Shown piece after piece: positions 1 through 64,000 of a DNA stretch of 64,000 nt. The translations under genes were made by a program, and so were the position numbers. Positions within the stretch are counted from its first letter, which is position 1. Each line of letters starts with the position of its first letter. The stretch spans positions 434,001-498,000 of the forward strand of contig NZ_BEWB01000007.1 of the NCBI RefSeq assembly GCF_003112555.1. Reading direction: 5' to 3'. The notes under the pieces are model-generated. The model did no database searches. It was not told the DNA's origin and worked only from the letters and a program-made list of their open reading frames with translations. Origin of the DNA: Streptomyces coelicoflavus (GTDB taxonomy: Bacteria; Actinomycetota; Actinomycetes; Streptomycetales; Streptomycetaceae).

Positions 1-2
1 GG

Positions 3-581
3 ATCGTCTGGCTGGCCTGGTGGGTCGGAGACGCCATGGGGGTCGTCCTCGTCACCCCGCTGCTGCTCCTGCTGTACCGCGCCCGCCTGCCGCCCCCATC
101 GGTGCGCTGGACCGAGGCCGTCGGGCTCACCGTCGTCGTGTGCGTCCTGATACCGCTGATCATGTACAGCTCGGTCAGCGTGCTGTTCCTGACGTATCCG
201 ATCCTCATCTGGTCGGCGCTGCGCTTCCAGCTGGCGGGCGGCATCCCGTGCGCCCTCTTCGCCTCCGTCCTGGCCACCGTCGTGGCCCGGCAGGAGGCCG
301 GCTCGTTCGGCAAGCTGACCGAGATCGAGACGATGATGAAACTCCAGGCGTTCAACGGCACCCTCGGACTGACCGCTCTCCTGCTCTCCGCGGTGATCAG
401 CGAACAGCTGAACACCAGACGGTCGGTGGAACGGGCCTGCCACGAACTGGTCGAGGCGCTTCAGCACCTGAACGCCGGCGGCCCGGGCGGCGGCTCCGGC
501 AGCCCCGGGCCGCCCGGAGGAGACGGCGGTGACTCCGGCGGCGGGGGCACCGCCGCCGGAGGCGGACGTCAGAAGTCGTAG
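3..581 (+). CDS. MASE1-like membrane sensor protein, 5' end outside window
   Basis: The frame is open from the left edge and 192 residues are visible. They hold about five hydrophobic segments and a MASE1-like signature (GDAMGVVLVTPL, later YPILIWSALRF), so this is an integral membrane sensory domain. In most proteins MASE1 precedes a GGDEF, kinase or phosphatase output domain. Here none follows: after the last helix there is only a short charged segment and a Gly-rich tail ending QKS. The ligand is unknown. It converges on the sugar-binding lipoprotein gene and the 3' ends overlap by 13 bp. The family is fairly sure; the role is not. Confidence 0.75.
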   Translation: MVWLAWWVGDAMGVVLVTPLLLLLYRARLPPPSVRWTEAVGLTVVVCVLIPLIMYSSVSVLFLTYPILIWSALRFQLAGGIPCALFASVLATVVARQEAGSFGKLTEIETMMKLQAFNGTLGLTALLLSAVISEQLNTRRSVERACHELVEALQHLNAGGPGGGSGSPGPPGGDGGDSGGGGTAAGGGRQKS

Positions 582-1648
582 TCGTCGATGTTCCCGGCGT
601 CGAAGACCGTCGGATCGCCGAGGGTGATGACGCCGTTCCCGCCGAGCTTGAACCAGCCCATGTCCCCGGCCAGGAACATCTGCCCCTCCCGGCCGGTGAT
701 CTGCCCGGAGGCGAGGGCCACCGCGGCGTGGCCGGCCAGCTCCCCGAGCTTGGCCGGGTCCCACAGCAGGAACGCCTCCACCGTGCCGTCCTCGATGTAC
801 GGACGCATGTCATTGGGTGCGCCGAGCCCGGTGAGCTTCACCTCGCCCTTGTGCGACGACTGGGAGAGGTACTTCGCGGCCGCCTTGATCCCGTTGGTGC
901 TGGGAGAGATGATCCCCTTCAGGTTCCCGTGCTTCCGGAGCAGCTCCTCGGTCTTCCGGTACGACTTCTCCGCCTCGTCGTCTCCGTAGGCGACGTCGAC
1001 CAGCCGCATGTCCTTGTACCGCGGGTCGTCCAGCTCCTTCCTGATGCTGCTGATCCAGGCGTTCTGGTTCGTCGCCGTCCGGGCGGCGGACAGGATCGCC
1101 ACGTCACCCCGGTAGCCGATCTGCTCACCCAGCAGTTCCAGCTGGCGAACGGCGATGTCCTCGGCACTCGCGGGGGCGACGAAGGCGTAGCGGCACTCGG
1201 GCTTCGTGTCGGAGTCGTAGGTGACGACCTTGACGCCCTTGTCCATGGCCTGCTTCAGGGAGTCGCACAGCGCGTCGGGGTCCAGTGCCGAGACGGCGAT
1301 CGCGTCGACCTCCTGTGCGGTGAGGTCGTTGATGTGGGAGACCTGCCCGGAGGCGTCGGCGCCCTGGTCCGTGCCCACTTCCCTGAAGGTCGAGCCCAGT
1401 GACTCGACGGCGCGCTCCCCGCCCTTGTCGGCGACCGAGAAGTAGGGCGTGTTGACCTGCTTGGGAAGGAAACCGACGGTCAGGCCCGTCCTGGTGGGCG
1501 CGTTGGGAGAGGCCTCGGCGTTCTTGGCGTTCGTCGCCGTGTCGCCGTCCGCCGGACCGTCGCCGTCGCCGCACGCGGCGGTGAGAAGACTGAGGGAGGA
1601 CACGGCGGCGACGAGTACGGAGGCACGGCGTGCGGGGATCCTGTGCAT
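569..1648 (-). CDS. Sugar ABC transporter substrate-binding lipoprotein (RhaS/LsrB-like)
   Basis: A 359-residue exported lipoprotein of the periplasmic-binding-protein type 4 (ribose/rhamnose/AI-2) group. It has an N-terminal signal peptide with lipobox LTAAC (Cys near residue 26) and a two-lobe binding fold. Motifs typical of RhaS/LsrB relatives include VGFLPKQVNTPYF near the start of the mature protein, then AVSALDPDAL and YDSDT. It should capture a sugar outside the membrane and pass it to an ABC permease, but no permease or ATPase gene lies next to it, so it is an orphan receptor here. The ATG at 1648 is preceded by a purine-rich AAGAAG ribosome site. A sigma-70-type promoter lies 74-102 bases upstream. 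Confidence 0.85.
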   Translation of the reverse strand: MHRIPARRASVLVAAVSSLSLLTAACGDGDGPADGDTATNAKNAEASPNAPTRTGLTVGFLPKQVNTPYFSVADKGGERAVESLGSTFREVGTDQGADASGQVSHINDLTAQEVDAIAVSALDPDALCDSLKQAMDKGVKVVTYDSDTKPECRYAFVAPASAEDIAVRQLELLGEQIGYRGDVAILSAARTATNQNAWISSIRKELDDPRYKDMRLVDVAYGDDEAEKSYRKTEELLRKHGNLKGIISPSTNGIKAAAKYLSQSSHKGEVKLTGLGAPNDMRPYIEDGTVEAFLLWDPAKLGELAGHAAVALASGQITGREGQMFLAGDMGWFKLGGNGVITLGDPTVFDAGNIDDYDF

Positions 1649-2103
1649 GCGCTTCTTTCGCGTGGGGCCGCCCGAGCGTGGGGGCTGGGGCGCTGAAAGG
1701 ATTCAATGAAGCTTGACCGGGACGTTAGGCAGAAAGCCCGTTGTGGTCAATGCGCGTGCGGGAAGCAGTTGTTGGGTCCGTCGTCCCTCGGGGCTGCCCC
1801 TGCGGGGGTTGCCCGGGCCGGTGCCCGTGTGCCCGCCCCTGCCGCCCGGCCGAGTGTGCGGTCGAAGAGGGTCGGCGCAAGCAGTGCGACTTCACCTGCG
1901 CCTGTCGCGAGGTCATTCGTTCAGGCTGCAATGACTTGCTCACGTCAAGCCGGGCGATCCATGATGCGACGACCGGCGTGCAGAACAACTCCCGTTGCTC
2001 ACGGGCGGGTTCGGTCCACGCAGCCGGCCGGCCGCGCCCCCCGGTGCCCGTGCGGCCGCCACCCCACACCCCCATGGGCACCGGAGAGAGCGGAGCACCC
2101 CAC
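1649..2103. other. 455-base intergenic region between divergent genes
   Basis: The region separates the sugar-binding lipoprotein (minus) from the amidase (plus). It contains the minus-strand promoter at 1722-1750. The reading frames that cross it lack ribosome sites and coding-type composition. I see no RNA gene and no clear plus-strand -35/-10 pair. A TTGCTCACG motif occurs twice (about 1937 and 1995), meaning unknown. Confidence 0.5.
1722..1750 (-). promoter_or_regulatory. Promoter of the sugar-binding lipoprotein gene
   Basis: On the minus strand a TTGACC -35 box (1745-1750) and a TAACGT -10 box (1722-1727) are separated by 17 bases. This gives a leader of about 65 bases before the ATG at 1648. 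A short dyad with TGAA/TTCA ends (about 1694-1705) lies in the leader and could be an operator. Confidence 0.5.
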
Positions 2104-3486
2104 ATGTCCTCCGGACTCCCCGCAAGACGTGCGCGCACCGCGCTGTGCGCCGCGGCCGTCGCGGCGGCTCTGGCCCTGACCGGCCAGCCGTCCCCGGCCG
2201 CCGCGGCACCCGCGCCGCCCGCCCCGGCCGACGCCCCCGTCAACGCGGCGTTCGCCCGCGCTGCCGTAGCCCACGACGTCCCCCGGGACCTCCTGGTCGC
2301 CGTCGGCTACGGCGAGACCCGCCTCGACGGCCACGCCGGACAGCCCAGCCAGGACAACGGCTACGGCATGATGCACCTGGTCAGCAACCCCGAACGGCAC
2401 ACCCTGGAACGGGCCGCGCGGCTCACCGGCGCGAGCCTCGCCGACCTCAGGACGGACCCCGGCGCCAACATCGACGGCGCCGCCGCCGTGCTGCGCGCCC
2501 TGGCCGACGAGGCCGGTCTCGACGCCGCCGACCGCGACCGGCTCGGCGCCTGGTACCCCGTCACCGCCCGCTACGGCGCCCCCGGCGGCGAGGCCGCGGC
2601 CCGCCTGTACGCCGACGCCGTCTACGAGATCCTCGGCGAGGGCGTACGGACCCGTGCCGACGGTGGCGAACAGGTCGCCGTCGCCCCGCGCACCGTGCGG
2701 CCCGAACGCGGACCGTACGCGCAGACCGATGCCGACGCGGCGCTCGCGGCCGCCGCCGAATACCCCTCGGCGCTCTGGAACCCGGCCTACTCCGGCAACT
2801 ACGCCGCGGGCCGCAGTTCGGCGATCACGACCGTCGTCGTGCACGTCACGCAGGGCTCGTACGCCGGGTCCATCAGCTGGTTCCAGAATCCGTCCGCCCA
2901 GGTCAGCGCCCACTACGTGGTGCGGTCCTCCGACGGGCAGATCACCCAGACCGTCCGCGAGGGCGACACCGCCTGGCACGCGCGCTCGGCGAACCCCTAC
3001 TCCGTCGGCGTGGAGCACGAGGGCTACGTCGACGACCCCGCCTGGTTCACCGACGCGATGTACCGCTCGTCCGCGGCACTGACCCGCTACCTCGCCGACA
3101 AGTACGGCATCCCCAAGGACCGCGCGCACATCGTCGGACACAGCGAGGTCCCCGGCAACGACCACACCGACCCCGGCCCGAACTGGGACTGGGCCTACTA
3201 CATGAGCCTGGTCCAGGGCGACGACGACGGCTCCACCGGCACCCCCTTCCCCACCTGGGGGACCGACGTGAGCATCCGTCAGCAGCCGACGACCGACTCC
3301 GCACGGGTGGCGAGTCTGCCCGGACCGACGTCCGTCCGCGTGGCCTGCCAGGTCCACGGCGGCCTCGTCGAGTACGACGGCTACAGCAACGACGCCTGGT
3401 CCTACCTGCCCGACCACGGCGGCTACGTCTCCAACATCTTCATCGACGTCGACGACGCCTGGCTCCCAGGAGTGCCCACATGCTGA
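2104..3486 (+). CDS. Secreted N-acetylmuramoyl-L-alanine amidase (Amidase_2) with SH3-like C-terminus
   Basis: 460 residues. A Sec signal peptide (about 1-34) is followed by an Ala-rich alpha-helical region (about 45-190) and an Amidase_2 domain (about 225-375). Zinc ligands are readable as His247 (VVVHVT), His346 (VGHSEV) and Asp356 (TDPGP); the last two are 10 apart, as in AmpD. The enzyme should cut the bond between muramic acid and L-Ala in peptidoglycan outside the cell. Residues 382-460 form a wall-binding-like domain that recurs in the next gene. The ATG at 2104 is chosen because GGAG stands before it and the signal peptide starts there, although the frame is open further upstream. The next gene starts 4 bases before this stop codon and overlaps it, so they are co-translated. 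Confidence 0.88.
   Translation: MSSGLPARRARTALCAAAVAAALALTGQPSPAAAAPAPPAPADAPVNAAFARAAVAHDVPRDLLVAVGYGETRLDGHAGQPSQDNGYGMMHLVSNPERHTLERAARLTGASLADLRTDPGANIDGAAAVLRALADEAGLDAADRDRLGAWYPVTARYGAPGGEAAARLYADAVYEILGEGVRTRADGGEQVAVAPRTVRPERGPYAQTDADAALAAAAEYPSALWNPAYSGNYAAGRSSAITTVVVHVTQGSYAGSISWFQNPSAQVSAHYVVRSSDGQITQTVREGDTAWHARSANPYSVGVEHEGYVDDPAWFTDAMYRSSAALTRYLADKYGIPKDRAHIVGHSEVPGNDHTDPGPNWDWAYYMSLVQGDDDGSTGTPFPTWGTDVSIRQQPTTDSARVASLPGPTSVRVACQVHGGLVEYDGYSNDAWSYLPDHGGYVSNIFIDVDDAWLPGVPTC
3247..3486 (+). repeat. Direct repeat copy 1 (79-codon C-terminal domain)
   Basis: This 240-base stretch codes for the last 79 residues of the amidase. It recurs at 4539-4778 at the end of the next gene, with the same length and no insertions or deletions. 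The encoded domains differ at only 10 positions and both start FPTWGTDV and end LPGVPTC. Confidence 0.9.
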
Positions 3487-4778
3487 CACCTCCCCTCCGG
3501 CGCCGCGGCTGCGCCCCGCGCCGCAGACCCCGCGCCCGACGGGCCCTGAGCGGCACGGTGTGCCTGCTCGCCCTCGCCGGTACGGCCCTCGCCGCCGCGC
3601 CCGCCCCGGCCGCCGACGCCGCCGTACCGCCCGCCCCGGTGTCCTGGCGCGCGGACCTGACCCGGCCCGGCACCGACGACGTCAACGTCCGGTACGGCTC
3701 CGGCGCCCTGCGGGTGCGCGACGGCTCCGTCAGCCCCGCGTCCCTCGGCCGGGACCGCGGCTACGCCTCCGCCGTACTGGACACGCACCACGTGGACCGG
3801 CCCGTGAACCGGGTCGCCGTGGACCTCGACGCGACGGTGCCGGGCGCGGCGGGCGTCGAGGTCGACGTGCGCGGCCGCGCGGCCGACGGCACCTGGACCG
3901 AGTGGCGGCGGGCGGCGGCCGGCGCCCCGGCCGAGCTGCCCCGGTACGTCGTCGACGTCCAGGCCCGGCTCACCCTGTGGAACGCCAAGGGCGAACCCAC
4001 CGCGGCCGTACGGGCGGTGACCCTGACGGCGGACGACGCGGGCACCGCCCCCGCCGAGCCCGCACCGGCGACCAGGGCCGCCGCGTTCTCCGCCCGGGTC
4101 TACGCCACCCGCGAGGGCCTCGTCGGGCACACCACCGCCAACGGGCACGTCATCCAGGCGAACGACCACTTCGTGGCGCTGCCCTCCCGCCGCGCCCTGT
4201 CTCCCAAGGGCAGCGGCCAGTACTCGGTGCAGGTGTGCGGGCCCGCCCGCTGCGAGACGGCGCCCGTGTGGGACGTCGGCCCGTGGAACACCCACGACGA
4301 CCACTGGAACCCCTCGTCGGTGCGTGAGCAGTGGAAGGACCTCCCGCAGGGCCTGCCCGAGGCGCAGGCCGCGTACGAGGACGGCTACAACGGCGGACGC
4401 GACGAGTTCGGCCGCCAGGTCGCCAACCCGGCCGGCATCGACCTCGCCGACGGCACCTTCTACAACGTCGGCCTGAACGACAACGGCTGGGTGACCGTCA
4501 CCTACCTGTGGACCGAGGGCGGCGGCGACACCACGTCCTTCCCGACCTGGGGCACCGACGTGAGCGTCCGGCAGCAGGCGACGACCGCGTCCACGCGCGT
4601 GGCGAGCCTGCCCGGGCCCACGACCGTGCGGGTGCGGTGCCAGGTCCACGGCCAGCTCGTGAACTACGACGGCTACAGCAACGACGCCTGGTCCTACCTG
4701 CCCGACTACGGCGGTTACGTCTCCAACATCTTCATCGACGTGGCCGACGCCTGGCTCCCGGGCGTGCCCACCTGCTGA
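3480..4778 (+). CDS. Secreted protein with barwin/RlpA-like middle region and duplicated C-terminal SH3-like domain
   Basis: 432 residues with an Arg-rich signal peptide (about 1-47). Residues about 50-190 form a beta-rich module (repeated VxVDVRGR and TEWRRA-type stretches). Residues about 200-350 contain the segment CGPARCETAPVWDVGPWNTH, which resembles double-psi-barrel secreted proteins. Residues 354-432 match the amidase C-terminus at 69 of 79 positions. The ATG overlaps the amidase stop, so the two proteins are made together and probably act at the same wall site. No catalytic activity can be assigned with confidence. The 3' end overlaps the convergent ArsR-type gene by 64 bp. Confidence 0.75.
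   Translation: MLTPPLRRRGCAPRRRPRARRALSGTVCLLALAGTALAAAPAPAADAAVPPAPVSWRADLTRPGTDDVNVRYGSGALRVRDGSVSPASLGRDRGYASAVLDTHHVDRPVNRVAVDLDATVPGAAGVEVDVRGRAADGTWTEWRRAAAGAPAELPRYVVDVQARLTLWNAKGEPTAAVRAVTLTADDAGTAPAEPAPATRAAAFSARVYATREGLVGHTTANGHVIQANDHFVALPSRRALSPKGSGQYSVQVCGPARCETAPVWDVGPWNTHDDHWNPSSVREQWKDLPQGLPEAQAAYEDGYNGGRDEFGRQVANPAGIDLADGTFYNVGLNDNGWVTVTYLWTEGGGDTTSFPTWGTDVSVRQQATTASTRVASLPGPTTVRVRCQVHGQLVNYDGYSNDAWSYLPDYGGYVSNIFIDVADAWLPGVPTC
4539..4778 (+). repeat. Direct repeat copy 2 (79-codon C-terminal domain)
   Basis: Second copy of the 240-base C-terminal module found at 3247-3486. Conservation is high even at the DNA level around YSNDAWSYLPD and GGYVSNIFIDV, as expected for a recent duplication or gene conversion. 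Confidence 0.9.
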
Positions 4779-5770
4779 GCCTCCAGGAGGGCGGACCCGA
4801 GCGCCGTGCGGCGGTGCAGCACCCGGTTGCCCTCGCGCCGGGTGCTCACCAGCCCCGCCTCGCGCAGCACGGCGGCGTGCCGGCTCGCCGTGGAGGGCGC
4901 CAGGCACAGCGCGGCGGCCAGGGCCGTCGTCGTCATCGGCGCCTCCAGGGACTCCAGCATCCACGCCCGGGAGGCGCCGATCAGTTGCGCGACGGACGGC
5001 CTGTCCACCCCGGCCCGCAGCCGCGGGAGCCAGCCGGGCTCCGGGTCCAGCGGGTGGACCAGTACGTGCGGCAGCGACTCGTCCACCAGGGCCAGCGGCG
5101 TGCGTACGCAGAAGAAGGCGGGCACCAGCGTCAGCGGGCGCCCGCCCAGCCGCAGCAGTCTGGGTTCGGGGTAGGGGGCGGCGAGCCGGGTGCCGTCGGG
5201 CCGCCGCCAGCCCGGCAGTTCCGCGTAGCCGGCCAGCAGCGCCTCCGCCCCGCCGGTGAGCGCCGCCTCGGCCCGGCGGGCACGGTCCTGGCCGGCCCGG
5301 GCGCGGATCACGGACAGGTACGGCGCCACCGCCACGGCGTGGTACCGCCGCAACGTGCCGCCGAGCCAGCGCAGTGCGGTCGACTCCCCGGTGGCGACCC
5401 ACCGCACGCTGCGCGGCACCGGACCGTGCGACCGGGCGCACAACCGGGCCAGTTCGGCGACGAGCCGGCGCCGGGGCGTCGACTGCACCCGGTCCACGGC
5501 CTCCTCCAGCGCGAGGTCCCCGAGACCGGGCGTCAGGAAGTCCGGGAAGTAACCCTCGGCCGGGCACAGCGACATCAAGGCCCTGACGTCGTCGGCCAGC
5601 CCGGCCCGGTGCAGTGCCCGGCGCACCTCGCGCCGCCAGGGATCGTAGGTCAGGGGCTCCCGGCCGTCTTGGAGCAACTGGAGGCTCAGCACCGTCTCCC
5701 ACAGGGCGTCGCTGCCGGGCGCCACCCGTAACCGGGCCAACGCGCCCCGGTCGAACTCGACTTCAAGCAC
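4715..5770 (-). CDS. ArsR-family (DUF5937-type) transcriptional regulator with a TTA codon
   Basis: 351 residues. The N-terminal 250 residues form a DUF5937-like sensor region (starting VLEVEFDRGALARLRV). A winged helix-turn-helix of the ArsR type follows at about 265-335 (TTALAAALCLAPSTASRHAA, then a wing ending LVSTRREGNRVLHRR). A longer frame extends to 5914, but the GTG at 5770 has GGAGTGGGG just upstream and starts at the family N-terminus. Leu14 is encoded by TTA (5729-5731), one of only two TTA codons seen in this window, so translation may need the bldA tRNA. Target genes are unknown. The 3' end overlaps the secreted-protein gene, so the C-terminal residues lie antisense to the repeat. 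Confidence 0.8.
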   Translation of the reverse strand: MLEVEFDRGALARLRVAPGSDALWETVLSLQLLQDGREPLTYDPWRREVRRALHRAGLADDVRALMSLCPAEGYFPDFLTPGLGDLALEEAVDRVQSTPRRRLVAELARLCARSHGPVPRSVRWVATGESTALRWLGGTLRRYHAVAVAPYLSVIRARAGQDRARRAEAALTGGAEALLAGYAELPGWRRPDGTRLAAPYPEPRLLRLGGRPLTLVPAFFCVRTPLALVDESLPHVLVHPLDPEPGWLPRLRAGVDRPSVAQLIGASRAWMLESLEAPMTTTALAAALCLAPSTASRHAAVLREAGLVSTRREGNRVLHRRTALGSALLEAQQVGTPGSQASATSMKMLET

Positions 5771-5923
5771 TGACCCCACTCCACTCGCGTCCCGGCGGAT
5801 TGCGGAAACTGACCAACGCAGTCGTGCGGTGCGAGACGATGGTGCCCGAGGTCTACGCGCGTCCGCCACAGCCCGCGGAGAATCGCGGCGAATCGGCGGC
5901 GGAACCGGCCGCACAATGGCCGT

Positions 5924-6349
5924 ATGACTTCCCCCTCCACCCGGTTCGCCGTGCGGGACGACGACGCGACGCGCAGGCGCACACCCGCACCCACCCGTAC
6001 GCGCCTCGCGGCCGCGGTGGCCGCGGTGGTGATCGTCGGCGCCGGACTGGCGCTCAGGGCCGTGGCGGTGGGCGAGGTGGCCAAGTACGGCGGAGACGCG
6101 CTGTACACCCTGCTGCTGTTCGCGCTCGTCCTGGTGGCGGCGCCGCGGACGGCGCCGGGGAGGGCCGCCGTGCTCGCCCTGGCGCTGAGTTGGGCGGTGG
6201 AGTTCCTCCAGCTCACCGACGGGCCGGCGTACCTCGCCGGGCAGAGCACGGTGGCCCGTCTGGTCCTCGGCTCCACCTTCAACGCACCGGACCTCTTCTG
6301 GTACGCGGTCGGGGCGGCGGCCGGTTGGCTGGCCGTCAGGCGGGCGTGA
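5924..6349 (+). CDS. DUF2809 family small membrane protein
   Basis: 141 residues. After an Arg/Thr-rich cytoplasmic tail there are four hydrophobic segments (about 27-50, 58-76, 82-100 and 118-138). The motifs KYGGDALYTLLLF and SWAVEFLQL match DUF2809 proteins, whose function is not established. It converges on pxpC with a 14-bp overlap of the 3' ends. It lies divergent to the ArsR-type gene, so joint control is possible but nothing in the sequence proves it. Confidence 0.75.
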   Translation: MTSPSTRFAVRDDDATRRRTPAPTRTRLAAAVAAVVIVGAGLALRAVAVGEVAKYGGDALYTLLLFALVLVAAPRTAPGRAAVLALALSWAVEFLQLTDGPAYLAGQSTVARLVLGSTFNAPDLFWYAVGAAAGWLAVRRA

Positions 6350-7193
6350 ACCGCAGCGGTGTTCCGGCCGCGGCCTGGGCCGCCGCCGCGAGAGCCGGCT
6401 CCGGGACGACCGCGACGACGGGGTAGCCCCCGGTCGTCGGGTGGTCGTGCAGGAAGATCACCGGGCGTCCGTCCGGCGGGACCTGTACGGCGCCCAGGAC
6501 CATGCCCTCACTGGGCAGTTCACCCGTCGACGCCCGCTCGAGCGGCGGCCCCTCGGTGCGCAGGCCGATGCGGTTGCTGTGCGGGGAGACGCGGTAGGCG
6601 GCCGAGGTGAGCGTGCGCAGCGCGGCCGGGGAGAACCAGTCGGTGCGCGGGCCCGGGCGCACCGGCAGGACCAGTTCGGCCGGCGGGCCGGGCCAGGGGG
6701 CGGCGACGGGCGGCGGCACCGGCCGCGGGGGAGGACCCACCGCCACGACGTCCCCGTCCCGCAGCGGGGCCGGGCCCAGCCCCGAGAGCAGATCCGTCGA
6801 GCGGCTGCCGAGGACGGGCTCGACGGCGACACCGCCCGCGACGGCCACGTACGAGCGGACCCCGGCGGTCACCGCCCCCACGTCCAGGACCGAGCCCGCC
6901 GGCACCCGCACCGGGGCGCCCCAGGCGACCGGCCCGGCGTCGACCGTCACCGGGCAGGGCGCCCCGCCGACCACGACGGTGACGTCCCGGTCCGGCCGCA
7001 GGGCGCAGCCCGTCAGGGTCGTCTCCAGGACGGCGGCGCCCGGGTCGTTGCCGAGGAGGCGGTTGGCGAGCCGCATCGCGGGCGCGTCCAGCGCACCGGA
7101 CCGGGGGACGCCCAGATGGGCGTGGCCGGGCCGGCCCGCGTCCTGCACCGTCGTGAGCGCACCGGAACGCACCGTGGTCAGCTTGGCCGTCAT
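6336..7193 (-). CDS. pxpC: 5-oxoprolinase subunit C (biotin-dependent carboxyltransferase family)
   Basis: 285 residues of the PxpC/KipA family, the normal length. The N-terminus TTVRSGALTTVQDAGRPG and the later PRSGALDAPAMRLAN and GMVLGAVQVPPDG segments are family hallmarks. With PxpB and PxpA it forms the ATP-dependent prokaryotic 5-oxoprolinase that opens pyroglutamate to glutamate in the cytoplasm. It is the last gene of the pxpA-pxpB-pxpC operon: its ATG overlaps the pxpB stop by 4 bases. The long upstream frame to 8195 is only a shadow of pxpB and pxpA. Confidence 0.93.
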   Translation of the reverse strand: MTAKLTTVRSGALTTVQDAGRPGHAHLGVPRSGALDAPAMRLANRLLGNDPGAAVLETTLTGCALRPDRDVTVVVGGAPCPVTVDAGPVAWGAPVRVPAGSVLDVGAVTAGVRSYVAVAGGVAVEPVLGSRSTDLLSGLGPAPLRDGDVVAVGPPPRPVPPPVAAPWPGPPAELVLPVRPGPRTDWFSPAALRTLTSAAYRVSPHSNRIGLRTEGPPLERASTGELPSEGMVLGAVQVPPDGRPVIFLHDHPTTGGYPVVAVVPEPALAAAAQAAAGTPLRFTPA

Positions 7194-8026
7194 GCCCCGG
7201 CCTCCGGGTGCACGCCGGCCGTGGTGGTGCGGCCGGTCCCGGCGTCTGTCGCCCTCGCGCCGCCCGCCGTGACACGACCGGGCCCGTTGGCCGCCGTCCC
7301 GGCGCCGGGCGCCGGGACACGACCGGCCGCCGTCCGCGCGGTGGCCGTCCCCGCGCCGGCCGCCGGGCTCGCGGTGGCCGTCCCCGCGCCGTCCGCTGTG
7401 ACGAACCGCACCCGTGTCCCCGGCGTGAGCAGCGCCGCCCGCTCCCGCTCCGGGTCCCACAGCGGGCGCGGGTCGGGCATGGTGCCGATCAGCTGCCAGC
7501 CGCCCGGGGTGGCACGGGGGTAGACCGCGCTGTAGGGACCGGCGAGGGCGACCGCGCCGGCCGGCACCCGGGTCCTGGGCGTGGACCGCCGGGGGACGTG
7601 CAGCCGGGGCGGCAGCCCGGTGAGATAGCCGAAGCCGGGCGCGAAGCCGCAGAATGCGACCCGGTAGGTGTGCGCGCCGTGGAGGGCGCCGACCTCGTCC
7701 GGTGCGACCCCCCACAGGGCCGCCACGTCGGCCAGGTCCGGCCCGTCGTAGCGCACCGGGATCTCCACCGCGTCGCCCGTGTCGTCCGCGACCGGCGGCA
7801 CCTCCCAGCCGACGACCCGGCGGGCCAGCGCCCCGGGGTCCGGCACCCCGTCCAGCAGGACGGTCCGCGCCCCCGGCACCACCTCGGTGACCGGCGGCAG
7901 CGTCCCGGCGGCGCGCCTGCGCAGCACCTCGGCGTGGAAGGCCGCGGTGCGCTCGGCGTCGGGCAACTCCACGAGGAGGGCGTGGCGACCGGCCGGACGC
8001 ACACTGAGGGAGGGACCGCCGGTCAT
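7190..8026 (-). CDS. pxpB: 5-oxoprolinase subunit B with an Ala/Gly/Thr-rich C-terminal tail
   Basis: 278 residues. The first ~209 match PxpB/KipI (HALLVELPDAERTAAFH, later CGFAPGFGYLTGLPP and GWQLIGTMPDPRPLWDP). The family normally ends shortly after the VRFV strand. This protein continues for about 69 residues of Ala/Gly/Thr/Pro-rich sequence (7193-7399) with repeated GAGTATA-like units, likely disordered. The DNA there contains a near-perfect 21-base direct repeat (7338-7358 and 7371-7391). It partners with PxpC, and the ATG overlaps the pxpA stop by 4 bases. Confidence 0.92.
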   Translation of the reverse strand: MTGGPSLSVRPAGRHALLVELPDAERTAAFHAEVLRRRAAGTLPPVTEVVPGARTVLLDGVPDPGALARRVVGWEVPPVADDTGDAVEIPVRYDGPDLADVAALWGVAPDEVGALHGAHTYRVAFCGFAPGFGYLTGLPPRLHVPRRSTPRTRVPAGAVALAGPYSAVYPRATPGGWQLIGTMPDPRPLWDPERERAALLTPGTRVRFVTADGAGTATASPAAGAGTATARTAAGRVPAPGAGTAANGPGRVTAGGARATDAGTGRTTTAGVHPEAGA

Positions 8027-8775
8027 GCGAACGCCCCGATCCCGACCCCGGCCGTCTCCAGCGCCGTACGCACCCGGGCGGCGATCCGGGCGGCGTTCGG
8101 GGTGTCGCCGTGCACGCACAGCGAGCGGGCGGCGACCGCGACGGCCGTACCGTCCACGGCCTCGACGGAGCCCTCCACGGCGAACGCCACCGCACGGCGT
8201 ACCACCGCGTCCCCGTCGGTCACCACCGCGTCCGGCTCGCGGCGGGGGACCAGGGTGCCCCGCGCGGTGTAGGCGCGGTCCGCGAAGGCCTCCGGGACGC
8301 CGGTGAGCCCCGCGTCGGCCGCGGCCGTGAGCAGTCGCGAGCCGGGCAGGCCGAGCACGGGCAGGGCGCCGCCCGCCAGACGTACCCCGGCCACGACGGC
8401 ACGGGCCTGCCCGTCGTCGTGGACGGTGCGGTTGTAGAGCGCGCCGTGCGGCTTGACGTAGGCGACCACGGCCCCGGCGGCCTCGGCGAAGACCCGGAGC
8501 GCGCCGATCTGGTACGCCACCTCGGCCGCCAGCTCGTCGGCGGGCACGTCCATGGCACGCCGCCCGAAGCCCGCCAGGTCGCGGTAGGACACCTGCGCCC
8601 CGATCCGCACCCCGCGCTCGGCGGCGAGGTCGCAGACGCGGCGCATCACCGAGGGGTCGCCGGCGTGGAAGCCGCAGGCGACGTTGGCGCTGGTGACGAC
8701 GGAGAGCAGGGCGTCGTCGTCGGTGAGGGTCCAGCGGCCGAAGCCTTCACCGAGATCTGCGTTGAGGTCGATCAC
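8023..8775 (-). CDS. pxpA: 5-oxoprolinase subunit A (LamB/YcsF family)
   Basis: 250 residues from GTG 8775. It starts with the family signature IDLNADLGEGFGRW and contains NVACGFHAGDP and YVKPHGALYN, the metal/substrate-binding segments of LamB/YcsF proteins. It forms the oxoprolinase with PxpB/PxpC. An ATG at 8811 is in frame, but starting there would put the operator and promoter inside the gene. The GTG has no ribosome site, and a -10-like TACGTT ends only six bases upstream, so the message is probably leaderless. First gene of its operon and divergent from the DUF969 operon. Confidence 0.92.
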   Translation of the reverse strand: MIDLNADLGEGFGRWTLTDDDALLSVVTSANVACGFHAGDPSVMRRVCDLAAERGVRIGAQVSYRDLAGFGRRAMDVPADELAAEVAYQIGALRVFAEAAGAVVAYVKPHGALYNRTVHDDGQARAVVAGVRLAGGALPVLGLPGSRLLTAAADAGLTGVPEAFADRAYTARGTLVPRREPDAVVTDGDAVVRRAVAFAVEGSVEAVDGTAVAVAARSLCVHGDTPNAARIAARVRTALETAGVGIGAFA

Positions 8776-8781
8776 ACCCTG

Positions 8782-8811
8782 AACGTAGACGATTGTTGAA
8801 CGATCCGACAA
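8782..8811 (-). promoter_or_regulatory. pxpA promoter with embedded GntR-type operator
   Basis: Minus strand: -35 TTGTCG (8806-8811), 18-base spacer, -10 TACGTT (8782-8787). The spacer contains the palindrome-like GATTGTTGAACGATC (plus strand 8791-8805), which differs by one base from the perfect copy at 8864-8878. Transcription would start at or next to GTG 8775. Confidence 0.6.
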
Positions 8812-8857
8812 GAGGGTCGAGGTGTGTGCCCTCTCTGCGGGGATGAGGATTCACCTC

Positions 8858-8886
8858 TTGTTAGATCGTTGAACGATCGCTAGTGT
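8858..8886 (+). promoter_or_regulatory. DUF969 operon promoter with perfect palindromic operator
   Basis: Plus strand: -35 TTGTTA (8858-8863), 17-base spacer, -10 TAGTGT (8881-8886). The spacer contains GATCGTTGAACGATC (8864-8878), a perfect 7-1-7 palindrome. A repressor bound here would block RNA polymerase directly. The architecture mirrors the pxpA promoter. No regulator gene of the GntR/FadR type lies in the window. Confidence 0.65.
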
Positions 8887-8993
8887 CCGTGCATCTGCCA
8901 CGCATCTGGAGCTATGGTCCCCGGGACCCATGAGTCACGTTCCGAAGCTCCGGATCCGTGCCCTGCCCCCTCATGCCTGAAGAAGGCCACCGA

Positions 8994-9713
8994 ATGATCG
9001 TTCTCCTCGGTGTGGTCGTGGTGATCCTCGGATTCGTCACGCGCCGCAACCCCGTCCTCGTGGTGGGCGTCGCCGGTATCGTCACCGGACTGCTCGGCAG
9101 GATGAACCCGCTGGAGGTCCTCGCGGCCTTCGGCCGGTCCTTCGCCGACAGCCGCTCGGTCACCGTCTACGCCATCGTGCTCCCCGTGATCGGGCTGCTC
9201 GAGCGCTACGGCCTGCGCGAGCAGGCCCGCAATCTCATCGGCCGCCTGGGCAAGCTCAGTGCCGGCCGGTTCCTCACCGTCTACCTGCTGGTCCGGCAGG
9301 TCACCGCGGCCTTCGGCCTCAACAGCATCGGCGGTCCGGCACAGACCGTGCGGCCGCTGGTGGCCCCCATGGCCGAGGCCGCGGCCGAACGCTCCACCGG
9401 GGCCAGACTGCCGGACAAGCTGCGCGAGAAGGTCCGTTCCTACTCGGCCTCGGCCGACACCGTGGGCGTCTTCTTCGGCGAGGACTGCTTCATCGCGATC
9501 GGCTCCATCCTGCTGATCACCGGCTTCGTGAACTCGACGTACCACCAGGACATCGAGCCGACCCAGCTCGCCCTGTGGGCCATCCCGCTCGCCGTCTGCG
9601 CCTTCCTCATCCACGGCGCCCGGCTGCTGCTCATGGACAAGCAGCTCGAACGCGAGATGGCGCAGGCCGCCGCCGAACACGAGCTGCCGCTTCCCGAGGG
9701 GGCCGACAAGTGA
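8994..9713 (+). CDS. DUF969 family membrane protein (putative permease half)
   Basis: 239 residues. It is hydrophobic, with a run of membrane segments ([31 protein letters not shown], later ITGFVNS and [14 protein letters not shown]). The conserved [21 protein letters not shown] and [14 protein letters not shown] segments are typical of DUF969. DUF969 and DUF979 are nearly always adjacent and next to pcp, so I infer that the two form one transporter for pyroglutamate or pyroglutamyl peptides; this is not proven. The ATG at 8994 has GAAGG 8 bases upstream. Its stop overlaps the DUF979 GTG by 4 bases. Confidence 0.85.
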
Positions 9714-10684
9714 TCAAGGTCGAATGGCTGTACTGGCTGATAGGCCTCGTCTTCGTCGTCATGGCCGTGCAGATGGCCATGGACCGCAGCAACCCCAAGC
9801 GATGGACGTCCGCCGCGTTCTGGGGCCTGCTCGGGCTCACCTTCCCCTACGGCACCGGCGTCGCCAACGCCACCGCGGGCAACGGCGGCTGGACCCTGCC
9901 CGCCGAACCGCTCGGCGTCGCCGTCCTCGCCCTGATCGTGCTCGCCGGCTTCAACTTCCTCGGCAAGGGCGTCCCGGTCACCACCACCGGCGAGCAGCGC
10001 GAGGCCGCCGCCGCCCGGCTCGGCAGCAAGATCTTCATCCCCGCGCTGACCATCCCGCTCGTGGCCATCGTCTGCGCCTCCGTCCTCGACGAGTCCGGAC
10101 TCTTCGAGTCGGGCAAGGCCACCCTGCTCGGGCTCGGCGTCGGCTGCATCGCCGCGCTCGTCGTCGGCATGCTCGTCACCGGCGAGAAGAAGGTCTCCGT
10201 CCCGATCCACTCCGGCCGCTCCATGCTGGAGGCGATGGGCGCCGCCCTGCTGCTGCCCCAGCTCCTGGCGGTGCTCGGCTCGATCTTCGCCGCCGCCGGG
10301 GTCGGCGACCAGGTCGGCGACATCATGAACAAGGTCCTGCCCGACGACTCGAAGTACTTCGCCGTCGTCGCCTACTGCGTGGGCATGTTCCTGTTCACCG
10401 TCATCATGGGCAACGCCTTCGCCGCCTTCCCGGTGATGACGGCGGCGATCGGCTGGCCGGTGCTCATCCAGCAGATGCACGGCAACGAGCCCGCCGTCCT
10501 CGCGATCGGCATGCTGGCCGGCTTCGCCGGCACCCTGTGCACCCCGATGGCCGCCAACTTCAACATCGTCCCGGCCACCCTGCTCGAACTGAAGGACCAG
10601 TACGGGCCCATCAAGGCCCAGCTCCCGACGGGCATCGCCCTGCTCGGCTGCTGCACCGTGATCATGGCGCTCTTCGCCTTCTGA
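9710..10684 (+). CDS. DUF979 family membrane protein (putative permease half)
   Basis: 324 residues from GTG 9710, chosen because of the GTGA overlap with the DUF969 stop. About nine hydrophobic helices are visible, with conserved segments [18 protein letters not shown]-like NFLGKGVP, and [18 protein letters not shown] near residues 235-255. The pairing with DUF969 and pcp suggests a two-subunit uptake system. The transport substrate is inferred from context only. Confidence 0.85.
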
Positions 10685-10719
10685 CCCCCACCACTCCACC
10701 CGCACGGCAAGGAGCGCCC

Positions 10720-11370
10720 ATGACCCGTGTCCTCATCACCGGCTTCGCCCCCTTCGGCGGGGAGCGCGTGAACCCGTCCTGGCAGGCGGCCTCCCTGGTG
10801 GCCGCCGAACCGCCCGCCGGACTCACGGTCACCGCTGCCGAACTGCCCTGCGTCTTCGGCGAGGCCCTCGACGCCCTGCGCGACGCCATCCGGGCCGAGG
10901 CCCCCGACCTGGTGCTCTGCCTGGGCCAGGCGGGCGGCCGCCCGGGCGTCACCGTCGAACGCGTCGGCATCAACGTCGACGACGCGCGCATCCCCGACAA
11001 CGCCGGTGGACAGCCCATCGACGAACCGGTGGTCCCGGACGGTCCCGCCGCCTACTTCTCCACCCTCCCCGTCAAGGCGTGCGTCGCCGCGATGCGTGAG
11101 GCAGGCGTCCCGGCCGCCGTCTCCAACACGGCCGGCACCTTCGTCTGCAACCACGTGGCGTACGGCCTCGGCCACCTCATCGCCACCGAGTTCCCGCACC
11201 TGCGCGGCGGGTTCGCGCACGTGCCCTGGGCGCCGGAGCAGGTGCCCGCCGGCACCGCGCCCGCCCTCCCGCCCGCCACCGTCGCCCACGGCCTGCGCGC
11301 CCTGCTGGCCGCCGCCGCCCGCACCCCCGCCGAGCAGGACCTGAAGGTCACCGAAGGAGCCACCCACTGA
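10720..11370 (+). CDS. pcp: Pyrrolidone-carboxylate (pyroglutamyl) peptidase
   Basis: 216 residues, the usual length of peptidase family C15. It starts [19 protein letters not shown], and the Glu ([12 protein letters not shown]), Cys ([15 protein letters not shown]) and His ([11 protein letters not shown]) parts of the Glu-Cys-His triad are all visible. It removes N-terminal pyroglutamate from peptides in the cytoplasm, supplying the substrate of PxpABC. AAGGAG precedes the ATG at 10720. It shares one base with the DUF2891 start codon. Confidence 0.95.
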
Positions 11371-12383
11371 TGCCGCTCAGCGCCCACGCGGCCACCTTCG
11401 CCCAGCTCGCCCTGGCGAACATCACCCGCGAGTACCCCAACTTCCCCGCCCACCTGATCACCTCCGCCGACGAGCGCCCCGAACCCCGCTCCCTGCACCC
11501 GGCCTTCTACGGCGCCTACGACTGGCACTCCTCGGTGCACATGCACTGGCTGCTCGTCCGGCTGCTCCGACGCCACGGCGGCACCCCCGCCTTGCCGGAC
11601 ACCGAGGCGGCCGTCGCCGTGCTCGACCGCCACCTCACCCCCGACCACCTCGCCACCGAGGCCGCCTACCTGCGCGACCGCCCGTCCTTCGAACGCCCCT
11701 ACGGCTGGGCGTGGCTGCTCGCGCTCGCCGCCGAGTGCCGGGCGCACGGGGGCGCGGAGGGGGAGCGCTGGGCGCGGGCGCTGGGCCCGGCCGTGGACGC
11801 CGTCGACGGACTGCTGGCCGAGTGGCTGCCCAAGGCCACCTATCCCGTACGCCACGGCAACCACCCCAACAGCGCCTTCGCGCTGAGCCTCGCACTCGAC
11901 TCGGGCGAGCTGTCGGCCGGCACCGAACGGGCCGTGCGGGAGCGCCTGCTGAGCTGGTTCGCCGACGACCACGACGCGCCCGCGCACTGGGAACCGTCGG
12001 GGCAGGATTTCCTGTCCCCGGCGCTCACCGAGGCCGACGCGATGCGCAGGGTCCTCGCGCCCGAGCGGCTCGCGGCGTGGCTCGACCGCTTCCTGCCCGG
12101 CCTCGCGACGGGTGCCCCCTGCGCGCTGCTGGAGGTGCCGGTGGTCTCCGACCACGCGGACCCGCAGATCGGCCACCTGCTCGGCCTGACCCTCAGCAGG
12201 GCGGCCGCGCTGCGTTCGCTCGCCGACGCCCTGCCCGAGGGTTCGGTCCGGGCCCGCCTGGACGAGGCGGCCGGGGCGCATCTCGCGGCGGGCCTGCCGG
12301 CGGTGGAGCGCGGCGACTTCACCACCGACCACTGGCTGGCGACCTTCGCCGCACTGGCGCTCGATCCGGTGGCTCCGCGCTGA
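11370..12383 (+). CDS. DUF2891 family protein
   Basis: 337 residues, soluble, with no signal peptide. Conserved DUF2891 segments are visible: HPAFYGAYDWHSSVHMHWLL (about 46-65), RPYGWAWLLALAAE (about 109-122), and NHPNSAFALSLALD (about 168-181). The fold is probably an alpha-alpha toroid like other glycan- or peptide-processing enzymes; the reaction is unknown. It is translationally coupled to pcp (TGATG overlap), which places it in pyroglutamate or peptide salvage. A hairpin follows at 12393-12418. Confidence 0.82.
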   Translation: MPLSAHAATFAQLALANITREYPNFPAHLITSADERPEPRSLHPAFYGAYDWHSSVHMHWLLVRLLRRHGGTPALPDTEAAVAVLDRHLTPDHLATEAAYLRDRPSFERPYGWAWLLALAAECRAHGGAEGERWARALGPAVDAVDGLLAEWLPKATYPVRHGNHPNSAFALSLALDSGELSAGTERAVRERLLSWFADDHDAPAHWEPSGQDFLSPALTEADAMRRVLAPERLAAWLDRFLPGLATGAPCALLEVPVVSDHADPQIGHLLGLTLSRAAALRSLADALPEGSVRARLDEAAGAHLAAGLPAVERGDFTTDHWLATFAALALDPVAPR

Positions 12384-12392
12384 CACCGGGGC

Positions 12393-12418
12393 GCGCCGGG
12401 GGAGTGGGCCCCCGGCGC
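12393..12418 (+). terminator. Hairpin after the DUF969-DUF979-pcp-DUF2891 operon
   Basis: A perfect 10-base GC stem (12393-12402 pairs with 12409-12418) around a 6-base loop, starting 9 bases after the DUF2891 stop. There is no U-tract, as usual in Streptomyces. Confidence 0.65.
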
Positions 12419-12542
12419 AGTGCCTCCGGACCCTGGGGAGCGATCTCGAGGCAACGTTGTCAGAAAGATGGCGTGAGCCGGGGGCCGGCCGGGGAGGATC
12501 CAGCCCTGCACGCGTCACGTCCCGTCGGAAAGGCAGGCACCG

Positions 12543-13871
12543 ATGCACCGTCTCCTCGCCCGAACGCTCTCCTCCGCCCGGGCGCCCCTGGCCCGAGGCG
12601 TCGCGACCGCCCTCGCCCTCACCCTGGCGTCCTCCGTCCTCGCCGCGTCCACGAGCACCGCCGCGGCCCCCGACGGCACCGGGCCGGACCGTCGTCCCGG
12701 AGGGAACGCCTGGTTCACCTCCTGGGCCGCCTCGCAGCAGCGCCTCGCTCCCACCCCGCTGCGCGACCAGTCGATGCGCATGATCACCCACCTGAGCCAG
12801 GGCGGTGACGCGGTCCGGATACGCGTCCAGAACACCTTCGGCGAGACACCGCTCACCGTCGACGCGGCGACGGTGGCACACAGCGACGGCAAGGACGCCG
12901 CGACGGAGGGACGCCCGCGCCCCGTCACGTTCGACGGCCGGCGCCGGGTGGTCGTCCCACCCGGGGGCGAGGTGTGGAGCGACACCACCAGACTCCGCAC
13001 CGCCGCCCAGGACGACGTCGCGGTGTCGCTCTCCGTCACCGGCACGGTGGCTCCGGGGCAGCACGACAGCGCCTTCCGCACCAACTACCTGACCCCGCCC
13101 GGCTCGGGCGACCACACCGCCGACCCGGCCGGCACCGCGTTCACCGAGACGACCGGCTCCACCCTCCTGGTCAGCGCGGTCGACGTGCGCAACCCCCGCC
13201 TGCGGGGAAGCCTCGTCGCCTACGGCAGCTCGGTCGTCGACGGAACCGGGTCGACGAACTGCGGGCCGGGCTGCAGCCGCCCGGGAGCCGACCTGCGGTG
13301 GACCGACGACCTCGCCCGGCGGATCACCTCCGAACTGCCTCCCGCCCGGCAGTTCGCCGTCGCCAACGCGGGCATCGGCGGCACCACCAGCGCCGCGACC
13401 TGCCCGGGCATCGGTGCGGGCGTCCGCGGCCTCGACGCCGCCGCCCGTCTGGAACGCGACGTCCTGGCCCTGCACGGGGTCACAGGGGTCCTCTACTACT
13501 ACGGCACCAACGACCTCCCGGCCGGCTGCGACGCCGCGCAGATCGAGGCGAGCTACCGCGAGGTGTTCCAGCGACTGCGGGCCGCGGGCATCAAGGTGTA
13601 CGTCACGCCCATCACCCCTCGCCCGGGCTACACCGACCAGCACAACCGCGACCGGCACGCCGTCGGCACCTTCGTCTCGAAGTGGAACAGCTGCGGCGGC
13701 ACCTGTGACGGCATCCTCCCCTTCGACCAGGTGCTAGAGGACCCGGTGCGGCCGAACAGCATCTACCCGCCGTACGACACCGGCGACGGAGTCCACGCGA
13801 ACATCGCCGGCCAGCAGGCCCTCGCCGACATCGTCTCGCTCCCGATGCTGGCGTCGTCGGCCCGCAGGTGA
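12543..13871 (+). CDS. Secreted SGNH/GDSL-family hydrolase
   Basis: 442 residues. A long signal peptide (about 1-42, ending STSTAAA) is followed by a beta-rich N-terminal module (about 55-215, with ITHLSQGGDAVRIRVQN) and an SGNH esterase domain (about 220-440). Block I is VAYGSSVVDG, with Ser in GSS instead of the usual GDS; block II is NAGIGG; block III is YYGTND; block V is DGVHAN near the C-terminus. It is likely an extracellular esterase or lipase on lipid or polysaccharide; the substrate cannot be told. The ATG at 12543 has GGAAAGG nearby. It converges on the TetR gene. Confidence 0.85.
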   Translation: MHRLLARTLSSARAPLARGVATALALTLASSVLAASTSTAAAPDGTGPDRRPGGNAWFTSWAASQQRLAPTPLRDQSMRMITHLSQGGDAVRIRVQNTFGETPLTVDAATVAHSDGKDAATEGRPRPVTFDGRRRVVVPPGGEVWSDTTRLRTAAQDDVAVSLSVTGTVAPGQHDSAFRTNYLTPPGSGDHTADPAGTAFTETTGSTLLVSAVDVRNPRLRGSLVAYGSSVVDGTGSTNCGPGCSRPGADLRWTDDLARRITSELPPARQFAVANAGIGGTTSAATCPGIGAGVRGLDAAARLERDVLALHGVTGVLYYYGTNDLPAGCDAAQIEASYREVFQRLRAAGIKVYVTPITPRPGYTDQHNRDRHAVGTFVSKWNSCGGTCDGILPFDQVLEDPVRPNSIYPPYDTGDGVHANIAGQQALADIVSLPMLASSARR

Positions 13872-13885
13872 CCCACCGGCCCGGG

Positions 13886-14512
13886 TCATGAACCCCTGGG
13901 CGCGCGAAGGGCGTCGACGACGAGGTCGAGCAGACGGTGCGTGCGCTCCGGCTCGTCGTCGGCGGCCGTCGAGAGGAACACGCCGAGCAGCATCGCCGTG
14001 ACGTCGTCGGGCGCCACGTCCGCGCGGAGCGAGCCCGTCCTCGCCCCCTCCGTGAGTATCACGCCGATCGCGGCCGTGATGCGCTCGCGGGTGGCGGGCG
14101 TCGCGAGGCGCCCCGAGGCCCAGGCGCTGTGCAGGGTGTTGAGCATGGAGCGCTTCGTCGCGACGAACTCCGCGTAGCGCTCCATCCACGCGCGCAGGGC
14201 CCGCTCGGGCGGCAACCGGTCGAGCAGTGCGGATGCGCCGTCCGTCACGTCGTCCAGTTCGGCGGCGTAGACGGCCTCGACCAGGGCCTCGCGGGTGGGG
14301 AAATGGCGGTAGAGCGTGCCGATGCCGACCCCCGCCTCACGGGCGATGCCCTCCAGGGGGACGGTGTCGTCCGCGGCCGTGAACGCGGCCCGCGCGGCGG
14401 CGACGAGCTTCTCGCGGTTGCGTCGCGCGTGCGCGCGCAAGGGGCGGTCGGGGTGGGCCGGCGGCTCTGGCCGAGCGGCGGCGGCTGGGCTCGGTTCCTG
14501 GTCCGGACTCAA
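13886..14512 (-). CDS. TetR-family regulator divergent to an aldo/keto reductase
   Basis: 208 residues. An acidic/Pro-rich N-terminal tail is followed by a TetR helix-turn-helix (about 33-80: KLVAAARAAFTAAD, then REAGVGIGTLYRHFPTREALVEAV) and a C-terminal ligand domain. The start is TTG at 14512, supported by GGAGGA 9 bases upstream and the absence of an ATG before the DNA-binding domain. One palindrome (14515-14528) lies between this ribosome site and the start codon, and a longer one lies further upstream. It probably represses itself and the divergent reductase. Confidence 0.85.
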   Translation of the reverse strand: MSPDQEPSPAAAARPEPPAHPDRPLRAHARRNREKLVAAARAAFTAADDTVPLEGIAREAGVGIGTLYRHFPTREALVEAVYAAELDDVTDGASALLDRLPPERALRAWMERYAEFVATKRSMLNTLHSAWASGRLATPATRERITAAIGVILTEGARTGSLRADVAPDDVTAMLLGVFLSTAADDEPERTHRLLDLVVDALRAPRGS

Positions 14513-14514
14513 AG

Positions 14515-14528
14515 CGGAGGGTCCTCCG
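14515..14528. promoter_or_regulatory. TetR operator, short copy
   Basis: CGGAGG-GT-CCTCCG, a perfect 6-2-6 palindrome just before the TetR start codon. Same core as the longer copy at 14545-14568. Confidence 0.6.
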
Positions 14529-14544
14529 GTAGTGCTAAAGTCGT

Positions 14545-14568
14545 AGAAGCGGAGGGTCCTCCGCTTCT
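14545..14568. promoter_or_regulatory. TetR operator, long copy
   Basis: A perfect palindrome of two 11-base arms (AGAAGCGGAGG and its complement) around GT. It lies midway between the divergent TetR and aldo/keto reductase genes, the expected place for the operator. Confidence 0.7.
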
Positions 14569-14596
14569 GTCATCTTCTCACGAGGACGGGCTTCCC

Positions 14597-15544
14597 ATGA
14601 CGTCAACCGGTACCTCCTCCTCTTCCCGTGCCGCCGATGCCGGCGCCCCGCGCCCCGGCGGGACCGGACCGCTCGCCGGCCGCACCGTCTCGCGGATCGG
14701 CTACGGCGCGATGCAGCTCGAGCGCCTGCGCTCCGACCGTGCCGCCGCCGTCGGACTGGTGCGCCGTGCGCTGGACCGCGGTGTGGACCACCTCGACACC
14801 GCCCAGTTCTACGGCGACGGATTCGTCAACGAGGTCATCCGCGAGGCGCTCCGCCCCACGGACGACATCGTCGTCGTGAGCAAGGTCGGGGCCGATCCCG
14901 ACCCCGGCGGCCCCGTTCCGCTGCGTCCCGCACAGCGACCGGAGGAACTGCGGGCGAGTGTCGAGGACAACCTCAGGAGCCTCGGCACCGACCGGATCGC
15001 GGTCGTGAACCTGCGCCGCCTCGACACCGGCCCCGGCCTGCGCGCCGAGGGCGACCAGGTGGTGGACCTCGACGACCAGCTCGCCGTGCTGACCCGGATG
15101 CGCGACGAGGGCAAGATCGGCGCGATCGGTCTGAGCAGCGTGACCGAGGACGGACTGCGCCGGGCCCTCCCGGCGGACATCGTCTGCGTCCAGAACGCCT
15201 ACAGCGTCGTGAGCCGCGACGACGAGGACATGCTCGGGCTGTGCCTCGCCGAGGGCATCGCCTGGGTGCCGTACTTCCCGCTCGGCGGCGCGTTCCCGGC
15301 CATGCCCAAGGTCGTGGACGAGCCCGCGGTGCACACCGTCGCACAGGCCCTCGGTGTCACACCGGTCCAGGTGGGCCTCGCCTGGCTGCTCCACCACGCC
15401 CCGAACGTGCTCCTCATCCCCGGCACCGCCGACCCCGATCATCTGGACGCCAACCTCGCCGTGGGCGCGATCACCCTGGACGAGTCGTCCCTCGCCGTGC
15501 TCGACGCCGTGGAAAGCCGCTCCGCGGACGTGCGCCTCGGCTGA
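14597..15544 (+). CDS. Aldo/keto reductase
   Basis: 315 residues, TIM-barrel AKR family. NADPH-dependent aldehyde or ketone reduction is expected. The active-site Asp and Tyr are in VDHLDTAQFYG, the Lys is in VVSKVG. The position of the usual catalytic His reads AVVNLRRLD (Asn), as in the YdbC/PdxI-like branch. The C-terminal cofactor segment LIPGTADPDHLDAN is present. ATG 14597 follows ACGAGGACGGG and starts a Ser/Thr/Ala-rich extension of about 20 residues. The divergent TetR gene and the palindromes between them suggest induction by a small molecule. Confidence 0.88.
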   Translation: MTSTGTSSSSRAADAGAPRPGGTGPLAGRTVSRIGYGAMQLERLRSDRAAAVGLVRRALDRGVDHLDTAQFYGDGFVNEVIREALRPTDDIVVVSKVGADPDPGGPVPLRPAQRPEELRASVEDNLRSLGTDRIAVVNLRRLDTGPGLRAEGDQVVDLDDQLAVLTRMRDEGKIGAIGLSSVTEDGLRRALPADIVCVQNAYSVVSRDDEDMLGLCLAEGIAWVPYFPLGGAFPAMPKVVDEPAVHTVAQALGVTPVQVGLAWLLHHAPNVLLIPGTADPDHLDANLAVGAITLDESSLAVLDAVESRSADVRLG

Positions 15545-15575
15545 CGGTGTGCCGAAGGTGTGCGCGGCCCGCGAG

Positions 15576-16139
15576 TCACAGGGCGCGCAGGCCCCGGTCC
15601 GCGAAGGCGATGAGCCACTCGAAGCTCTCCTCGACGTCGGTGCTCCACTGGAAGCCGTCCGACGCCTGGAGTGTGGCGAAGCCGTGGAAGAGGCTGCGCA
15701 GCAGGCGCAGGGCGTGGTTCACGTCGCGGTCGTCGATGTCGTAGCCGCGCAGCACCGCGGTGAACGCGCCGAGCAGCCGCTGGCCCGCACCGGCCAGCGG
15801 GTCCTCGGGTCCGGACGGTTCCTGGCCGATCGTCGCGGCGTACCGGCCGGGGTGCTCCAGGACGAAGGCGCGGAAGGCCCGCGCCGCGGCGGCCAGGGCG
15901 TCGCGGCCCGCGTACCCCTGCACGGCGCCACCGACGGCGTCGGCCGCCTCCTCCAGGGCGAGCACCGCGATCCGCCGGTTGAGGTCGTCCTGGCCGCTCA
16001 CGTGTTTGTACAGGGAGGGGGTGCGTACGCCGACGCGCCCGGCCAGCAGACCCATCGTCAGGTTGGCGAAGCCCACTTCGTCGGCCAGGGCGGCACCGGC
16101 CGCGACCACGGCCGCCGGATCCAGGCCCGCCCTAGGCAC
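15576..16139 (-). CDS. TetR-family regulator (WHG-type C-terminus)
   Basis: 187 residues from GTG 16139. The helix-turn-helix (about 10-55) reads GFANLTMGLLAGRVGVRTPS with LYKHV as recognition helix; the C-terminal part (LLRSLFHGFATLQ) matches the WHG ligand-binding domain. It follows the alpha/beta hydrolase gene with an 8-base overlap, so both are made from one message. The palindromes in front of that hydrolase are its likely operators. It converges on the aldo/keto reductase. Confidence 0.87.
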   Translation of the reverse strand: MPRAGLDPAAVVAAGAALADEVGFANLTMGLLAGRVGVRTPSLYKHVSGQDDLNRRIAVLALEEAADAVGGAVQGYAGRDALAAAARAFRAFVLEHPGRYAATIGQEPSGPEDPLAGAGQRLLGAFTAVLRGYDIDDRDVNHALRLLRSLFHGFATLQASDGFQWSTDVEESFEWLIAFADRGLRAL

Positions 16140-16968
16140 GGGCGGCGTCCGAGCGGAGGAAGGCGAGCACGAGCGAGACCACCTGGTCGGGGAACTGGTG
16201 GTGCGGGTAGTGACCGGCTCCCTCGATCATCTCCAGGCGGCCGAGGCCGGACGGCAGCGCGTCGACGACGGCCGCACCCTCCGCGTGCGGGTCCGCCCAG
16301 TCCGGATCGAGCGTGCCCATCACGACCAGCACCGGGCAGCGCACCTTGCCGAGCTGCGCGCCGGCGTCGGTCGGTGCGCTGCGGCCCATGTTCTGCATGG
16401 CCTTCATCCGGCCCGGCTCGCGCAGCAGGGACTCGATGCGGCCGAGCCGTTCGGCCCAGTCGGCGGGTTTCGCGCCCGGGTACGCCACGTCGAGGTACGA
16501 GCGCCACAGCCGCAGGCTGCCGAACAGGCCCGCGCCGAGCAGGCGCAGCATGCCCCGCCGGAACCGCCGCACCCGCAGGTCCCCGAGGCGCACCGACTGC
16601 TTGCGGGTGAACGGCGCCAGCTCGACGACCGACGTGACCAGCGAGGGCTCCCGTGCCGCGGCGATGGTGGCGGCACCGCCCGAGACCGAGTGCCCGACCA
16701 GTACGGCAGGGCCGCCCAGGTGACGGATCAGGGCGAGCAGATCGCCCGCGATGGCGGTGCGGCTCCACTCCGGCCAGTCGACGCCGGACTCGCCGCAGCC
16801 GCGCAGGTCCACCGCGGCGACCCGGTGACCTGCGGCCACCAGCTGCGGGACCACGGCACGGTACGCGGCGCGGCTGTCGCCCATGCCGTGCGCGAGCACG
16901 ATCAGCGGCCCCGACCCCGTCACCTCGTACGCGATCGTGCCGCCGTCGACGGCAAGGTACTCGGTCAT
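16132..16968 (-). CDS. Alpha/beta hydrolase
   Basis: 278 residues. Nucleophile elbow GHSVS (Ser about 96; the fifth position is Ser rather than Gly), oxyanion segment LAHGMGDS, acid residue in VMGTLDPDW, and catalytic His in EGAGHYPHHQFP near the C-terminus. A cytoplasmic esterase-like enzyme of unknown substrate. The ATG at 16968 has GGGAG upstream; the long upstream frame to 17247 would run through the operators. First gene of a two-gene operon with a TetR repressor. Confidence 0.88.
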   Translation of the reverse strand: MTEYLAVDGGTIAYEVTGSGPLIVLAHGMGDSRAAYRAVVPQLVAAGHRVAAVDLRGCGESGVDWPEWSRTAIAGDLLALIRHLGGPAVLVGHSVSGGAATIAAAREPSLVTSVVELAPFTRKQSVRLGDLRVRRFRRGMLRLLGAGLFGSLRLWRSYLDVAYPGAKPADWAERLGRIESLLREPGRMKAMQNMGRSAPTDAGAQLGKVRCPVLVVMGTLDPDWADPHAEGAAVVDALPSGLGRLEMIEGAGHYPHHQFPDQVVSLVLAFLRSDAARA

Positions 16969-16980
16969 GTCCCACTCCCC

Positions 16981-17034
16981 AGTCGTGGCTAATGGCATTA
17001 ACCAAAAGCTATTGCCATTAGCCACGACTGTCAA
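16981..17034 (-). promoter_or_regulatory. Hydrolase-tetR promoter flanked by inverted operators
   Basis: A perfect 17-base inverted repeat (16981-16997 and 17013-17029) with a 15-base spacer. Each arm carries the core GGCTAATGGCA, part of a TAATG-G-CATTA-type palindrome. A minus-strand promoter overlaps it: -35 TTGACA (17029-17034), 17-base spacer, -10 TAGCTT (17006-17011). One arm lies in the promoter spacer and the other just after the start of transcription. Confidence 0.75.
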
Positions 17035-17050
17035 GGTGCGCGAGACGCGC

Positions 17051-17281
17051 TCAGTCGAGGGAGGTATGTCGTCCTGCCGCGCGCTGCACGGCCGACTCCA
17101 CCTCGCGGTGCGGAACGCCGGTCTCGTCGGCGTAGGCGGCGATGCCCCGGGCGAGGGCGGCGGTGGCGTCGGACCAGACCGCCAGGGCGACCGTGGCGTT
17201 CTCGCCCCGGTTGCTGCGGTAGCGGTTGTCCGCGGCCTCGACGGCATGCCTGAGTTCGATGAGTCGTCTCGGGATTTCCAT
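17051..17281 (-). CDS. Small hypothetical protein
   Basis: 76 residues from ATG 17281 (an in-frame TTG at 17287 is possible). It is predicted all-helical and charged, with EIPRRLIELRHAVEAAD and AYADETGVPHREVESAVQRA. No membrane segment, signal peptide or recognised domain. The codon usage is Streptomyces-like and the frame has normal third-position GC, which argues for a real gene, but the ribosome site is weak. It precedes the hydrolase-tetR promoter in the same direction. Function unknown. Confidence 0.5.
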   Translation of the reverse strand: MEIPRRLIELRHAVEAADNRYRSNRGENATVALAVWSDATAALARGIAAYADETGVPHREVESAVQRAAGRHTSLD

Positions 17282-17430
17282 GGTCAAAAAGCCTAGGGCG
17301 GCACGGTGCGCGTGCCGGTGTCTCGCCGAGCGAGGCTGTCCTCGGCAAGGGCAATCGTCCTTGCCCCCGCCGGTGCCCCTGCGGCCCGGCGGTGCCGCGG
17401 GTCCGGCGCCGGGCCTTGGCCGGCGAGGGC

Positions 17431-17460
17431 TTGACCGTGCGGGCGCGTGCCGGTTAGAAC
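17431..17460 (+). promoter_or_regulatory. Promoter of the DUF6807-cupin pair
   Basis: -35 TTGACC (17431-17436) and -10 TAGAAC (17455-17460) with an 18-base spacer, about 50 bases before the ATG at 17510. An AGCGGTTGCT dyad (17481-17490) lies in the leader and could be a LacI-type half-conserved operator; this is weak. Confidence 0.5.
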
Positions 17461-17509
17461 GTGGGAACGTCAGGATAGTAAGCGGTTGCTACGAGGAAGA
17501 GGACCACGT

Positions 17510-18469
17510 ATGACGCTCTCACTCACCCACGTCCCGGGCGACCGCGTCACCGTGACCCACGGGACGGCCGGAACCGAGCTGTTCTCCTACGTGTACCGGC
17601 CCGAAGCCGACTGGGAGGCGCCCAAGCCGTACCTCCACCCGGTCCGCACCCTGTCCGGCGCGCTCGTGACGGACTACCGGCCCAACGACCACCGCTGGCA
17701 CAAGGGCCTCCAGCTGACCGCCTCCCACCTGTCCGGACAGAACCTGTGGGGCGGCAACACCTACGTCCACGGCGAGGGCTACCTCGCGCTGCCGGACAGG
17801 GTCGGGTCGATGGCCCACGTGGCCTTCACGGAGACGGCCGCCGAGGCGGACCGCGCCGTCATCGCCGAGCAGCTGACCTGGCACCCGCACGGTGGCGAAC
17901 TGTGGGCCGAGGAGGAGCGCCGCATCGAGGTCCGCGACGTCGACCCGGACACCGGCAGCTGGTCGCTGACCTGGACGTCGGCGGTGACCAACCGGCGTAC
18001 CGAACCACTGCGGTTCGGCAGCCCGACCACCCACGGGCGCCCCGCCGCCGGATACACCGGCCTGTTCTGGCGCGGCCCGCGCGCCTTCCGCGGCGGCCGC
18101 GTCCTCACCGCGGAAACCGACGGGTCCGCCGAGTCCGCCGAGTCCTCGGTGTCCCCCGACGGCGACCCCATGGGCTCCCAGTCCCCCTGGCTGGCCTACG
18201 TCGGCGAGCACGACGGACGGGACGGCCACGCCACACTCGTCTTCGAACACGCCCCCTCCAACGACCACTCGGGCGAGAAGGGCACCCACCCCGCGCACTG
18301 GTTCGTGCGCACCGACCCCTTCGCCGCCGTCGCACCGTCCTGGGCCTTCCACGAGGAACTGGTCCTGCCGCCCGGCGAGACCCTCGCCCGGACCTACCGC
18401 GTGGTCGTGGCCGACGGCGCCTGGGACCGTGCGCGGGTCGCCGCGCACCTGGAGGGACTGGCGTGGTGA
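17510..18469 (+). CDS. PmoA/DUF6807 family protein
   Basis: 319 residues. Conserved DUF6807 features are visible: YRPEADWEAPKPYLHPVRTL (about 23-42), DHRWHKGL (about 59-66) and TGLFWRGPR (about 184-192). The family has a galactose-mutarotase-like beta-sandwich fold and is found in sugar-catabolism operons, but no reaction is established. AGGAAGAGGA precedes the ATG. The following cupin gene overlaps it (GTGA), so they act together, probably in sugar use. Residues about 206-216 are a Ser/Glu-rich repeat (SAESAESS). Confidence 0.8.
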   Translation: MTLSLTHVPGDRVTVTHGTAGTELFSYVYRPEADWEAPKPYLHPVRTLSGALVTDYRPNDHRWHKGLQLTASHLSGQNLWGGNTYVHGEGYLALPDRVGSMAHVAFTETAAEADRAVIAEQLTWHPHGGELWAEEERRIEVRDVDPDTGSWSLTWTSAVTNRRTEPLRFGSPTTHGRPAAGYTGLFWRGPRAFRGGRVLTAETDGSAESAESSVSPDGDPMGSQSPWLAYVGEHDGRDGHATLVFEHAPSNDHSGEKGTHPAHWFVRTDPFAAVAPSWAFHEELVLPPGETLARTYRVVVADGAWDRARVAAHLEGLAW

Positions 18470-19191
18470 GTCCGGCGTACCACGGATTCCCGGGCGCGGT
18501 GGGCGTGTCCCGGCTGACCGTGTACGACTGGCCGACGGTCGACGGACTGCCCGGCGGCGGCACACCCCACCTGCACCTCACGTGCAGCGAGGGGTACGTC
18601 GTCACGGCGGGCCGGGGCGCGGTGCAGACCCTCACCGCCTCGGGCTTCGAGGAGACGCCCCTGGAGCCGGGAACGGTCGCCTGGTTCAGACCCGGCACGA
18701 TCCACCGCCTCGTCAACGACCGGGGCCTGGAGATCACCGTCGTGATGCAGAACAGCGGCCTGCCGGAGGCGGGCGACGCCGTCCTCACCCTGCCCCGGGA
18801 CCTGCTCGACGACCCCGGCGCGTACGCCGACGCGGTCCGCCTGCCCGCCGGCGTGTCCGAGGCCCGGCAGGAAGAGGCCGCGCGCGTCCGCCGTGACCTG
18901 GCGACCGGGCGCTTCCTCGAGCTCCGCGAGGCCACCGAGAACGGCGATCCGGCACCGCTGGCGGCGTTCCTGCGGGCGGCGGCCGCTCTGGTGCGGCCCC
19001 GGCTGGACGCGTGGGAGCGGCGATGGCGCGAGGGCGCGTACGCCGCCACGGAGTCGACCCGGGCCGGACTCGAGGCACTGCGCGGCGGGGACGACGCACA
19101 CCTGAGCGCCGCCGGGGTCTCCTCGACCGGGCCCGCGGCACGCGGACGCTTCGGCATGTGCGGCAGGCTGGACGTCTACCCGGGCATCTGA
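18466..19191 (+). CDS. Cupin domain protein
   Basis: 241 residues from GTG 18466 (GTG 18463 is equally possible; GGAGGGA at 18451 serves both). The first 110 residues are a cupin: TPHLHLTCSEGYVVTAGRG carries the HxH...E metal motif and GTVAWFRPGTIHRLVND the second His motif. The C-terminal half is helical and Arg/Ala-rich with no recognised domain. Tightly coupled to the DUF6807 gene. Probably sugar binding or isomerisation; uncertain. Confidence 0.8.
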   Translation: MSPAYHGFPGAVGVSRLTVYDWPTVDGLPGGGTPHLHLTCSEGYVVTAGRGAVQTLTASGFEETPLEPGTVAWFRPGTIHRLVNDRGLEITVVMQNSGLPEAGDAVLTLPRDLLDDPGAYADAVRLPAGVSEARQEEAARVRRDLATGRFLELREATENGDPAPLAAFLRAAAALVRPRLDAWERRWREGAYAATESTRAGLEALRGGDDAHLSAAGVSSTGPAARGRFGMCGRLDVYPGI

Positions 19192-19255
19192 CCAACGGCC
19201 CGTGGTCCACCAACGCCCTGGCCGGGGACGTCCGATGTGAGAGGATCCCGGGTCC

Positions 19256-20290
19256 ATGGACGAAGCGACTGAAGCGACTGAAGCGGCCGAAGCGACTCGG
19301 CCCCCCGTGGTCCTCGCCGGGTACGGCCCGGTCGGGCAGGCGTTCGTCGACCGGTTGGGCCGGGACGGAGCGGCGCTCGCACGCCGTCACGGCGTACGGC
19401 CGCGGGTGGCCGCCGTACGCGCGAGCGCGGCCCAGTGCCGGCCGGGCGCCGACGGGGCGGTGCCGCCGCGCTCGGAGTGGGGCCCCGCGGAGCCGCTGGA
19501 CGAGACGTTCGACCGCACCGGCGCGCGCGTCTTCGTCCAGGCCGTCCCCTCCTCGCCCGGACTGCGGCAGCGTGCGGCGGAGGAGGCCGTGACCGCGCTG
19601 CGCCGGGGAATCCACGTGGTGACGGCCACCAAGAGCCATCTGCTGACGCACTGGCGGGCGCTGGACGAGGCCGCCGGTGCGGGCGGCGGCATGATCAGGA
19701 TCTCCGGGGCCACCGGTGCGGCGCTCCCGGCGGGGGACCTGGCGCGCGCCTCCCTGCGCGGCCTGGACTGCCGGACGATCCGAGCCTGCCCGAACGGCAC
19801 CGCCACCTTCGTGCTCGACCGCCTCGCCGACGGCGGCACTCTGGACGACGCCATCCGTGCCGCCCGGCTCCGGGGCATCGCCGAGGCCGATCCCTCGGCC
19901 GACCTGTCGGGCGAGGACGCCGCCACCAAGGTGCGGCTGCTGGCCGCGCTGGCCTGGGGCTGGGACCCGTCGGAGGTACGCGTGCGGGCGGAGCCGGTCG
20001 ACGAGGCCACCGCCGGCCGGGCACGGGACGCGGCCTCCCGGTCCCGCCGGCTGCGGGCGGTCGCCGGTGCGTCGGCGGACGAGCCCGGCGTCGTGCGCGT
20101 ACGGCTCGAGGAGACGGAGCCGGGGGACCCGCTGCACGCGCTGACCGGGCCCGAGAAGGCCGTGGTCTTCGGCTGCCCCGACGCGGGCGACGTGACCGTG
20201 AGCGGCGGACGCTCGAGCCCGGTGGGAGCGGCACTGGCCCTGGTGAAGGACACCGTCGAGGTCACGGCCCCGCGCACGGGCTTTCGCTGA
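19256..20290 (+). CDS. Homoserine dehydrogenase-like protein with repeat-encoded N-terminus
   Basis: 344 residues. A Rossmann region (VVLAGYGPVGQAFVDRL, about 17-33) and the homoserine-dehydrogenase catalytic-domain motifs VVTATKSHL and RISGATGAALP, PNGTATFVLDRL and ADPSADLSGEDAATKVRLLA are visible. It lacks the ACT domain of the biosynthetic enzyme and is shorter, so it may be a paralogue acting on another substrate. Residues 2-15 (DEATEATEAAEATR) come from four tandem 9-base units (19262-19297). It stands alone, converging on the quinone-oxidoreductase-like gene. Confidence 0.8.
   Translation: MDEATEATEAAEATRPPVVLAGYGPVGQAFVDRLGRDGAALARRHGVRPRVAAVRASAAQCRPGADGAVPPRSEWGPAEPLDETFDRTGARVFVQAVPSSPGLRQRAAEEAVTALRRGIHVVTATKSHLLTHWRALDEAAGAGGGMIRISGATGAALPAGDLARASLRGLDCRTIRACPNGTATFVLDRLADGGTLDDAIRAARLRGIAEADPSADLSGEDAATKVRLLAALAWGWDPSEVRVRAEPVDEATAGRARDAASRSRRLRAVAGASADEPGVVRVRLEETEPGDPLHALTGPEKAVVFGCPDAGDVTVSGGRSSPVGAALALVKDTVEVTAPRTGFR
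19262..19297 (+). repeat. Four tandem 9-base repeats inside a gene start
   Basis: Unit GAAGCGACT occurs at 19262, 19271 and 19289, with the variant GAAGCGGCC at 19280. Being a multiple of three, copy-number changes keep the frame. Confidence 0.85.
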
Positions 20291-20323
20291 GGCGCGGATC
20301 CGCCGGCCCCGGGTCCGGGACGC

Positions 20324-21313
20324 TCAGGCCACGGTGATCACGGTCTTGCCGCGGGCGTGGCCCTCCTCGACGTGGCGTACCGCCTCCGCGGCGCCGGCCA
20401 GGGTGAAGGTGCGGCCGACCACGGGCCTGATCTGCCCGGCCCCGACGAGTGCGGTGACGGCGAGCAGGTCCTCGTGGGCCGGCCCGGCCGGGACCGCCGG
20501 GAGGATCGGACGAAGCCGGTGCCGCGTGACCGCGTTGACCGCCGCCACCTTCACCATGGCACCGGCCGCCCCGAACACGCGGCCCGGCGAGCCGCCGCCG
20601 TTGGCCACCAGGACACCGGCCGGGCCGAGCGCCCGGCGCAGCCGCCCCAGCGGGTGGTTGCCCACGTTGTCCAGGATGACGTCGTAGCGCTCGCGTCCGT
20701 CGGTGAAGTCCTCCCGGGCGTAGTCGAGGACGTGGGCGGCGCCCAGTGAACGCACCAGGCCGGTGTTGCGGGCACTGCACACGCCGGTGACCTCCGCGTC
20801 CAGCGCCGCCGCGATCTGCACGGCGAACGTGCCCACTCCGCCGCCCGCCCCGTTGACCAGCACCCGCTGCCCGGACCGCACCCGGCCCACGGTCCGGATG
20901 CCGCGCAGGGCGGTCACCGCGGCCACCGGCACCGCCGCGGCCTGCTCGAAGGTCAGGCCCGCGGGCCCGGGCACCAGCAGCCGTGCGTCGGTGCACGCGT
21001 ACTCGGCGAAGGCGCCCGGGCAGAAACCCAGTACCGGATCGCCGGGAGTGAACCCCCGCACGTCCGGGCCGGCACACTCCACCACACCGGCCGCGTCGAT
21101 CCCGGCCACCCGGTGCCTGGGCCGGACGAGCCCCATGCCCCCTGACAGCCGTGCCACGTACGGGTCCCCGCGCAGCATGTGCCAGTCGTAGGGATTCACC
21201 GCGGCGGCGCGCACGCGCACCAGCACCTGACCGGCACCGGCGCGGGGCCGGTCGACGTCGCACAGCCGCAGGCTGTCCGGCGGGCCGAACCTCTCCTGGA
21301 CCACAGCCTTCAT
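20324..21313 (-). CDS. Quinone-oxidoreductase-like MDR reductase
   Basis: 329 residues, medium-chain dehydrogenase/reductase superfamily. GroES-like N-terminus (AVNPYDWHMLRGDPY) and the NADPH-binding motif VLVNGAGGGVGTFAVQIA (about 140-157). The zinc-binding Cys/His residues of alcohol dehydrogenases are absent, as in quinone oxidoreductases. It should reduce quinones or enones with NADPH in the cytoplasm. MKAVVQERFG at 21313 is the family N-terminus; ATG 21328 in frame is an alternative. Confidence 0.87.
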   Translation of the reverse strand: MKAVVQERFGPPDSLRLCDVDRPRAGAGQVLVRVRAAAVNPYDWHMLRGDPYVARLSGGMGLVRPRHRVAGIDAAGVVECAGPDVRGFTPGDPVLGFCPGAFAEYACTDARLLVPGPAGLTFEQAAAVPVAAVTALRGIRTVGRVRSGQRVLVNGAGGGVGTFAVQIAAALDAEVTGVCSARNTGLVRSLGAAHVLDYAREDFTDGRERYDVILDNVGNHPLGRLRRALGPAGVLVANGGGSPGRVFGAAGAMVKVAAVNAVTRHRLRPILPAVPAGPAHEDLLAVTALVGAGQIRPVVGRTFTLAGAAEAVRHVEEGHARGKTVITVA

Positions 21314-21421
21314 CCGGCCTGCCACCATCCCCCCGGGGCACCGGGACCCGTCGCGGGCCGCGCGGTGAGGGCACCGTAGGAGCACGGCCCCGTCCCGTCA
21401 ATGGCCGAACCGGGGCACACC

Positions 21422-22051
21422 TCACCCGCTCGCGCCTCGGCCGACCTCGTATTCCAGATGCGTGGCGTTCGGCGTCGGCTTCGCGCTCCGGCGGACCAGT
21501 GCGCGCGGTGTCCCGCCGGTGAACAGCGGTGTCCCGGAGCCCAGTACGACCGGCGCGAGGTGCAGCGACAGCAGGTCCAGCAGCCCGGCGTCGAGCGCCG
21601 AACCGACCAGGGTGCCACCGCCCATCAGGACGACGTCGAGGTCCCTGCCGCGGTCCGCCGACGCCGCCTCGGCCCGCTCGCGCGCGACCGTGACGGCGTC
21701 GGCCAGGCCGGTCGTGACGAACGTCCAGTCGAGGCCGGTGAGCCGGACCGACTCCGGCTCCGCGCCCGTCACGACGACGAACGGGGGTTTGCCGACCTCC
21801 GCGGCGCCGTAACCGACGGTGTCGTCCCAGCCGCCCGGCCCGTCCACGATGTCGAAGAGCCGGCGACCGAGGACGACGGCCCCCGAGCGGGCGGTCGCCT
21901 CCCGCACGATCCGGCGCTCCTCGGGGTCGTCGGAGAACGCCCAGACGTGCAGGGCCTCGCCACCGGTGCCCAGACCGTTGCCCGGGCCGGGGTCGGGTCC
22001 GGTGACGTAGCCGTCCAGGGAGATCGAGATGTCCGCGACGATGTGGGTCAT
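21422..22051 (-). CDS. Dihydrofolate reductase family protein (RibD C-terminal-like)
   Basis: 209 residues. N-terminal ISISLDGYVTGPDPGPGNGL, the central VVLGRRLFDIVDGPGGW and the late LMGGGTLVGSALDAGLLD segments match the DfrA/RibD-C family. Many such proteins in actinomycetes are orphan NADPH reductases rather than true DHFR. The ATG at 22051 has no good ribosome site. It lies downstream of nothing obvious and divergent to the GT2/glycerophosphotransferase gene. Confidence 0.83.
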   Translation of the reverse strand: MTHIVADISISLDGYVTGPDPGPGNGLGTGGEALHVWAFSDDPEERRIVREATARSGAVVLGRRLFDIVDGPGGWDDTVGYGAAEVGKPPFVVVTGAEPESVRLTGLDWTFVTTGLADAVTVARERAEAASADRGRDLDVVLMGGGTLVGSALDAGLLDLLSLHLAPVVLGSGTPLFTGGTPRALVRRSAKPTPNATHLEYEVGRGASG

Positions 22052-22130
22052 ACAGGTTCGACCCGGCTTGCCGCCCGAACTCATCGCTCCGAGGCGTGAC
22101 AGGTGCCGCCGGTTCCCGGCCGATCCAGAC

Positions 22131-22206
22131 ATTCACAGTTCACGTACAACGTTTCACAGGCATCGCGAGTCTCCCTGTTCAGCCACGCTCAATCCACGCT
22201 TCACCT
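22131..22206 (+). promoter_or_regulatory. Heptad TTCAC repeats upstream of the glycerophosphotransferase gene
   Basis: Four adjacent 7-base units, ATTCACA GTTCACG TACAACG TTTCACA (22131-22158), three of them with TTCAC, and another CTTCACC at 22199. GTTCACC-like units are the core of Streptomyces PhoP boxes, though those repeat every 11 bases and these every 7. A regulator-binding site is likely; its identity is open. Confidence 0.45.
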
Positions 22207-22218
22207 GGAGTTGTCCGC

Positions 22219-24441
22219 ATGCCTCGGTTCAGCATTGTCGTCCCCGTGTTCAAGGTGCAGGGGTACCTTCGCGAGTGTCTGGACTCGGTTCTGGGACAGT
22301 CCTGCCGGGACATCGAGGTGATCGCCGTGGACGACTGCTCACCGGACTCCTGCGGCGCGATCATCGACGAGTACGCCGCACGCGACTCCCGCGTCCAGGC
22401 CGTGCACCTGCCGGAGAACGTCGGCCTCGGGCGGGCGCGCAACGCCGGGCTCCAGCGAGCGCGGGGCGACTACGTCCTCTTCCTCGACAGCGACGACACC
22501 TACACCCCCGGCCTGCTGGAGGCACTGGCCGACCGGCTCGACGCCGTGGGGGACCTGGACATCCTCGTCTTCGACCACGTGCGTACCCACTGGTGGGGCA
22601 CGGGCGGCCGCAGCCAGACCGCGGGCCTGTTCGAGAAGGCGGGCACGGACGTCTTCCGCCTCAAGGACCGGCCCGAGTACGTGGAGCTGTTCCTGGTGGC
22701 CTGGAACAAGGCGTTCCGCCGCGAGTTCTTCCTCGAGCACGGCTTCCAGTACGCACCCGGTCTGTACGAGGACGCGCCGGTCACCCACATGGCGATGGTC
22801 ACGGCCGAGCGCATCGGCTGCCTGAACAGGGTCGGTGTCGAGTACCGCCAGCGCCGCCAGGGCGCGATCACGAAGACGCCGGGGCGCAAGCACTTCGACA
22901 TCTTCGCGCAGTACGAGGGGCTGTTCGCCTTTCTCGCCGAGCGCCCCGAACTGGCCTGGGCCACGCCCATGCTGTTCGAACGGGCCGTGTTCCACATGCT
23001 GTTCGCGCTCAAGCGCCCCGAACGGGTGCGGGTCGCCGACCGCAAGGAGTTCTTCGACCGCACCGCGGACTTCTACGCGGCGCACGTCCCGGACGGCTTC
23101 ACGATGCCCGACGGGCCGACCGGGGTCTACATGCGGGCCGTGGCCAAGCGTCTCTACCGCGCCTACCAGGCCACCCAGTTCGCGGCCCGGGCCAGGACGG
23201 CGGGGCCGAACAGGGTCCTCAAGGCCAAGAACAAGGTCGGCAGGCGCGCGTACGCGGGCCTCTACACCCTCCAGCGCAGGCGCTCCCCGGACCCCCGCCT
23301 CGCCGTCTACACCTCGTACTGGGACCGGCTGCCGTCCTGCAACCCGCTCGCCGTCCACGACAAGGCCAAGGAACTCGCCCCCGACGTGCACGGCGTCTGG
23401 GTGGTGCGCAAGGAACTGGCCGGCCGGGTCCCCGACGGCATCGACTACGTCGTGCGCGACTCGCGCCGCTACTGGGAGGTGATGGCCCGCGCACGCTACT
23501 TCGTCAACAACGTCAACTTCCCCGACCACATAGTCAAGCGCCCCGGACAGATCCACCTCCAGACCCACCACGGCACCCCGCTCAAGCGCATGGGCATGGA
23601 CCAGCGGGCCTATCCCGCGGCCGCCAGGGGCATGGACTTCGAGCGCCTCCTCGACCGCGTGGACCGCTGGGACCTCAGCGTCTCCTCCAACCAGCACTCC
23701 ACCAAGCAGTGGGAGCGCGCCTACCCCGGCTCCTACGAGTCCCTCGACGCGGGCTACCCGCGCAACGACCGCTACTACCGCGCCGGCGCCGCGGACGTCG
23801 CCGCCGTCCGCGCCCGGCTCGGCATAGCCCCGGGCAAGACCGCCCTGCTGTACGCGCCGACCCACCGCGACTACCGGACGGGCTGGACCCCCTCCTTCGA
23901 CCTGGCCCGCCTGGCCAGGTCCCTGGGCGACGACTTCGTCCTGCTGGTCCGCACCCACTACTTCTACGACCTGAACCGGGGACTGAGCGACCTCGCCGCG
24001 CAGGGCGCCGTCATCGACGTGTCCCGCCACCCCTCCGTCGAGGACCTCTGCCTCGCGGCGGACGCGCTCGTCGCCGACTACTCGTCCATCACCTTCGACT
24101 ACGCCAACCTCGACCGGCCCATCGTCATATACGCCGACGACTGGGAGATCTACTCCCAGGTCCGCGGCGTCACCTTCGACCTCCTCTCCGGCCGCCCCGG
24201 CGACACACCGGGAGCCGTCGCCACCACCGAGGACGAGCTCATCGACACCTTCCGCAGCGGCCGTTGGCGCGGCAGCGAGGCAGCCGGCCTGCGCGCGGCC
24301 TTCCGCGAACGCTTCTGCCAGTACGACGACGGACACGCCGCGGAACGCGTGGTGCGCCACTTCTTCCTCGGCCAGGAGGCCGGGCCGGAGATAGTCCCGC
24401 TCGCACAGCGCACCCCGGCTCCCTCACCGGCCCTGGTCTGA
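22219..24441 (+). CDS. Bifunctional GT2 glycosyltransferase / CDP-glycerol glycerophosphotransferase
   Basis: 740 residues. Residues 1-230 are a GT-A family 2 transferase (FSIVVPVFKVQGYL, IAVDDCSPD, GRARNAG, FLDSDD). Residues about 370-725 are a TagB/TagF-like domain with QTHHGTPLKRMGMD, LYAPTHRDY and the substrate-site segment ADALVADYSSITFDYANLDRP. The protein should build a wall teichoic-acid-like polyol-phosphate polymer at the inner membrane face. GGAG stands 8 bases before ATG 22219; the frame is open further upstream but without a family match. Regulatory-looking heptad repeats lie before it and a strong hairpin follows at 24459-24491. Confidence 0.9.
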   Translation: MPRFSIVVPVFKVQGYLRECLDSVLGQSCRDIEVIAVDDCSPDSCGAIIDEYAARDSRVQAVHLPENVGLGRARNAGLQRARGDYVLFLDSDDTYTPGLLEALADRLDAVGDLDILVFDHVRTHWWGTGGRSQTAGLFEKAGTDVFRLKDRPEYVELFLVAWNKAFRREFFLEHGFQYAPGLYEDAPVTHMAMVTAERIGCLNRVGVEYRQRRQGAITKTPGRKHFDIFAQYEGLFAFLAERPELAWATPMLFERAVFHMLFALKRPERVRVADRKEFFDRTADFYAAHVPDGFTMPDGPTGVYMRAVAKRLYRAYQATQFAARARTAGPNRVLKAKNKVGRRAYAGLYTLQRRRSPDPRLAVYTSYWDRLPSCNPLAVHDKAKELAPDVHGVWVVRKELAGRVPDGIDYVVRDSRRYWEVMARARYFVNNVNFPDHIVKRPGQIHLQTHHGTPLKRMGMDQRAYPAAARGMDFERLLDRVDRWDLSVSSNQHSTKQWERAYPGSYESLDAGYPRNDRYYRAGAADVAAVRARLGIAPGKTALLYAPTHRDYRTGWTPSFDLARLARSLGDDFVLLVRTHYFYDLNRGLSDLAAQGAVIDVSRHPSVEDLCLAADALVADYSSITFDYANLDRPIVIYADDWEIYSQVRGVTFDLLSGRPGDTPGAVATTEDELIDTFRSGRWRGSEAAGLRAAFRERFCQYDDGHAAERVVRHFFLGQEAGPEIVPLAQRTPAPSPALV

Positions 24442-24458
24442 CCGGGAACGCCTCCCAT

Positions 24459-24491
24459 CCCCGGAACGGCTGCTTCCGGCCGTTTCCGGGG
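24459..24491 (+). terminator. Hairpin after the glycerophosphotransferase gene
   Basis: Arms CCCCGGAACGGC (24459-24470) and GCCGTTTCCGGGG (24479-24491, one bulged T) around an 8-base loop, 17 bases after the stop codon. Confidence 0.65.
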
Positions 24492-24545
24492 CGGGGCGCG
24501 GCGTTTCCCGCCCGGCGCGGGCGACCGCCGCGCAGAGTAGTGCCC

Positions 24546-25292
24546 ATGACGACACCCGAGCAGTCGCTGCGCGCCCTCGCCCGCACCCGGGCCTCCCTCG
24601 ACGGCGAGGAAGTCACGTACTGGTGGTCCGGAAGCGTGTACTCCTGGGCCCCCGACGAACCCTACGAGCGGCTCTTCGGCTTCGAGGGCGTCAACGTCGC
24701 CCGCCTGGTCCAGGACCCGGACGACGGGCCGGACGGCTACCGGCTGCTCAGCCGCGAGGCCGCCTTCTACCTCGACCCCGTCACCGGCGAGATCCTCAGG
24801 ACCTGGCGGGACCTGCCGGTGGTGCACGTCTGGAACGATCCGGCGAACCAGCGATGGCGCCCCTTCCCCGTACCGACGACCGACCTCGACGGTCAGGTCT
24901 GCTTCAGTCTGGAGATCCCGCTCGCCTATCCCTCGCCCCTGCCGGTGGCCCAGTACCCCCGGCACTCGGCCGGTGACACCTACCGGGCACTGGAGCTCTT
25001 CCAGTTCTTCGCCCACCGGGCGGACCTGGCCGGCCCGGCCCCCAGTGTGCCCGCCACCATGTCGTGGACCCGGATGTCCCCGTGGGTCCCGTGGATGGCC
25101 CGCGGCCAGATGCCGGGCGGCCTCACCTACCACTGCCGGGGCCGCAAGCTCGGCGCGTACACCGAGGTCCCCGAGCGCACCCGTGCCCACATCGCCGACC
25201 ACCATCCGGAGTTCGCCCGCGCCCCGGAGAAGTGGAGCGAGCCGAACGAGACGAGCTGGACGTACTTCCGCAGACTCGAGCCGCCCGCATGA
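24546..25292 (+). CDS. DUF1838 family protein
   Basis: 248 residues, no signal peptide. It starts SLRALARTRASLDGEEVTYWW and contains YPRHSAGDTYRALELFQFF and WTRMSPWVPWMARGQMPGGL, conserved in DUF1838. It is rich in Trp/Tyr and Pro, and the fold is probably a beta-sandwich. Function unknown. ATG 24546 has a weak ribosome site but matches the family start. The three following genes are unrelated. Confidence 0.8.
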   Translation: MTTPEQSLRALARTRASLDGEEVTYWWSGSVYSWAPDEPYERLFGFEGVNVARLVQDPDDGPDGYRLLSREAAFYLDPVTGEILRTWRDLPVVHVWNDPANQRWRPFPVPTTDLDGQVCFSLEIPLAYPSPLPVAQYPRHSAGDTYRALELFQFFAHRADLAGPAPSVPATMSWTRMSPWVPWMARGQMPGGLTYHCRGRKLGAYTEVPERTRAHIADHHPEFARAPEKWSEPNETSWTYFRRLEPPA

Positions 25293-25384
25293 GTCCTCCC
25301 GTCCGCCGGAGACGGACCGGGTGAGTGGCACGCGGGCGAGCTCCGCCGCCAGCGGCAGCCGGGCGGGCGCTTTATGGTGGTCCG

Positions 25385-25975
25385 ATGCGATGTGTCCCCA
25401 GGTGGGTCCTGGTCTCGTCGGGATGCGCGCCGGTCCTGCTGATCGCGGGCTGGGCCGGCGCGGCGCGGTTCGAAGGGTCTTCCTACGACCCCGTCACCCA
25501 GACGATCAGCACGCTGGGATCCTACGGAGCCGCCGGGTTCTGGGTGATGACGGGCGGGTTCCTGGCCCTGGGCGTCTGTCACCTGCTGACCGCGTGGGGA
25601 CTGCGGGCGGCCGCCACCGCCGGACGCGTCGCGCTGGGCGGAGGCGGACTCGCCGCGCTCGTCCTGGTGGCGCTTCCCGCGCCCGACAGCGGGGGCTCCC
25701 TGCGCCACGGCGCCGTGGTGGTGGTCGGCTTCACGCTCCTGGCACTGTGGCCGGTGCTGGCCGTCAACGGCGGACCGGCCGCTCCCTGGGCGCTGCGCAT
25801 GGCACCCTCGCTCCTCGTGACGGCCCTGATGGCCGCCGGCGGCGTGTGGTTCCTGATCGAGATGCGGCGGCACGGCGACGCGGGCGTCGCCGAACGCGTC
25901 GTGACGACCTTCCAGTCGCTGTGGCCCTTCGTGGTGGCCGCCTCCTGCCTCCGCCACGCCCGGCAACGGGGCTGA
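25385..25975 (+). CDS. DUF998 family membrane protein
   Basis: 196 residues with six predicted membrane segments. The first is WVLVSSGCAPVLLIAGWAGA; the loop motif YDPVTQTISTLGSYG is the DUF998 hallmark (D-P..Q.IS.LG). Function unknown in this family. GGTGG precedes ATG 25385. It converges on the four-helix membrane protein gene with a 21-base gap. Confidence 0.8.
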   Translation: MRCVPRWVLVSSGCAPVLLIAGWAGAARFEGSSYDPVTQTISTLGSYGAAGFWVMTGGFLALGVCHLLTAWGLRAAATAGRVALGGGGLAALVLVALPAPDSGGSLRHGAVVVVGFTLLALWPVLAVNGGPAAPWALRMAPSLLVTALMAAGGVWFLIEMRRHGDAGVAERVVTTFQSLWPFVVAASCLRHARQRG

Positions 25976-25996
25976 GGGCCGTGTCGACGGGAACCC

Positions 25997-26359
25997 TCAG
26001 CGCCGCGCCAGCGCCAGCACGCTCAGCCCGAACATCAGGACGCCCAGCGGAAGATGGACCGACGGCACGTGCGCGATGCCCAGCACCACCTGGGCCGAGG
26101 CGAGGACGAGGAAGCCCGAGGCGTGCCACACGGGCGTGAGCGGGCCGCCACCCGGCTTCCACGCCAGCACCGCCGCGATCAGGTACAGCATCGACGCCCC
26201 GTACATCACCCGCGCCCCGGCACTGTGCAGCGTCTCCCCGTACGACGCGGTCAGCAGCAGTCCGACGGAGACCGCCTGGAGGAAGATGGTCAGTGTCTGC
26301 AGGGCTATCGCGATCCGCAGGAACGAGAATCGGCGCTGCGCCGTTGCCTGTACCGCCAT
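25997..26359 (-). CDS. Four-helix membrane protein
   Basis: 120 residues from ATG 26359 (GGGG ribosome site). Four hydrophobic segments are visible (about 14-34, 46-64, 74-92, 98-117), the first being FLRIAIALQTLTIFLQAVSV. No catalytic residues or recognised domain. It is divergent to the ECF41 sigma-factor gene across a 101-base gap, the usual position of an ECF41 target gene, although the classic partners are oxidoreductases or decarboxylases. Target status is an inference. Confidence 0.7.
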   Translation of the reverse strand: MAVQATAQRRFSFLRIAIALQTLTIFLQAVSVGLLLTASYGETLHSAGARVMYGASMLYLIAAVLAWKPGGGPLTPVWHASGFLVLASAQVVLGIAHVPSVHLPLGVLMFGLSVLALARR

Positions 26360-26460
26360 GCCACGGTCCCCTTTTCCGCCCCCACGGGCAGTAGATCGAT
26401 AGGCTCTCACCAGCCCGACGACGCGGGCCGGCGAAAGGTAAGGCGAGGGGGCGGTCGGGC

Positions 26461-27357
26461 ATGGGCACGGCTGGGACGAGCACCGACGAGACGGTCGGCG
26501 AACGCCGCCGGCTGATCAACGTCGCCTACCGGCTGCTCGGTTCGCTGGCCGAGGCCGAGGACGCCGTGCAGGAGGCCTACGCGCGCTGGTACGCGCTGCC
26601 CCGGAGCCGGCAGGACGAGATCGTGTCCCCGGGCGCCTGGCTGACGACCGTGACCGGCCGTGTCTGCCTGGACGTGCTCGGCTCGGCGCGTGCCCGGCGC
26701 GAACGCTATGTCGGCGCGTGGCTGCCCGACCCGCTCCCCGACCGCGCCGAGTGGGGCCACGTCCCCGGCACCGATCCCGCCGACCAGCTGGTCCTGGACG
26801 AATCGGTGTCCATGGCCTTCCTCGTCGTCCTGGAGTCCATGACGCCCGCCGAGCGGGTCGCCTTCGTCCTGCACGACGTATTCCGCTACCCGTTCGCCGA
26901 GATCGCCGGCATCCTCCGGCGGACCCCCGCGGCCTGCAAGCAGCTCGCCGCATCGGCCCGGCGCCGGGTGCGGGCCGCGCGGGCTCCGGCGACGGCGGCG
27001 GCCGTGCGGGCCGACGTGGTGCGGCAGGTGAAGGAGGCGTGGGAGGCGAAGGACATCGCGGCCCTGGTCGACCTCCTCGACCCGGCCGCCGTCATGACCG
27101 CCGACGGCGGCGGCAACGCCGGCGCCGCTCCGCGCCCGGTCGAGGGCGGCGCGCGCATCGCCCAGTACATGGCCGCCATCGCCGGGAAGGCCCCGGGGCT
27201 CGAGCTCCTGGAGCGGTCGGTCAACGGAGCGCCGGGTCTCGTGGCCCGACACTGCGGCGCCGTGCTGACCGTGGCCGCGTTCGAGGTCGCCGAAGGCCGC
27301 GTCACCCGTATCTGGGCCGTCCGCAATCCAGAGAAACTGCGGCCGTGGATAGGCTGA
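26461..27357 (+). CDS. ECF41-type RNA polymerase sigma factor with SnoaL-like C-terminus
   Basis: 298 residues. Sigma region 2 (about 15-80: RLINVAYRLLGSLAEAEDAVQ) and region 4 (about 110-165: LESMTPAERVAFVLHDVF, then FAEIAGILRRTPAACKQLA) are followed by a SnoaL-like domain (about 175-298). The ECF41 markers DGGG (TADGGGNAG) and the terminal NPEKL are present. In this group the fused domain replaces an anti-sigma factor and tunes activity. It should redirect RNA polymerase to a small regulon, possibly the divergent membrane gene. ATG 26461 lacks a strong ribosome site. Confidence 0.92.
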   Translation: MGTAGTSTDETVGERRRLINVAYRLLGSLAEAEDAVQEAYARWYALPRSRQDEIVSPGAWLTTVTGRVCLDVLGSARARRERYVGAWLPDPLPDRAEWGHVPGTDPADQLVLDESVSMAFLVVLESMTPAERVAFVLHDVFRYPFAEIAGILRRTPAACKQLAASARRRVRAARAPATAAAVRADVVRQVKEAWEAKDIAALVDLLDPAAVMTADGGGNAGAAPRPVEGGARIAQYMAAIAGKAPGLELLERSVNGAPGLVARHCGAVLTVAAFEVAEGRVTRIWAVRNPEKLRPWIG

Positions 27358-27410
27358 CCGGCACCGCGGTCGGCGTACCGCGGCAGCCGCGACAGATGTG
27401 GAGCCCCGCC

Positions 27411-28025
27411 ATGACCACAGCGCACGATCTGACCATCGTCTCCCTCGACGTTCCCGCCGGCCACCCGGTCGAGCGTGGCGACCTGTCGCTGGCCCTGGCC
27501 GGAGCCGAACTGCTCGACCTCCTGGAAGCGGGGACGGTCGCGCTCGACGACGGTCTCCTGCTGCGGCCCGGGTCGCCGAGGCCGTCGGGGGACACGCTCC
27601 TCGACGCGGCGGCGTCCCTGGCCGTCCAGGAGCCGGCCGTGTCCGTGGCGGACTGGCTGTGGCGCCGGGGAGACGGCCTGGCGGCGCGGTACCTGGCCGC
27701 GGCGGGCGCGGACGACGGCGACGCCCGACGGCGCCCGCGATGGAACGTACGGCGTACCGCCGACCGGCCGGCCCCGGTCCCGGCCGACGCGCCGGAGCAC
27801 CGGCGTGCCGCCGAACGCTGGTCCGGCGGCGATCCCGTGCTGGTGGCTCTCGCGGCCGCGGTGGGCATCCGGCACGAGGCGGCCGATCAGGTGGCGGACC
27901 CGGAGGACGACGGGGTCGCCGCCGTGCTCGCCGCCGTGAACGACGCCGTGGTGGAGCTCGCCGCCATCCGGCAGCGCCGCAGCATCGAGGAGGCGGCGTT
28001 CGACAACATCTGGCGCGGGATGTGA
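27411..28025 (+). CDS. GOLPH3/VPS74-like (GPP34) protein
   Basis: 204 residues. The N-terminal LSLALAGAELLDLLEAGTVAL followed by DDGLLLRPGSP is the GPP34 signature; the C-terminal helix ends ELAAIRQRRSIEEAAFDNIW. Eukaryotic relatives bind phosphoinositide and sort Golgi glycosyltransferases; bacterial members are widespread in actinomycetes with unknown roles. ATG 27411 is chosen at the family start. It has no operon partner and converges on the toxin gene with a 12-base gap. Confidence 0.8.
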   Translation: MTTAHDLTIVSLDVPAGHPVERGDLSLALAGAELLDLLEAGTVALDDGLLLRPGSPRPSGDTLLDAAASLAVQEPAVSVADWLWRRGDGLAARYLAAAGADDGDARRRPRWNVRRTADRPAPVPADAPEHRRAAERWSGGDPVLVALAAAVGIRHEAADQVADPEDDGVAAVLAAVNDAVVELAAIRQRRSIEEAAFDNIWRGM

Positions 28026-28037
28026 CGGCCGCGTGGG

Positions 28038-28421
28038 TCAGATGCGCCAGGAGCGGAGGGCCTCGGCGACGTCGTAGATGCTCAGCCGGGTCTCACGGAC
28101 CTTCCTGATCAGGTCGGACAGCGCCCCGTAGGGTGGGTCGATCCCCTCACCGGACTGATCCATGTACTGACCGGTCACGAAGGCCGCGAAGAGGCTGTTG
28201 CGGTGCGGCAGCGGCTCGAGACGCACGACGGTGTGCAGGAGGGCCGCCGCCCGCCAGGCGCTGTCCGGGTTGGACGCGGCCAGGGTCGGCATGCGGGTCT
28301 TGTGGCGGGCCACCGCCGCGACGAGGGCCGAGTAGTCCGTGACCGACACGTCCTCGTTGTCGAGGGCGGCGTCCTGGACGTCCAGGAGCCACGGGACGTC
28401 GACGTACAGGGGTTCGCTCAT
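28038..28421 (-). CDS. Fic/Doc-like toxin with degenerate active site
   Basis: 127 residues. The helix layout and EPLYVDVPWLLDVQDAAL, then DYSALVAAVARHKTRMPTL, match the Streptomyces Fic-family toxins related to Doc. The expected Fic motif HxFx(D/N)GNKR is not intact: the region reads LPHRNSLFAAFVTGQYMD. So AMP- or phospho-transfer by the normal chemistry is doubtful. It follows the antitoxin with a one-base overlap (TGATG). Confidence 0.7.
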   Translation of the reverse strand: MSEPLYVDVPWLLDVQDAALDNEDVSVTDYSALVAAVARHKTRMPTLAASNPDSAWRAAALLHTVVRLEPLPHRNSLFAAFVTGQYMDQSGEGIDPPYGALSDLIRKVRETRLSIYDVAEALRSWRI

Positions 28422-28660
28422 CAGGCGGCGTTGACTCCCTCGCCGCGCTGGGACGGCGGGATCTCGTCCGGGAACGCCTCGTCGAACTCGGCACGCAGCC
28501 GGTCCGCCCACGAGGCCGCGCCCGACACGAAGCGCTTGCGCTGCATCTCGCGGACACCGAGGTCGTGCATGTACTGCTTGAGGCTCTTGCCCTCCGCCGC
28601 GGCGGCGGCACGCACGCCTTCCATTTCTTCCTCGGTGAAGGTCACGTTGAGTGATGGCAT
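28421..28660 (-). CDS. Ribbon-helix-helix-like antitoxin
   Basis: 79 residues. N-terminal strand SLNVTFTEEEMEGVRAAA followed by SLKQYMHDLGVREM looks like a ribbon-helix-helix DNA-binding domain; the C-terminal part, with SWADRLRAEFDEAFPDEI, is acidic and would wrap the toxin. First gene of the pair and probably an autorepressor; the repeats at 28669-28685 lie just upstream of its ATG. No clear ribosome site is present, so the message may be leaderless. Confidence 0.75.
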   Translation of the reverse strand: MPSLNVTFTEEEMEGVRAAAAAEGKSLKQYMHDLGVREMQRKRFVSGAASWADRLRAEFDEAFPDEIPPSQRGEGVNAA

Positions 28661-28668
28661 ACCGGCAT

Positions 28669-28685
28669 GGTACCTACTCGGTACC
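28669..28685. promoter_or_regulatory. Probable toxin-antitoxin operator
   Basis: Two GGTACC hexamers separated by TACTC, 8 bases upstream of the antitoxin start. Each hexamer is itself palindromic, suiting a dimeric ribbon-helix-helix repressor. Confidence 0.5.
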
Positions 28686-28809
28686 TGATGCGCGACTCAC
28701 CGGACGGCAGCGGCCGCCCGGCATGTCGGCGCCCGCACCGCCCCCACGGTCGGCGAGTATTTCGCCGATCGCGGTCCCCGGCGCGCGCCCCGGGAGCAGG
28801 GAGGCAGTG

Positions 28810-29898
28810 GTGACGATCGAACGGGTCGGACTCGTGGTCCACGGCGGTCGCGAAGGCGCCGCGCGAGCGGCACACCAAGTCCGGGAGTGGTGCGACGAGA
28901 ACGCCGTGGTCTGCACGGACATCGACGTGTGGAGCGGTCAGGAGCGGCGCAGCGCCCGCGAGGAGGTGGACGCGGCGGGCGACCCGGACCTCGTCGTCAC
29001 CCTGGGCGGTGACGGCACCTTCCTGCGCGGCGCACGGCTGGCGGCGGAGAACGACGCGCTGATCCTTGGGGTGGACCTGGGACGCGTCGGATTCCTGACC
29101 GAGGTCCCCGCGCCGGCGGTGCGCTCCGCCCTCGACGCCGTCCAGGGCGGTCACCTGGAACCGGAGAGCCGCATGCTGCTCACTCTGCGTGCCTCACGGC
29201 TGCTGGAGATCCCGGCGGAGATGGAGGAGCTCCTCCAGTACGGGCGCGGACCGCTGCTGCCGCCCCCGCGGGTGCGCACCGACTGCGAGCGCGGTGACGA
29301 ATGGGGCGTCGCGCTGAACGTCACGGCCCTGAACGACGTGGTCCTCGAGAAGCTCTCCAGGGACCGGCAGATCTCGGTGGGCGCCTACATCGCCGGCCGG
29401 CTGCTCGCCTCGTACTCCGCCGACGCGCTGCTCGTGGCCACACCGACCGGCTCCACCGCCTACAGCTTCGCCGCGGGCGGCCCGGTCGTCTCGCCCCGCG
29501 CGGAGGCCCTCGTCCTCACGGCCGTGGCCCCGCACATGACGTTCGACCGCTCCGTGGTCACCGCACCGGACGAGCCGGTCGGACTGCGGATCCTCGAACG
29601 GTCGGGCCGGGCGGCCGTGAGCATCGACGGGCAACTGCGGGGCGTCCTCGATCCGGGCGACTGGCTCGGCGTCTACGCCGCTCCCCGCCGGCTGCGGGCG
29701 GTACGGCTGGGGCCCATGGACTTCTACGGCCGGCTGCGCGAACGCATGCGGCTGACGGACGCCCCCGCCGCGGTCGCCGACGGCACGCCCGCCCCGCTGT
29801 GGCCCGTCAGCACGCCCCCTCCGGGAGACCTCGCGCACCTGGCGATGCCGGCCCCGGCCGAAGGGGACCGAGGCGATCTTCTTCGCGAACGGCCGTAA
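28810..29898 (+). CDS. nadK: NAD kinase
   Basis: 362 residues from GTG 28810 (AGGGAGG five bases upstream; the GTG before it is also in frame). The GGDG motif (VTLGGDGTFLRGARL, about 69-83), NDVVLEK, and TPTGSTAYSFAAGGPVVSP (about 211-229) define the ATP-NAD kinase fold. It makes NADP from NAD in the cytoplasm. It is longer than the usual ~300, with a Pro/Ala-rich tail after residue 320, and the pre-domain stretch PAEMEELLQYGRGPLLP is an insertion. Streptomycetes carry several NAD kinases; this one is probably a secondary copy. Confidence 0.88.
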   Translation: MTIERVGLVVHGGREGAARAAHQVREWCDENAVVCTDIDVWSGQERRSAREEVDAAGDPDLVVTLGGDGTFLRGARLAAENDALILGVDLGRVGFLTEVPAPAVRSALDAVQGGHLEPESRMLLTLRASRLLEIPAEMEELLQYGRGPLLPPPRVRTDCERGDEWGVALNVTALNDVVLEKLSRDRQISVGAYIAGRLLASYSADALLVATPTGSTAYSFAAGGPVVSPRAEALVLTAVAPHMTFDRSVVTAPDEPVGLRILERSGRAAVSIDGQLRGVLDPGDWLGVYAAPRRLRAVRLGPMDFYGRLRERMRLTDAPAAVADGTPAPLWPVSTPPPGDLAHLAMPAPAEGDRGDLLRERP

Positions 29899-30000
29899 AC
29901 ATCCGTCAACGGCGTACAACCCCCGAAGGGGCGCAAAGGTCTCACCCAGTGGCTTCAGCAAGACCATGGGGAGGCCAGTCCGTTCACGGATCGAGGTGCC

Positions 30001-30477
30001 ATGAAGCGTTCCATGCAAGCGGTAGGGGCGACGTTGACCGCCGTCGGGGCCATCGGGGCGGGGCTGCTGGTGACGGCTCCCACCGCCGGCGCGGCGACCG
30101 CCGGCGCGACCGCGTCGTACAACGGGGTCTGCGGCTCCGGCTACAAGGTGGTGAACTCCATGCCGATCGGTGCCACCGGCACGGTGTACCTCACCTACAA
30201 CTCGTCCACGGGCAAGAACTGCACCGTGACCATCCGCAACACGACGGGCTCACCGACGTACATGGTGGCCTACGTGCGCAACATCGACAGTGGCGAGGAC
30301 CAGTACGACGAGGGCGACTACCGCTCGTACGCCGGGCCGGTGTACGTGTCCGCGCGCGGCGCCTGTGTGGAGTGGGGCGGCGTCATCGGCAACCTCCAGG
30401 CGTGGAACTACGGCTCCAACTGCGGCGCACTGGCGGCCGGGGCCCCGCAGAAGGACTGGTTCGCCGGCGAGCGGTGA
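30001..30477 (+). CDS. Spore-associated protein A (SapA)-like secreted protein
   Basis: 158 residues. Signal peptide (about 1-32, ending PTAGAA), then a compact beta-rich domain with four Cys (VCGSGY, KNCTV, GACVEW, SNCGAL) likely in two disulfides. Segments GTVYLTYNSSTGKNC and YAGPVYVSARGACVEWGG match SapA, a protein first found on S. coelicolor spores. Probably extracellular, made during development. GAGG precedes ATG 30001. A strong hairpin follows at 30498-30523. Confidence 0.8.
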   Translation: MKRSMQAVGATLTAVGAIGAGLLVTAPTAGAATAGATASYNGVCGSGYKVVNSMPIGATGTVYLTYNSSTGKNCTVTIRNTTGSPTYMVAYVRNIDSGEDQYDEGDYRSYAGPVYVSARGACVEWGGVIGNLQAWNYGSNCGALAAGAPQKDWFAGER

Positions 30478-30497
30478 CGCGGCACCGGAGACCGGCC

Positions 30498-30523
30498 GGG
30501 GCCCCGCCGTGCGGCGGGGCCCC
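30498..30523 (+). terminator. Hairpin after the SapA-like gene
   Basis: A perfect 11-base stem (30498-30508 with 30513-30523) and a GTGC loop, 20 bases after the stop. It also separates this gene from the convergent methyltransferase. Confidence 0.75.
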
Positions 30524-30547
30524 CTTGCGCCGTTCGGGCCGGGTCCC

Positions 30548-31294
30548 TCAGGCCGGCTTGCGCCACACGGAGACGTGCTTCGCGGAGTCCTCCGTGAACG
30601 GGCGGCCGTCCCAGTCCCCGACGCGGCGTTCCCGCTCGAGCCCGGCGATGCGTGCCATCAGGTCCAGCTCCGCGGGCCAGGCGTACCGGTGCCGGGAGTT
30701 GTCGCGGCGGTAGGTGCCGTCGTCGGGGTCGCGGGTGAAGTGGTTCGAGACGAGGACCTGTTCGACCAGGTCGAAGGTGTCGAAGCCCAGATGCCGCTCG
30801 GAGACGTCGAACGGCACCGCGACCTGTCCGGGCGGCAGGAACCGCAGCGGTGGCACCCCCAGCTCGACGACGAACCGGCCGCCCGGGCTCAGATGGCGTG
30901 CCGCGTTGCGGAAGCACTCGACCTGCTCGTCCTGGGTGAGCAGGTTCGAGATGGTGTTGTAGACGAGGTAGACCAGGGTGAACTCGCCGGGGACGACCGT
31001 CGTGGCCATGTCCCCGAGAGTCACCGGCAGCGTCTCCTCGTCGGTCTTGCGCCGCAGGACCGACGCCATGTGTTCGGACAGCTCGATGCCCACCACCGGC
31101 ACGCCGCGTTCCCGCAGCGGGACGCCCACGCGCCCGGTTCCGATGGCGAACTCCAGCGCCCGGCCGTCCCCGGCGAGCTCGGCGAGGAAATCGAGGGTCG
31201 GTCCGAGTACGGCGGCGGAGGCCATCCCGGTCTCTGCCTCCTCGGCGTCGTAGCGGTCGGCGGTCTCGCGGGTCCACAGTTCGCTGCTCGTCAC
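30548..31294 (-). CDS. Class I SAM-dependent methyltransferase
   Basis: 248 residues from GTG 31294. Motif I reads ALEFAIGTGRVGVPLRERG (about 46-64), then GIELSEHM as acidic loop and TLVYLVYNTISNLLTQDEQ for the motif III region. A stand-alone enzyme of the Methyltransf_25 type; substrate unknown. The gene lies between the SapA-like gene (convergent) and the MerR-HEAT gene upstream in the same direction, without overlap. Confidence 0.85.
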   Translation of the reverse strand: MTSSELWTRETADRYDAEEAETGMASAAVLGPTLDFLAELAGDGRALEFAIGTGRVGVPLRERGVPVVGIELSEHMASVLRRKTDEETLPVTLGDMATTVVPGEFTLVYLVYNTISNLLTQDEQVECFRNAARHLSPGGRFVVELGVPPLRFLPPGQVAVPFDVSERHLGFDTFDLVEQVLVSNHFTRDPDDGTYRRDNSRHRYAWPAELDLMARIAGLERERRVGDWDGRPFTEDSAKHVSVWRKPA

Positions 31295-31351
31295 GGTCGG
31301 CGATTGTGCCCGGCGCCGGCGGGCGCTGTCGAAGCGTTTTCGGACGGGGCG

Positions 31352-32356
31352 TCACCGCCCGTCGCGCAGCCGCAGCAGATAGGTCGCGGTCAGCGCGACG
31401 GCGGGATCCCCGTCCCCGGACAGCTCCATCAGGGCACCGGACGCCCGTGCGCCGGGAATGCCCGCCAGTGCCTGGGTCAGCCGGCCCCGCGCGGGTGCGC
31501 CGGCCGCGTCGTGGGCGAGACGGCCGACGATCCCGGCCGCGATCCCGTCCGCCGTCGCGGTGTCGACCGCCAGCACGCTGAGCGCGTCGGCCGCGTCGGT
31601 GTCGTTGCGCCCCTCCACGACCATGTCGATGAGCGTCGGGACCGCGTCGCCCACGCCACGCGTCCCGAGCGCCAGCGCCGCGTGTCCGCGCACCACGGCG
31701 TCCGGGCTCTCCAGAGCCTGCCGCAGCCGCCCGGCGGCCTCGGCACCGGGCAGCTCGGCGAGGGCCTGGACGGCACGCCGACGCACCGCGGCCACCGGTG
31801 AGCCGAGACCCTCCGCCAGCAGCGCCGTGGAGTCGTCGCCCGCACGCGCGAGCGCCCAGCGAAGGGCTCCGGCGACGTTGGGGTCCGTCTCGCTCAGCGC
31901 CGCCTCGACCAGGGCCTCCACCGGCACCGCGGCCTCGTGGACCGAGGAGAGGGCCGCGCGCTGGCGGGCGCCCGCGCTCTCGGAACCCAGCGCCCGCAGG
32001 AGCGCGACGGCCTGGAGGACGTCCTCCCAGCCGGCCGGGCCGGTGGCATCGATCCGGCGCAGCCGGGTGAGCAACTCGGTCTCGGCCTCGATGCGTTCGC
32101 GGGTCCGCCTGACGAGGTCGTCGACGAGTGCCGAGGGCGCGAAGTCGGGTTCGTCGAGCGCGCGGCCGATCTCCCGCAGCGACAGCCCGAGCGACCGCAG
32201 GCTCTCGATGTGGAAGATCCGCCGGATGTCGTCCCGGGAGTACTCCCGGTAGCCGGAACCGGTACGGCCGGAGGGCCGCACCAGGCCGAGCGACTCGTAG
32301 TGCCTGAGCATGCGGGCACTTACCCCGGACCGTCGCGCCACCTCACCGATCAACAC
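31352..32356 (-). CDS. MerR-family regulator fused to HEAT repeats
   Basis: 334 residues from GTG 32356. The N-terminal MerR winged helix (LIGEVARRSGVSARMLRHYE, then GYREYSRDDIRRIFHIE) and linker helix cover about 1-120. The rest is a solenoid of HEAT/armadillo-like repeats (VRRRAVQALAELPGAEAAGR, VVRGHAALALGTRGV), an unusual effector domain for MerR. It lies 3 bases after the separate HEAT-repeat gene and the two share one promoter. Confidence 0.87.
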   Translation of the reverse strand: MLIGEVARRSGVSARMLRHYESLGLVRPSGRTGSGYREYSRDDIRRIFHIESLRSLGLSLREIGRALDEPDFAPSALVDDLVRRTRERIEAETELLTRLRRIDATGPAGWEDVLQAVALLRALGSESAGARQRAALSSVHEAAVPVEALVEAALSETDPNVAGALRWALARAGDDSTALLAEGLGSPVAAVRRRAVQALAELPGAEAAGRLRQALESPDAVVRGHAALALGTRGVGDAVPTLIDMVVEGRNDTDAADALSVLAVDTATADGIAAGIVGRLAHDAAGAPARGRLTQALAGIPGARASGALMELSGDGDPAVALTATYLLRLRDGR

Positions 32357-32359
32357 GTT

Positions 32360-33031
32360 CTATCGTCCCCCACTCTCCGGCCCGCCGAGGGCCACGACGC
32401 GCTTCGCCTCCTCGATCGCCGGTCCGAACCCGGAGTCGGGGTCGCGCAGCAGCTGTCGCGTGGCGAGGGCGTGCGCACGCACGAGTGGGACCGGATCGCT
32501 CGCCGCGGCCTCCACCACCGGCACGGCCGCCTCGTCCAGCGCGACCAGGGCCCGGCTGAGACTCAGCTGCGTCTCCCGGTCGCCGCGCCCCAGTTGCCCC
32601 GCCAGCGCCGAGGCCAGGGCGGCCTCCTCGCCGTCCGGGACGAGCACGACCGCGGCCCGCCAGGCACTGCGCGCCACCTCGTCGTCCGCGTCGGACAGTA
32701 CCGCGGGTGTGATCGACGGCCACGCCCGCCGGTCCCCGATCTTGGACAGCGTGTGCAGCGCCTGACTCCGTGCCTGCGACCGCCTCGACCGGACTTCAGC
32801 CACCAGCCGGGGGAGCGTCAAGGACACCGGGTGACGGGTGAGCGCCCAGGTCAGCATGTCGCGGACGAAGAACTCCGTTTCGACGGCGGAGCGTTCGACG
32901 AGCTTGTCCACATAGCGCGGATCCGGTGCCGTGCCGACCGCCAGGGCCGTCCGCAGCCGCACCGACGCCCGCTCGTCCTCCAGACCCAGAAGTGCTCGCA
33001 TCGGATCCGTGTCCTGTTCCGCCATGGTCAT
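32360..33031 (-). CDS. HEAT-repeat protein
   Basis: 223 residues. After a short N-terminus (MTMAEQDTDPMRALLGLED) the whole protein is an alpha solenoid (VRLRTALAVGTAPDPRYVDK, ARSAWRAAVVLVPDGEEAAL, VRAHALATRQLLRD). ATG 33031 has GAGGAG 9 bases upstream; the frame is open to 33172 but without support. First gene of an operon with MerR-HEAT; the similar repeats suggest the two proteins associate. Function unknown. Confidence 0.8.
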   Translation of the reverse strand: MTMAEQDTDPMRALLGLEDERASVRLRTALAVGTAPDPRYVDKLVERSAVETEFFVRDMLTWALTRHPVSLTLPRLVAEVRSRRSQARSQALHTLSKIGDRRAWPSITPAVLSDADDEVARSAWRAAVVLVPDGEEAALASALAGQLGRGDRETQLSLSRALVALDEAAVPVVEAAASDPVPLVRAHALATRQLLRDPDSGFGPAIEEAKRVVALGGPESGGR

Positions 33032-33053
33032 CCGGACCACCTCCTCGGCAGTC

Positions 33054-33084
33054 AGTGAAGACCTTGCCACCGTGTCAAGGTCAA
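33054..33084 (-). promoter_or_regulatory. MerR-type promoter/operator of the HEAT operon
   Basis: Inverted repeat GACCTTG (33060-33066) and CAAGGTC (33076-33082) with a 9-base centre. On the minus strand it fills the spacer between a TTGACC -35 (33079-33084) and a TTCACT -10 (33054-33059). The spacer is 19 bases, the stretched spacing characteristic of MerR-activated promoters. Confidence 0.65.
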
Positions 33085-33128
33085 GGAAGCGGTGGTCGGG
33101 ACACCGGACCGCGGGGGAGGATGGGGCC

Positions 33129-33947
33129 ATGACGGGAGAGAGTTCCTCGATCGACAGCACCAGGCCCAGCATCGCCCGCGTCTACGACTACCTGCTCGGT
33201 GGCAAGGACAACTACGCGGTGGACCGGGAGATCGGTGACGTGTTCAAACGCGACCTTCCCGGTTCGGTGGCGATCGCCTTCGCCAACCGGGCGGCGTTGA
33301 CCCGGGCGGTGCGGGAGATCATGGCGACGACCGGGGTACGTCAGTTCATCGACCTGGGCAGCGGCCTCCCCACCGCCGACAACGTGCACCAGGTCGCGCA
33401 ACGGCGGGCGCCTGAAGCGAGGGTGGTGTACGTCGACACCGACCCCCAGGTGCTGGTCCACGGGCGGGCGCTGCTGGAGGAGAACGACCGGACGCGGGTC
33501 GTACCCGTCGACGTACGCGATCCCGAGGGGATCAGGAACCACCCGGACACCCGGGAGCTGATCGACTTCGGCCGCCCCGTCGCCGTCATGTTCAGCGCCA
33601 TCCTCCACCACGTCAACGACGACGAGGATCCCGCCGGGATCGTGCGCTACTGGCGCGAGCAGGTGCCGTCCGGGAGCCACTTCTTCGTCAGCCACTTCCG
33701 GTCCGGGAACAACCCGGAGACGGCCGAGGCCGAGAAGGTCCTCCAGGCGACGTTCGGCCGTGGCCGGTGGCGGACCGACGCGGAGATCGCGGCCCTGCTG
33801 GACGGTCTGGAGATCCTCGAACCGGGGATAGTGCCGGCACCCCTGTGGCACGCCGAGGCACCCGGCGAGGCGTGGAACGGCGGCGGGGAGCCGGAGTTGA
33901 CCGTCTGGGAGCGTCTGATCGCCGCCGGGATGGCCCGGAAACCGTAG
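33129..33947 (+). CDS. DUF574 SAM-dependent methyltransferase
   Basis: 272 residues. The N-terminal IARVYDYLLGGKDNYAVDRE is diagnostic of the DUF574 family, which is expanded in streptomycetes; motif I is FIDLGSGLPTADNVHQ (about 71-86). The family folds as a SAM methyltransferase, substrate unknown. GGGAGG stands before ATG 33129. It is divergent from the HEAT operon across a 97-base gap that contains the MerR-type operator, so it could be co-regulated. Confidence 0.87.
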   Translation: MTGESSSIDSTRPSIARVYDYLLGGKDNYAVDREIGDVFKRDLPGSVAIAFANRAALTRAVREIMATTGVRQFIDLGSGLPTADNVHQVAQRRAPEARVVYVDTDPQVLVHGRALLEENDRTRVVPVDVRDPEGIRNHPDTRELIDFGRPVAVMFSAILHHVNDDEDPAGIVRYWREQVPSGSHFFVSHFRSGNNPETAEAEKVLQATFGRGRWRTDAEIAALLDGLEILEPGIVPAPLWHAEAPGEAWNGGGEPELTVWERLIAAGMARKP

Positions 33948-33965
33948 CGCCGGCCCGGGTGGTAC

Positions 33966-34400
33966 TCAGTCGAGACAGAACTCGTTGCCCTCGACGTCCT
34001 GCATCACGATGCAGGACTCGTTCTCCTCGTCGGCGAGCAGCACCCGCTGCTGCACCGCGCCGAGGGCCACCAGCCGCGCGGATTCGGCCTCGAGCACGGC
34101 GAGCCGCTCGTCCCCCACGAGTCCGGTACCGGTCCGCACGTCGAGATGCACCCGGTTCTTGGCGACCTTGCCCTCGGGAACGCGCTGGAAGAACAGGCGC
34201 GGACCCACCCCCGAGGGATCACTGCACGCGAACCACGCGTCCCGCTCCTCGGGAGGCAGCGAGAGGTTGGCATCGTCCCAGGTGGCGAATCCGTCCGGCG
34301 GCGACGGTGCGACGTAACCCAGCACCTCGCACCAGAAGCGGGCGACGCGCTCGGGTTCCGCGCAGTCGAAGGTGATCTGAACCTGCTTGATCGACGGCAT
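33966..34400 (-). CDS. VOC family (glyoxalase/bleomycin-resistance-like) protein
   Basis: 144 residues. VQITFDCAEPERVARFWCEV starts the first beta-alpha-beta unit and the last strand is CIVMQDVEGNEFCLD. The two-module vicinal-oxygen-chelate fold binds metals or small ligands; function cannot be narrowed. A TAGGGT -10-like box (34407-34412) ends six bases from ATG 34400 and there is no ribosome site, so the message may be leaderless. Confidence 0.83.
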   Translation of the reverse strand: MPSIKQVQITFDCAEPERVARFWCEVLGYVAPSPPDGFATWDDANLSLPPEERDAWFACSDPSGVGPRLFFQRVPEGKVAKNRVHLDVRTGTGLVGDERLAVLEAESARLVALGAVQQRVLLADEENESCIVMQDVEGNEFCLD

Positions 34401-34633
34401 CCGGGCACCCTAACAGGGGAGTTGTGGTGCTCGACGGTCCTCCGAGGCGACTTGTGCCCCCGGGCGTGAGAGGAATTCCGGGACACCGCCGAACAATTCA
34501 CGGCACCCTTTGCCCAATGGCCCGAATCGGCTGTTATCAGCTCTGCGGGAGCGACTACGGTGTGAGCCGGGCGACGCGGGGGAGTGGACGAGAACGTGGG
34601 AGAGTACGGCAGGTCCCCCGGGGCGGTGGGCGT

Positions 34634-35341
34634 GTGACCGGCCGGCCGGCTTCGGTGGTGCTGCCACCGTCGCTGCGCGTGTGGTTCGGGATGATCGCGG
34701 CCCTCGCCGCGCTGGTGGTCGTCGTCTTCGGGGCCGCGTACGCCGACGAGAGCGAGCCGAGCGCGACGGACGTGCGGATCCAGGCGGCCGTAGACGGTGT
34801 GGGGGCGCCGTGGTGGCACGTCGCCGTGGTCACGGACTTCCTGGGGGAGCCCGGGGGAGCGGTGCTGCTGGTCGCGGCCCTCGTGACGGGCTGCCTGCTG
34901 CTGCGCGACCCCCGCGCGGCGGTGTTCCTCGTGACCGGTGCCGGCCTGACCGTGGGAACGACGACACTGCTCAAGCCCGTGGTGGGACGCACCATCCACG
35001 GTGACAACCTGTCCTACCCGAGCGGGCACACCGCCTTCCTCACCGCGATCGCCCTCATGCTGTCGCTGGTCGCGACCGGCCGGCTCGGCCTCGGCAGAGC
35101 GGTCGGCGTGTCCTTCGTGTTCACCGCGGGGCTGGTGGCCGGCGCGGTCATGGGCTGGGCGCAGGTCGCCCTGGGCTCGCACTACGCGACCGACACCCTC
35201 GGCGGCTGGTGCACCGCGCTGGCGGTGCTGCCGGTGACCGCGTGGCTGGTCGACCGGACGGCCGACCGGCTGGCCCACCGGAGAACCGACGGACCGGCCG
35301 GCCCGCCGCCCGAGCGGAGGGTCGGCGCCGGGCGTCAGTAA
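34634..35341 (+). CDS. PAP2-superfamily membrane phosphatase
   Basis: 235 residues from GTG 34634. Five to six membrane helices and the acid-phosphatase triad: KPVVGRTIHG (about 115-124), YPSGHTAFL (about 129-137) and GSHYATDTLGG (about 182-192), the last a variant of the SRxxxxxHxxxD motif. Probably dephosphorylates lipid pyrophosphates or phosphatidate in the membrane. The start is uncertain because the frame is open upstream to 34424. A terminator hairpin follows. Confidence 0.82.
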   Translation: MTGRPASVVLPPSLRVWFGMIAALAALVVVVFGAAYADESEPSATDVRIQAAVDGVGAPWWHVAVVTDFLGEPGGAVLLVAALVTGCLLLRDPRAAVFLVTGAGLTVGTTTLLKPVVGRTIHGDNLSYPSGHTAFLTAIALMLSLVATGRLGLGRAVGVSFVFTAGLVAGAVMGWAQVALGSHYATDTLGGWCTALAVLPVTAWLVDRTADRLAHRRTDGPAGPPPERRVGAGRQ

Positions 35342-35342
35342 T

Positions 35343-35365
35343 GCCCCTGACAGCTCGTCAGGGGC
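35343..35365. terminator. Bidirectional hairpin between PAP2 gene and polysaccharide operon
   Basis: Perfect 9-base stem GCCCCTGAC (35343-35351) / GTCAGGGGC (35357-35365) with a 5-base loop. It lies between two convergent genes and can end both transcripts, including the 28-kb polysaccharide operon. Confidence 0.75.
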
Positions 35366-35414
35366 CCGCCGTGACTTCCTCGCCGTCCCCCTCCGCCGTT
35401 CACCTCGCCTCACC

Positions 35415-36740
35415 TCACGCCAGGCGGCGGAACACCGGCTTCACCGCTCGCCCGCCCATCCAGGGCGTGGGGTCGGCGGCGTCCAGCGCCTTGCGGTACA
35501 CCGCGCACGCCTGCGCCACCACGTCGACCGTCTGATCGATGTCGGCGTCGCTGAGCGCACCGCTCACCACGAACGACGGGGCCAGCACCCCGCCCGCGAG
35601 GAGCCGGCGCAGGAACAGCGTGCGGTACCGCTGGGACGGTTGCCGGTCCTCGTCGAGGGTGGCGAAGACCAGGTTGCTGGCCCGCCCCCGGACGACCACG
35701 TGCTCGCCGACGCCCATACCGGCCGCCGCCTCGCGCACCCCCGCCGCCAGCCGCTCCCCGAGGGCGTGCAGCCGCGCGGTGACGCCCTCCTCGACGTAGG
35801 TGGCCTGCACCGCCATCGCGGCCGCCAGCGCGTGCGTTTCCGCGCCGTGCGTGGTGGACAGCAGGAACACCCGCTCGCCCGGGTGACGCAGCCCGCCCCG
35901 CTCCATCAGCTCCCGTCGCCCGGCCAGCGCGGCGACGGCGAACCCGTTGCCCAGCGCCTTGCCGAACGTGGAGAGGTCGGGGACGACGCCGTACAGGCTC
36001 TGGGCGCCAGCCTCCGACCAGCGGAAACCGGTGATCATCTCGTCGAAGACCAGCACACAGCCGTGCCGGTCGGCCAGTTCGCGCAGCCCGGCGAGGTACC
36101 CGGGCGGCGGCTCCGTGTGGGTGGCGGGCTCGAGGATCAGACAGGCGACCTCGTCCCGGTACCGGGTGAGCAGTTCCTCCGTGGCGGCCAGGTCGCCGTA
36201 GGGGAACGTCACGGTGAGCTCGTCGGTCGCCGCCGGCACACCGGCGGACATCGGCGTGGTGCCGATGAACCAGTCGTCGACGGAGAAGAACGGATGGCCG
36301 GCGCAGACGGCCACCCGGGGCCGCCCGGTGACGGCCCGGGCCAGGCGCACCGCGGCGGTCGTGGCGTCGGAGCCGTTTTTTGCGAACTTCACCATCTCGG
36401 CGGTCGGCACCGTCGCCAGAAAGCGCTCCGCGGCCTCGACCTCGACGATCGACGGCCGGACGAAGTTGCTGCCCCGGTCCAGCTCCCGCCGTACGGCCTC
36501 CGTCACCCGGGGATGGGCGTGCCCGAGGCTCACCGACCGCAGGCCCGAGCCGTACTCGATGTACCGGTTGCCGTCGACGTCCCACACGTGGGCACCACTG
36601 CCGCGGCTGATCACCGGGGCCAGGTTCTCCGGATACTGGTCGTCACCCTTGGCATAGGTGTGCGCGCCCCCGGGGACCATGGCGTGCAACCGCTCGTTGG
36701 CCTGCCGCGACCGGGGCAGACTCGGCTCTTCCGCGTTCAC
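35415..36740 (-). CDS. Class III PLP aminotransferase (glutamate-1-semialdehyde aminomutase-like)
   Basis: 441 residues from GTG 36740. PLP lysine Lys261 in STFGKALGNGF, the Asp of VFDEMITGFRWSE, and the N-terminal VPGGAHTYAKGDDQYP are typical of GSA-aminomutase relatives. In polysaccharide clusters such enzymes aminate or transfer amino groups on sugar or side-chain precursors rather than making tetrapyrroles. Last gene of the operon, 8 bases after the epimerase-like gene; its stop is followed by the hairpin at 35343-35365. The exact substrate is unknown. Confidence 0.87.
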   Translation of the reverse strand: MNAEEPSLPRSRQANERLHAMVPGGAHTYAKGDDQYPENLAPVISRGSGAHVWDVDGNRYIEYGSGLRSVSLGHAHPRVTEAVRRELDRGSNFVRPSIVEVEAAERFLATVPTAEMVKFAKNGSDATTAAVRLARAVTGRPRVAVCAGHPFFSVDDWFIGTTPMSAGVPAATDELTVTFPYGDLAATEELLTRYRDEVACLILEPATHTEPPPGYLAGLRELADRHGCVLVFDEMITGFRWSEAGAQSLYGVVPDLSTFGKALGNGFAVAALAGRRELMERGGLRHPGERVFLLSTTHGAETHALAAAMAVQATYVEEGVTARLHALGERLAAGVREAAAGMGVGEHVVVRGRASNLVFATLDEDRQPSQRYRTLFLRRLLAGGVLAPSFVVSGALSDADIDQTVDVVAQACAVYRKALDAADPTPWMGGRAVKPVFRRLA

Positions 36741-36748
36741 TTCGGGTC

Positions 36749-37300
36749 TCACCCTTCCCTGTGCTTGAGGACCTCGGCGAGGCTCGCTGCCCGCCGGTCC
36801 CGTTCGGACATCGAGGTGACCGGCAGCGGCCAGTCGATGGCGAGGTCCGGGTCGTCGAAGGCGATCGTCACGTCCTCGGCGGGATCGTGCGGGCGGTCGA
36901 TGCGGTACGACACGTCGGAGGTGTCCGTCAGCGACTGGAAGCCGTGCGCGCACCCCGCCGGGACGTACAGGGTCGCCTGCGTCTCGCCGGACAGCTCGAA
37001 GGAGGCCCGGCCGAGATAGGTCGGCGAGTGGGGCCGCAGGTCCACGACGACGTCGAAGATCCTGCCGTACGAGCACCGCACCAGCTTGGCCTCGCCCGCG
37101 CCGGAGCGCAGGTGCATGCCGCGCAGCACGCCCCGGACCGAGCGGGAGACGCTGTCCTGGACGAAGGCGGCCGGGTCGAGGCCCACCGAACGGACCACGT
37201 CGGCGTCGAAGGTGCGGCAGAAGAAGCCGCGTTCGTCGCCGTACGGCGTCGGCTCGAACAGGTACGCGCCGGCTATCCCGGGAACTTCGGTGGCCTTCAT
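36749..37300 (-). CDS. dTDP-4-dehydrorhamnose 3,5-epimerase-like (RmlC family) protein
   Basis: 183 residues, normal RmlC length. DERGFFCRTFDADVV, the catalytic-His segment VLRGMHLRSG and the late VPAGCAHGFQSLTD are readable. It should epimerise a 4-keto-6-deoxy nucleotide sugar at C3/C5, but no RmlA, RmlB or RmlD is in the window, so the donor either comes from elsewhere or is a CDP-sugar of this cluster. GGGAGG stands before ATG 37300, which overlaps the pyruvyl-transferase stop by 4 bases. Confidence 0.87.
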   Translation of the reverse strand: MKATEVPGIAGAYLFEPTPYGDERGFFCRTFDADVVRSVGLDPAAFVQDSVSRSVRGVLRGMHLRSGAGEAKLVRCSYGRIFDVVVDLRPHSPTYLGRASFELSGETQATLYVPAGCAHGFQSLTDTSDVSYRIDRPHDPAEDVTIAFDDPDLAIDWPLPVTSMSERDRRAASLAEVLKHREG

Positions 37301-38526
37301 GGTGCCTCCCGCAGGGCGTGGTGGGGACCGGACGCCGGTAACAGCACCGCGGTCAGGTCGGTGAACTGCTGCTCGACGCGCCGGGCGACGGCCAGGTTCC
37401 GCTCGACGAGGGTCCGCCGCAGCGTGGCCGCATTCCGCTCCAGCTCGCGGAACTGTTCGAGCAGCCGGTCGGCGTCGGCCTCGCGGGCCGGGTGGCAGTA
37501 GGCGCCCATGCCCATCTCGGCCATGAGCACGTCGCTCTTCGTCGAGTAGCTGAGGGCGAGCGTCGGAGTGCCGACCTTCAGCGCGCAGACGATGTTGTGG
37601 TACCGGGTCGCCACCACGCTGTCGGCACACGCCGTCTCCTTCATCAGGTCGGCCAGCGAGGCCGCCTCGGCGACGGTGACCAGCGGCGAGCCCACGGCGT
37701 CGACGATCGCGGCGGCCACCGGCCGGTCCAGCTCGTCGCCGGTGAGCAGCCGGACCGGCCTGCCCTCCTCGACCAGCGCACGGACGAACCGCGTCGTCCC
37801 GTCGAGATAGCGGCGGTGGATCTCCTCGGCCCGGTCGCGTTCGTCGTTGTTCCCGTGGAAGTCCATGACGCCGACGCAGACCGGGCCGGGCATGCCCGCG
37901 GACTCGTTCGCCGCAGGCGCCGGCAGGGCGAACACGAGGTCCGCGTAGACCTCGTCCCGCGCGGTGTCCACCCCCATCGCCCGCATCGCCTCGCGCGACG
38001 CGGCGTCCCGGTACGAGCGGTACGCCGCCAGCCGCGTCGACCAGCGGGTCAGTACCCGGGTCGGCCGGTTGCCGATCGGTCCCGCGCCGACGCTGACCAG
38101 TGCGACGCGGGTGCCGAAGAGCCGGCCCATCGCGCAGAGCAGGAACAGCGAGTACGGGAAGCCCCACGGCCGCAGCGGCAGCGTGGTCTCCAGGACGCCC
38201 GTGCCCGGCACGATCACCGCGTCGTGCCGGCGCACCCAGGCCGCGGTGCGGACGACATCGACGAGTTTGCCCAGACCCTTGGCCGCGATCGAACCCACCC
38301 GTGACGCGGTCCGGTACTCACCGCGGTACCAGTTCAGCCGCGTCGCGGGGATCCCGTACCGGGTCGCGACGGTTTCGGGGCCGCCGCACATCGCGTCCAC
38401 GACCGCGCCGGGACGCCTGGCGCGGAGCTGGTCGAGCACGGCCTCCAGCGATCCGTCGTTGCCGCTGTTGCCGGAACCGAGCAGACCGAACAGGCCGATG
38501 CGCACCGGCGTTTCGTCGACAGTCAT
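37297..38526 (-). CDS. Polysaccharide pyruvyl transferase family protein with a TTA codon
   Basis: 409 residues. RIGLFGLLGSGNSGNDGSLEA (N-terminal glycine-rich start; about residues 8-28), YRSYRDAASREAMRAMGV and VVATRYHNIVCALKVGTP are typical of the CsaB/WcaK pyruvyl-transferase family, which attaches ketal pyruvate from PEP to a sugar and so adds negative charge. A Leu near the C-terminus (about residue 396) is encoded by TTA at 37339-37341, extremely rare in this genome type. The ATG overlaps the GT2 stop by 4 bases. Confidence 0.86.
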   Translation of the reverse strand: MTVDETPVRIGLFGLLGSGNSGNDGSLEAVLDQLRARRPGAVVDAMCGGPETVATRYGIPATRLNWYRGEYRTASRVGSIAAKGLGKLVDVVRTAAWVRRHDAVIVPGTGVLETTLPLRPWGFPYSLFLLCAMGRLFGTRVALVSVGAGPIGNRPTRVLTRWSTRLAAYRSYRDAASREAMRAMGVDTARDEVYADLVFALPAPAANESAGMPGPVCVGVMDFHGNNDERDRAEEIHRRYLDGTTRFVRALVEEGRPVRLLTGDELDRPVAAAIVDAVGSPLVTVAEAASLADLMKETACADSVVATRYHNIVCALKVGTPTLALSYSTKSDVLMAEMGMGAYCHPAREADADRLLEQFRELERNAATLRRTLVERNLAVARRVEQQFTDLTAVLLPASGPHHALREAP

Positions 38527-39473
38527 GCCTGCCTCTTCTCGCGGCCGGCGACGAGGGCGTCGACGGAGACGGTGAGCCGGCCCGGCCCGACGGGGGCGCG
38601 GTCCTCGACCCGCTCGCCGGCGCCGGGCCGGACCCGGCTGGTCATCCACGCGGCCAGGTGGCGGTGGCACGCGCGCCGGTCGGCCGAGGACAGCGGCGCC
38701 CGCCCGATCGCCGAGACGAAGCCCCAGACGTACTCGGCGAGCAGACGGGGCGTCGGGTGCAGCGGACCCGCCCGGCGCGGGTCGAGGTTGACGCACCGGG
38801 CTCGCTTGGAGGGGTTCGCCCGTTCGGCGCGGGTGGGGTGGTCGCGGCGGAAGTACAGCAGCTCCGGCACCTGGTGGAAGCGCCCGTGCAGGGTGATCTC
38901 GGCGACGAACGTCCGGTCCGCGTGGTGGTAGCTGTCGTGCGGCTTCACCCGGCGCAGCACGTCGGCCCGCATCACCCCGTAGAAGTCGTCGCCGCCGGGC
39001 TCGAACAGCAGGCTGCGGAAGCGCTCCGGGGCGCGCGGCGAGTCGGTGGCGAGCCCGTACTCGTAGGGCACCTTCACCTTGCCGTCGCCGTCGATGACCG
39101 CCTGGCCGCTGTGTGCCAGGACCACGTCCGGCCGCTCGTCCAGCACTTCCACGCAACTGCGCAGCAGGTCCCGGGCGTAGAGGTCGTCGTGCGAGGCCCA
39201 CTTGAACAGTTCGCCGCGGCACTCGGTGAACACGTAGTTGTGGTTCGGGGCGGCGCCGATGTTCCGCGGCAGCCGGATGTACCGGATGCGGGAGTCCCGG
39301 GCGGCGTACCGGCGGCAGATGTCCCGGGTGCCGTCGGTCGACGCGTTGTCGGTGATCACCAGTTCGAAGTCCTCGTAGGTCTGCCCGAGGAGGGCGTCCA
39401 GCGACTCGGCCAGATACTCCTCGCCGTTGTAGACGGGGAGGCCGATGCTCAGCCGGGGGTGGGGGGTGGTCAT
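38523..39473 (-). CDS. Family 2 glycosyltransferase
   Basis: 316 residues. GT-A fold: SIGLPVYNGEEYLAESLDAL (about 9-28), ITDNASTDGT and FKWASHDDLYARDLL (DxD-like HDD). It should transfer one sugar of the repeat unit from a nucleotide donor on the cytoplasmic membrane face. The C-terminal third is Arg/Ala-rich and poorly conserved. GAGGAC precedes ATG 39473. Both ends overlap their neighbours by 4 bases. Confidence 0.88.
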   Translation of the reverse strand: MTTPHPRLSIGLPVYNGEEYLAESLDALLGQTYEDFELVITDNASTDGTRDICRRYAARDSRIRYIRLPRNIGAAPNHNYVFTECRGELFKWASHDDLYARDLLRSCVEVLDERPDVVLAHSGQAVIDGDGKVKVPYEYGLATDSPRAPERFRSLLFEPGGDDFYGVMRADVLRRVKPHDSYHHADRTFVAEITLHGRFHQVPELLYFRRDHPTRAERANPSKRARCVNLDPRRAGPLHPTPRLLAEYVWGFVSAIGRAPLSSADRRACHRHLAAWMTSRVRPGAGERVEDRAPVGPGRLTVSVDALVAGREKRQA

Positions 39474-40759
39474 GTGGTCCTCACTTCGGGAAGGGGTTGG
39501 TGGTCGCGCTCGCGCAGGGCGGCCCGCAGTTGCAGCCACCACACGACCGAACCGCAGACGGACGCCGCGGCGGCGCCCCAGGCCGAGCCGACCGTGCCGC
39601 CCGCGACCGCACCGCCGAGCCCGCCGGCGACGTAGCAGGCGGAGGCGAACAACTGGCAGCGCAGACTGCGCCGGGCGGCGGCGAGCGCCCGCAGCCCGGC
39701 CGCCGCGCCGGTGCCGAGCCCCGCGCCCGCGACGCTGAGGGTGACCGGCACGATGAGTTCCGAGGCGCCGCTCCAGACGTCGCCGAGGACGATTTCGCCG
39801 AGCCGGTCCGGTACCAGCAGCAGTGCCGCGCCCCACAGCAGGGCTGCGACGGTCTGCCCGCCGCCCAGCAGGAAGCAGAACTTCCCGAGCCGCTCCGGGG
39901 CCTGCCGCAGCACCCGCGCCGACTCCGCCACGGTGACCAGCGACAGCCCCATCAGCACCGCGAGGAACGGGCCGAGCAGCAGCTCCGCGCCCCGGATCAC
40001 GCCCACCGCGCCGACCCCGACGATCGCGCCGAGCCCGTACGCACGAATCTGACCCGCACCGCTCACCCCGACGTTCTCGACCAGGTACCGGTAGCCGAGG
40101 TCGCGGTGGTCGCGGTGCCACTCGCGCGCCCCGGCCGGCCGGGGCCGGACACGGGACTGGAAGCAGCCGTACACCGCGGCCACCGCGGCGGACCCGCCCC
40201 AGGCGAGCAGGAAGGCCGTCACGCTGCCGACGTAGGCCGCCACCACCATCGCCGGGGCGAGCGCGACGGCCCACACGACGTCGTTGACGAACGCCTTCCG
40301 TCCGATGCCGGCGGCGAAGAAGGAGTACCGCCAGGCGTCCTGGAGCAGCAGCCCCGGCAGCACCACGCCGAGGGCGGCGAACGCGGCACCCACCTGACCG
40401 CCGATGCTCAGCCCGGCGACCAGACTCACCGTGCCGATGCCGGTGCCGACGAGGAGAGCGGTGCCCGACGACCGGGCCACCGCCCCGCGCCAGGACGACT
40501 CCGGCACGCCGCTGAAGCGGACCACGAGGGGGTCGGTGGCGAGCCCGCGGGAGACGTTGAGCACCACGCCGTAGGTCACCCAGGCCAGGCTGAACACGCC
40601 GAACGCGGTCAGCCCGAGCGAGCGCGCCACATAGATGCCCACCACGAAGTTGGACAGGCTGGAGGCCGCCTGGTCGGCCAGCCCCCAGGACAGCCTGCCG
40701 ACGACGCCCCGCCGCGCGGGCCCCGCCGGTTTCGTGGACTTCTCCCCCTCGACGGTCAT
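39470..40759 (-). CDS. Wzx-like polysaccharide flippase (MOP superfamily)
   Basis: 429 residues with about 12 hydrophobic segments. RLSWGLADQAASSLSNFVVG at about 25-44, with the Pro/Gly-spaced helices and lack of a nucleotide-binding site, fits a Wzx/polysaccharide-biosynthesis transporter. It would flip the lipid-linked repeat unit to the outer face of the membrane. It starts 5 bases after the DUF4910 gene. Confidence 0.84.
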   Translation of the reverse strand: MTVEGEKSTKPAGPARRGVVGRLSWGLADQAASSLSNFVVGIYVARSLGLTAFGVFSLAWVTYGVVLNVSRGLATDPLVVRFSGVPESSWRGAVARSSGTALLVGTGIGTVSLVAGLSIGGQVGAAFAALGVVLPGLLLQDAWRYSFFAAGIGRKAFVNDVVWAVALAPAMVVAAYVGSVTAFLLAWGGSAAVAAVYGCFQSRVRPRPAGAREWHRDHRDLGYRYLVENVGVSGAGQIRAYGLGAIVGVGAVGVIRGAELLLGPFLAVLMGLSLVTVAESARVLRQAPERLGKFCFLLGGGQTVAALLWGAALLLVPDRLGEIVLGDVWSGASELIVPVTLSVAGAGLGTGAAAGLRALAAARRSLRCQLFASACYVAGGLGGAVAGGTVGSAWGAAAASVCGSVVWWLQLRAALRERDHQPLPEVRTT

Positions 40760-40764
40760 CGGCT

Positions 40765-42039
40765 TCACGCCTTGATCAGCCCGGCGCCGTGCAGGGCGTC
40801 GGCCGCCGCGGCGACGGTGTCGAACGGCAGCCCGGAGCGCTCGGCGACGTCCAGCAGACCGTGCTCGCCGTCGGAGAGGCTGAGCACCCACAGCATGGCC
40901 ATCTGGGCCTGCTGCGCGTCGCTGCGGCCACCCAGCGAGTCGTACAGGCCGCGCCGCCCCAGCTGAGGCTCCCCGTACGGACTGAGGTTGACGTAGCGCC
41001 GGTTGCGGTCCAGGACGTCGAACGCCTCGCGGCACACAGCGAGCGTGTCCGCCATCGCCGCCGGGGAGACGAAGTCCAGGTTGTCCGCCGACGTGTGGTA
41101 CTCGGGGTAGCCCGCGTACGGGGTCCGGGTGAGCGAGCCCACGCCGAGGTTGAACCCGGGCGAGCAGTACTGCCGCTCGTCGTAGCCGTACGGAGTGAAC
41201 CCGGTGACTCGGTGCGGCCGTTCGGATGCGGTCAGCACGTGCCGCAGCACCCGGTCGATCTCCGCGTCGCCGCGCCTGCTCCGCTTGTACGTCAGGTGCC
41301 CCGGGTCGCCCGCGCAGGCCAGTACCAGGCCGTGCTTGACCCGCTCCACCCGCTCCCTGTTGCGGGCCAGCCAGGTGATCGCCCCGATGGTGCCCGGCGC
41401 GAAGACGAACCGGTACGTGTAGTACGGCTGCCGCCGGGCCAGTTCCCTGGCCAGGAACACCGCCACCGCGATGCCGGCCAGGTTGTCGTTGGCCAGCGAC
41501 GGGTGGCAGACGTGGCAGGAGACGATCACCTCGTCGGGCACCTGCCCGGGCACCACGTGCTCGGCGTAGGTGAGATGCCCGTCCGCCAGCGTGGAGTCGA
41601 CGCGGACCTCGTAGTCCCCCTCCGGCAGCGCGTCCAGCGTCTCCTGGGCCAGGCAGAAGCCCCACTCCGCCTTGTAGTAGCTCGTGCGGTACGGCACCAG
41701 GGACGGCTGGTCCGGCAGGGTGTGCAGGTGCGCGCGCAGCTCGGACAGCGGCATGGTCGCCGACACCGGCACGCTGTAGCCGAGCACATGGAGGCTGGAG
41801 GCTGCGAAGTCGACGACCCGGCGGCCGGTGGCGTCGGCGACGTACGCGTCCCGGATGTTCCACTCCTGCGGCACCGTCCAGTCCAGCACCTGCGTCCCGG
41901 TCGGTACCTCGTGCACGTGCAGAGGGATGTACTCGTCGACGATCCGCAGGGTCGCGCGCACACCGTCGCCCGTGATGCTCCGGCACAGCGGGTACAGCCG
42001 CTCCACCAGCGCGTACATCTCCTCCCCGGACTCGGTCAT
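40765..42039 (-). CDS. DUF4910 protein (M28-like fold with winged-helix C-terminus)
   Basis: 424 residues. Residues about 1-350 form the DUF4910 aminopeptidase-like domain: MYALVERLYPLCRSITGDG, VSCHVCHPSLANDNLAGIAV, FAPGTIGAITWLARN, and YDERQYCSPG with PEYHTSADNLDF. Several of these are metal-ligand-type His/Asp/Glu positions, though the M28 EE motif is not obvious. A winged-helix segment (about 365-424, ending LHGAGLIKA) closes it. The family recurs in surface-polysaccharide and antibiotic clusters; the reaction is not known. ATG overlaps the SDR stop by 4 bases. Confidence 0.82.
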   Translation of the reverse strand: MTESGEEMYALVERLYPLCRSITGDGVRATLRIVDEYIPLHVHEVPTGTQVLDWTVPQEWNIRDAYVADATGRRVVDFAASSLHVLGYSVPVSATMPLSELRAHLHTLPDQPSLVPYRTSYYKAEWGFCLAQETLDALPEGDYEVRVDSTLADGHLTYAEHVVPGQVPDEVIVSCHVCHPSLANDNLAGIAVAVFLARELARRQPYYTYRFVFAPGTIGAITWLARNRERVERVKHGLVLACAGDPGHLTYKRSRRGDAEIDRVLRHVLTASERPHRVTGFTPYGYDERQYCSPGFNLGVGSLTRTPYAGYPEYHTSADNLDFVSPAAMADTLAVCREAFDVLDRNRRYVNLSPYGEPQLGRRGLYDSLGGRSDAQQAQMAMLWVLSLSDGEHGLLDVAERSGLPFDTVAAAADALHGAGLIKA

Positions 42040-43061
42040 CGGCGCCACCGCAGGGTGTCGTCCACGGCGCCGGTCTCGGCGGCCCCGCGCAGGACGGCCA
42101 GACGGGTGAAGCGCCGCTCGAAGTCCTCCCGGGTCAGCCCGTGCCCGCGGTAGGCGTCGGCGAGTTCGAGCGCGCCCTGCTTCACCGTCCACTCGCAGTC
42201 GAAGCCGGGGACCGCGGCCCGGAAACGGGAGAAGTCCACCCGGTACGAGCGCGGATCGGCGCCCGTCTCGCCGGTGATCACCACCTTGGACCCGGAGACC
42301 GCCGCGGCGACCTCCTCGGCGATCTCGGCGACCGTGACGTTGTTGACCTCGCTGCCGATGTTGAACGCCCGGTCGTGCACCGCCTCCCGCGGCGCCTCCA
42401 GGGCCGCGGTGAAGGCCCGGGCGATGTCGGCGGCGTGCACCAGCGGGCGCCACGGGGTGCCGTCGGAGAGCACCAGCACCTCGCCGGACAGCAGGGCGTG
42501 ACCCACCAGGTTGTTCAGCACGATGTCGGCGCGCAGCCGGGGCGAGTAGCCGAAGGCGGTGGCGTTGCGCATGTACACCGGGCTGAAGTCGCCGTCGGAC
42601 AGCGCGTGCAGGTCGTCCTCCACCCGCACCTTGGACTCCGCGTACGGCGTCACCGGGCGCAGCGGCGCCTCCTCGGTCACCAGGTCGCCACCGCCCGCGG
42701 CGCCGTAGACCGAGCACGTGGACGCGTACAGGAAGCGCTGCACCCCGGCGTCCCGGGCAAGCCGGGCCAGCCGCACGGACGCGTGGTGGTTGATGTCGTA
42801 GGTCAGCTCGGGCGCCAGCGAGCCCAGCGGGTCGTTGGACAGCGCCGCCAGGTGGATCACCGCGTCCACCCCGGCCACGTGCTCGGCCGTGATGTCGCGC
42901 AGGTCCACCCGTCGGCCGGGCGGGTCGTCGGGCACCGGGCCCAGGACGCAGTCGGCGAACAGGCCGGCGTCGAGGCCGACGACCTCGTGTCCGGCGGCCG
43001 TGAGGACCGGTGCCATCACGGTGCCCAGGTACCCCTGGTGTCCGGTGAGCAGTACGCGCAA
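42036..43061 (-). CDS. NAD-dependent SDR epimerase/dehydratase
   Basis: 341 residues from TTG 43061 (GGGGGG 8 bases upstream). Rossmann motif LLTGHQGYLGTVMAP, catalytic Ser/Tyr/Lys in STCSVYG and YAESK, and SNDPLGSLAPELTYDINH typical of extended SDRs acting on nucleotide sugars. It is placed in the CDP-sugar module, next to the cytidylyltransferase and C-methyltransferase. It may be the reductase or epimerase step; no separate CDP-glucose 4,6-dehydratase gene was found, so a dehydratase role is also possible. Confidence 0.87.
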   Translation of the reverse strand: MRVLLTGHQGYLGTVMAPVLTAAGHEVVGLDAGLFADCVLGPVPDDPPGRRVDLRDITAEHVAGVDAVIHLAALSNDPLGSLAPELTYDINHHASVRLARLARDAGVQRFLYASTCSVYGAAGGGDLVTEEAPLRPVTPYAESKVRVEDDLHALSDGDFSPVYMRNATAFGYSPRLRADIVLNNLVGHALLSGEVLVLSDGTPWRPLVHAADIARAFTAALEAPREAVHDRAFNIGSEVNNVTVAEIAEEVAAAVSGSKVVITGETGADPRSYRVDFSRFRAAVPGFDCEWTVKQGALELADAYRGHGLTREDFERRFTRLAVLRGAAETGAVDDTLRWRR

Positions 43062-43064
43062 GGT

Positions 43065-43712
43065 TCAACCCCCCAGGTTGAGAGTGAGTTTGGCGACGTC
43101 GAACGCCTCGGCGTAGCGGGCGTGGCACTCGATGCCGCGGATCCGGGCGAGCCCGAGGAAGGCCTCCCGGTCGTACCAGGGCCGGTGCCGCTGCGAGGGA
43201 TAGTGCTCCTGCAGCAGCCGCACCTTCCGTTCGGCGATCTCCGGCGTCAGCGGCTGGTACGCCGACGGCCGGCCCAGATCGCCGTCCCACTTGACGATCT
43301 CGTAGCGCAGCACGAGATGGTCGCGGAACGCGGTGGTCATCAGCTTCGCCAGGCCGCGGTGGTCCTGGTGCGCGTCGTCGGTGCGCGGCGCCAGCACCAG
43401 ATCCGGCTCCGTGCGCGAGCGCAGCTCCTCGACCGCCGCCTTGGCCTCCTCCCAGTGCGCCGGCACGCGGCCGTCCGGCAGCTTGAGCACGGTCGGCCGC
43501 AGGTCGGCGCCCGGGCAGAACGCGGCGAGCGCGGCCCGTTCCTCCTGCTCCCGTTCGCCGCCGCCGCCCGACAGCACCAGCGCGTCGACGCGCACCCCCG
43601 GCCTCGCCAGGCACAGCGTCAGCAGGGTGCCGCCGGCGCCGATGGCGATGTCGTCGCAGTGCGCGCCCACCGCGACGACCCGGTCCGGACGCCCGGCGCC
43701 GAGCGCGATCAC
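43065..43712 (-). CDS. PIG-L family deacetylase
   Basis: 215 residues from GTG 43712. The zinc motif is VVAVGAHCDDIAIGAGGTL (AHxDD with Cys in the x position) and a downstream TDDAHQDHRGLAKL. The family removes N-acetyl groups from amino sugars (as in mycothiol or GPI biosynthesis). Here it should act on a nucleotide sugar or lipid-linked intermediate. It overlaps the cytidylyltransferase stop by 4 bases (GTGA) and lies 3 bases before the SDR start. Confidence 0.86.
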   Translation of the reverse strand: MIALGAGRPDRVVAVGAHCDDIAIGAGGTLLTLCLARPGVRVDALVLSGGGGEREQEERAALAAFCPGADLRPTVLKLPDGRVPAHWEEAKAAVEELRSRTEPDLVLAPRTDDAHQDHRGLAKLMTTAFRDHLVLRYEIVKWDGDLGRPSAYQPLTPEIAERKVRLLQEHYPSQRHRPWYDREAFLGLARIRGIECHARYAEAFDVAKLTLNLGG

Positions 43713-44518
43713 GCGGACCCCGCCCCGGCGTACGGTGCGGCGCCGTCCCGCTCCCACACCGCCCACGGACGTTCGCCCCGGGTGTAGGCGGCGTCGAGCG
43801 CCGCCCGCTCCTTGACGGTGTCGGTCGGCTTCCAGAAGCCGCGGTGCTGGTGCGCCACCAGCCGTCCCCGCTTGGCCAGTTGGGTGCAGCCGTCGGCGAC
43901 CAGGTCCCCGTTCTCCGGTATGTGGTCGAAGACCTCCTGGCGGAGCACGAAGTAGCCGCCGTTCTCCCACAGCGGCAGGTCGCTCACCGCGGTGATGCCG
44001 CCCACCAGACCGTCCTCGCCGAGGTCCACGCAGTGGAAGGAGGACTGCGGCGGCACCACCATCATCGACGCACCGGCGTCCCGCCGGGCGAAGGAGTCGA
44101 TCATCTGCGGCAGCGGCGCGTCGGTGAGCACGTCGGCGTAGTTGGCGAGGAACATCTCGTCGCCGTCCAGATGGTGCCGCACCCGGCGCAGGCGCTCCCC
44201 GATGGGGGACTCGATGCCGGTCTGCGCGAACGTGATCGTCCAGTCGGCTATGTCCGTGGACAGCAGCTCGGTCCGCCCGCCCCGCAGCACGAAGTCGTTG
44301 GACGTCGTCTCCTCGTAGTTCAGGAAGAAGTCCTTGATGTGGTGGGCGCCGTAGCCGAGGCACAGGATGAACTCCTTGTGCCCGAAGTGCGCGTAGTAGC
44401 GCATCACGTGCCAGATCAGCGGCCGCGGACCGACCATCGCCATCGGCTTGGGCACGTCGTCGGAGGCGCCCTCGCGCATCCGCATCCCGTAACCGCCGCA
44501 GAACAGTACGACCTTCAT
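43709..44518 (-). CDS. Sugar-1-phosphate cytidylyltransferase (RfbF-like)
   Basis: 269 residues. VVLFCGGYGMRMREGASDDV (N-terminal nucleotide loop), PKPMAMVGPRPLIWHVMRYY and GFWKPTDTVKERAALDAAY match RfbF, which makes CDP-glucose from glucose-1-phosphate and CTP. The usual metal motif GDG is replaced by NYADVLTDA. The product would be a CDP-sugar entering the SDR/C-methyltransferase steps. ATG overlaps the methyltransferase stop by 4 bases. Confidence 0.88.
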   Translation of the reverse strand: MKVVLFCGGYGMRMREGASDDVPKPMAMVGPRPLIWHVMRYYAHFGHKEFILCLGYGAHHIKDFFLNYEETTSNDFVLRGGRTELLSTDIADWTITFAQTGIESPIGERLRRVRHHLDGDEMFLANYADVLTDAPLPQMIDSFARRDAGASMMVVPPQSSFHCVDLGEDGLVGGITAVSDLPLWENGGYFVLRQEVFDHIPENGDLVADGCTQLAKRGRLVAHQHRGFWKPTDTVKERAALDAAYTRGERPWAVWERDGAAPYAGAGSA

Positions 44519-45765
44519 GCTGTGACCTCTCGCGACGCGGCCTCGACGATGCTCAGTTCCGGGATGGGGAAGACCAGCCGGCCGCCCCACTCGTGCACGA
44601 AGGAGAGCTGCTCGACCAGCTCGGCCCGCAGGTTCCACGGCAGGACCAGGACGTAGTCCGGCCGGTCGGCGGCTATCCGCTCGGGCGGCAGGATCGGAAT
44701 GCGGGTGCCCGGGGTGAATCTGCCGTGCTTGTAGGGATTGCGGTCGACCGTGTACGCGAGCAGGTCGGGCCGGACGCCGCAGTGGTTGAGCAGCGTGTTG
44801 CCCTTGCCCGGGGCGCCGTACCCCACCACCGTCTCGCCGCGCTCGGCCGCCTCGATCAGGAACCGCAGCAGGTCCCGGCGCACCTTGGCCACCCGGGCGG
44901 AGAATTCCGTGTAGCCGGACAGCTCCTGGAGCCCGGCGGCCTTCTCCCGGTCCAGTACCTCGGCCACCCGTCCGCCCGGCTCACCGGCCACCTCGGACGG
45001 CCGGGCCCACAGCCGGATCGACCCCCCGTGCGTGGGTAGCAACTCGACGTCCACCAGGGTGAGTCCGCCACTGGCCAGCGCCCGGATCGCGGACGCGACC
45101 GTGTAGTACTGGAAGTGCTCGTGGTAGATCGTGTCGTACTGGTTCTCCTCGATCAGCGTCAGCAGGTGCTGCACCTCGATCGAGACCCACCCGTCGTCGG
45201 CCACCAGGGCACGCAGCCCCTTGGTGAAGCCGATGACGTCGGGGATGTGCGCGTACACGTTGTTGGCCACGACCAGGTCCGCCGGGCCGTGCTCGGCACG
45301 CACCCCCGCTCCGGTGTCGGGGCTGAGGAACTCCGTGAGCGTGGGCACGCCCGCCTCCCGCGCCGCCGCTCCGACGTTCACCGACGGCTCGATGCCCAGA
45401 CAGCGGATCCCGCGGTCCACCATGTGCCTCAGCAGGTACCCGTCGTTGCTCGCGACCTCGACCACGAAGGCGTCCGGGCCCAGGCCCAGCCGCTCGACCG
45501 CGCCCGCGGTGAACGTCCGCGCGTGCTCCACCCACGAGGTCGAGTAGGAGGAGAAGTACGCGTACTGCGTGAACGTCTCCTCCGGCGTGATCAGCGCCGG
45601 AATCTGCGCGAGCCAGCAGTCGGTGCACACCCGCAGGTGCAGCGGGTACGCCGGCTCCGGCCGGTCCAGTTGGTCCGCGGCGAGGAAACTCTCGCACGGC
45701 GGTGTCGCTCCCAGGTCGACGACGCTCTCCATCGCCGCCGAGCCGCAGAGTCGGCATCGTGTCAT
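44515..45765 (-). CDS. Nucleotide-sugar C-methyltransferase-like protein
   Basis: 416 residues with three parts: an N-terminal zinc-finger-like domain (CRLCGSAAM, then VCTDCWLAQIP; four Cys), a SAM-binding core (VVEVASNDGYLLRHMVDRGI, about 97-116) with the signature YHEHFQYYTV, and a C-terminal domain containing VVGYGAPGKGNTLLNHCGV. This layout is that of TylC3/EvaC-type sugar C-3-methyltransferases acting on 4-keto deoxysugars. It gives branched sugars. The next gene makes the CDP-sugar. Confidence 0.9.
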   Translation of the reverse strand: MTRCRLCGSAAMESVVDLGATPPCESFLAADQLDRPEPAYPLHLRVCTDCWLAQIPALITPEETFTQYAYFSSYSTSWVEHARTFTAGAVERLGLGPDAFVVEVASNDGYLLRHMVDRGIRCLGIEPSVNVGAAAREAGVPTLTEFLSPDTGAGVRAEHGPADLVVANNVYAHIPDVIGFTKGLRALVADDGWVSIEVQHLLTLIEENQYDTIYHEHFQYYTVASAIRALASGGLTLVDVELLPTHGGSIRLWARPSEVAGEPGGRVAEVLDREKAAGLQELSGYTEFSARVAKVRRDLLRFLIEAAERGETVVGYGAPGKGNTLLNHCGVRPDLLAYTVDRNPYKHGRFTPGTRIPILPPERIAADRPDYVLVLPWNLRAELVEQLSFVHEWGGRLVFPIPELSIVEAASREVTA

Positions 45766-47003
45766 CTACTGCCCCCATCCCCCCTGCCCGCGGGGGTGTC
45801 CCCGCCGCGAGCCAGTGCCGACCGCCCCGCGATCGCGGTGCGGTACCCCTCCAGCAGGCGCTCCAGCCCGACGGCCGGGCTGAAGCCCTGTTCGTACCGG
45901 TGCCGGGCGGCCCGGCCCATCTGCCGGTTCAGGTCCGGCCCGGCCGTGACCCGGCGCAGGCACGCGGCGAGCGAGGCGGCCTCGCCCGGCCGGTGCAGCA
46001 GACCCGTCACCCCGTCCTCGACGAGCTCGACGAAGGCGCCGTGACCGGCGGCCACGGTCGGCACCCCGGCCGCCATCGCCTCCACGACCACCAGGCCGAA
46101 CGCCTCCAGCCACGTCGAGGGAGCCACCACGGCCACCGACCGGGCGATCGCCCGACGGCACTGCTCCGGGTCGTACAGGCCGACGCAGCGCACATCGTCC
46201 CGGCCCGCGGCCCAGGCGGTCACCTCGCGCTCCAGCGGCCCTGTCCCGGCGATCACCAGCGGCACCCCGACACCGCCGTCCGCGGCGAGCCCGTCCCACG
46301 CGGCCATCAGCAACCGCACCCCCTTGGCCTCCGCGAGCCGGCCGAGATACAGCACGTGCTCGCCGGCGTCCGTACGGCGGGCCTCCGGGTCGGGCACGAA
46401 GTTGTGCTTCACCGCCAGCCGCTCGGCCGGCATGCCCGCGGCCACCAGGACGTCGCGCTGCGCCGCCGAGATGCAGAAGAACCGCTCCACGCCGGACCAC
46501 CAGCGCCGCCGGTTGGCCGCCAGACCGACCGCGAGCGGCACGGTCGCCAGCCGCGAGTTCCGGTAACAGCCGTGCCGCACGGCCGGCAGCGGCGTCGCCC
46601 CGACGCACTCGGTGCACGGCCGGCCGTCCCGCCGCAGTGTGCCGGGCGGGCAGATCTGCGTGTAGTTGTGCAGCGTGGCGACGGCGGGCACCCCCGCGTC
46701 GGCACAGGCGGCCAGTACCGCGGGCGATAGGAGCGGGAAGACGTTGTGCACGTGCACCACGTCCGGCCGTTCGGCCCGCAGCCGGGCGGCGAGCTCCCTG
46801 CGCACCGCCGGGTTCCACGGCACCAGAAGCGGCACCGCGACCTTGCCGGGCAGGGACCGGCCGGCGATGTCGTCGCTGCGCCGCTCGAACACCCCGACCC
46901 GGTGACCGGCCGAGCGCAGCAGCGCCACCTCCTGGTCGACGACGTTGTTCTCGCCGCTCGGCTGGGCCGAGTTGTAGCGGTTGTGCACCACGAGGACGTG
47001 CAT
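45762..47003 (-). CDS. Family 4 glycosyltransferase
   Basis: 413 residues, GT-B fold. N-terminal LVVHNRYNSAQPSGENNVVD, middle VLYLGRLAEAKGVRLLMAAW and the nucleotide-sugar site PSTWLEAFGLVVVEAMAAGVP (about 318-338) with the EX7E motif. A retaining transferase adding one sugar of the repeat unit. Residues about 115-135 include CPPGTLRRDGRPCTEC, a Cys-rich insertion seen in some GT4 subfamilies. Two bases separate it from the polymerase stop. Confidence 0.9.
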   Translation of the reverse strand: MHVLVVHNRYNSAQPSGENNVVDQEVALLRSAGHRVGVFERRSDDIAGRSLPGKVAVPLLVPWNPAVRRELAARLRAERPDVVHVHNVFPLLSPAVLAACADAGVPAVATLHNYTQICPPGTLRRDGRPCTECVGATPLPAVRHGCYRNSRLATVPLAVGLAANRRRWWSGVERFFCISAAQRDVLVAAGMPAERLAVKHNFVPDPEARRTDAGEHVLYLGRLAEAKGVRLLMAAWDGLAADGGVGVPLVIAGTGPLEREVTAWAAGRDDVRCVGLYDPEQCRRAIARSVAVVAPSTWLEAFGLVVVEAMAAGVPTVAAGHGAFVELVEDGVTGLLHRPGEAASLAACLRRVTAGPDLNRQMGRAARHRYEQGFSPAVGLERLLEGYRTAIAGRSALARGGDTPAGRGDGGSR

Positions 47004-47005
47004 GC

Positions 47006-48247
47006 TCAGGCCACCTCCGAGGTGCGGGCCCAGCGCGGGACACGGCGCCGGGGCGGTTCGGGCGTCGACAGGGGCGTGGCCGGGGCCGGCGAGGCCAGCA
47101 GGGACGCGGCCACGGCCAGGTGCAGCAGATACGGCGAGGCGTCGCCGAGACCCGCCTCGGTGTACGACGCGAGGGCGCAGTAACCGATCAGGAAGATCGC
47201 ACAGGCCCGCGCCGGCGACGGCGGCCGCAGCAGCGCGACCCCGCCCAGCACGACGAAGACCGCCGCCACCAGAGCGACGCCGACCAGACCCTGCTCGTGG
47301 TAGACCGCCAGCCAGCTGTTGTCGATCGGCAGCCCGTCGAAGGACTTGTCGCCCAGGCCCATGCCGAACACCTTCTCCCCGGTCGTGCGGGGCGCCGCCA
47401 GCAGCGCGTCCCAGACCTTGGCCCGGCCGGTGAGATTGCTGAAGTTCTCCTCGCTCTGCCCCCGCAGGAACCACGCCTGGAGCGCGGAGGCGAACACCAC
47501 CGCGGCCACCGCCGCGGTGAGCACGGCCCAGGAGAAGAACCGGCGGGCGGCGGCGCTGGTCAGGGTGAGCGAGCCGATCGCCAGTGCCAGACCGACGAGC
47601 AGACCGAGCGTGGCCGTACGGGTGTGGGTCAGCAGCAGCAGGACGAGCGAGGGCACGATCACGAGGGCCGCGCTGCGCCGGTCGGTCCGGCCGCTGAGCA
47701 GGAGCAGCACGGAGAGCCCGATGATCACCGCCGCGTACTGCCCGATCTGCGGCGGGGTGAGCGGCCACAACGCGCCGACCAGCCGCCCGCCGTAGAGGTC
47801 GGGCAGGGCCGCGCCCGGCGAGACCAGCGCACCGGCGGCCACCGAGCACAGCACGAAGAAGTACATCCTGATGTGGTGCCGCACGAACGTCGTGCCGCCG
47901 TCCCACCAGCGGCTGAGCAGCCACAGCGTGCCGACGAACAGGGCGAACCGGGCGCACCGGAACAGCGCGCCGACCCCGGACTCCAGGTCCGCGCTCGACA
48001 GCACGCTCGGCACCAGCAGCAGGGTGAGCAGGAGCAGGTAGGCACTGGCGCGCACACGCAGGCGGAGATTGAGCGCGAGCGCCAGCACGAAGGCGACGGC
48101 CAGCGCGCCCATCGTGACCATCTGGATGAGCGAGCGGGGCAGCGGGACGATGGTCTCCGCGCCCGTGGAGCCGAGCGTGTTGAGGACCAGCAGCCCCCAG
48201 GCCGTCCCCACCAGCTTCGGCGTGTGGTCCGTGGCCGTCTCAACCAC
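47006..48247 (-). CDS. O-antigen ligase/polymerase (Wzy)-like membrane protein
   Basis: 413 residues from GTG 48247 (start uncertain; the frame is open to 48361). At least 10 hydrophobic segments; the large loop contains QAWFLRGQSEENFSNLTGRA followed by VWDALLAAPRTTGEKVFGMG and DNSWLAVYHEQGLVGVAL. The RxxxW/H.EGL-type pattern is that of the Wzy/WaaL superfamily. It would polymerise repeat units on the outer face of the membrane. It overlaps the beta-helix gene's stop by 8 bases. Confidence 0.85.
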   Translation of the reverse strand: MVETATDHTPKLVGTAWGLLVLNTLGSTGAETIVPLPRSLIQMVTMGALAVAFVLALALNLRLRVRASAYLLLLTLLLVPSVLSSADLESGVGALFRCARFALFVGTLWLLSRWWDGGTTFVRHHIRMYFFVLCSVAAGALVSPGAALPDLYGGRLVGALWPLTPPQIGQYAAVIIGLSVLLLLSGRTDRRSAALVIVPSLVLLLLTHTRTATLGLLVGLALAIGSLTLTSAAARRFFSWAVLTAAVAAVVFASALQAWFLRGQSEENFSNLTGRAKVWDALLAAPRTTGEKVFGMGLGDKSFDGLPIDNSWLAVYHEQGLVGVALVAAVFVVLGGVALLRPPSPARACAIFLIGYCALASYTEAGLGDASPYLLHLAVAASLLASPAPATPLSTPEPPRRRVPRWARTSEVA

Positions 48248-49817
48248 CTCCCCGTGCACGGAAGGTGCTGCCCTCGTCCTGCCGGTACGGTGCCGCCCGC
48301 CACGCCTCGAAGCCGAGGACCCGGCTCGGATCCTGGGCGACGAACCGCCACGGTCCGACATAGACGTTGTCGTGCCAGCGGTTGTCCTGCTGGTGGGTGA
48401 CGGCCTTCGCGACCCGCTCGCCCTGGTAGGGGGACCAGTCGGGATAGGTGCCGTAGTTGGCCAGCAGCGCCATGCGGTCGCAGTTCTCCGTGCACTCGAG
48501 GACGGTCTTGTCCAGGAGGAAGCGGTTGTCGTGGATGTCCACCCGCTGGGTCTTCCACCGGCAGTCGGCGTACAGCGGCGCCTTGGCGATCCCCGGGCGT
48601 GCGCAACGGTCGGTGTCCTCCACCAGCAAGGTGCAATCGCCGGAGGAGGTGTTGGCCGGGCTGTTGCAGAACCGGTCGGCGTTCTCCCACAGGGTGATGC
48701 CGGACCAGTTGTCCTCGAGCACGTTCCCGTAGATCTCGATCTTGTCCGTGCGGGCCTCGACCCGCGGCTCGCCGCCGGACTCCGAGATGTAGACGGTCGC
48801 GTACGGGAAGTTGTCCCCGCCGTCGGTGTTCTCGCGGCCCTCGACCCAGTTGTTGCGCCGGATCGTGTTGTTCCGGACCACCGCGTTGTAGCTGGTCTCG
48901 TAGATCAGCGCGGCACCGTCGTTGGACTCCAGCACGTTGTTCTCGATGAGGAAGTCGTTGTTGTTGGTGTCCGCCCACAGGCCGGTCCCGCGATTGTCGT
49001 GCACCCAGTTGCCGCGCACGTCGGCGCCCTGCACGGCCCAGAACTTGACGCCTCCCGTGCAGCCGCAGCCCGGCCGCTTGCGCTCCCAGTCGCCGGTGTT
49101 GTTGCCCGTGATCTCGTTGCCCTCGACCACCAGGTCGGTGATGACGCCGTTGCCCTTGTACGCGTTCATGCCGTACTGGCCGTTGTCGCGCAGACAACTG
49201 GCGCGGACCTCCTGGCGGTCGCCGGCCATCAGCCCGGCGCCCGAGTTGCGCTGGATCGTGGCGTGCTCGATCACCCACCCGTCGGCCGAGTCGTGGTTGA
49301 CCACACCCTCGTCGTGCGGCGCGGCGAAACCCTGCACCGTCAGATGGCTGATGCGGACGTCGGGTGCGCCGCCGCCGAACGCGTACTGGTTGGTCCTGCC
49401 GCCGTCGAGCACCGCTCCGGGCGCGCCGATGTACCGGTTCCCCTCCTTGGGGACGACCTGGGAGTAGCGGTCGGACTCGAGCCGGTGCTTGCCCGGCCGG
49501 AGCCAGAAGGTGGTGTGCGCGGGGCTGTTGCGGGTCTTGGCGGCCAGGTCGCCCACGACGTCCGGGTCGACGGTCACCGCTGACTCGGGCGCCCTCGCCG
49601 GCCCGGCCGCGGGCTTCGCGCACACCCGGGCCGCGGGCTTCGCACCGGACGAGGAGGACGTCTCGGACGGCGCGGACGGCACACCGGACGACGCGGACGG
49701 CTTCGGCGCCGGGTCGTCCGGTGTGCCGTCGCAGCCGGTCGCCAGCAGTGCCAGCGTCAGCGCCACGGCCGCCGGCGTCGCGGCCGGCCATGTCCGGCCC
49801 CGCCACGTGAACCCCAT
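48240..49817 (-). CDS. Right-handed beta-helix lipoprotein (polysaccharide lyase/epimerase-like)
   Basis: 525 residues. Signal peptide with lipobox LLATGC (Cys about 29), a Ser/Pro-rich linker, then parallel beta-helix coils (VRISHLTVQGF, WVIEHATIQRNSGAG, FLIENNVLESNDGAAL, IEIYGNVLEDNWSG). Such proteins are lyases, hydrolases or C5-epimerases on acidic glycans. GGGGGAGG precedes ATG 49817. Being extracellular and anchored, it probably trims, releases or epimerises the polymer made by this operon. Confidence 0.85.
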   Translation of the reverse strand: MGFTWRGRTWPAATPAAVALTLALLATGCDGTPDDPAPKPSASSGVPSAPSETSSSSGAKPAARVCAKPAAGPARAPESAVTVDPDVVGDLAAKTRNSPAHTTFWLRPGKHRLESDRYSQVVPKEGNRYIGAPGAVLDGGRTNQYAFGGGAPDVRISHLTVQGFAAPHDEGVVNHDSADGWVIEHATIQRNSGAGLMAGDRQEVRASCLRDNGQYGMNAYKGNGVITDLVVEGNEITGNNTGDWERKRPGCGCTGGVKFWAVQGADVRGNWVHDNRGTGLWADTNNNDFLIENNVLESNDGAALIYETSYNAVVRNNTIRRNNWVEGRENTDGGDNFPYATVYISESGGEPRVEARTDKIEIYGNVLEDNWSGITLWENADRFCNSPANTSSGDCTLLVEDTDRCARPGIAKAPLYADCRWKTQRVDIHDNRFLLDKTVLECTENCDRMALLANYGTYPDWSPYQGERVAKAVTHQQDNRWHDNVYVGPWRFVAQDPSRVLGFEAWRAAPYRQDEGSTFRARGGG

Positions 49818-49848
49818 GTGTCCTCCCCCTTCCTGTTCCTGGTTCCTG

Positions 49849-51819
49849 CTACCGGCCGCGAAACCCGAGCACGGTCGTGAACTCCCGCGCGCCGTCGGTG
49901 AAACCGGTGCCGACCAGCGTGGTGGCGGGCTCCTTGCGTCCGAAACCGGGGGAGTACCAGCCCAGCGGCGGGTTCGTCTCCCCGCGGTGCGCCCGCCAGG
50001 ACAGCTCGCCGGGCAAGTCGAGCACCGCTGAACGCTCCTCGCCGTCCCGGGTCCAGGTGAGCACGGCACGGTCGTCCACCAGGTCCGCGGCGACCGCCGG
50101 GCCCAGGTGGTACGACAGGCGCACGGCCCGGCGCGGGCCCCGCACCTCGTCCACCACCCTCACCTCGCGGCTCGCGGCCGTCAGCTCCACCCGGCGGCGG
50201 TGCACGGAGGGCCCGTACCCGTCGTGCTCGGCGCACCAGCGGGACACGCCCTCGTCGGACACGTCCACGCTCAGCACCCGGCTGCGGGCGTGCCGGGTCC
50301 ACAGGAACGGGCCGCCCGAGACGGACTGGTCGGCGCCGTCCAGCTCCAGGGTGTTGTGGCCGAGGGTCGACCGGAAGTACCGCCGCCACGCGGGCTGCCC
50401 GTGGTAGCAGAACGTCCCCGGGTCGGCGAGCACGTCGACCCCGTCGTGCCGCACCTCCACCGACAGCGCGTCCGCGTGGGCGTGCGCGGCGATGGACAGG
50501 AAGCCGTGCGGGCCGCCGTCGCAGCGGCACCAGATGCCCGCCGGACCGCGCAGGACGGTGAGCCCCGCGTCGGAGAAGTGGGCCGGGCGGCTCGCCGGGC
50601 GGGACACGGCCTGGCCGGTGCCCTCCTTCGCGTACGGCCGGATCAGTGCGGCCAGCAGCGGGGTGCGCACATCGGTGCCGGTCACCGCGGGCCACCAGGG
50701 CAGCGACCCGAACACGGCGTCCCCGGTGGCCAGCAGCGAGGCCCAGCGGTCGGTACCCGCGCCGTCCACGACCAGGCCGTGCCCGTCGTCCGCGTCCCCC
50801 TGGCGCGGCGGGCGCAGCCGGTCGTCCACGACGGCGGCCAGTGCGTCGGTCATCCGCAGCAGCACCAGCCGGACCGTCGGGGGAACCGCGACACCGGCGG
50901 CGTCCGCCTCCGCCACCGCGGCCAGGCCGAGTTCCAGCACGAGCCCGTGGTACTCCGTGGCCAGCTCGCGGTTGAGACCCGACAGGAACGTGTTGGCGCG
51001 CAGCTGCCGCTCCAGCGACCGCAGCGCGTCGTCCCGCCAGCGCGCCGAGGAGGGAAACCATCCGAAGGCGCAGGCGGCCGCGAACTGCCCGGCGGTCTCG
51101 GCGACGACATGGTTGTTCGCCGACGAGCCCCGGCTGGGAAAGGCGGCCAGCCAGCGCTGGTGGTGCCAGATCTGCTTCAGCGCCACCGGGTTGTCCTCGA
51201 ACAGCGCGGCCGCCCCGGGCCAGCCGTCGAGCAGCCGGCGGACCCACACCCAGGACAGCAGCCGGATCCCCAGCTCGATGCCGCTGACCCAGTGCACCCC
51301 GCGCAGCGGCGGGTTGGACGCCCACCACGACCGCAGGTGCCCGGCCACCCGCTCGGCGTACCGCTCGTCCCCGGTGACCGCGTAGGCGGCGGCGAGCACG
51401 GTGAGGTACTGGTGCCGGGAGGGTTCCCAGATCTGCTTGATGTCCCCGGTCACGTCCTCGTCGCGGTACGGCACGTCGAAGGCGTAACCCTCCGGAGCCC
51501 GGCGCCCGGTCTTCGGGTCGTGCCACCAGTCCGGGTCGGCCAGGTCGTCGCGGAGCACGCCGAAGAACTCGGCCCGCCCGGCCATCAGCCGGTCCGCCTC
51601 GGCGACGAGACGCTTCGCGGCGTCCGGCGGCACCGCGGCGACGGCACCGGCGGGCAGCACGGCCGTGAACCGGGCGCCGGTCACGCCCGGCGCGACCGGC
51701 CGCGTCGACCGCCACCGCCGCCTGCGCACCGCGTCGCCCACCCGTCCGCCCACCTCGCGCGGCCCCATCCGGGACAGCCGCCGCAGGTACCAGCCCGCAC
51801 TCCCCGAGTTCACGGTCAT
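49849..51819 (-). CDS. Heparinase II/III family protein
   Basis: 656 residues, no signal peptide. An alpha/alpha-toroid N-terminal domain (SWWASNPPLRGVHWVSGIEL, then GSSANNHVVAETAGQFA) is followed by a C-terminal beta-sandwich (AHAHADALSVEVRHDGVDVL, LADPGTFCYHG, YFRSTLGHNTLELDG). Despite the name, members in polysaccharide clusters are often intracellular and paired with the bi-domain oxidoreductase, as here (4-base overlap). They may modify lipid-linked uronate-containing intermediates; this is inference. Confidence 0.87.
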   Translation of the reverse strand: MTVNSGSAGWYLRRLSRMGPREVGGRVGDAVRRRRWRSTRPVAPGVTGARFTAVLPAGAVAAVPPDAAKRLVAEADRLMAGRAEFFGVLRDDLADPDWWHDPKTGRRAPEGYAFDVPYRDEDVTGDIKQIWEPSRHQYLTVLAAAYAVTGDERYAERVAGHLRSWWASNPPLRGVHWVSGIELGIRLLSWVWVRRLLDGWPGAAALFEDNPVALKQIWHHQRWLAAFPSRGSSANNHVVAETAGQFAAACAFGWFPSSARWRDDALRSLERQLRANTFLSGLNRELATEYHGLVLELGLAAVAEADAAGVAVPPTVRLVLLRMTDALAAVVDDRLRPPRQGDADDGHGLVVDGAGTDRWASLLATGDAVFGSLPWWPAVTGTDVRTPLLAALIRPYAKEGTGQAVSRPASRPAHFSDAGLTVLRGPAGIWCRCDGGPHGFLSIAAHAHADALSVEVRHDGVDVLADPGTFCYHGQPAWRRYFRSTLGHNTLELDGADQSVSGGPFLWTRHARSRVLSVDVSDEGVSRWCAEHDGYGPSVHRRRVELTAASREVRVVDEVRGPRRAVRLSYHLGPAVAADLVDDRAVLTWTRDGEERSAVLDLPGELSWRAHRGETNPPLGWYSPGFGRKEPATTLVGTGFTDGAREFTTVLGFRGR

Positions 51820-54011
51820 CGCGCCTCCGCCAGGGTCACCGGAGCGCCGCCGGCCAGCGAGGCCCGCACGGCGAGGGTGGCCGCCGTGGTGGCGACCAGC
51901 GACTCGAGCGGCACCGGCATCGGGCCGCCGGTGCGCACCGCCCTGACGAACGCGGCCAGCTCCGCGGACTGGCCCTTGTCCCGGGCCTTGGGAAGCCGCG
52001 AACTGACCCACCGCTTGCGGCCGTCGTAGACGGACGTGCGGACGAAATCGTCGAGTTGCAGCACCTTGCCGTCCGCGACCAGGTCCAGCGTCTCCTTGGG
52101 GAAGCCGGCCGCCCCGGTGGTGACGTAGCCGATGGTGGCGGTGGACCCGTCCGGGTAGCCCAGTACGACCTGGAGGTCCTCGTTGCCGGACGCGGCGACC
52201 GCGTACACCGACACCGGGTCGGCGCCCAGCAGCCGGCTCGCCGTGTCGATGAAGTGCCCGCCCTCACCGGCGAACCGCGACCCCTCCGTGTCCTGCCGCA
52301 GGTACCAGCTGCCCTGGTCGAGGCGGCCCGCGTTGACCAGGTAGCGCAGGCTCGCCGGCCCGGTGCGGGGACCGAACCGCTGCTCGGCCTGGCGCAGCAG
52401 CGGCGCGAACCGGCGGTTGAAGCCCACCTGCAACCGGTCGTTGCCGGACTCCTCCACCGCCGCGAGCACACCGGTCAGCTCCTCCCCGGTGAGCGCCAGC
52501 GGCTTCTCCACGAACACGGCCTTCCCGGCCAGCAGCGCCTTCCGGGTCAGGTCGGCGTGCGAGCTGTGACGGGTGACGACGAACACCGCGTCGACCGAGT
52601 CGTCGCCGAGTACGGCGTCGAGGTCGGTGGTCGCCTCGGCGAAGCCGAACTTCCGCTGCGCGTTGGCCGCCGACAGCGCAGTGGTGGTGACGACCGTCGC
52701 CAGCTCGACGCCGTCGCGGCGCGCCAGGTGCGGCAGCAGCATCGAGCTCGCGTAGTTCCCCGCGCCGACGAACGCGAGGCGCACCGGCGTCCGCGCGGCC
52801 CGGGCCGGGGCGGACACCCTGCCGCCGCGCCGCACCGCGGGTACGGCGACCGTCGGGGCCGCGGCCGGAGCGCCTGCCTCGTCGGCCTGTTCGGGGTAGC
52901 GGAACAGCACGGCCACGGCCTTCAGCTCGCCGTCCTCGAGGCGCCGGTACGTCTCGACGGCGTCGTCGAAGGCGGCCGTGTGGGAGATCAGGGGCCCGAC
53001 GTCCACCCGGCCGCGGGCGACGAGATCGAGGAAGCACGCCAGGTTGCGGCGCTCGGTCCAGCGCACGTAGCCGATCGGGTAGTCCCGCCCCTCCAGCTCG
53101 TACTCCGGGTCGTAGCGCCCGGGACCGTAGGAGCGGGAGAACCGGACGTCGAGCTCCTTCTCGTAGTACGCGTTCCACGGCAGGTCCAGACGGCACTTGC
53201 CGATGTCGACGACCCGGCCGCGGTCCCGGCACAGCCGCGCCGCCAGCTCGACGGGCTGGTTGCTGCCGCCGCCGGCGGCCAGGTACACCTGGTCCACGCC
53301 GTGGCCGTCGGTGAGTTCGGCGACGGCACTCTCCACGGCCGGGGAGGCCGGGTCGCCGCAGGCCGCCGCGCCCAGCCGCTCGGCCAGCTCGCAGCGCGCC
53401 GGGTCGGGGTCGGCCCCGACGACCCGGACACCCGAGGCGGTGAGCAGTTGCGCCACCAGCTGCCCGATCAGCCCGAGCCCGATGACCAGCGCCACCTCGC
53501 CGAGCCGCGACTCGCCCTGGCGCACACCCTGCATCGCGATGGACCCGACGGTGCCGAACGCCGCGTCCCGCGGCGCGAGACCGTCCGGCACCGGGGCGTA
53601 GAGGTTCTTCGGCACCCAGTTCAGCTCGGCGTGCAGCGCGTGCTCGTTGCCGGCACAGGCCACGAGGTCGCCCACCTTGACGTCGTCGACGCCGGCGCCG
53701 ACCTGCTCGACCACCCCGCACAGCGAGTAGCCCAGCGGCGTGTAGGAGTCCAGCTTGCCCATCACCTTGCGGTAGGTGGCGGGCACCCCGTTGGTGGCCA
53801 CGCTCTGCACCACCTTGGCCACCTGGTCCGGCCGGGAACGGGCCTTGCCCAGCATCGACATGCCGGCCTCGGACACCTTCATCAGCTCGGTGCCGGTGGA
53901 GATCAGCGAGTAGGCGGTCCGCACCAGCACACCGCCCGGCTTGCAGCCCGGCACCGGCACGTCGAGCAGCGCCAGCTCGCCGCTCTTGTAGTTCTGCACG
54001 ACCTGTTTCAC
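51816..54011 (-). CDS. Bi-domain oxidoreductase (MDR plus Gfo/Idh/MocA)
   Basis: 731 residues. The N-terminal half (about 1-370) is a medium-chain dehydrogenase (SLISTGTELMKVSEAG, LVIGLGLIGQLVAQLL); after a Pro/Ala linker the C-terminal half (about 405-731) is a Gfo/Idh/MocA NAD(P) oxidoreductase (RLAFVGAGNYASSMLLPHL, VEKPLALTGEELTG). The fusion is typical of polysaccharide clusters beside asparagine-synthase and heparinase-like genes. It probably oxidises or epimerises a sugar or polyol moiety. ATG 54011 lies after the repeat-rich gap at 54012-54111. Confidence 0.88.
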   Translation of the reverse strand: MKQVVQNYKSGELALLDVPVPGCKPGGVLVRTAYSLISTGTELMKVSEAGMSMLGKARSRPDQVAKVVQSVATNGVPATYRKVMGKLDSYTPLGYSLCGVVEQVGAGVDDVKVGDLVACAGNEHALHAELNWVPKNLYAPVPDGLAPRDAAFGTVGSIAMQGVRQGESRLGEVALVIGLGLIGQLVAQLLTASGVRVVGADPDPARCELAERLGAAACGDPASPAVESAVAELTDGHGVDQVYLAAGGGSNQPVELAARLCRDRGRVVDIGKCRLDLPWNAYYEKELDVRFSRSYGPGRYDPEYELEGRDYPIGYVRWTERRNLACFLDLVARGRVDVGPLISHTAAFDDAVETYRRLEDGELKAVAVLFRYPEQADEAGAPAAAPTVAVPAVRRGGRVSAPARAARTPVRLAFVGAGNYASSMLLPHLARRDGVELATVVTTTALSAANAQRKFGFAEATTDLDAVLGDDSVDAVFVVTRHSSHADLTRKALLAGKAVFVEKPLALTGEELTGVLAAVEESGNDRLQVGFNRRFAPLLRQAEQRFGPRTGPASLRYLVNAGRLDQGSWYLRQDTEGSRFAGEGGHFIDTASRLLGADPVSVYAVAASGNEDLQVVLGYPDGSTATIGYVTTGAAGFPKETLDLVADGKVLQLDDFVRTSVYDGRKRWVSSRLPKARDKGQSAELAAFVRAVRTGGPMPVPLESLVATTAATLAVRASLAGGAPVTLAEAR

Positions 54012-54111
54012 CCGAAGTCCTCTTGTCTGTGTGCCGGTTGTCTGTGCCGGTTGTCTGTGCCGGTGTCCGTGCCGGTCGTCCCTGTGCCGGTCTCTGTGCC
54101 GGGGGGGGGGC
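54012..54111 (-). repeat. Repeat-rich gap with a 10-base G tract
   Basis: Six imperfect units of about 12-16 bases ending GTGCCGG (54024-54102) are followed by a run of ten G (54101-54110, C on the coding strand), directly after the asparagine-synthase stop codon. Both are prone to slippage. The tract is intergenic, so length changes would alter spacing or message structure, not a reading frame. Confidence 0.85.
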
Positions 54112-56046
54112 CTACACCGTCGATGAAGTGTTGTGGCCTGCCCCGGAGGTCGCGCCGCGATACCAGTACTCGAGGGTCAGTACGTGCCACAGGTGCTTGG
54201 AGAAGTCCCGCTGCCCGGCGGCGTCCTCGGCGACCAGCCGCCGCAGCGCGTCCCGGCGCAGGAACCCGGACCGGACGAGTTCGCCGTCGTTGACCACCTC
54301 GCGGACCAGCGGTGCCAGGTCCCGGCTCATCCAGGCCCGCAGCGGGGCGCTGAACAGGCCCTTGGGCCGGTACACGATCTCCCGGGGCAGGACGGAGACG
54401 GCCGCCTCCTTCAGGGCGGCCTTCCCCTGCCGGCCGACGATCTTGCGGTCGCCGGGCACCGCGAACGCCGCCCGCACCACCTCGACGTCCACGAACGGCA
54501 CCCGCACCTCGGTCGACGCGGCCATGCTGGAGCGGTCCGTGTAGGCGAGGTTCAGACCCGGCAGGAACATCCGGGCGTCGCCCAGGCACATGCGGTTCAC
54601 GAAGTCGTCGAGCTCGTTGTCCTCGTAGACGTCCGCGTGCTCGGTCAGCACGTCCTCGACCGTGCCCGCCAGGTCCGGGTCGATCAGGCCGAGCAGCTCC
54701 TGACGGTCGTACATGGTGTAGCTGCGCCGGAACGCGGTCTCCTCCGGCAGATCGGCGAAGGAGAGGAACCGCTTCGCGAACCGCACCGACCGCAGTCCCC
54801 GGCGGCTCGTCGCGACCGGCAGCCGGTCCACCGCCGCGGACACCCCGCGCCGCAGCGGCCGCGGGACGCGCTGGTAGCGCAGCGCCAGCAGGTTGGCCAG
54901 GTGCTTGCGGTACCCGGCGAACAGCTCGTCGGCGCCCATTCCGGAGAGCATCACCTTGACCCCGGCCTCCCGGGCGGCCGAGCAGATCAGGAAGGTGTTG
55001 ATCGCGGCGGGGTCGCCGATCGGCTCGTCCAGGTGGTACGTCATCCGCGGCAGCAGGTCGAGCACGTCCGGCGCGATCTCGATCTCGTGCAGGTCCACGC
55101 CGAACCGCGCGGCCACCTGCCGGGCGTAGCGCAGGTCGTCCGGCATCGCCTCGAACCGGGCGTCCTCGGCGCGGAACCCGATCGTGTAGGCGGAGATCCC
55201 CGGCCGGTGCCGGGCCGCCAGCGCGGTCAGATAGCTGGAGTCGAGCCCGCCGGACAGGAAGGTCGCCACGGGCACGTCGGAGAGCAGGTGACTGCGGGTC
55301 GACGCCTCGACCACGGCGGCCAGGTCCGGCAGCTCGCCGCTGCGGGCCCGCTCCTGGCCCTCGGCGGCGACGTCCTTCAGGTTCCAGTACCGGCCGTGCT
55401 CCACCCGCCCGTCGGGCCGGCACCGCAGCCAGCTGCCCGGCGGCAGCTTCTCCGCCTCGCGGAACGCGCACCGCGAGTCCGGCACCCAGTAGTACAGCAG
55501 CGACGCCACCATCGCCGCGTGGTCCACCTCCAGCTTCCCGCCGGTCACCGCGGCTAGCGCCTTCAGCTCGGAGGCGAACACCAGGCCCTCGCCGCGCCGG
55601 AGCAGGAACAGGGGCTTGATGCCGAGCTGGTCGCGGGCGAGGACCAGTTCACCCGTGCGCTCGTCGAAGACCGCGAAGGCGAACATGCCGCGCAGCCTCG
55701 GCAGGCAGTCCGTGCCCCAGCGGCGCCAGGCCTCCAGGACCACCTCCGTGTCGGAGGTGCCGCGGAAGCTCGCCCCCGCGGACTCCAGCTCGCGGCGCAG
55801 TTCGGGCGCGTTGTACAGCTCGCCGTTGTACGTCAGGGCGAGGCCGCCCGACACCATGGGCTGGGCGCCGGTCCCGGACAGGTCGAGGATGGCCAGCCGG
55901 CGGTGCCCGAGGTGCACCTCGCCGGCGCCGGCCGGATGGCTGTACCGGCCCGCTCCGTCGGGACCTCGGTGGGCGAGGACTTCGCTGAGCCGGTCGGTCA
56001 CGGCCTTCCCGTCCGGCCAGTGGTACGTGCCTGCGATGCCACACAT
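54112..56046 (-). CDS. Asparagine synthase-like amidotransferase
   Basis: 644 residues. The glutaminase half starts MCGIAGTYHW (catalytic Cys2) and includes RRLAILDLSGTGAQPM; the synthetase half has the ATP-pyrophosphatase loop SGGLDSSYLTAL (about 259-270). In polysaccharide clusters this enzyme amidates the carboxyl of uronic acids (P. aeruginosa WbpS is the model). An AlgD-like dehydrogenase in this operon supplies a uronate. So uronamide formation is more likely than free asparagine synthesis. Confidence 0.9.
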   Translation of the reverse strand: MCGIAGTYHWPDGKAVTDRLSEVLAHRGPDGAGRYSHPAGAGEVHLGHRRLAILDLSGTGAQPMVSGGLALTYNGELYNAPELRRELESAGASFRGTSDTEVVLEAWRRWGTDCLPRLRGMFAFAVFDERTGELVLARDQLGIKPLFLLRRGEGLVFASELKALAAVTGGKLEVDHAAMVASLLYYWVPDSRCAFREAEKLPPGSWLRCRPDGRVEHGRYWNLKDVAAEGQERARSGELPDLAAVVEASTRSHLLSDVPVATFLSGGLDSSYLTALAARHRPGISAYTIGFRAEDARFEAMPDDLRYARQVAARFGVDLHEIEIAPDVLDLLPRMTYHLDEPIGDPAAINTFLICSAAREAGVKVMLSGMGADELFAGYRKHLANLLALRYQRVPRPLRRGVSAAVDRLPVATSRRGLRSVRFAKRFLSFADLPEETAFRRSYTMYDRQELLGLIDPDLAGTVEDVLTEHADVYEDNELDDFVNRMCLGDARMFLPGLNLAYTDRSSMAASTEVRVPFVDVEVVRAAFAVPGDRKIVGRQGKAALKEAAVSVLPREIVYRPKGLFSAPLRAWMSRDLAPLVREVVNDGELVRSGFLRRDALRRLVAEDAAGQRDFSKHLWHVLTLEYWYRGATSGAGHNTSSTV

Positions 56047-56049
56047 GTG

Positions 56050-57612
56050 CTACCGCGCCTCCTGGTCGCTGTCCGGGACCCGCGCGGCGGGCATCGACGG
56101 CCGTTCCGTCCTGGGCCGCCCTTCCCCCACCGCCTGGACGGCGTGGGAGGTACCGCCACCGTTGTGCCGCGTCGGCCGTTCGTCGTGGCCGCGCGACGCG
56201 ACGCGCGCAACGTCCCACAGGGTGCCGTCGGTGCGGTCACGCGGATCGGGGTCGATCAGCACCACACCGGTCACCGCGATCCGCTGGTCCGCGAGCTGCC
56301 GCGCCACGGTGTGCAGCCACGCGGCACTGCCGTGCCCCGCGCGTACGACGAGCACCGTCCGGGTGCCGAGGTACCGCAGGTCCGTCCACGCCGTCCCCGG
56401 CCCGACCGAGCCGACGCCGAGCCGGCGGCCCTGGGGCGCCTCGGCCGCGGCACCCTCACCGCTGAGCACGGTCGGGCCCGCGGACCCCCGCCGGCTGTCG
56501 GCGAGCTCGGTGCCGGGCAGGCCGTCCACGACCACCACGGGCCCGTCGGCCTCCAGCGCTCCGGCGAGGTCCAGGGCGATCACGGCGGTGCCGCGGGCAC
56601 AGCCCAGTTCCAGGAGCGACAGCGGTTCCGCGGAGCGCCGCGCGGTGCGGGCCAGGGTGGTGGTCAGCCGTTCGCGTGCCGCCCGGGTCCGACGGCGCTG
56701 CCACCGCCCGGCCGGCCGGCGGGGCCCGCGGCGCAGCTCGGCGAGGACCGAGGCACCCAGGTTCGCCGCGATGTCCCGGCGCAGCACGGGGCGGTCCGCC
56801 ACCACCGCGCCGACCGCGGCCAGCGAGAGTCCGAGGACGAGTCCGAGGGCGAGCCCGATGGCGGCGTCGATGCCCACGGCCTTGGGCAGTGAGTGCTCGA
56901 CGGCGTGCGGGGCGTCCACGATCCGGGTGCCGGCGACGACCTCGGGCGTGCCGGTGCGCGCCTCCGCGGCCCGCTGGTCGAACTCGGCGATCCGCGAGTC
57001 GAGTTCGGCCCGGCGGGCGTAGAGGGACTCGATGCTCGCCGACGCCCCCGGATCGTCGTCCGGCGCCCGGTCCCCGATCGCCTTGTTGACCTCGGCCAGC
57101 TCCTTGCGCATGCGGTCGCGCTGGTCGAGCAGGGAATCGGCCTCGGCCTTGGCCGACTCCCGCATCCGCCGCACGTGGTCCGCGACGAACGCGTCGGCCA
57201 GCGCCTTGGCCCGGGCCACCGCCTCCGCGTCGCTGTCGCCCGTCACATCGATCCGGAACAGGTTGTTGGTGAGGCCGGTGCCCCGGTAGTCCCGCATGAA
57301 GTCTTCCGGGTTCTCCCCGGAGTCGAGGGAGCGCAGGGCCTGTTCGGCGATCCGCGTGGTGGACAGCAGCTCGACGTCGGTGCGGATCAGTGTGCCGGTG
57401 TCGTTGGGCTGGTCGTCCTTGTGCGCGACCAGCACCTTGGCCACCGCGGCGGGCCGGGGCGGCAGCAGGACCGCGACGGCCGCGCCGGCCAGCAGCCCCA
57501 GCAGGGCCAGGGCGCCCCACACACGGCGCCGCCTGCGCACCGCCACCACCAGTGCCTGCAGGTCGAGGAGCGGAGCGGAGGCCGACGACTGCGCGGCCGT
57601 ACTCGTGGTCAT
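56050..57612 (-). CDS. Wzz-like chain-length protein with degenerate kinase-like domain
   Basis: 520 residues. N-terminal helix VWGALALLGLLAGAAVAVLL, coiled-coil periplasm-facing domain (about 55-230; RMRESAKAEADSLLDQRDRM), second helix near 245-270, then a cytoplasmic domain that resembles a BY-kinase. The Walker A region reads LLELGCARGTAVIALDL and lacks the GKS/T lysine. Walker A' reads VVVVDGLPG. No Tyr cluster ends the protein. It should control polymer length, without kinase activity. Confidence 0.86.
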   Translation of the reverse strand: MTTSTAAQSSASAPLLDLQALVVAVRRRRRVWGALALLGLLAGAAVAVLLPPRPAAVAKVLVAHKDDQPNDTGTLIRTDVELLSTTRIAEQALRSLDSGENPEDFMRDYRGTGLTNNLFRIDVTGDSDAEAVARAKALADAFVADHVRRMRESAKAEADSLLDQRDRMRKELAEVNKAIGDRAPDDDPGASASIESLYARRAELDSRIAEFDQRAAEARTGTPEVVAGTRIVDAPHAVEHSLPKAVGIDAAIGLALGLVLGLSLAAVGAVVADRPVLRRDIAANLGASVLAELRRGPRRPAGRWQRRRTRAARERLTTTLARTARRSAEPLSLLELGCARGTAVIALDLAGALEADGPVVVVDGLPGTELADSRRGSAGPTVLSGEGAAAEAPQGRRLGVGSVGPGTAWTDLRYLGTRTVLVVRAGHGSAAWLHTVARQLADQRIAVTGVVLIDPDPRDRTDGTLWDVARVASRGHDERPTRHNGGGTSHAVQAVGEGRPRTERPSMPAARVPDSDQEAR

Positions 57613-58976
57613 GCGGATCCCCCCGTCGCGTGGTCGTGCACCCCGGCCGCCGTGACGTGAGGTTCGGGGGACCGGCGGGCCGGCCCCGGAGGACGGGCCC
57701 GCACGGCGCCGGCGACGACCACGCCGACGACCTCGTGCCCACCGTCCGCACACGCCTCCGCGACACCGGTGAGCTCCTCGGCGGTCCAGGCCCCGGCGCT
57801 GAGTACGACCACGGCGCCGGACTCGCCTTCGCGGTCCGGCACCAACGGCCGGGACACCGGAACCTCCACCACCCGCAGCCGCGGGTCCCCCTCGGCCTCT
57901 TCGGCGAGCTGCCCGGCCGCCCGGCGGGCGACCTCGTCACCGTCCGGTACGACGACCAGCAGCCGCCGGGCGCCCGGCCGGCGCTCCCGCAGACGGGCGC
58001 ACACCCGCCGGTAGCGGATCCGCCGCCCTGCCTCGTCGCCGGACGACTGCGGAACCGGCAGGTCCCACCGCGTGTCGACACCCAGCAGCCGCCGGAGCCG
58101 GGCCCGCACACCGCGCGCCTTCGGCCGGTGCGCGCGCCGCTCCCCGGGTACGTCGACGGTTCCCAGCAGCGCCGAGCCCAGCGCCGCGGCGATCTCCGGT
58201 TCGGAGCGCAGCCGCCGGTTCACCCGCGCGGCGGCGAGATGGCCGACGACCGCGAGCACGAAGAACAGCAGCGCCCCGCCGCCGACGAGCTGCCACCGGG
58301 TCGGGGGAGCCTCGCCGGCCGGCCGGGGCGCCGGGCCCATGACGACCAGGCCGGCCCTGCTGCTCGCCGGGTCCGCCTCGTCGAGCTTCTGCATGGCGTC
58401 CTGCAGCGCGGTGCGCAGCTTCTCGAGCTCGGTGCGGGCCTGCACGCTCTCCACCGTCTGCCCGGGGTCGGCCGCGTTGGCCAGGTCGGTGATGCGCTGG
58501 TTGGTCCGCTTCACCTGCTGCCGCAGCGCCTCGGGCCCCGTCGCCCCGTCGGGATCGGTGGTGCCGCTCGCGATGCGCGCGGCGTACGTCACGAACTGCT
58601 GGGCCACTTCGTCGGAGAGCCGCTGCGCGCGCTCCGGGGAGTCGGCCGTCCCGGAGATCTTGATGATGTTGCCGTCGGCGATCTTCGCACTCACCCGGTC
58701 CCGCAGCTCCTTGTCGCTGACGCCGCTCCAGCGGAGCGAGTCCGCCGCCTTGCCGACGACCTCCGAACTGGTCGCGATCTCCACCTGGGTGAGCAGTTCG
58801 CGCTCCTCCCACGGCCCCGGCAGCAGGACCGAGGCCGACGCCGTGTAGCGCGGCGGGAACAGCACCGAGACGCCGTAGCCGACGAGCGCGCCCACCACGA
58901 CGAGGACGGCGAGCAGCCGCCGGCGCCGACGGAGAATCCGTCCGACCGTGACCAGGCGTATCGTGTCGTCACTCAA
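57609..58976 (-). CDS. Wzz-like chain-length protein (second copy)
   Basis: 455 residues from TTG 58976 (overlaps the glycosyltransferase stop by 4 bases). N-terminal helix LLAVLVVVGALVGYGVSVLF, coiled-coil region (about 60-215), second helix LVGGGALLFFVLAVVGHLAA, then a cytoplasmic domain (about 330-440) with a very weak nucleotide-kinase-like pattern (RLLVVVPDGDEVARRAAG, where a P-loop would stand). Forms the polymer-length control pair with the next gene. Confidence 0.85.
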   Translation of the reverse strand: MSDDTIRLVTVGRILRRRRRLLAVLVVVGALVGYGVSVLFPPRYTASASVLLPGPWEERELLTQVEIATSSEVVGKAADSLRWSGVSDKELRDRVSAKIADGNIIKISGTADSPERAQRLSDEVAQQFVTYAARIASGTTDPDGATGPEALRQQVKRTNQRITDLANAADPGQTVESVQARTELEKLRTALQDAMQKLDEADPASSRAGLVVMGPAPRPAGEAPPTRWQLVGGGALLFFVLAVVGHLAAARVNRRLRSEPEIAAALGSALLGTVDVPGERRAHRPKARGVRARLRRLLGVDTRWDLPVPQSSGDEAGRRIRYRRVCARLRERRPGARRLLVVVPDGDEVARRAAGQLAEEAEGDPRLRVVEVPVSRPLVPDREGESGAVVVLSAGAWTAEELTGVAEACADGGHEVVGVVVAGAVRARPPGPARRSPEPHVTAAGVHDHATGGSA

Positions 58977-60262
58977 CGGCGCTGCCTTCTCCCCGCGTTG
59001 ATCCCCAAACGGCAGGCGGCGGCGTATGCGGCGAGCAGCGAAGCCTGCGAGTTCCGCCAGGAGAGCTGCCCGTTGATCCGCTCCTCGCCGATCTTGCCCA
59101 TCCGGGACCGGGCCTCCGGATCGTCCATCAGCTGCGCGACGAGTCGGGCGAACGCGGCCTCGTCGTTGGCGGGTGCGTAGACGGCGGCGTCACCGGCGGA
59201 GACCCGCGCCTCCCGGAGGTCGAAGGAGACGATCGGCCGGCCCATCGCCATGTACTCCAGGACCTTGTTCATGGTCGACACGTCGTTCAGCGGATTGCGC
59301 GGGTCGGGGGAGAGGCACACGTCCGCGGTGGACAGGTAGCGCACCAGGTCGGAGTCCGGGACCCGACCGGTGAACTGCACCTGATCGGTGAGCCCCAGCG
59401 ACCCGGACAACTCCACCATCGCGTCGAAGGCGTCACCGGAGCCGACGAAGACCGCGTGCCAGTCGGTCCGCCCGAGTTCGTCGCGCAGCCTCGCCAGCGC
59501 CCGCAGGGCGTAGTCGACGCCGTCCTGGGGGCCCATGACGCCGAGATAGCACAGCAGATGGGGCTTGCCGCGCTTCAACTCCGGTTCGGGCGGCACCGGC
59601 CGGAACCGGTCGGTCGCGGGTGCGCTGCGCACCACGAAGACGTCGTCCGGGCGCCGGCCGCCCCGGCGTATCGCGACGTCCTTGTAGCTCTCGTTCGTGG
59701 CGAGCACGATGTCCGCGGCCCGGTAGGTCGCCCTTTCCAGGGCGCACACGCCGCGGTACAGCAGGTCCTTGCCGCGGCCGAACCGGGAGAGGTACAGCTC
59801 GGGTATCAGGTCGTGCTGGTCGAACACGAACCGCGCACCGCGCCGCTTGAGCCACAGGGCCGGCAGGAACAGCAGGTCGGGAGGGTTGCAGGCGTGGACC
59901 ACGTGTACGGGGCCTACCCTGCGGGCCAGCCGGGCCGTGTGCCAGAGCGCCGCTCCGTACTCCCGCAGGTAGCCGGCCGGTCCTCCGGTGGCGGCGCGCA
60001 GCGGGTAGCGATGGATGCGCACCCCGTCGATCTCCGTCTCCGCCTCCGTGTCCCGCTTGGTACCCCGGGGGCAGATGACGTGCACCTCCCAGCCCGCGTC
60101 GCGCAGGGTCGTGCACTCCTGCCACACCCGCCGGTCGAAGGGCACGGACAGGTTCTCCACCAGGATCAGCGCGCGCCGTCCCGGCCGGTCGCCGACGGGC
60201 GGCGTGTCACCGGAGGTCGCGTTCCCGGGCGTCGTGTCACCGGACGTCGTGTCACCAAGCAA
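58973..60262 (-). CDS. Family 4 glycosyltransferase with repeat-encoded N-terminus
   Basis: 429 residues from TTG 60262 (start uncertain). Residues 4-22 are Gly/Asp/Thr repeats (GDTTSGDTTPGNATSGDTPP-type) coded by four 15-base units. The GT-B fold starts at RRALILVENLSVPFDRRVWQ; the sugar-binding site has STADVCLSPDPRNPLNDVSTMNKVLEYMA-type spacing (EYMAMGRPIV). It transfers a repeat-unit sugar. Overlaps the dehydrogenase stop by 11 bases. Confidence 0.87.
   Translation of the reverse strand: MLGDTTSGDTTPGNATSGDTPPVGDRPGRRALILVENLSVPFDRRVWQECTTLRDAGWEVHVICPRGTKRDTEAETEIDGVRIHRYPLRAATGGPAGYLREYGAALWHTARLARRVGPVHVVHACNPPDLLFLPALWLKRRGARFVFDQHDLIPELYLSRFGRGKDLLYRGVCALERATYRAADIVLATNESYKDVAIRRGGRRPDDVFVVRSAPATDRFRPVPPEPELKRGKPHLLCYLGVMGPQDGVDYALRALARLRDELGRTDWHAVFVGSGDAFDAMVELSGSLGLTDQVQFTGRVPDSDLVRYLSTADVCLSPDPRNPLNDVSTMNKVLEYMAMGRPIVSFDLREARVSAGDAAVYAPANDEAAFARLVAQLMDDPEARSRMGKIGEERINGQLSWRNSQASLLAAYAAACRLGINAGRRQRR
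60197..60256 (-). repeat. Four tandem 15-base repeats at a glycosyltransferase start
   Basis: Units at 60197-60211, 60212-60226, 60227-60241 and 60242-60256, three of them ending GTGTCACC. Fifteen bases is in frame, so copy number alters only the length of the N-terminal tail. Confidence 0.85.
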
Positions 60263-61568
60263 GGCCCATGTACCCCGGTTCGGCCCGGCGCACGTCGGCG
60301 TCGGGAAGGTGGATGAGGTCGATCAGCAGCGGGTCGCCGCCGTGCGGGAGCGCCGACAGGACCGCCGGGTCCCGGGTCCCCACCAGGCACACCTCGGCGT
60401 GTTCGAGGACCTCGTCGACGGAGTCCGCGAGCAGCTGCGCGAGATGCGGCAGCCGGGTCTCGACGTACTCGCGGTTCGCGCCCAGCAGCCGGGACAGGCT
60501 CACGTGGGCGTCGTGGATCTTCAGGTCGTAGCCCTTGCCGAAGAGCCGCTCGGCCAGCTCGACCAGCGGGCTCTCGCGCAGGTCGTCGGTGCCCGGTTTG
60601 AAGGACAGCCCGAACAGCCCCACCCGGCGCTTCCCGGCGCGTTCCACCAGCTCCACCGCCCGCTCCAGGTGCGCCGCGTTGGACGGCAGCACGTGGGAGA
60701 GGATGGGCACCGATACGTCGGCCCGCCGCGCCGCGTGCACCAGGCTGCGCAGGTCCTTGGGCAGGCAGGAACCGCCGAAGGCGAAGCCGGGCCGCAGATA
60801 GGCGGGGCTGATGTTCAGCTTGCGGTCGGCCAGGAAGACGTCCATCACCTGGTGCGAGTCCACCCCGAGGGCCTGGCACACCGCGCCCAGCTCGTTCGCG
60901 AAGCCGATCTTGAGGCCGTGGAAGGCGTTGTCCGCGTACTTGATCGCCTCGGCCGTCGCCACCGGCACCCGGAACACCTCGCCGGGCAGCCCCTCGTACA
61001 GCGCCAGCACCGCGTCGCCGCTGGCCGGGTCGAGTTCGCCGACGACGGTCTTGGGCGGGTCGAAGAAGTCCCGCACGCTCGTGCCCTCGCGCAGGAACTC
61101 CGGGTTGACCGCGACCCCGAAGTCGACTCCGGCGGTGCCGCCGACGTACTTCTCCAGGATGGGTATCAGCAGGTTCGTGCAGGTGCCGGGGAGCATGGTG
61201 CTGCGGAACACCACGGTGTGCCGTCCGCCCCGCTCGGCGAGCGCGGCACCGATCTCCTCGGTGACCCGTTCCAAGTAGGTGGTGCACAGGCTGCCGTTGG
61301 GCTCCGACGGCGTGCCCACGCAGATCAGGGACATCTCGCTCTCCATGATCGCCTCGCGGACGTCGCGGGTGGCGCGCAACGCCCCGCTGCCCACGACCTC
61401 GGCGATCAGTTCGCCGATCCGCTCCTCGACCACCGGGGCCTTGCCGTCGTTGACCAGGTCGACCTTCACCTGGTTCACGTCGACCCCGATGACCTCGTGC
61501 CCCTTGCCGGCCAGGCACGCGGCCGACACGCAGCCCACATAGCCGAGGCCGAAAACACTGACCCTCAT
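60252..61568 (-). CDS. Nucleotide-sugar dehydrogenase, GDP-mannose dehydrogenase (AlgD)-like
   Basis: 438 residues. RVSVFGLGYVGCVSAACLAG (NAD site), catalytic Cys268 in FGGSCLPKDLRSL, and GLSFKPGTDDLRESPLVEL are clear. The length and the catalytic Cys position match Pseudomonas AlgD almost exactly. It oxidises GDP-mannose (less likely UDP-glucose) to a uronate. GGGGGAGG precedes ATG 61568. Second gene of the operon. Confidence 0.9.
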   Translation of the reverse strand: MRVSVFGLGYVGCVSAACLAGKGHEVIGVDVNQVKVDLVNDGKAPVVEERIGELIAEVVGSGALRATRDVREAIMESEMSLICVGTPSEPNGSLCTTYLERVTEEIGAALAERGGRHTVVFRSTMLPGTCTNLLIPILEKYVGGTAGVDFGVAVNPEFLREGTSVRDFFDPPKTVVGELDPASGDAVLALYEGLPGEVFRVPVATAEAIKYADNAFHGLKIGFANELGAVCQALGVDSHQVMDVFLADRKLNISPAYLRPGFAFGGSCLPKDLRSLVHAARRADVSVPILSHVLPSNAAHLERAVELVERAGKRRVGLFGLSFKPGTDDLRESPLVELAERLFGKGYDLKIHDAHVSLSRLLGANREYVETRLPHLAQLLADSVDEVLEHAEVCLVGTRDPAVLSALPHGGDPLLIDLIHLPDADVRRAEPGYMGLAW

Positions 61569-61638
61569 GACCCGTTCCTCCCCCCAGGCAGACCTTGACG
61601 GCCTGCGCTCCGCGCGCCGGTCCGACGACCACCGCGCA

Positions 61639-63120
61639 TCAATAGGCCCCCTGCCCGTGCACCACCGCACGCAGCGTCTTCCACAAGATCACCGTGTCCA
61701 GGGCGAGCGACCAGTCCTCCACGTACCGCAGGTCCAGCCGTACCGCTTCCTCCCACGGCAGGTCGCTGCGCCCGCTGATCTGCCACAGACCGGTGAGGCC
61801 GGGCTTGACCAGCAGCCGTCTTCGGATGTCCGGGCCGTACGCCGCGGACTCCTCCGGCAGCGGCGGCCGCGGACCGACGAGCGACATCGAACCGGTGAGC
61901 ACGTTGAAGAGCTGCGGGAGCTCGTCGACCGAGTACCGGCGCAGCACCGCGCCCACCCGCGTCACCCGCGGATCCCGGCGGAGCTTGAACAGCAGGCCCG
62001 CGCCCTCGTTGCGGTCTGCCAGCGCGGCCCGCGCCCGGTCAGCCCCGGCGACCATGGTGCGGAACTTGACGATGGTGAACTCGCGGCCGTCCTTGCCGAC
62101 CCTGCGCTGGCGGTAGAACACGCCGCCCCGGCTGTCCACCAGGACCAGCAGCGCGACGAACACCATCAGCGGCGCGAACAGCGTCAGCAGGACCGCCGCG
62201 CCCATCCGGTCCACGACCGCCTTGACCGCCCGGCGGCCTCCGGTGAAGGTCGGCATGCTGACCCGCAGCAGGGGTATCCCGAGCACCGCGTCGACGTGCA
62301 GCCGGGGGCCCGCCACCTCCATGAGCACGGGGGCCACGACCATCTCGGCGTCGCTGCCCTCCAGGTTCCAGGCCAGCCGCTGCAACCGGTGCGGCGACCA
62401 GTGCGGGTCGGGGGTGACGGCGACGACCCGGTAGCCGTCGCGGTGGACGTGGTCGGCGACGTCCGACAGCGGGCCGACCACCGGCACTCCGTCCAGTTGG
62501 CCACCGTCCTCGAGCTCCGGACCGTCCGTGGTGCACACCGCGTCCACCCGCCAGCCGAGGTGGGGGAAACGCCGGGTCCGGGTGATCAGGTCGCGCACCG
62601 TGGCCGGGCTGCCGGCGGCGAGCACCGGCCTCAGACACCGCCCCTCCTTGCGCTGCCGGTGCAGCCACAGCCGCAGCAGATACCGCGCGACCATGGTGAC
62701 GACGGCGATCGCCGGTACGGCGACGAAGATCCACAATTTGATGTTGCGCGAGGTGAGGGCGATTCCGCCGAGCGCCAGAACGACGGTCGCCATGAACAGT
62801 GAGCGTCCGAGCCGGCGGAATTCCTCGGCTCCCTGGCCGAGTACGGCCGGGGACCAGGAGCGGCTGACCGCGAGCGCTCCCAGTACCAGCAGTTCCGTGC
62901 CGAACGCGAGAATTCCCCATTTCTCGTGCCAGTTGGCCGCGTCACGAACTCCGAAGAAATTCCCGATGCCCGCCACCACGACGGCCGTGGCCACGGTATC
63001 GCTGGTGATCACGGTACGGCGGTACCGCTGCTCCCAGTCGACCGCGGGCCGGCCGATGGCCCCCTCCGCCAGCTGCCCGCGTGCAGACGGAAACGCGCTG
63101 ACCAATCCCCCTTGCCGCAC
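61639..63120 (-). CDS. Polyprenyl-phosphate glycosylphosphotransferase (initiating enzyme)
   Basis: 493 residues from GTG 63120 (GGGGGG ribosome site; the open frame to 63276 is low-complexity). Four N-terminal membrane helices (about 40-145), a CoA-binding-like fold, a further helix near 285, then the catalytic bacterial-sugar-transferase domain (about 320-493: VKFRTM, DELPQLFNVLTGSMSLVGPR, KPGLTGLWQISGRS). It loads the first sugar phosphate on undecaprenyl phosphate. First gene of the 21-gene operon. Confidence 0.92.
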   Translation of the reverse strand: MRQGGLVSAFPSARGQLAEGAIGRPAVDWEQRYRRTVITSDTVATAVVVAGIGNFFGVRDAANWHEKWGILAFGTELLVLGALAVSRSWSPAVLGQGAEEFRRLGRSLFMATVVLALGGIALTSRNIKLWIFVAVPAIAVVTMVARYLLRLWLHRQRKEGRCLRPVLAAGSPATVRDLITRTRRFPHLGWRVDAVCTTDGPELEDGGQLDGVPVVGPLSDVADHVHRDGYRVVAVTPDPHWSPHRLQRLAWNLEGSDAEMVVAPVLMEVAGPRLHVDAVLGIPLLRVSMPTFTGGRRAVKAVVDRMGAAVLLTLFAPLMVFVALLVLVDSRGGVFYRQRRVGKDGREFTIVKFRTMVAGADRARAALADRNEGAGLLFKLRRDPRVTRVGAVLRRYSVDELPQLFNVLTGSMSLVGPRPPLPEESAAYGPDIRRRLLVKPGLTGLWQISGRSDLPWEEAVRLDLRYVEDWSLALDTVILWKTLRAVVHGQGAY

Positions 63121-63551
63121 AGAACCCCCCAGGTTCCCAGTGGTTCGACGTGTTCGCCTAGCACTGTTCCTCCCCCTCGGGAGGCCCCCGCCTCCCGCGC
63201 CGCGCCGTTCCTCCCCACGGGCGGCCCCCGCCTGCCCGCGCACAACGTCGCGGCCGTGCCACAGAAACGTGAACAACTCACAGTGGTAGCAGCAGACCCC
63301 CCTGCCCCCGACCTAAAGATCATTATCGGTCGCCTCGTGCCTGAACAGCCGAAGCACGGTCAATCTAGACCATCGGGGCCACCGTGTAGAGAGGATGTGT
63401 GCAATTCATGGTCAAGCTTCGGGAGTTGATCAATGATCCTGTGAAACCCCACAGATGCCTTTGCGCCACTGGTGTTCCGGCGTGCCGCGTGCGGACCCCC
63501 CCATTCCCCGCTTTCCGCGGGCACGCACTGTCGGATCAAGCCACCGCGGCC
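63121..63551. other. 431-base leader/promoter region of the polysaccharide operon
   Basis: A relatively AT-rich stretch (about 63300-63445) is the likely promoter area. A minus-strand TTGACC (63410-63415) and TCTACA (63385-63390) pair has a rather long 19-base spacer, so it is only a candidate. TTGATCAA (63426-63433) is a perfect palindrome. Two 41-base-spaced direct repeats lie at 63166-63240. No gene was found in it. Confidence 0.45.
63166..63240. repeat. Two imperfect direct repeats in the operon leader
   Basis: GTTCCTCCCCCTCGGGAGGC... (63166-63200) recurs, with some mismatches, at 63207-63240; period 41 bases. Both are pyrimidine-rich on the plus strand. Confidence 0.6.
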
Positions 63552-64000
63552 TCACGCCACATGCGGCCCGAATTCGCGGTTCCCGGCGTCGCGGACAGCG
63601 TCACCACCGAGTGCGCCCAGCAGACGCAGCCCGTCGTGCGTGGGGCTCCCGGGCTCGGCGGACAGCACCAGCAGCTCCATGCCGGACTCGTCCGGCAGCG
63701 CGAAGTTCTCCTGGTGCAGTTCCAGCAGCCCGACCAGCGGGTGCCGGTACGCCTTGCGGCCGTGGGTACGGGCACGAACGTCCGCGCGGGCCCAGAGGCG
63801 GCGGAAGCGCTCGCTGCCCATGGCCAGTTCACCGATGAGCGAGGCCAGCCGCGGGTCGTCGGGGTACTTCCCCGCGGCCAGCCGCAGATGCCCGACCACG
63901 TCCAGGGTGCAGGTCTCCCAGTCGGCGTACAGGCCGCGCTCGGCCTCCTCGAGGAAGATGTGCCGGGCGGTGTTCAGGCCGCGCGGCTGCCGGCCGTAGA
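63552..64000 (-). CDS. MmyB-type XRE regulator, N-terminal part outside window
   Basis: The frame is open to the right edge; about 148 residues are visible. GLNTARHIFLEEAERGLYAD, WETCTLDVVGHLRLAAGKYP, RLWARADVRARTHGRKAYRH and HPLVGLLELHQENFALPDES are the MmyB-like ligand-binding region found behind XRE helix-turn-helix domains in actinomycetes. The DNA-binding part lies outside. It points the same way as the polysaccharide operon and ends 431 bases before it; control of that operon is possible but unproven. Confidence 0.88.
   Translation of the reverse strand, partial: YGRQPRGLNTARHIFLEEAERGLYADWETCTLDVVGHLRLAAGKYPDDPRLASLIGELAMGSERFRRLWARADVRARTHGRKAYRHPLVGLLELHQENFALPDESGMELLVLSAEPGSPTHDGLRLLGALGGDAVRDAGNREFGPHVA

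Follow-up and report, generated by a model that had tools for sequence, protein, structure and literature searches.

5-Oxoproline (pyroglutamate) arises spontaneously from glutamine and glutamate, and to our knowledge its recovery by bacteria has rarely been examined. The gene order of the B. subtilis operon, which we take to be pxpA-ycsG-ycsI-pxpB-pxpC, includes, as far as we know, no DUF969, DUF979 or DUF2891 gene; YcsG, an Nramp transporter, is argued to carry Mn2+ (PMC10448178). In C. glutamicum, PxpR is reported to be a 5-oxoproline-sensing repressor that binds 5-oxoproline with a KD of 726 nM and recognizes the site agattgttcaacaatct, mutation of which derepressed pxpT (PMC13274462). In C. 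jejuni, a mutant lacking DUF969-DUF979-DUF2891 (cj0552-4) is reported to have lost growth on 5-oxoproline in a preliminary test (PMC12795558). As DUF2891 was removed too, this phenotype is not specific to DUF969/979; the prediction that the latter pair is a 5-oxoproline transporter is already in print.

The locus analyzed here lies in a 64,000-nucleotide stretch of the Streptomyces coelicoflavus genome (the window) and is likely a divergon for the use of 5-oxoproline (Table 1). The genes pxpC-pxpB-pxpA run in one direction and DUF969-DUF979-pcp-DUF2891 in the opposite one; all seven are open and score above the Pfam cut-offs, with the three PxpABC subunit genes side by side and both membrane families, DUF969 (with hydropathy segments) and DUF979, adjacent. 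Positions, frames and Pfam matches thus bear out the two divergent operons, seven genes in all, proposed in an earlier interpretation made without database searches (the sequence-only reading). Inspection of start and stop codons revealed 4-nt overlaps for pxpC/pxpB, pxpB/pxpA and DUF969/DUF979; pcp and DUF2891 have one base in common, and DUF979 and pcp are separated by 35 nt. The gene order was found again in other Streptomyces, as well as on an independently annotated Streptomyces plasmid, and is therefore not due to chance.

Table 1. Genes and predicted regulatory elements of the divergon (positions refer to the window).
Feature	Position	Strand	Description	Evidence
pxpC	6336..7193	-	5-oxoprolinase subunit C, biotin-dependent carboxyltransferase-like, 285 aa	PF02626 296 bits, E 2.7e-88
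pxpB	7190..8026	-	5-oxoprolinase subunit B, 278 aa	PF02682 189 bits, E 1.1e-55
pxpA (LamB/YcsF)	8023..8775	-	5-oxoprolinase subunit A, GTG start, 250 aa	PF03746 323 bits, E 1.3e-96
Putative pxpA promoter	8782..8811	-	TTGTCG (8811-8806), operator, TACGTT (8787-8782)	aligned flanks
Operator 1	8791..8805	.	GATTGTTGAACGATC, palindromic PxpR-like site, pxpA promoter	pattern search, aligned flanks
Putative DUF969 promoter	8858..8886	+	TTGTTA (8858-8863), operator, TAGTGT (8881-8886)	aligned flanks
Operator 2	8864..8878	.	GATCGTTGAACGATC, PxpR-like site, palindromic save for the centre base, DUF969 promoter	pattern search, aligned flanks
DUF969 membrane protein	8994..9713	+	putative 5-oxoproline transporter subunit, 239 aa	PF06149 287 bits, E 1.6e-85
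DUF979 membrane protein	9710..10684	+	putative 5-oxoproline transporter subunit, GTG start, 324 aa	PF06166 378 bits, E 5.8e-113
pcp	10720..11370	+	pyroglutamyl-peptidase I (Peptidase_C15), 216 aa	PF01470 242.5 bits, E 5.6e-72
DUF2891	11370..12383	+	(alpha/alpha)6-barrel protein, 337 aa	PF11199 408.7 bits, E 2.1e-122

Comparison with NCBIfam models gave scores above the cut-off for pxpA (NF003814, 344.5 versus 226 bits; the Pfam scan of pxpA used a sequence one codon longer than the called gene), pcp (TIGR00504, 247.7 versus 201.75 bits) and pxpC with TIGR00724 (259.6 versus 230.2 bits). Speaking against the main reading, pxpC stayed below the cut-off of the PxpC equivalog NF045499 (207.9 versus 500 bits), and pxpB was slightly below that of TIGR00370 (136.7 versus 145.55 bits). 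The pxpB product has a low-complexity C-terminal tail from about residue 210 on.

Judged from sequence, each of the two putative divergent promoters carries a predicted PxpR-like palindrome between its -35 and -10 boxes. The operator pattern had two matches in the window, both exact, where a mean of 0.07 was expected with up to two mismatches. Three exact sites were found in the 8.7-Mb genome, two in the divergon and one between the MFS gene and the GntR gene of a second pxpABC locus; the pattern written backwards had no exact site in the same genome. Seven further genomic sites showed one or two mismatches, and the three regions inspected were not taken up. A site with at most one mismatch was present within 450 bp upstream in 29 of 30 Streptomyces DUF969 loci (reversed sequence, 0 of 30); by a hand count, the exact site was absent in 7 of 44 DUF969-bearing Streptomyces. 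In all promoters having a site (29 for DUF969, 26 for pxpA), TTGNNN directly preceded it and TANNNT followed after 1–3 nt, a layout obtained in 5 of 20,000 random placements. A scan of positions 8700-9050 with a strict sigma-70 consensus yielded no promoter; this and the genomes lacking an exact site speak against the main reading. The operators followed no clear rule of helical phasing: measured from start to start, they lie 73 bp apart in the divergon, and between 51 and 153 bp apart in those relatives that have no pxpR inside the locus.

For DUF2891, a literature search returned no functional study of this protein alone, no paper for the structures 8IEU and 8IEV, and no reaction in print. 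The DUF2891 model (pLDDT 85.4) aligned over 328 residues with Cj0554 (Z 40.2, 2.4 Å), a DUF2891 protein whose (alpha/alpha)6 fold has been solved (8IEU/8IEV). The closest folds thereafter were GH88 hydrolases (Z up to 16.5) and 2-epimerases (Z 13.7–15.3); the barrel in common with 2zzr (Z 16.5), 5zig (15.3) and 3wkf (14.7), at 6–11% identity, is taken as a likeness of fold, and DUF2891 is not assigned to either group. Complement C3 chains reached Z 14.8, so the (alpha/alpha)6 arrangement is a common one. An alignment of 79 sequences (78 of 80 loci plus the window sequence; L054 and L088, with a stop inside, were left out) contained 44 positions conserved to at least 97%, with strongly conserved polar residues. 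DUF2891 is probably an enzyme. A heuristic flagged export-type leaders in 21 of the 80 loci, with L077 and perhaps L085 as apparent false positives and visible leaders missed in, for example, L057 and L097; such leaders suggest that a cytoplasmic cofactor is probably not needed.

The 80 loci were the best of at least 592, so close relatives are over-represented. Neighbor clustering excluded matches of more than 85% identity, matches inside a single locus and shadowed ORFs, and kept only families present in at least three loci; it gave DUF969/979 (20 loci) and pxpABC (12 and 11 loci) as by far the largest families, at steady places. The other families comprised at most nine loci, were confined to a single lineage or were scattered in place and strand, several without a family name; LysR regulators and DEAD-box helicases recurred in this scattered manner. 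A search of a defence library with DUF2891 returned nothing. The protein also occurs in other phyla in clusters with pxpABC or an unrelated OPLAH-type oxoprolinase, as in a Bacteroidetes MAG where Nramp-pxpA-pxpB-pxpC is followed by DUF2891. The oxoprolinases that it accompanies belong to two unrelated types, and the transporters likewise to two types. PxpA was encoded somewhere in 43 of 49 DUF2891 genomes (from 50 of the 80 loci; L101 left out), a figure with no matched base rate outside Actinomycetota; within Actinomycetota the co-occurrence was weak (5/8 versus 42/190, p 0.02, related genomes). On the other side, 57 of the 80 loci had none of the other genes within up to 10 kb either side (some contigs were short; 63 had 3 kb on both sides). 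The neighborhood statistics proposed in the sequence-only reading therefore placed DUF969/979 and pxpABC at the top of the DUF2891 neighbors and at the same time left most loci without them, and a tie of DUF2891 solely to 5-oxoproline was rejected; yet no other partner is as frequent.

These data bear on two views of DUF2891. It could be a passenger whose role, in housekeeping or related to sugars, has nothing to do with 5-oxoproline. The many loci lacking 5-oxoproline genes and the sugar enzymes among the nearest folds beyond Cj0554 speak for this; the steady company of DUF969/979 and pxpABC, the two oxoprolinase and two transporter types and the PxpA count, with the limit given above, argue against it, and we consider this role possible, though on the unlikely side. 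Our own proposal, equally tentative and somewhat doubtful, is that DUF2891 is an enzyme of 5-oxoproline metabolism that can act on either side of the cell envelope, needs no cytoplasmic cofactor and fills the accessory slot that PF07286 proteins occupy in the standard Streptomyces 5-oxoproline locus. Candidate activities would be, for instance, a 5-oxoproline racemase/epimerase or the cleavage of sugar or amide conjugates that sets 5-oxoproline free, and both mirror forms or conjugates of 5-oxoproline could then be used. No PF07286 homologue was found in the 80 loci (tblastn with one Streptomyces query); as strict alternatives the two families were rejected, since they occur together, about 8 kb apart at most, on one Klebsiella plasmid. 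The locus had been held to give a specific prediction for DUF2891, but no specific reaction follows from it alone.

The DUF969/DUF979 pair is predicted, from homology and the published C. jejuni mutant, to form one secondary transporter importing free 5-oxoproline. The INDY, NaS1 and TRAP membrane-domain families are carriers of small anions. In structure comparisons the C-terminal half of DUF979 was similar to these domains, a likeness that is also in print: residues 214-324 of the model (pLDDT 70.6) aligned to transporters of the ion-transporter (IT) superfamily with a best Z of 9.3, and the top four chains, all IT-type, covered 105–138 residues at Z 8.4–9.3, within the tool's caution range for helical proteins. 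Foldseek gave no match for the DUF979 model at E 0.001. A structural kinship between DUF969 and DUF979 has been claimed (PMC11467057); as detectable sequence homologues they were rejected in a profile comparison (probability 0.1, E 0.49).

The pair might instead act as an exporter, an overflow valve that releases or balances 5-oxoproline made inside by Pcp and spontaneous cyclisation. The position of pcp directly behind DUF979 would fit, as would two genomes (G012 and G077) that encode DUF969/979/pcp and gave no PxpA match, so that the pair cannot feed PxpABC there and may even export. We nevertheless regard export as unlikely: in C. jejuni cj0552-4 was required for the use of external 5-oxoproline (PMC12795558), and the predicted operator common to the pair and pxpABC would make export futile. 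Deletion of DUF969/979, suggested as a check in the sequence-only reading, has a partial counterpart in that mutant, which lost 5-oxoproline use but is deprived of DUF2891 as well. The statement that the roles of all three DUFs are not established holds in full for DUF2891 alone; for DUF969/979 it gives way to the printed transport prediction and this preliminary phenotype.

No GntR regulator gene was found in the divergon; the only close pxpR homologue in the genome (E 2.5e-87, 62%; next E 1.3e-12, 28%) lies at the second 5-oxoproline locus, C10, next to another set of pxpABC genes and an MFS transporter gene. The divergon is thus a predicted distant target and not a pxpR-linked operon; it is probably controlled in trans by the C10 homologue, and its description as self-contained is doubtful. 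By comparison, a pxpR homologue adjoins DUF969 in 18 of 30 Streptomyces DUF969 loci. That the operators serve some other GntR regulator, with the C10 protein inactive at the divergon, is very unlikely: the C10 protein does score below every NCBIfam cut-off listed and further, more distant GntR proteins are encoded in the genome, but it is the only close homologue, the same site precedes its own gene, and the same sites are kept at loci with an internal pxpR.

The genome gave no Peptidase_C15 match other than pcp, and the reading that this gene supplies 5-oxoproline from within the cell is supported. Import of short pyroglutamyl peptides by DUF969/979 before cleavage by Pcp, the wider claim of the sequence-only reading, is most improbable, although pcp comes after DUF979 not only in this divergon but also in many Streptomyces loci and in the genomes G012 and G077, because the C-terminal half of DUF979 resembles anion-type transporters, loci without pcp retain DUF969-979 beside pxpABC, DUF2891 or another oxoprolinase, the C. 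jejuni phenotype concerns free 5-oxoproline (PMC12795558), and the free compound is the simpler substrate.

Taken together, the preferred reading is a 5-oxoproline divergon in which DUF969/DUF979 would import the free compound, Pcp would by family function free more of it from pyroglutamyl peptides inside the cell, and PxpABC would open it to glutamate with ATP. A GntR-type repressor, a PxpR orthologue or close relative, may sit on the operator in each core promoter and leave both upon binding 5-oxoproline; encoded outside the divergon, the C10 homologue would probably act on both 5-oxoproline loci. DUF2891, the weakest step, would be an accessory (alpha/alpha)6-barrel enzyme acting on 5-oxoproline or a compound yielding it. 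Of the proposed chain of import, cleavage and conversion to glutamate, the 5-oxoproline part (PxpABC with DUF969/979, under common control) is retained and peptide import is not. The locus is less novel than was claimed, most parts being already known; predicted operators in both promoters, probable control in trans and the company of DUF2891 with oxoprolinase genes in other phyla are additions. In a genetically tractable genus, it links the transporter prediction with the 5-oxoproline sensor site, both of them already in print. It also predicts a regulator acting from elsewhere in the genome, and makes DUF2891, a widespread protein of solved structure, a specific testable target.

Among known systems, the B. 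subtilis operon resembles the divergon in that a transporter gene of its own and an accessory protein accompany the 5-oxoprolinase genes. The standard Streptomyces locus, pxpR<>MFS-PF07286-pxpABC, present in five of six sampled DUF969-less species and at C10 of this genome, has the same operator and pxpABC families, but an MFS transporter and a D-Glu_cyclase-family protein (PF07286) replace DUF969/979, pcp and DUF2891. Among DUF969 plasmids, 40 of 82 records were covered, and the count of 28 of 40 is a lower bound. On a Sphingomonas parapaucimobilis plasmid, OPLAH-type oxoprolinase-DUF969-DUF979-DUF2891 presents the three DUF genes in the divergon's order, overlapping a 5-oxoprolinase-family gene; this oxoprolinase is of the unrelated hydantoinase A/B type, and the stretch contains no pcp. 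The cj0552-cj0554 cluster of C. jejuni has the same DUF969-DUF979-DUF2891 set, for which no adjoining pcp or pxpABC is named in the account of the mutant (PMC12795558), whereas the divergon has all of them together. In pxpTABC-pxpR of C. glutamicum, too, pxpABC is accompanied by its own transporter, and a GntR-type repressor recognizes a closely similar palindrome in the promoter region (PMC13274462); there the transporter is the Nramp-like PxpT, whereas the divergon has DUF969/979, adds pcp and DUF2891, and has its predicted repressor gene elsewhere in the genome.

All seven genes of the divergon exceeded their Pfam cut-offs in a profile search, and the sequence-only reading of 5-oxoprolinase subunits facing a DUF969-DUF979-pcp-DUF2891 operon was right. 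Among NCBIfam models, PxpA and Pcp were named clearly, PxpB scored slightly below the cut-off, and PxpC fell below the equivalog cut-off; DUF969, DUF979, and DUF2891 had no match in release 20.0. The window lies on contig C7 of an 8.7 Mb genome (G000), in which pcp is the only Peptidase_C15 match. The 3' part of pxpB (7190-7400) encodes an Ala/Thr/Gly-rich low-complexity tail some 60-70 residues long; on a Streptomyces plasmid (L178), the PxpB counterpart is annotated with only about 220 aa. The divergon is flanked by genes for a protein with a C-terminal ArsR-type HTH (4715-5797, minus strand) and for a GDSL-type lipase/esterase (12543-13871, plus strand). The ORF at 1741-3486 and a neighbouring one ending at 4778 share near-identical ends of some 70-80 residues (about 3200-3486 and 4500-4778), so that a C-terminal domain seems duplicated.

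Features of the divergon and of the second 5-oxoproline locus
Feature	Position	Strand	Arrangement
pxpC, pxpB, pxpA	6336-8775	-	4-nt overlaps between neighbours
PxpR-like sites	8791-8805; 8864-8878		gap between the operons
DUF969-DUF979-pcp-DUF2891	8994-12383	+
DUF969 / DUF979		+	4-nt overlap
pcp		+	35 nt downstream of DUF979
DUF2891		+	first base is last base of pcp
Second 5-oxoproline locus (L012, G000 C10:402000-414000)	1347-6631 of L012

The divergon very likely serves 5-oxoproline uptake and conversion, controlled in trans by a putative PxpR-type repressor. The two operons are separated by 218 nt, and this gap contains GATTGTTGAACGATC and GATCGTTGAACGATC. For the PxpR site of C. glutamicum, agattgttcaacaatct, a 6.5-fold increase in reporter output upon mutation or removal is described, as is 5-oxoproline binding by PxpR (PMC13274462). 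Only three exact sites were found genome-wide, the two in the gap and one at C10:407870, which lies between the MFS transporter and GntR-FCD regulator genes of the second locus; the latter also comprises pxpABC and a D-Glu_cyclase-family (PF07286) gene. In a search of the genome with a GntR protein from a different Streptomyces (L038), whose gene separates pxpA from DUF969, the C10 regulator was matched with an E value of 2.5e-87 (62% identity over residues 8-232), followed by a second-best match with 1.3e-12 (28%); the few matches of higher identity (up to 41%) were short only.

The exact site was present in 126 of 199 Streptomyces species sampled, with 0 hits for the backwards control in every genome listed. 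DUF969 was present in 44 of these species, and by hand count 37 of them had the exact site versus 89 of the 155 without DUF969 (Fisher p 0.001). In a close comparison of 30 DUF969 loci, the window's and 29 others, a site with ≤1 mismatch was located ≤450 bp upstream of DUF969 in 29 (reversed sequence: 0/30). A pxpR homologue adjoins DUF969 in 18 loci, one of which (L160) has pxpR in the opposite orientation and no site found; 11 loci including the window have two sites in a pxpA-DUF969 gap without pxpR, and one (L161) has the site with pxpR absent from the stretch. G000 and four genomes of the same type (L024-L027) encode a pxpR homologue off the divergon with 74-100% identity to the C10 protein and a site ahead of it (5/5); one of these relatives (G198) has a second homologue (54%), likewise with a site. 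In the 11-12 kb read around these genes, an MFS gene was found in three of five cases and pxpABC only in G000. Among six DUF969-less Streptomyces sampled, five had a standard locus of pxpR, MFS, a PF07286 homologue, and pxpABC, and the sixth (G107) pxpABC alone within the 8 kb read. This pattern is most simply explained if pxpR was originally part of the DUF969 divergon and was lost in the window's type, with the standard-locus copy now serving both.

Of 30 DUF969 and 27 pxpA promoters examined, the layout was scored in those with a site: a TTGNNN hexamer abutting the site in the -35 position and TANNNT 1-3 nt past it were found in 29/29 and 26/26, respectively, versus 5 of 20,000 random placements. 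A strict promoter consensus scan of 8700-9050 called none.

The roles of the three DUFs had been regarded as not established; for DUF969/979 this does not fully hold, and the transporter prediction is not new. The pair was proposed earlier as 5-oxoproline transporter from oxoprolinase co-occurrence (PMC12795558, citing Niehaus 2017), is described as a confidently predicted complex with DUF979 in an ion-transporter clan (PMC11467057), and appears as pyroglutamate transporter in a metabolic model (PMC6904757). A C. jejuni mutant without DUF969-DUF979-DUF2891 is reported, from a preliminary experiment, to have lost growth on 5-oxoproline (PMC12795558). The DUF979 model (pLDDT 70.6) best matched IT-superfamily chains over its C-terminal third to half; because the top four Z values (8.4 to 9.3) lie inside the tool's warning range for helical proteins and Foldseek gave nothing at E < 0.001, this is supportive rather than proof. 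Two genomes (G012, G077; stretches L112, L111) contain DUF969-DUF979-pcp with no PxpA match genome-wide, which counts against the uptake reading; there the pair may transport outward or work with another oxoprolinase. PMC10448178 makes a case for Mn2+ import by YcsG, the Nramp protein encoded in the B. subtilis pxp operon, which sits uneasily with its proposed 5-oxoproline role.

Among the best 80 of at least 592 DUF2891 loci, DUF969 was nearby in 20, DUF979 in 21, PxpA in 14, and Pcp in 11; all four were absent in 57, and the majority of loci examined is thus apart from 5-oxoproline genes, which counts against the 5-oxoproline reading of DUF2891. The DUF969-DUF979-DUF2891 set was found beyond Streptomyces in Burkholderia (L050, L051, L079), Glaciimonas (L094), Kribbella (L074), a further bacterium (L059), and, together with pxpBCA, a gemmatimonad MAG (L091). 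In Sphingomonas, the three genes overlap each other and an OPLAH-type oxoprolinase gene, and the same four products are tabulated with near-consecutive cluster numbers in PMC10040529; the set therefore accompanies two unrelated 5-oxoprolinases. In two Bacteroidetes MAGs (L060, L069), pxpA-pxpB-pxpC is followed by a DUF2891 gene whose product starts with an export-type leader, and an Nramp gene lies upstream in L060, so DUF2891 accompanies two transporter types. In Burkholderia sp. OK233 (L053, 9779-9895), a DUF979-end match (65% identity, E 2e-07) just before DUF2891 looks like a remnant of the set.

At least 28 of the 40 DUF2891 plasmid records listed (55 in total) also had DUF969 within 3 kb, 20 of them from Klebsiella by hand count among the records listed. 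Klebsiella pneumoniae plasmid NZ_CP057068.1 (L174) carries the set with a winged-helix regulator and, a few kb off, a separate set of a PxpB-PxpC fusion, biotin carboxylase, and 'putative hydro-lyase', a name that PF07286 protein matches bear in other records. Also counting against the 5-oxoproline reading, plasmids of Burkholderia plantarii, Roseomonas, and Novosphingobium had DUF2891 as the sole annotated candidate 5-oxoproline gene of the stretch read, and on a Niveispirillum plasmid carrying the set, none of the annotated genes within 7 kb is an oxoprolinase. PxpA occurred in 43 of 49 DUF2891 genomes, a raw count without a matched base rate for their groups; in 198 Actinomycetota it occurred in 5/8 with DUF2891 versus 42/190 without (p 0.02, ignoring kinship).

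The window's DUF2891 model (pLDDT 85.4) fitted the solved family structure, Cj0554 (8IEU, 8IEV), with Z 40.2. With identities of 5-12%, the next matches were unsaturated glucuronyl hydrolases of family GH88, reaching Z 16.5, and 2-epimerases (Z 13.7-15.3); as complement C3 chains also reach Z 14.8, the fold alone is no guide to function. An alignment of 79 sequences, from 78 loci plus the window, had a median pairwise identity of 48.5% and showed ≥97% conservation at 44 positions, including D51, H53, E97, R109, Y111, R161, H165, D200, E208, D261, D264, H269, R277, and H321. Many of these residues lie in loops preceding helices or at helix starts, and the pattern looks like a candidate active site. 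The system as a whole is of an already known kind, and DUF2891 is the part of it that deserves work.
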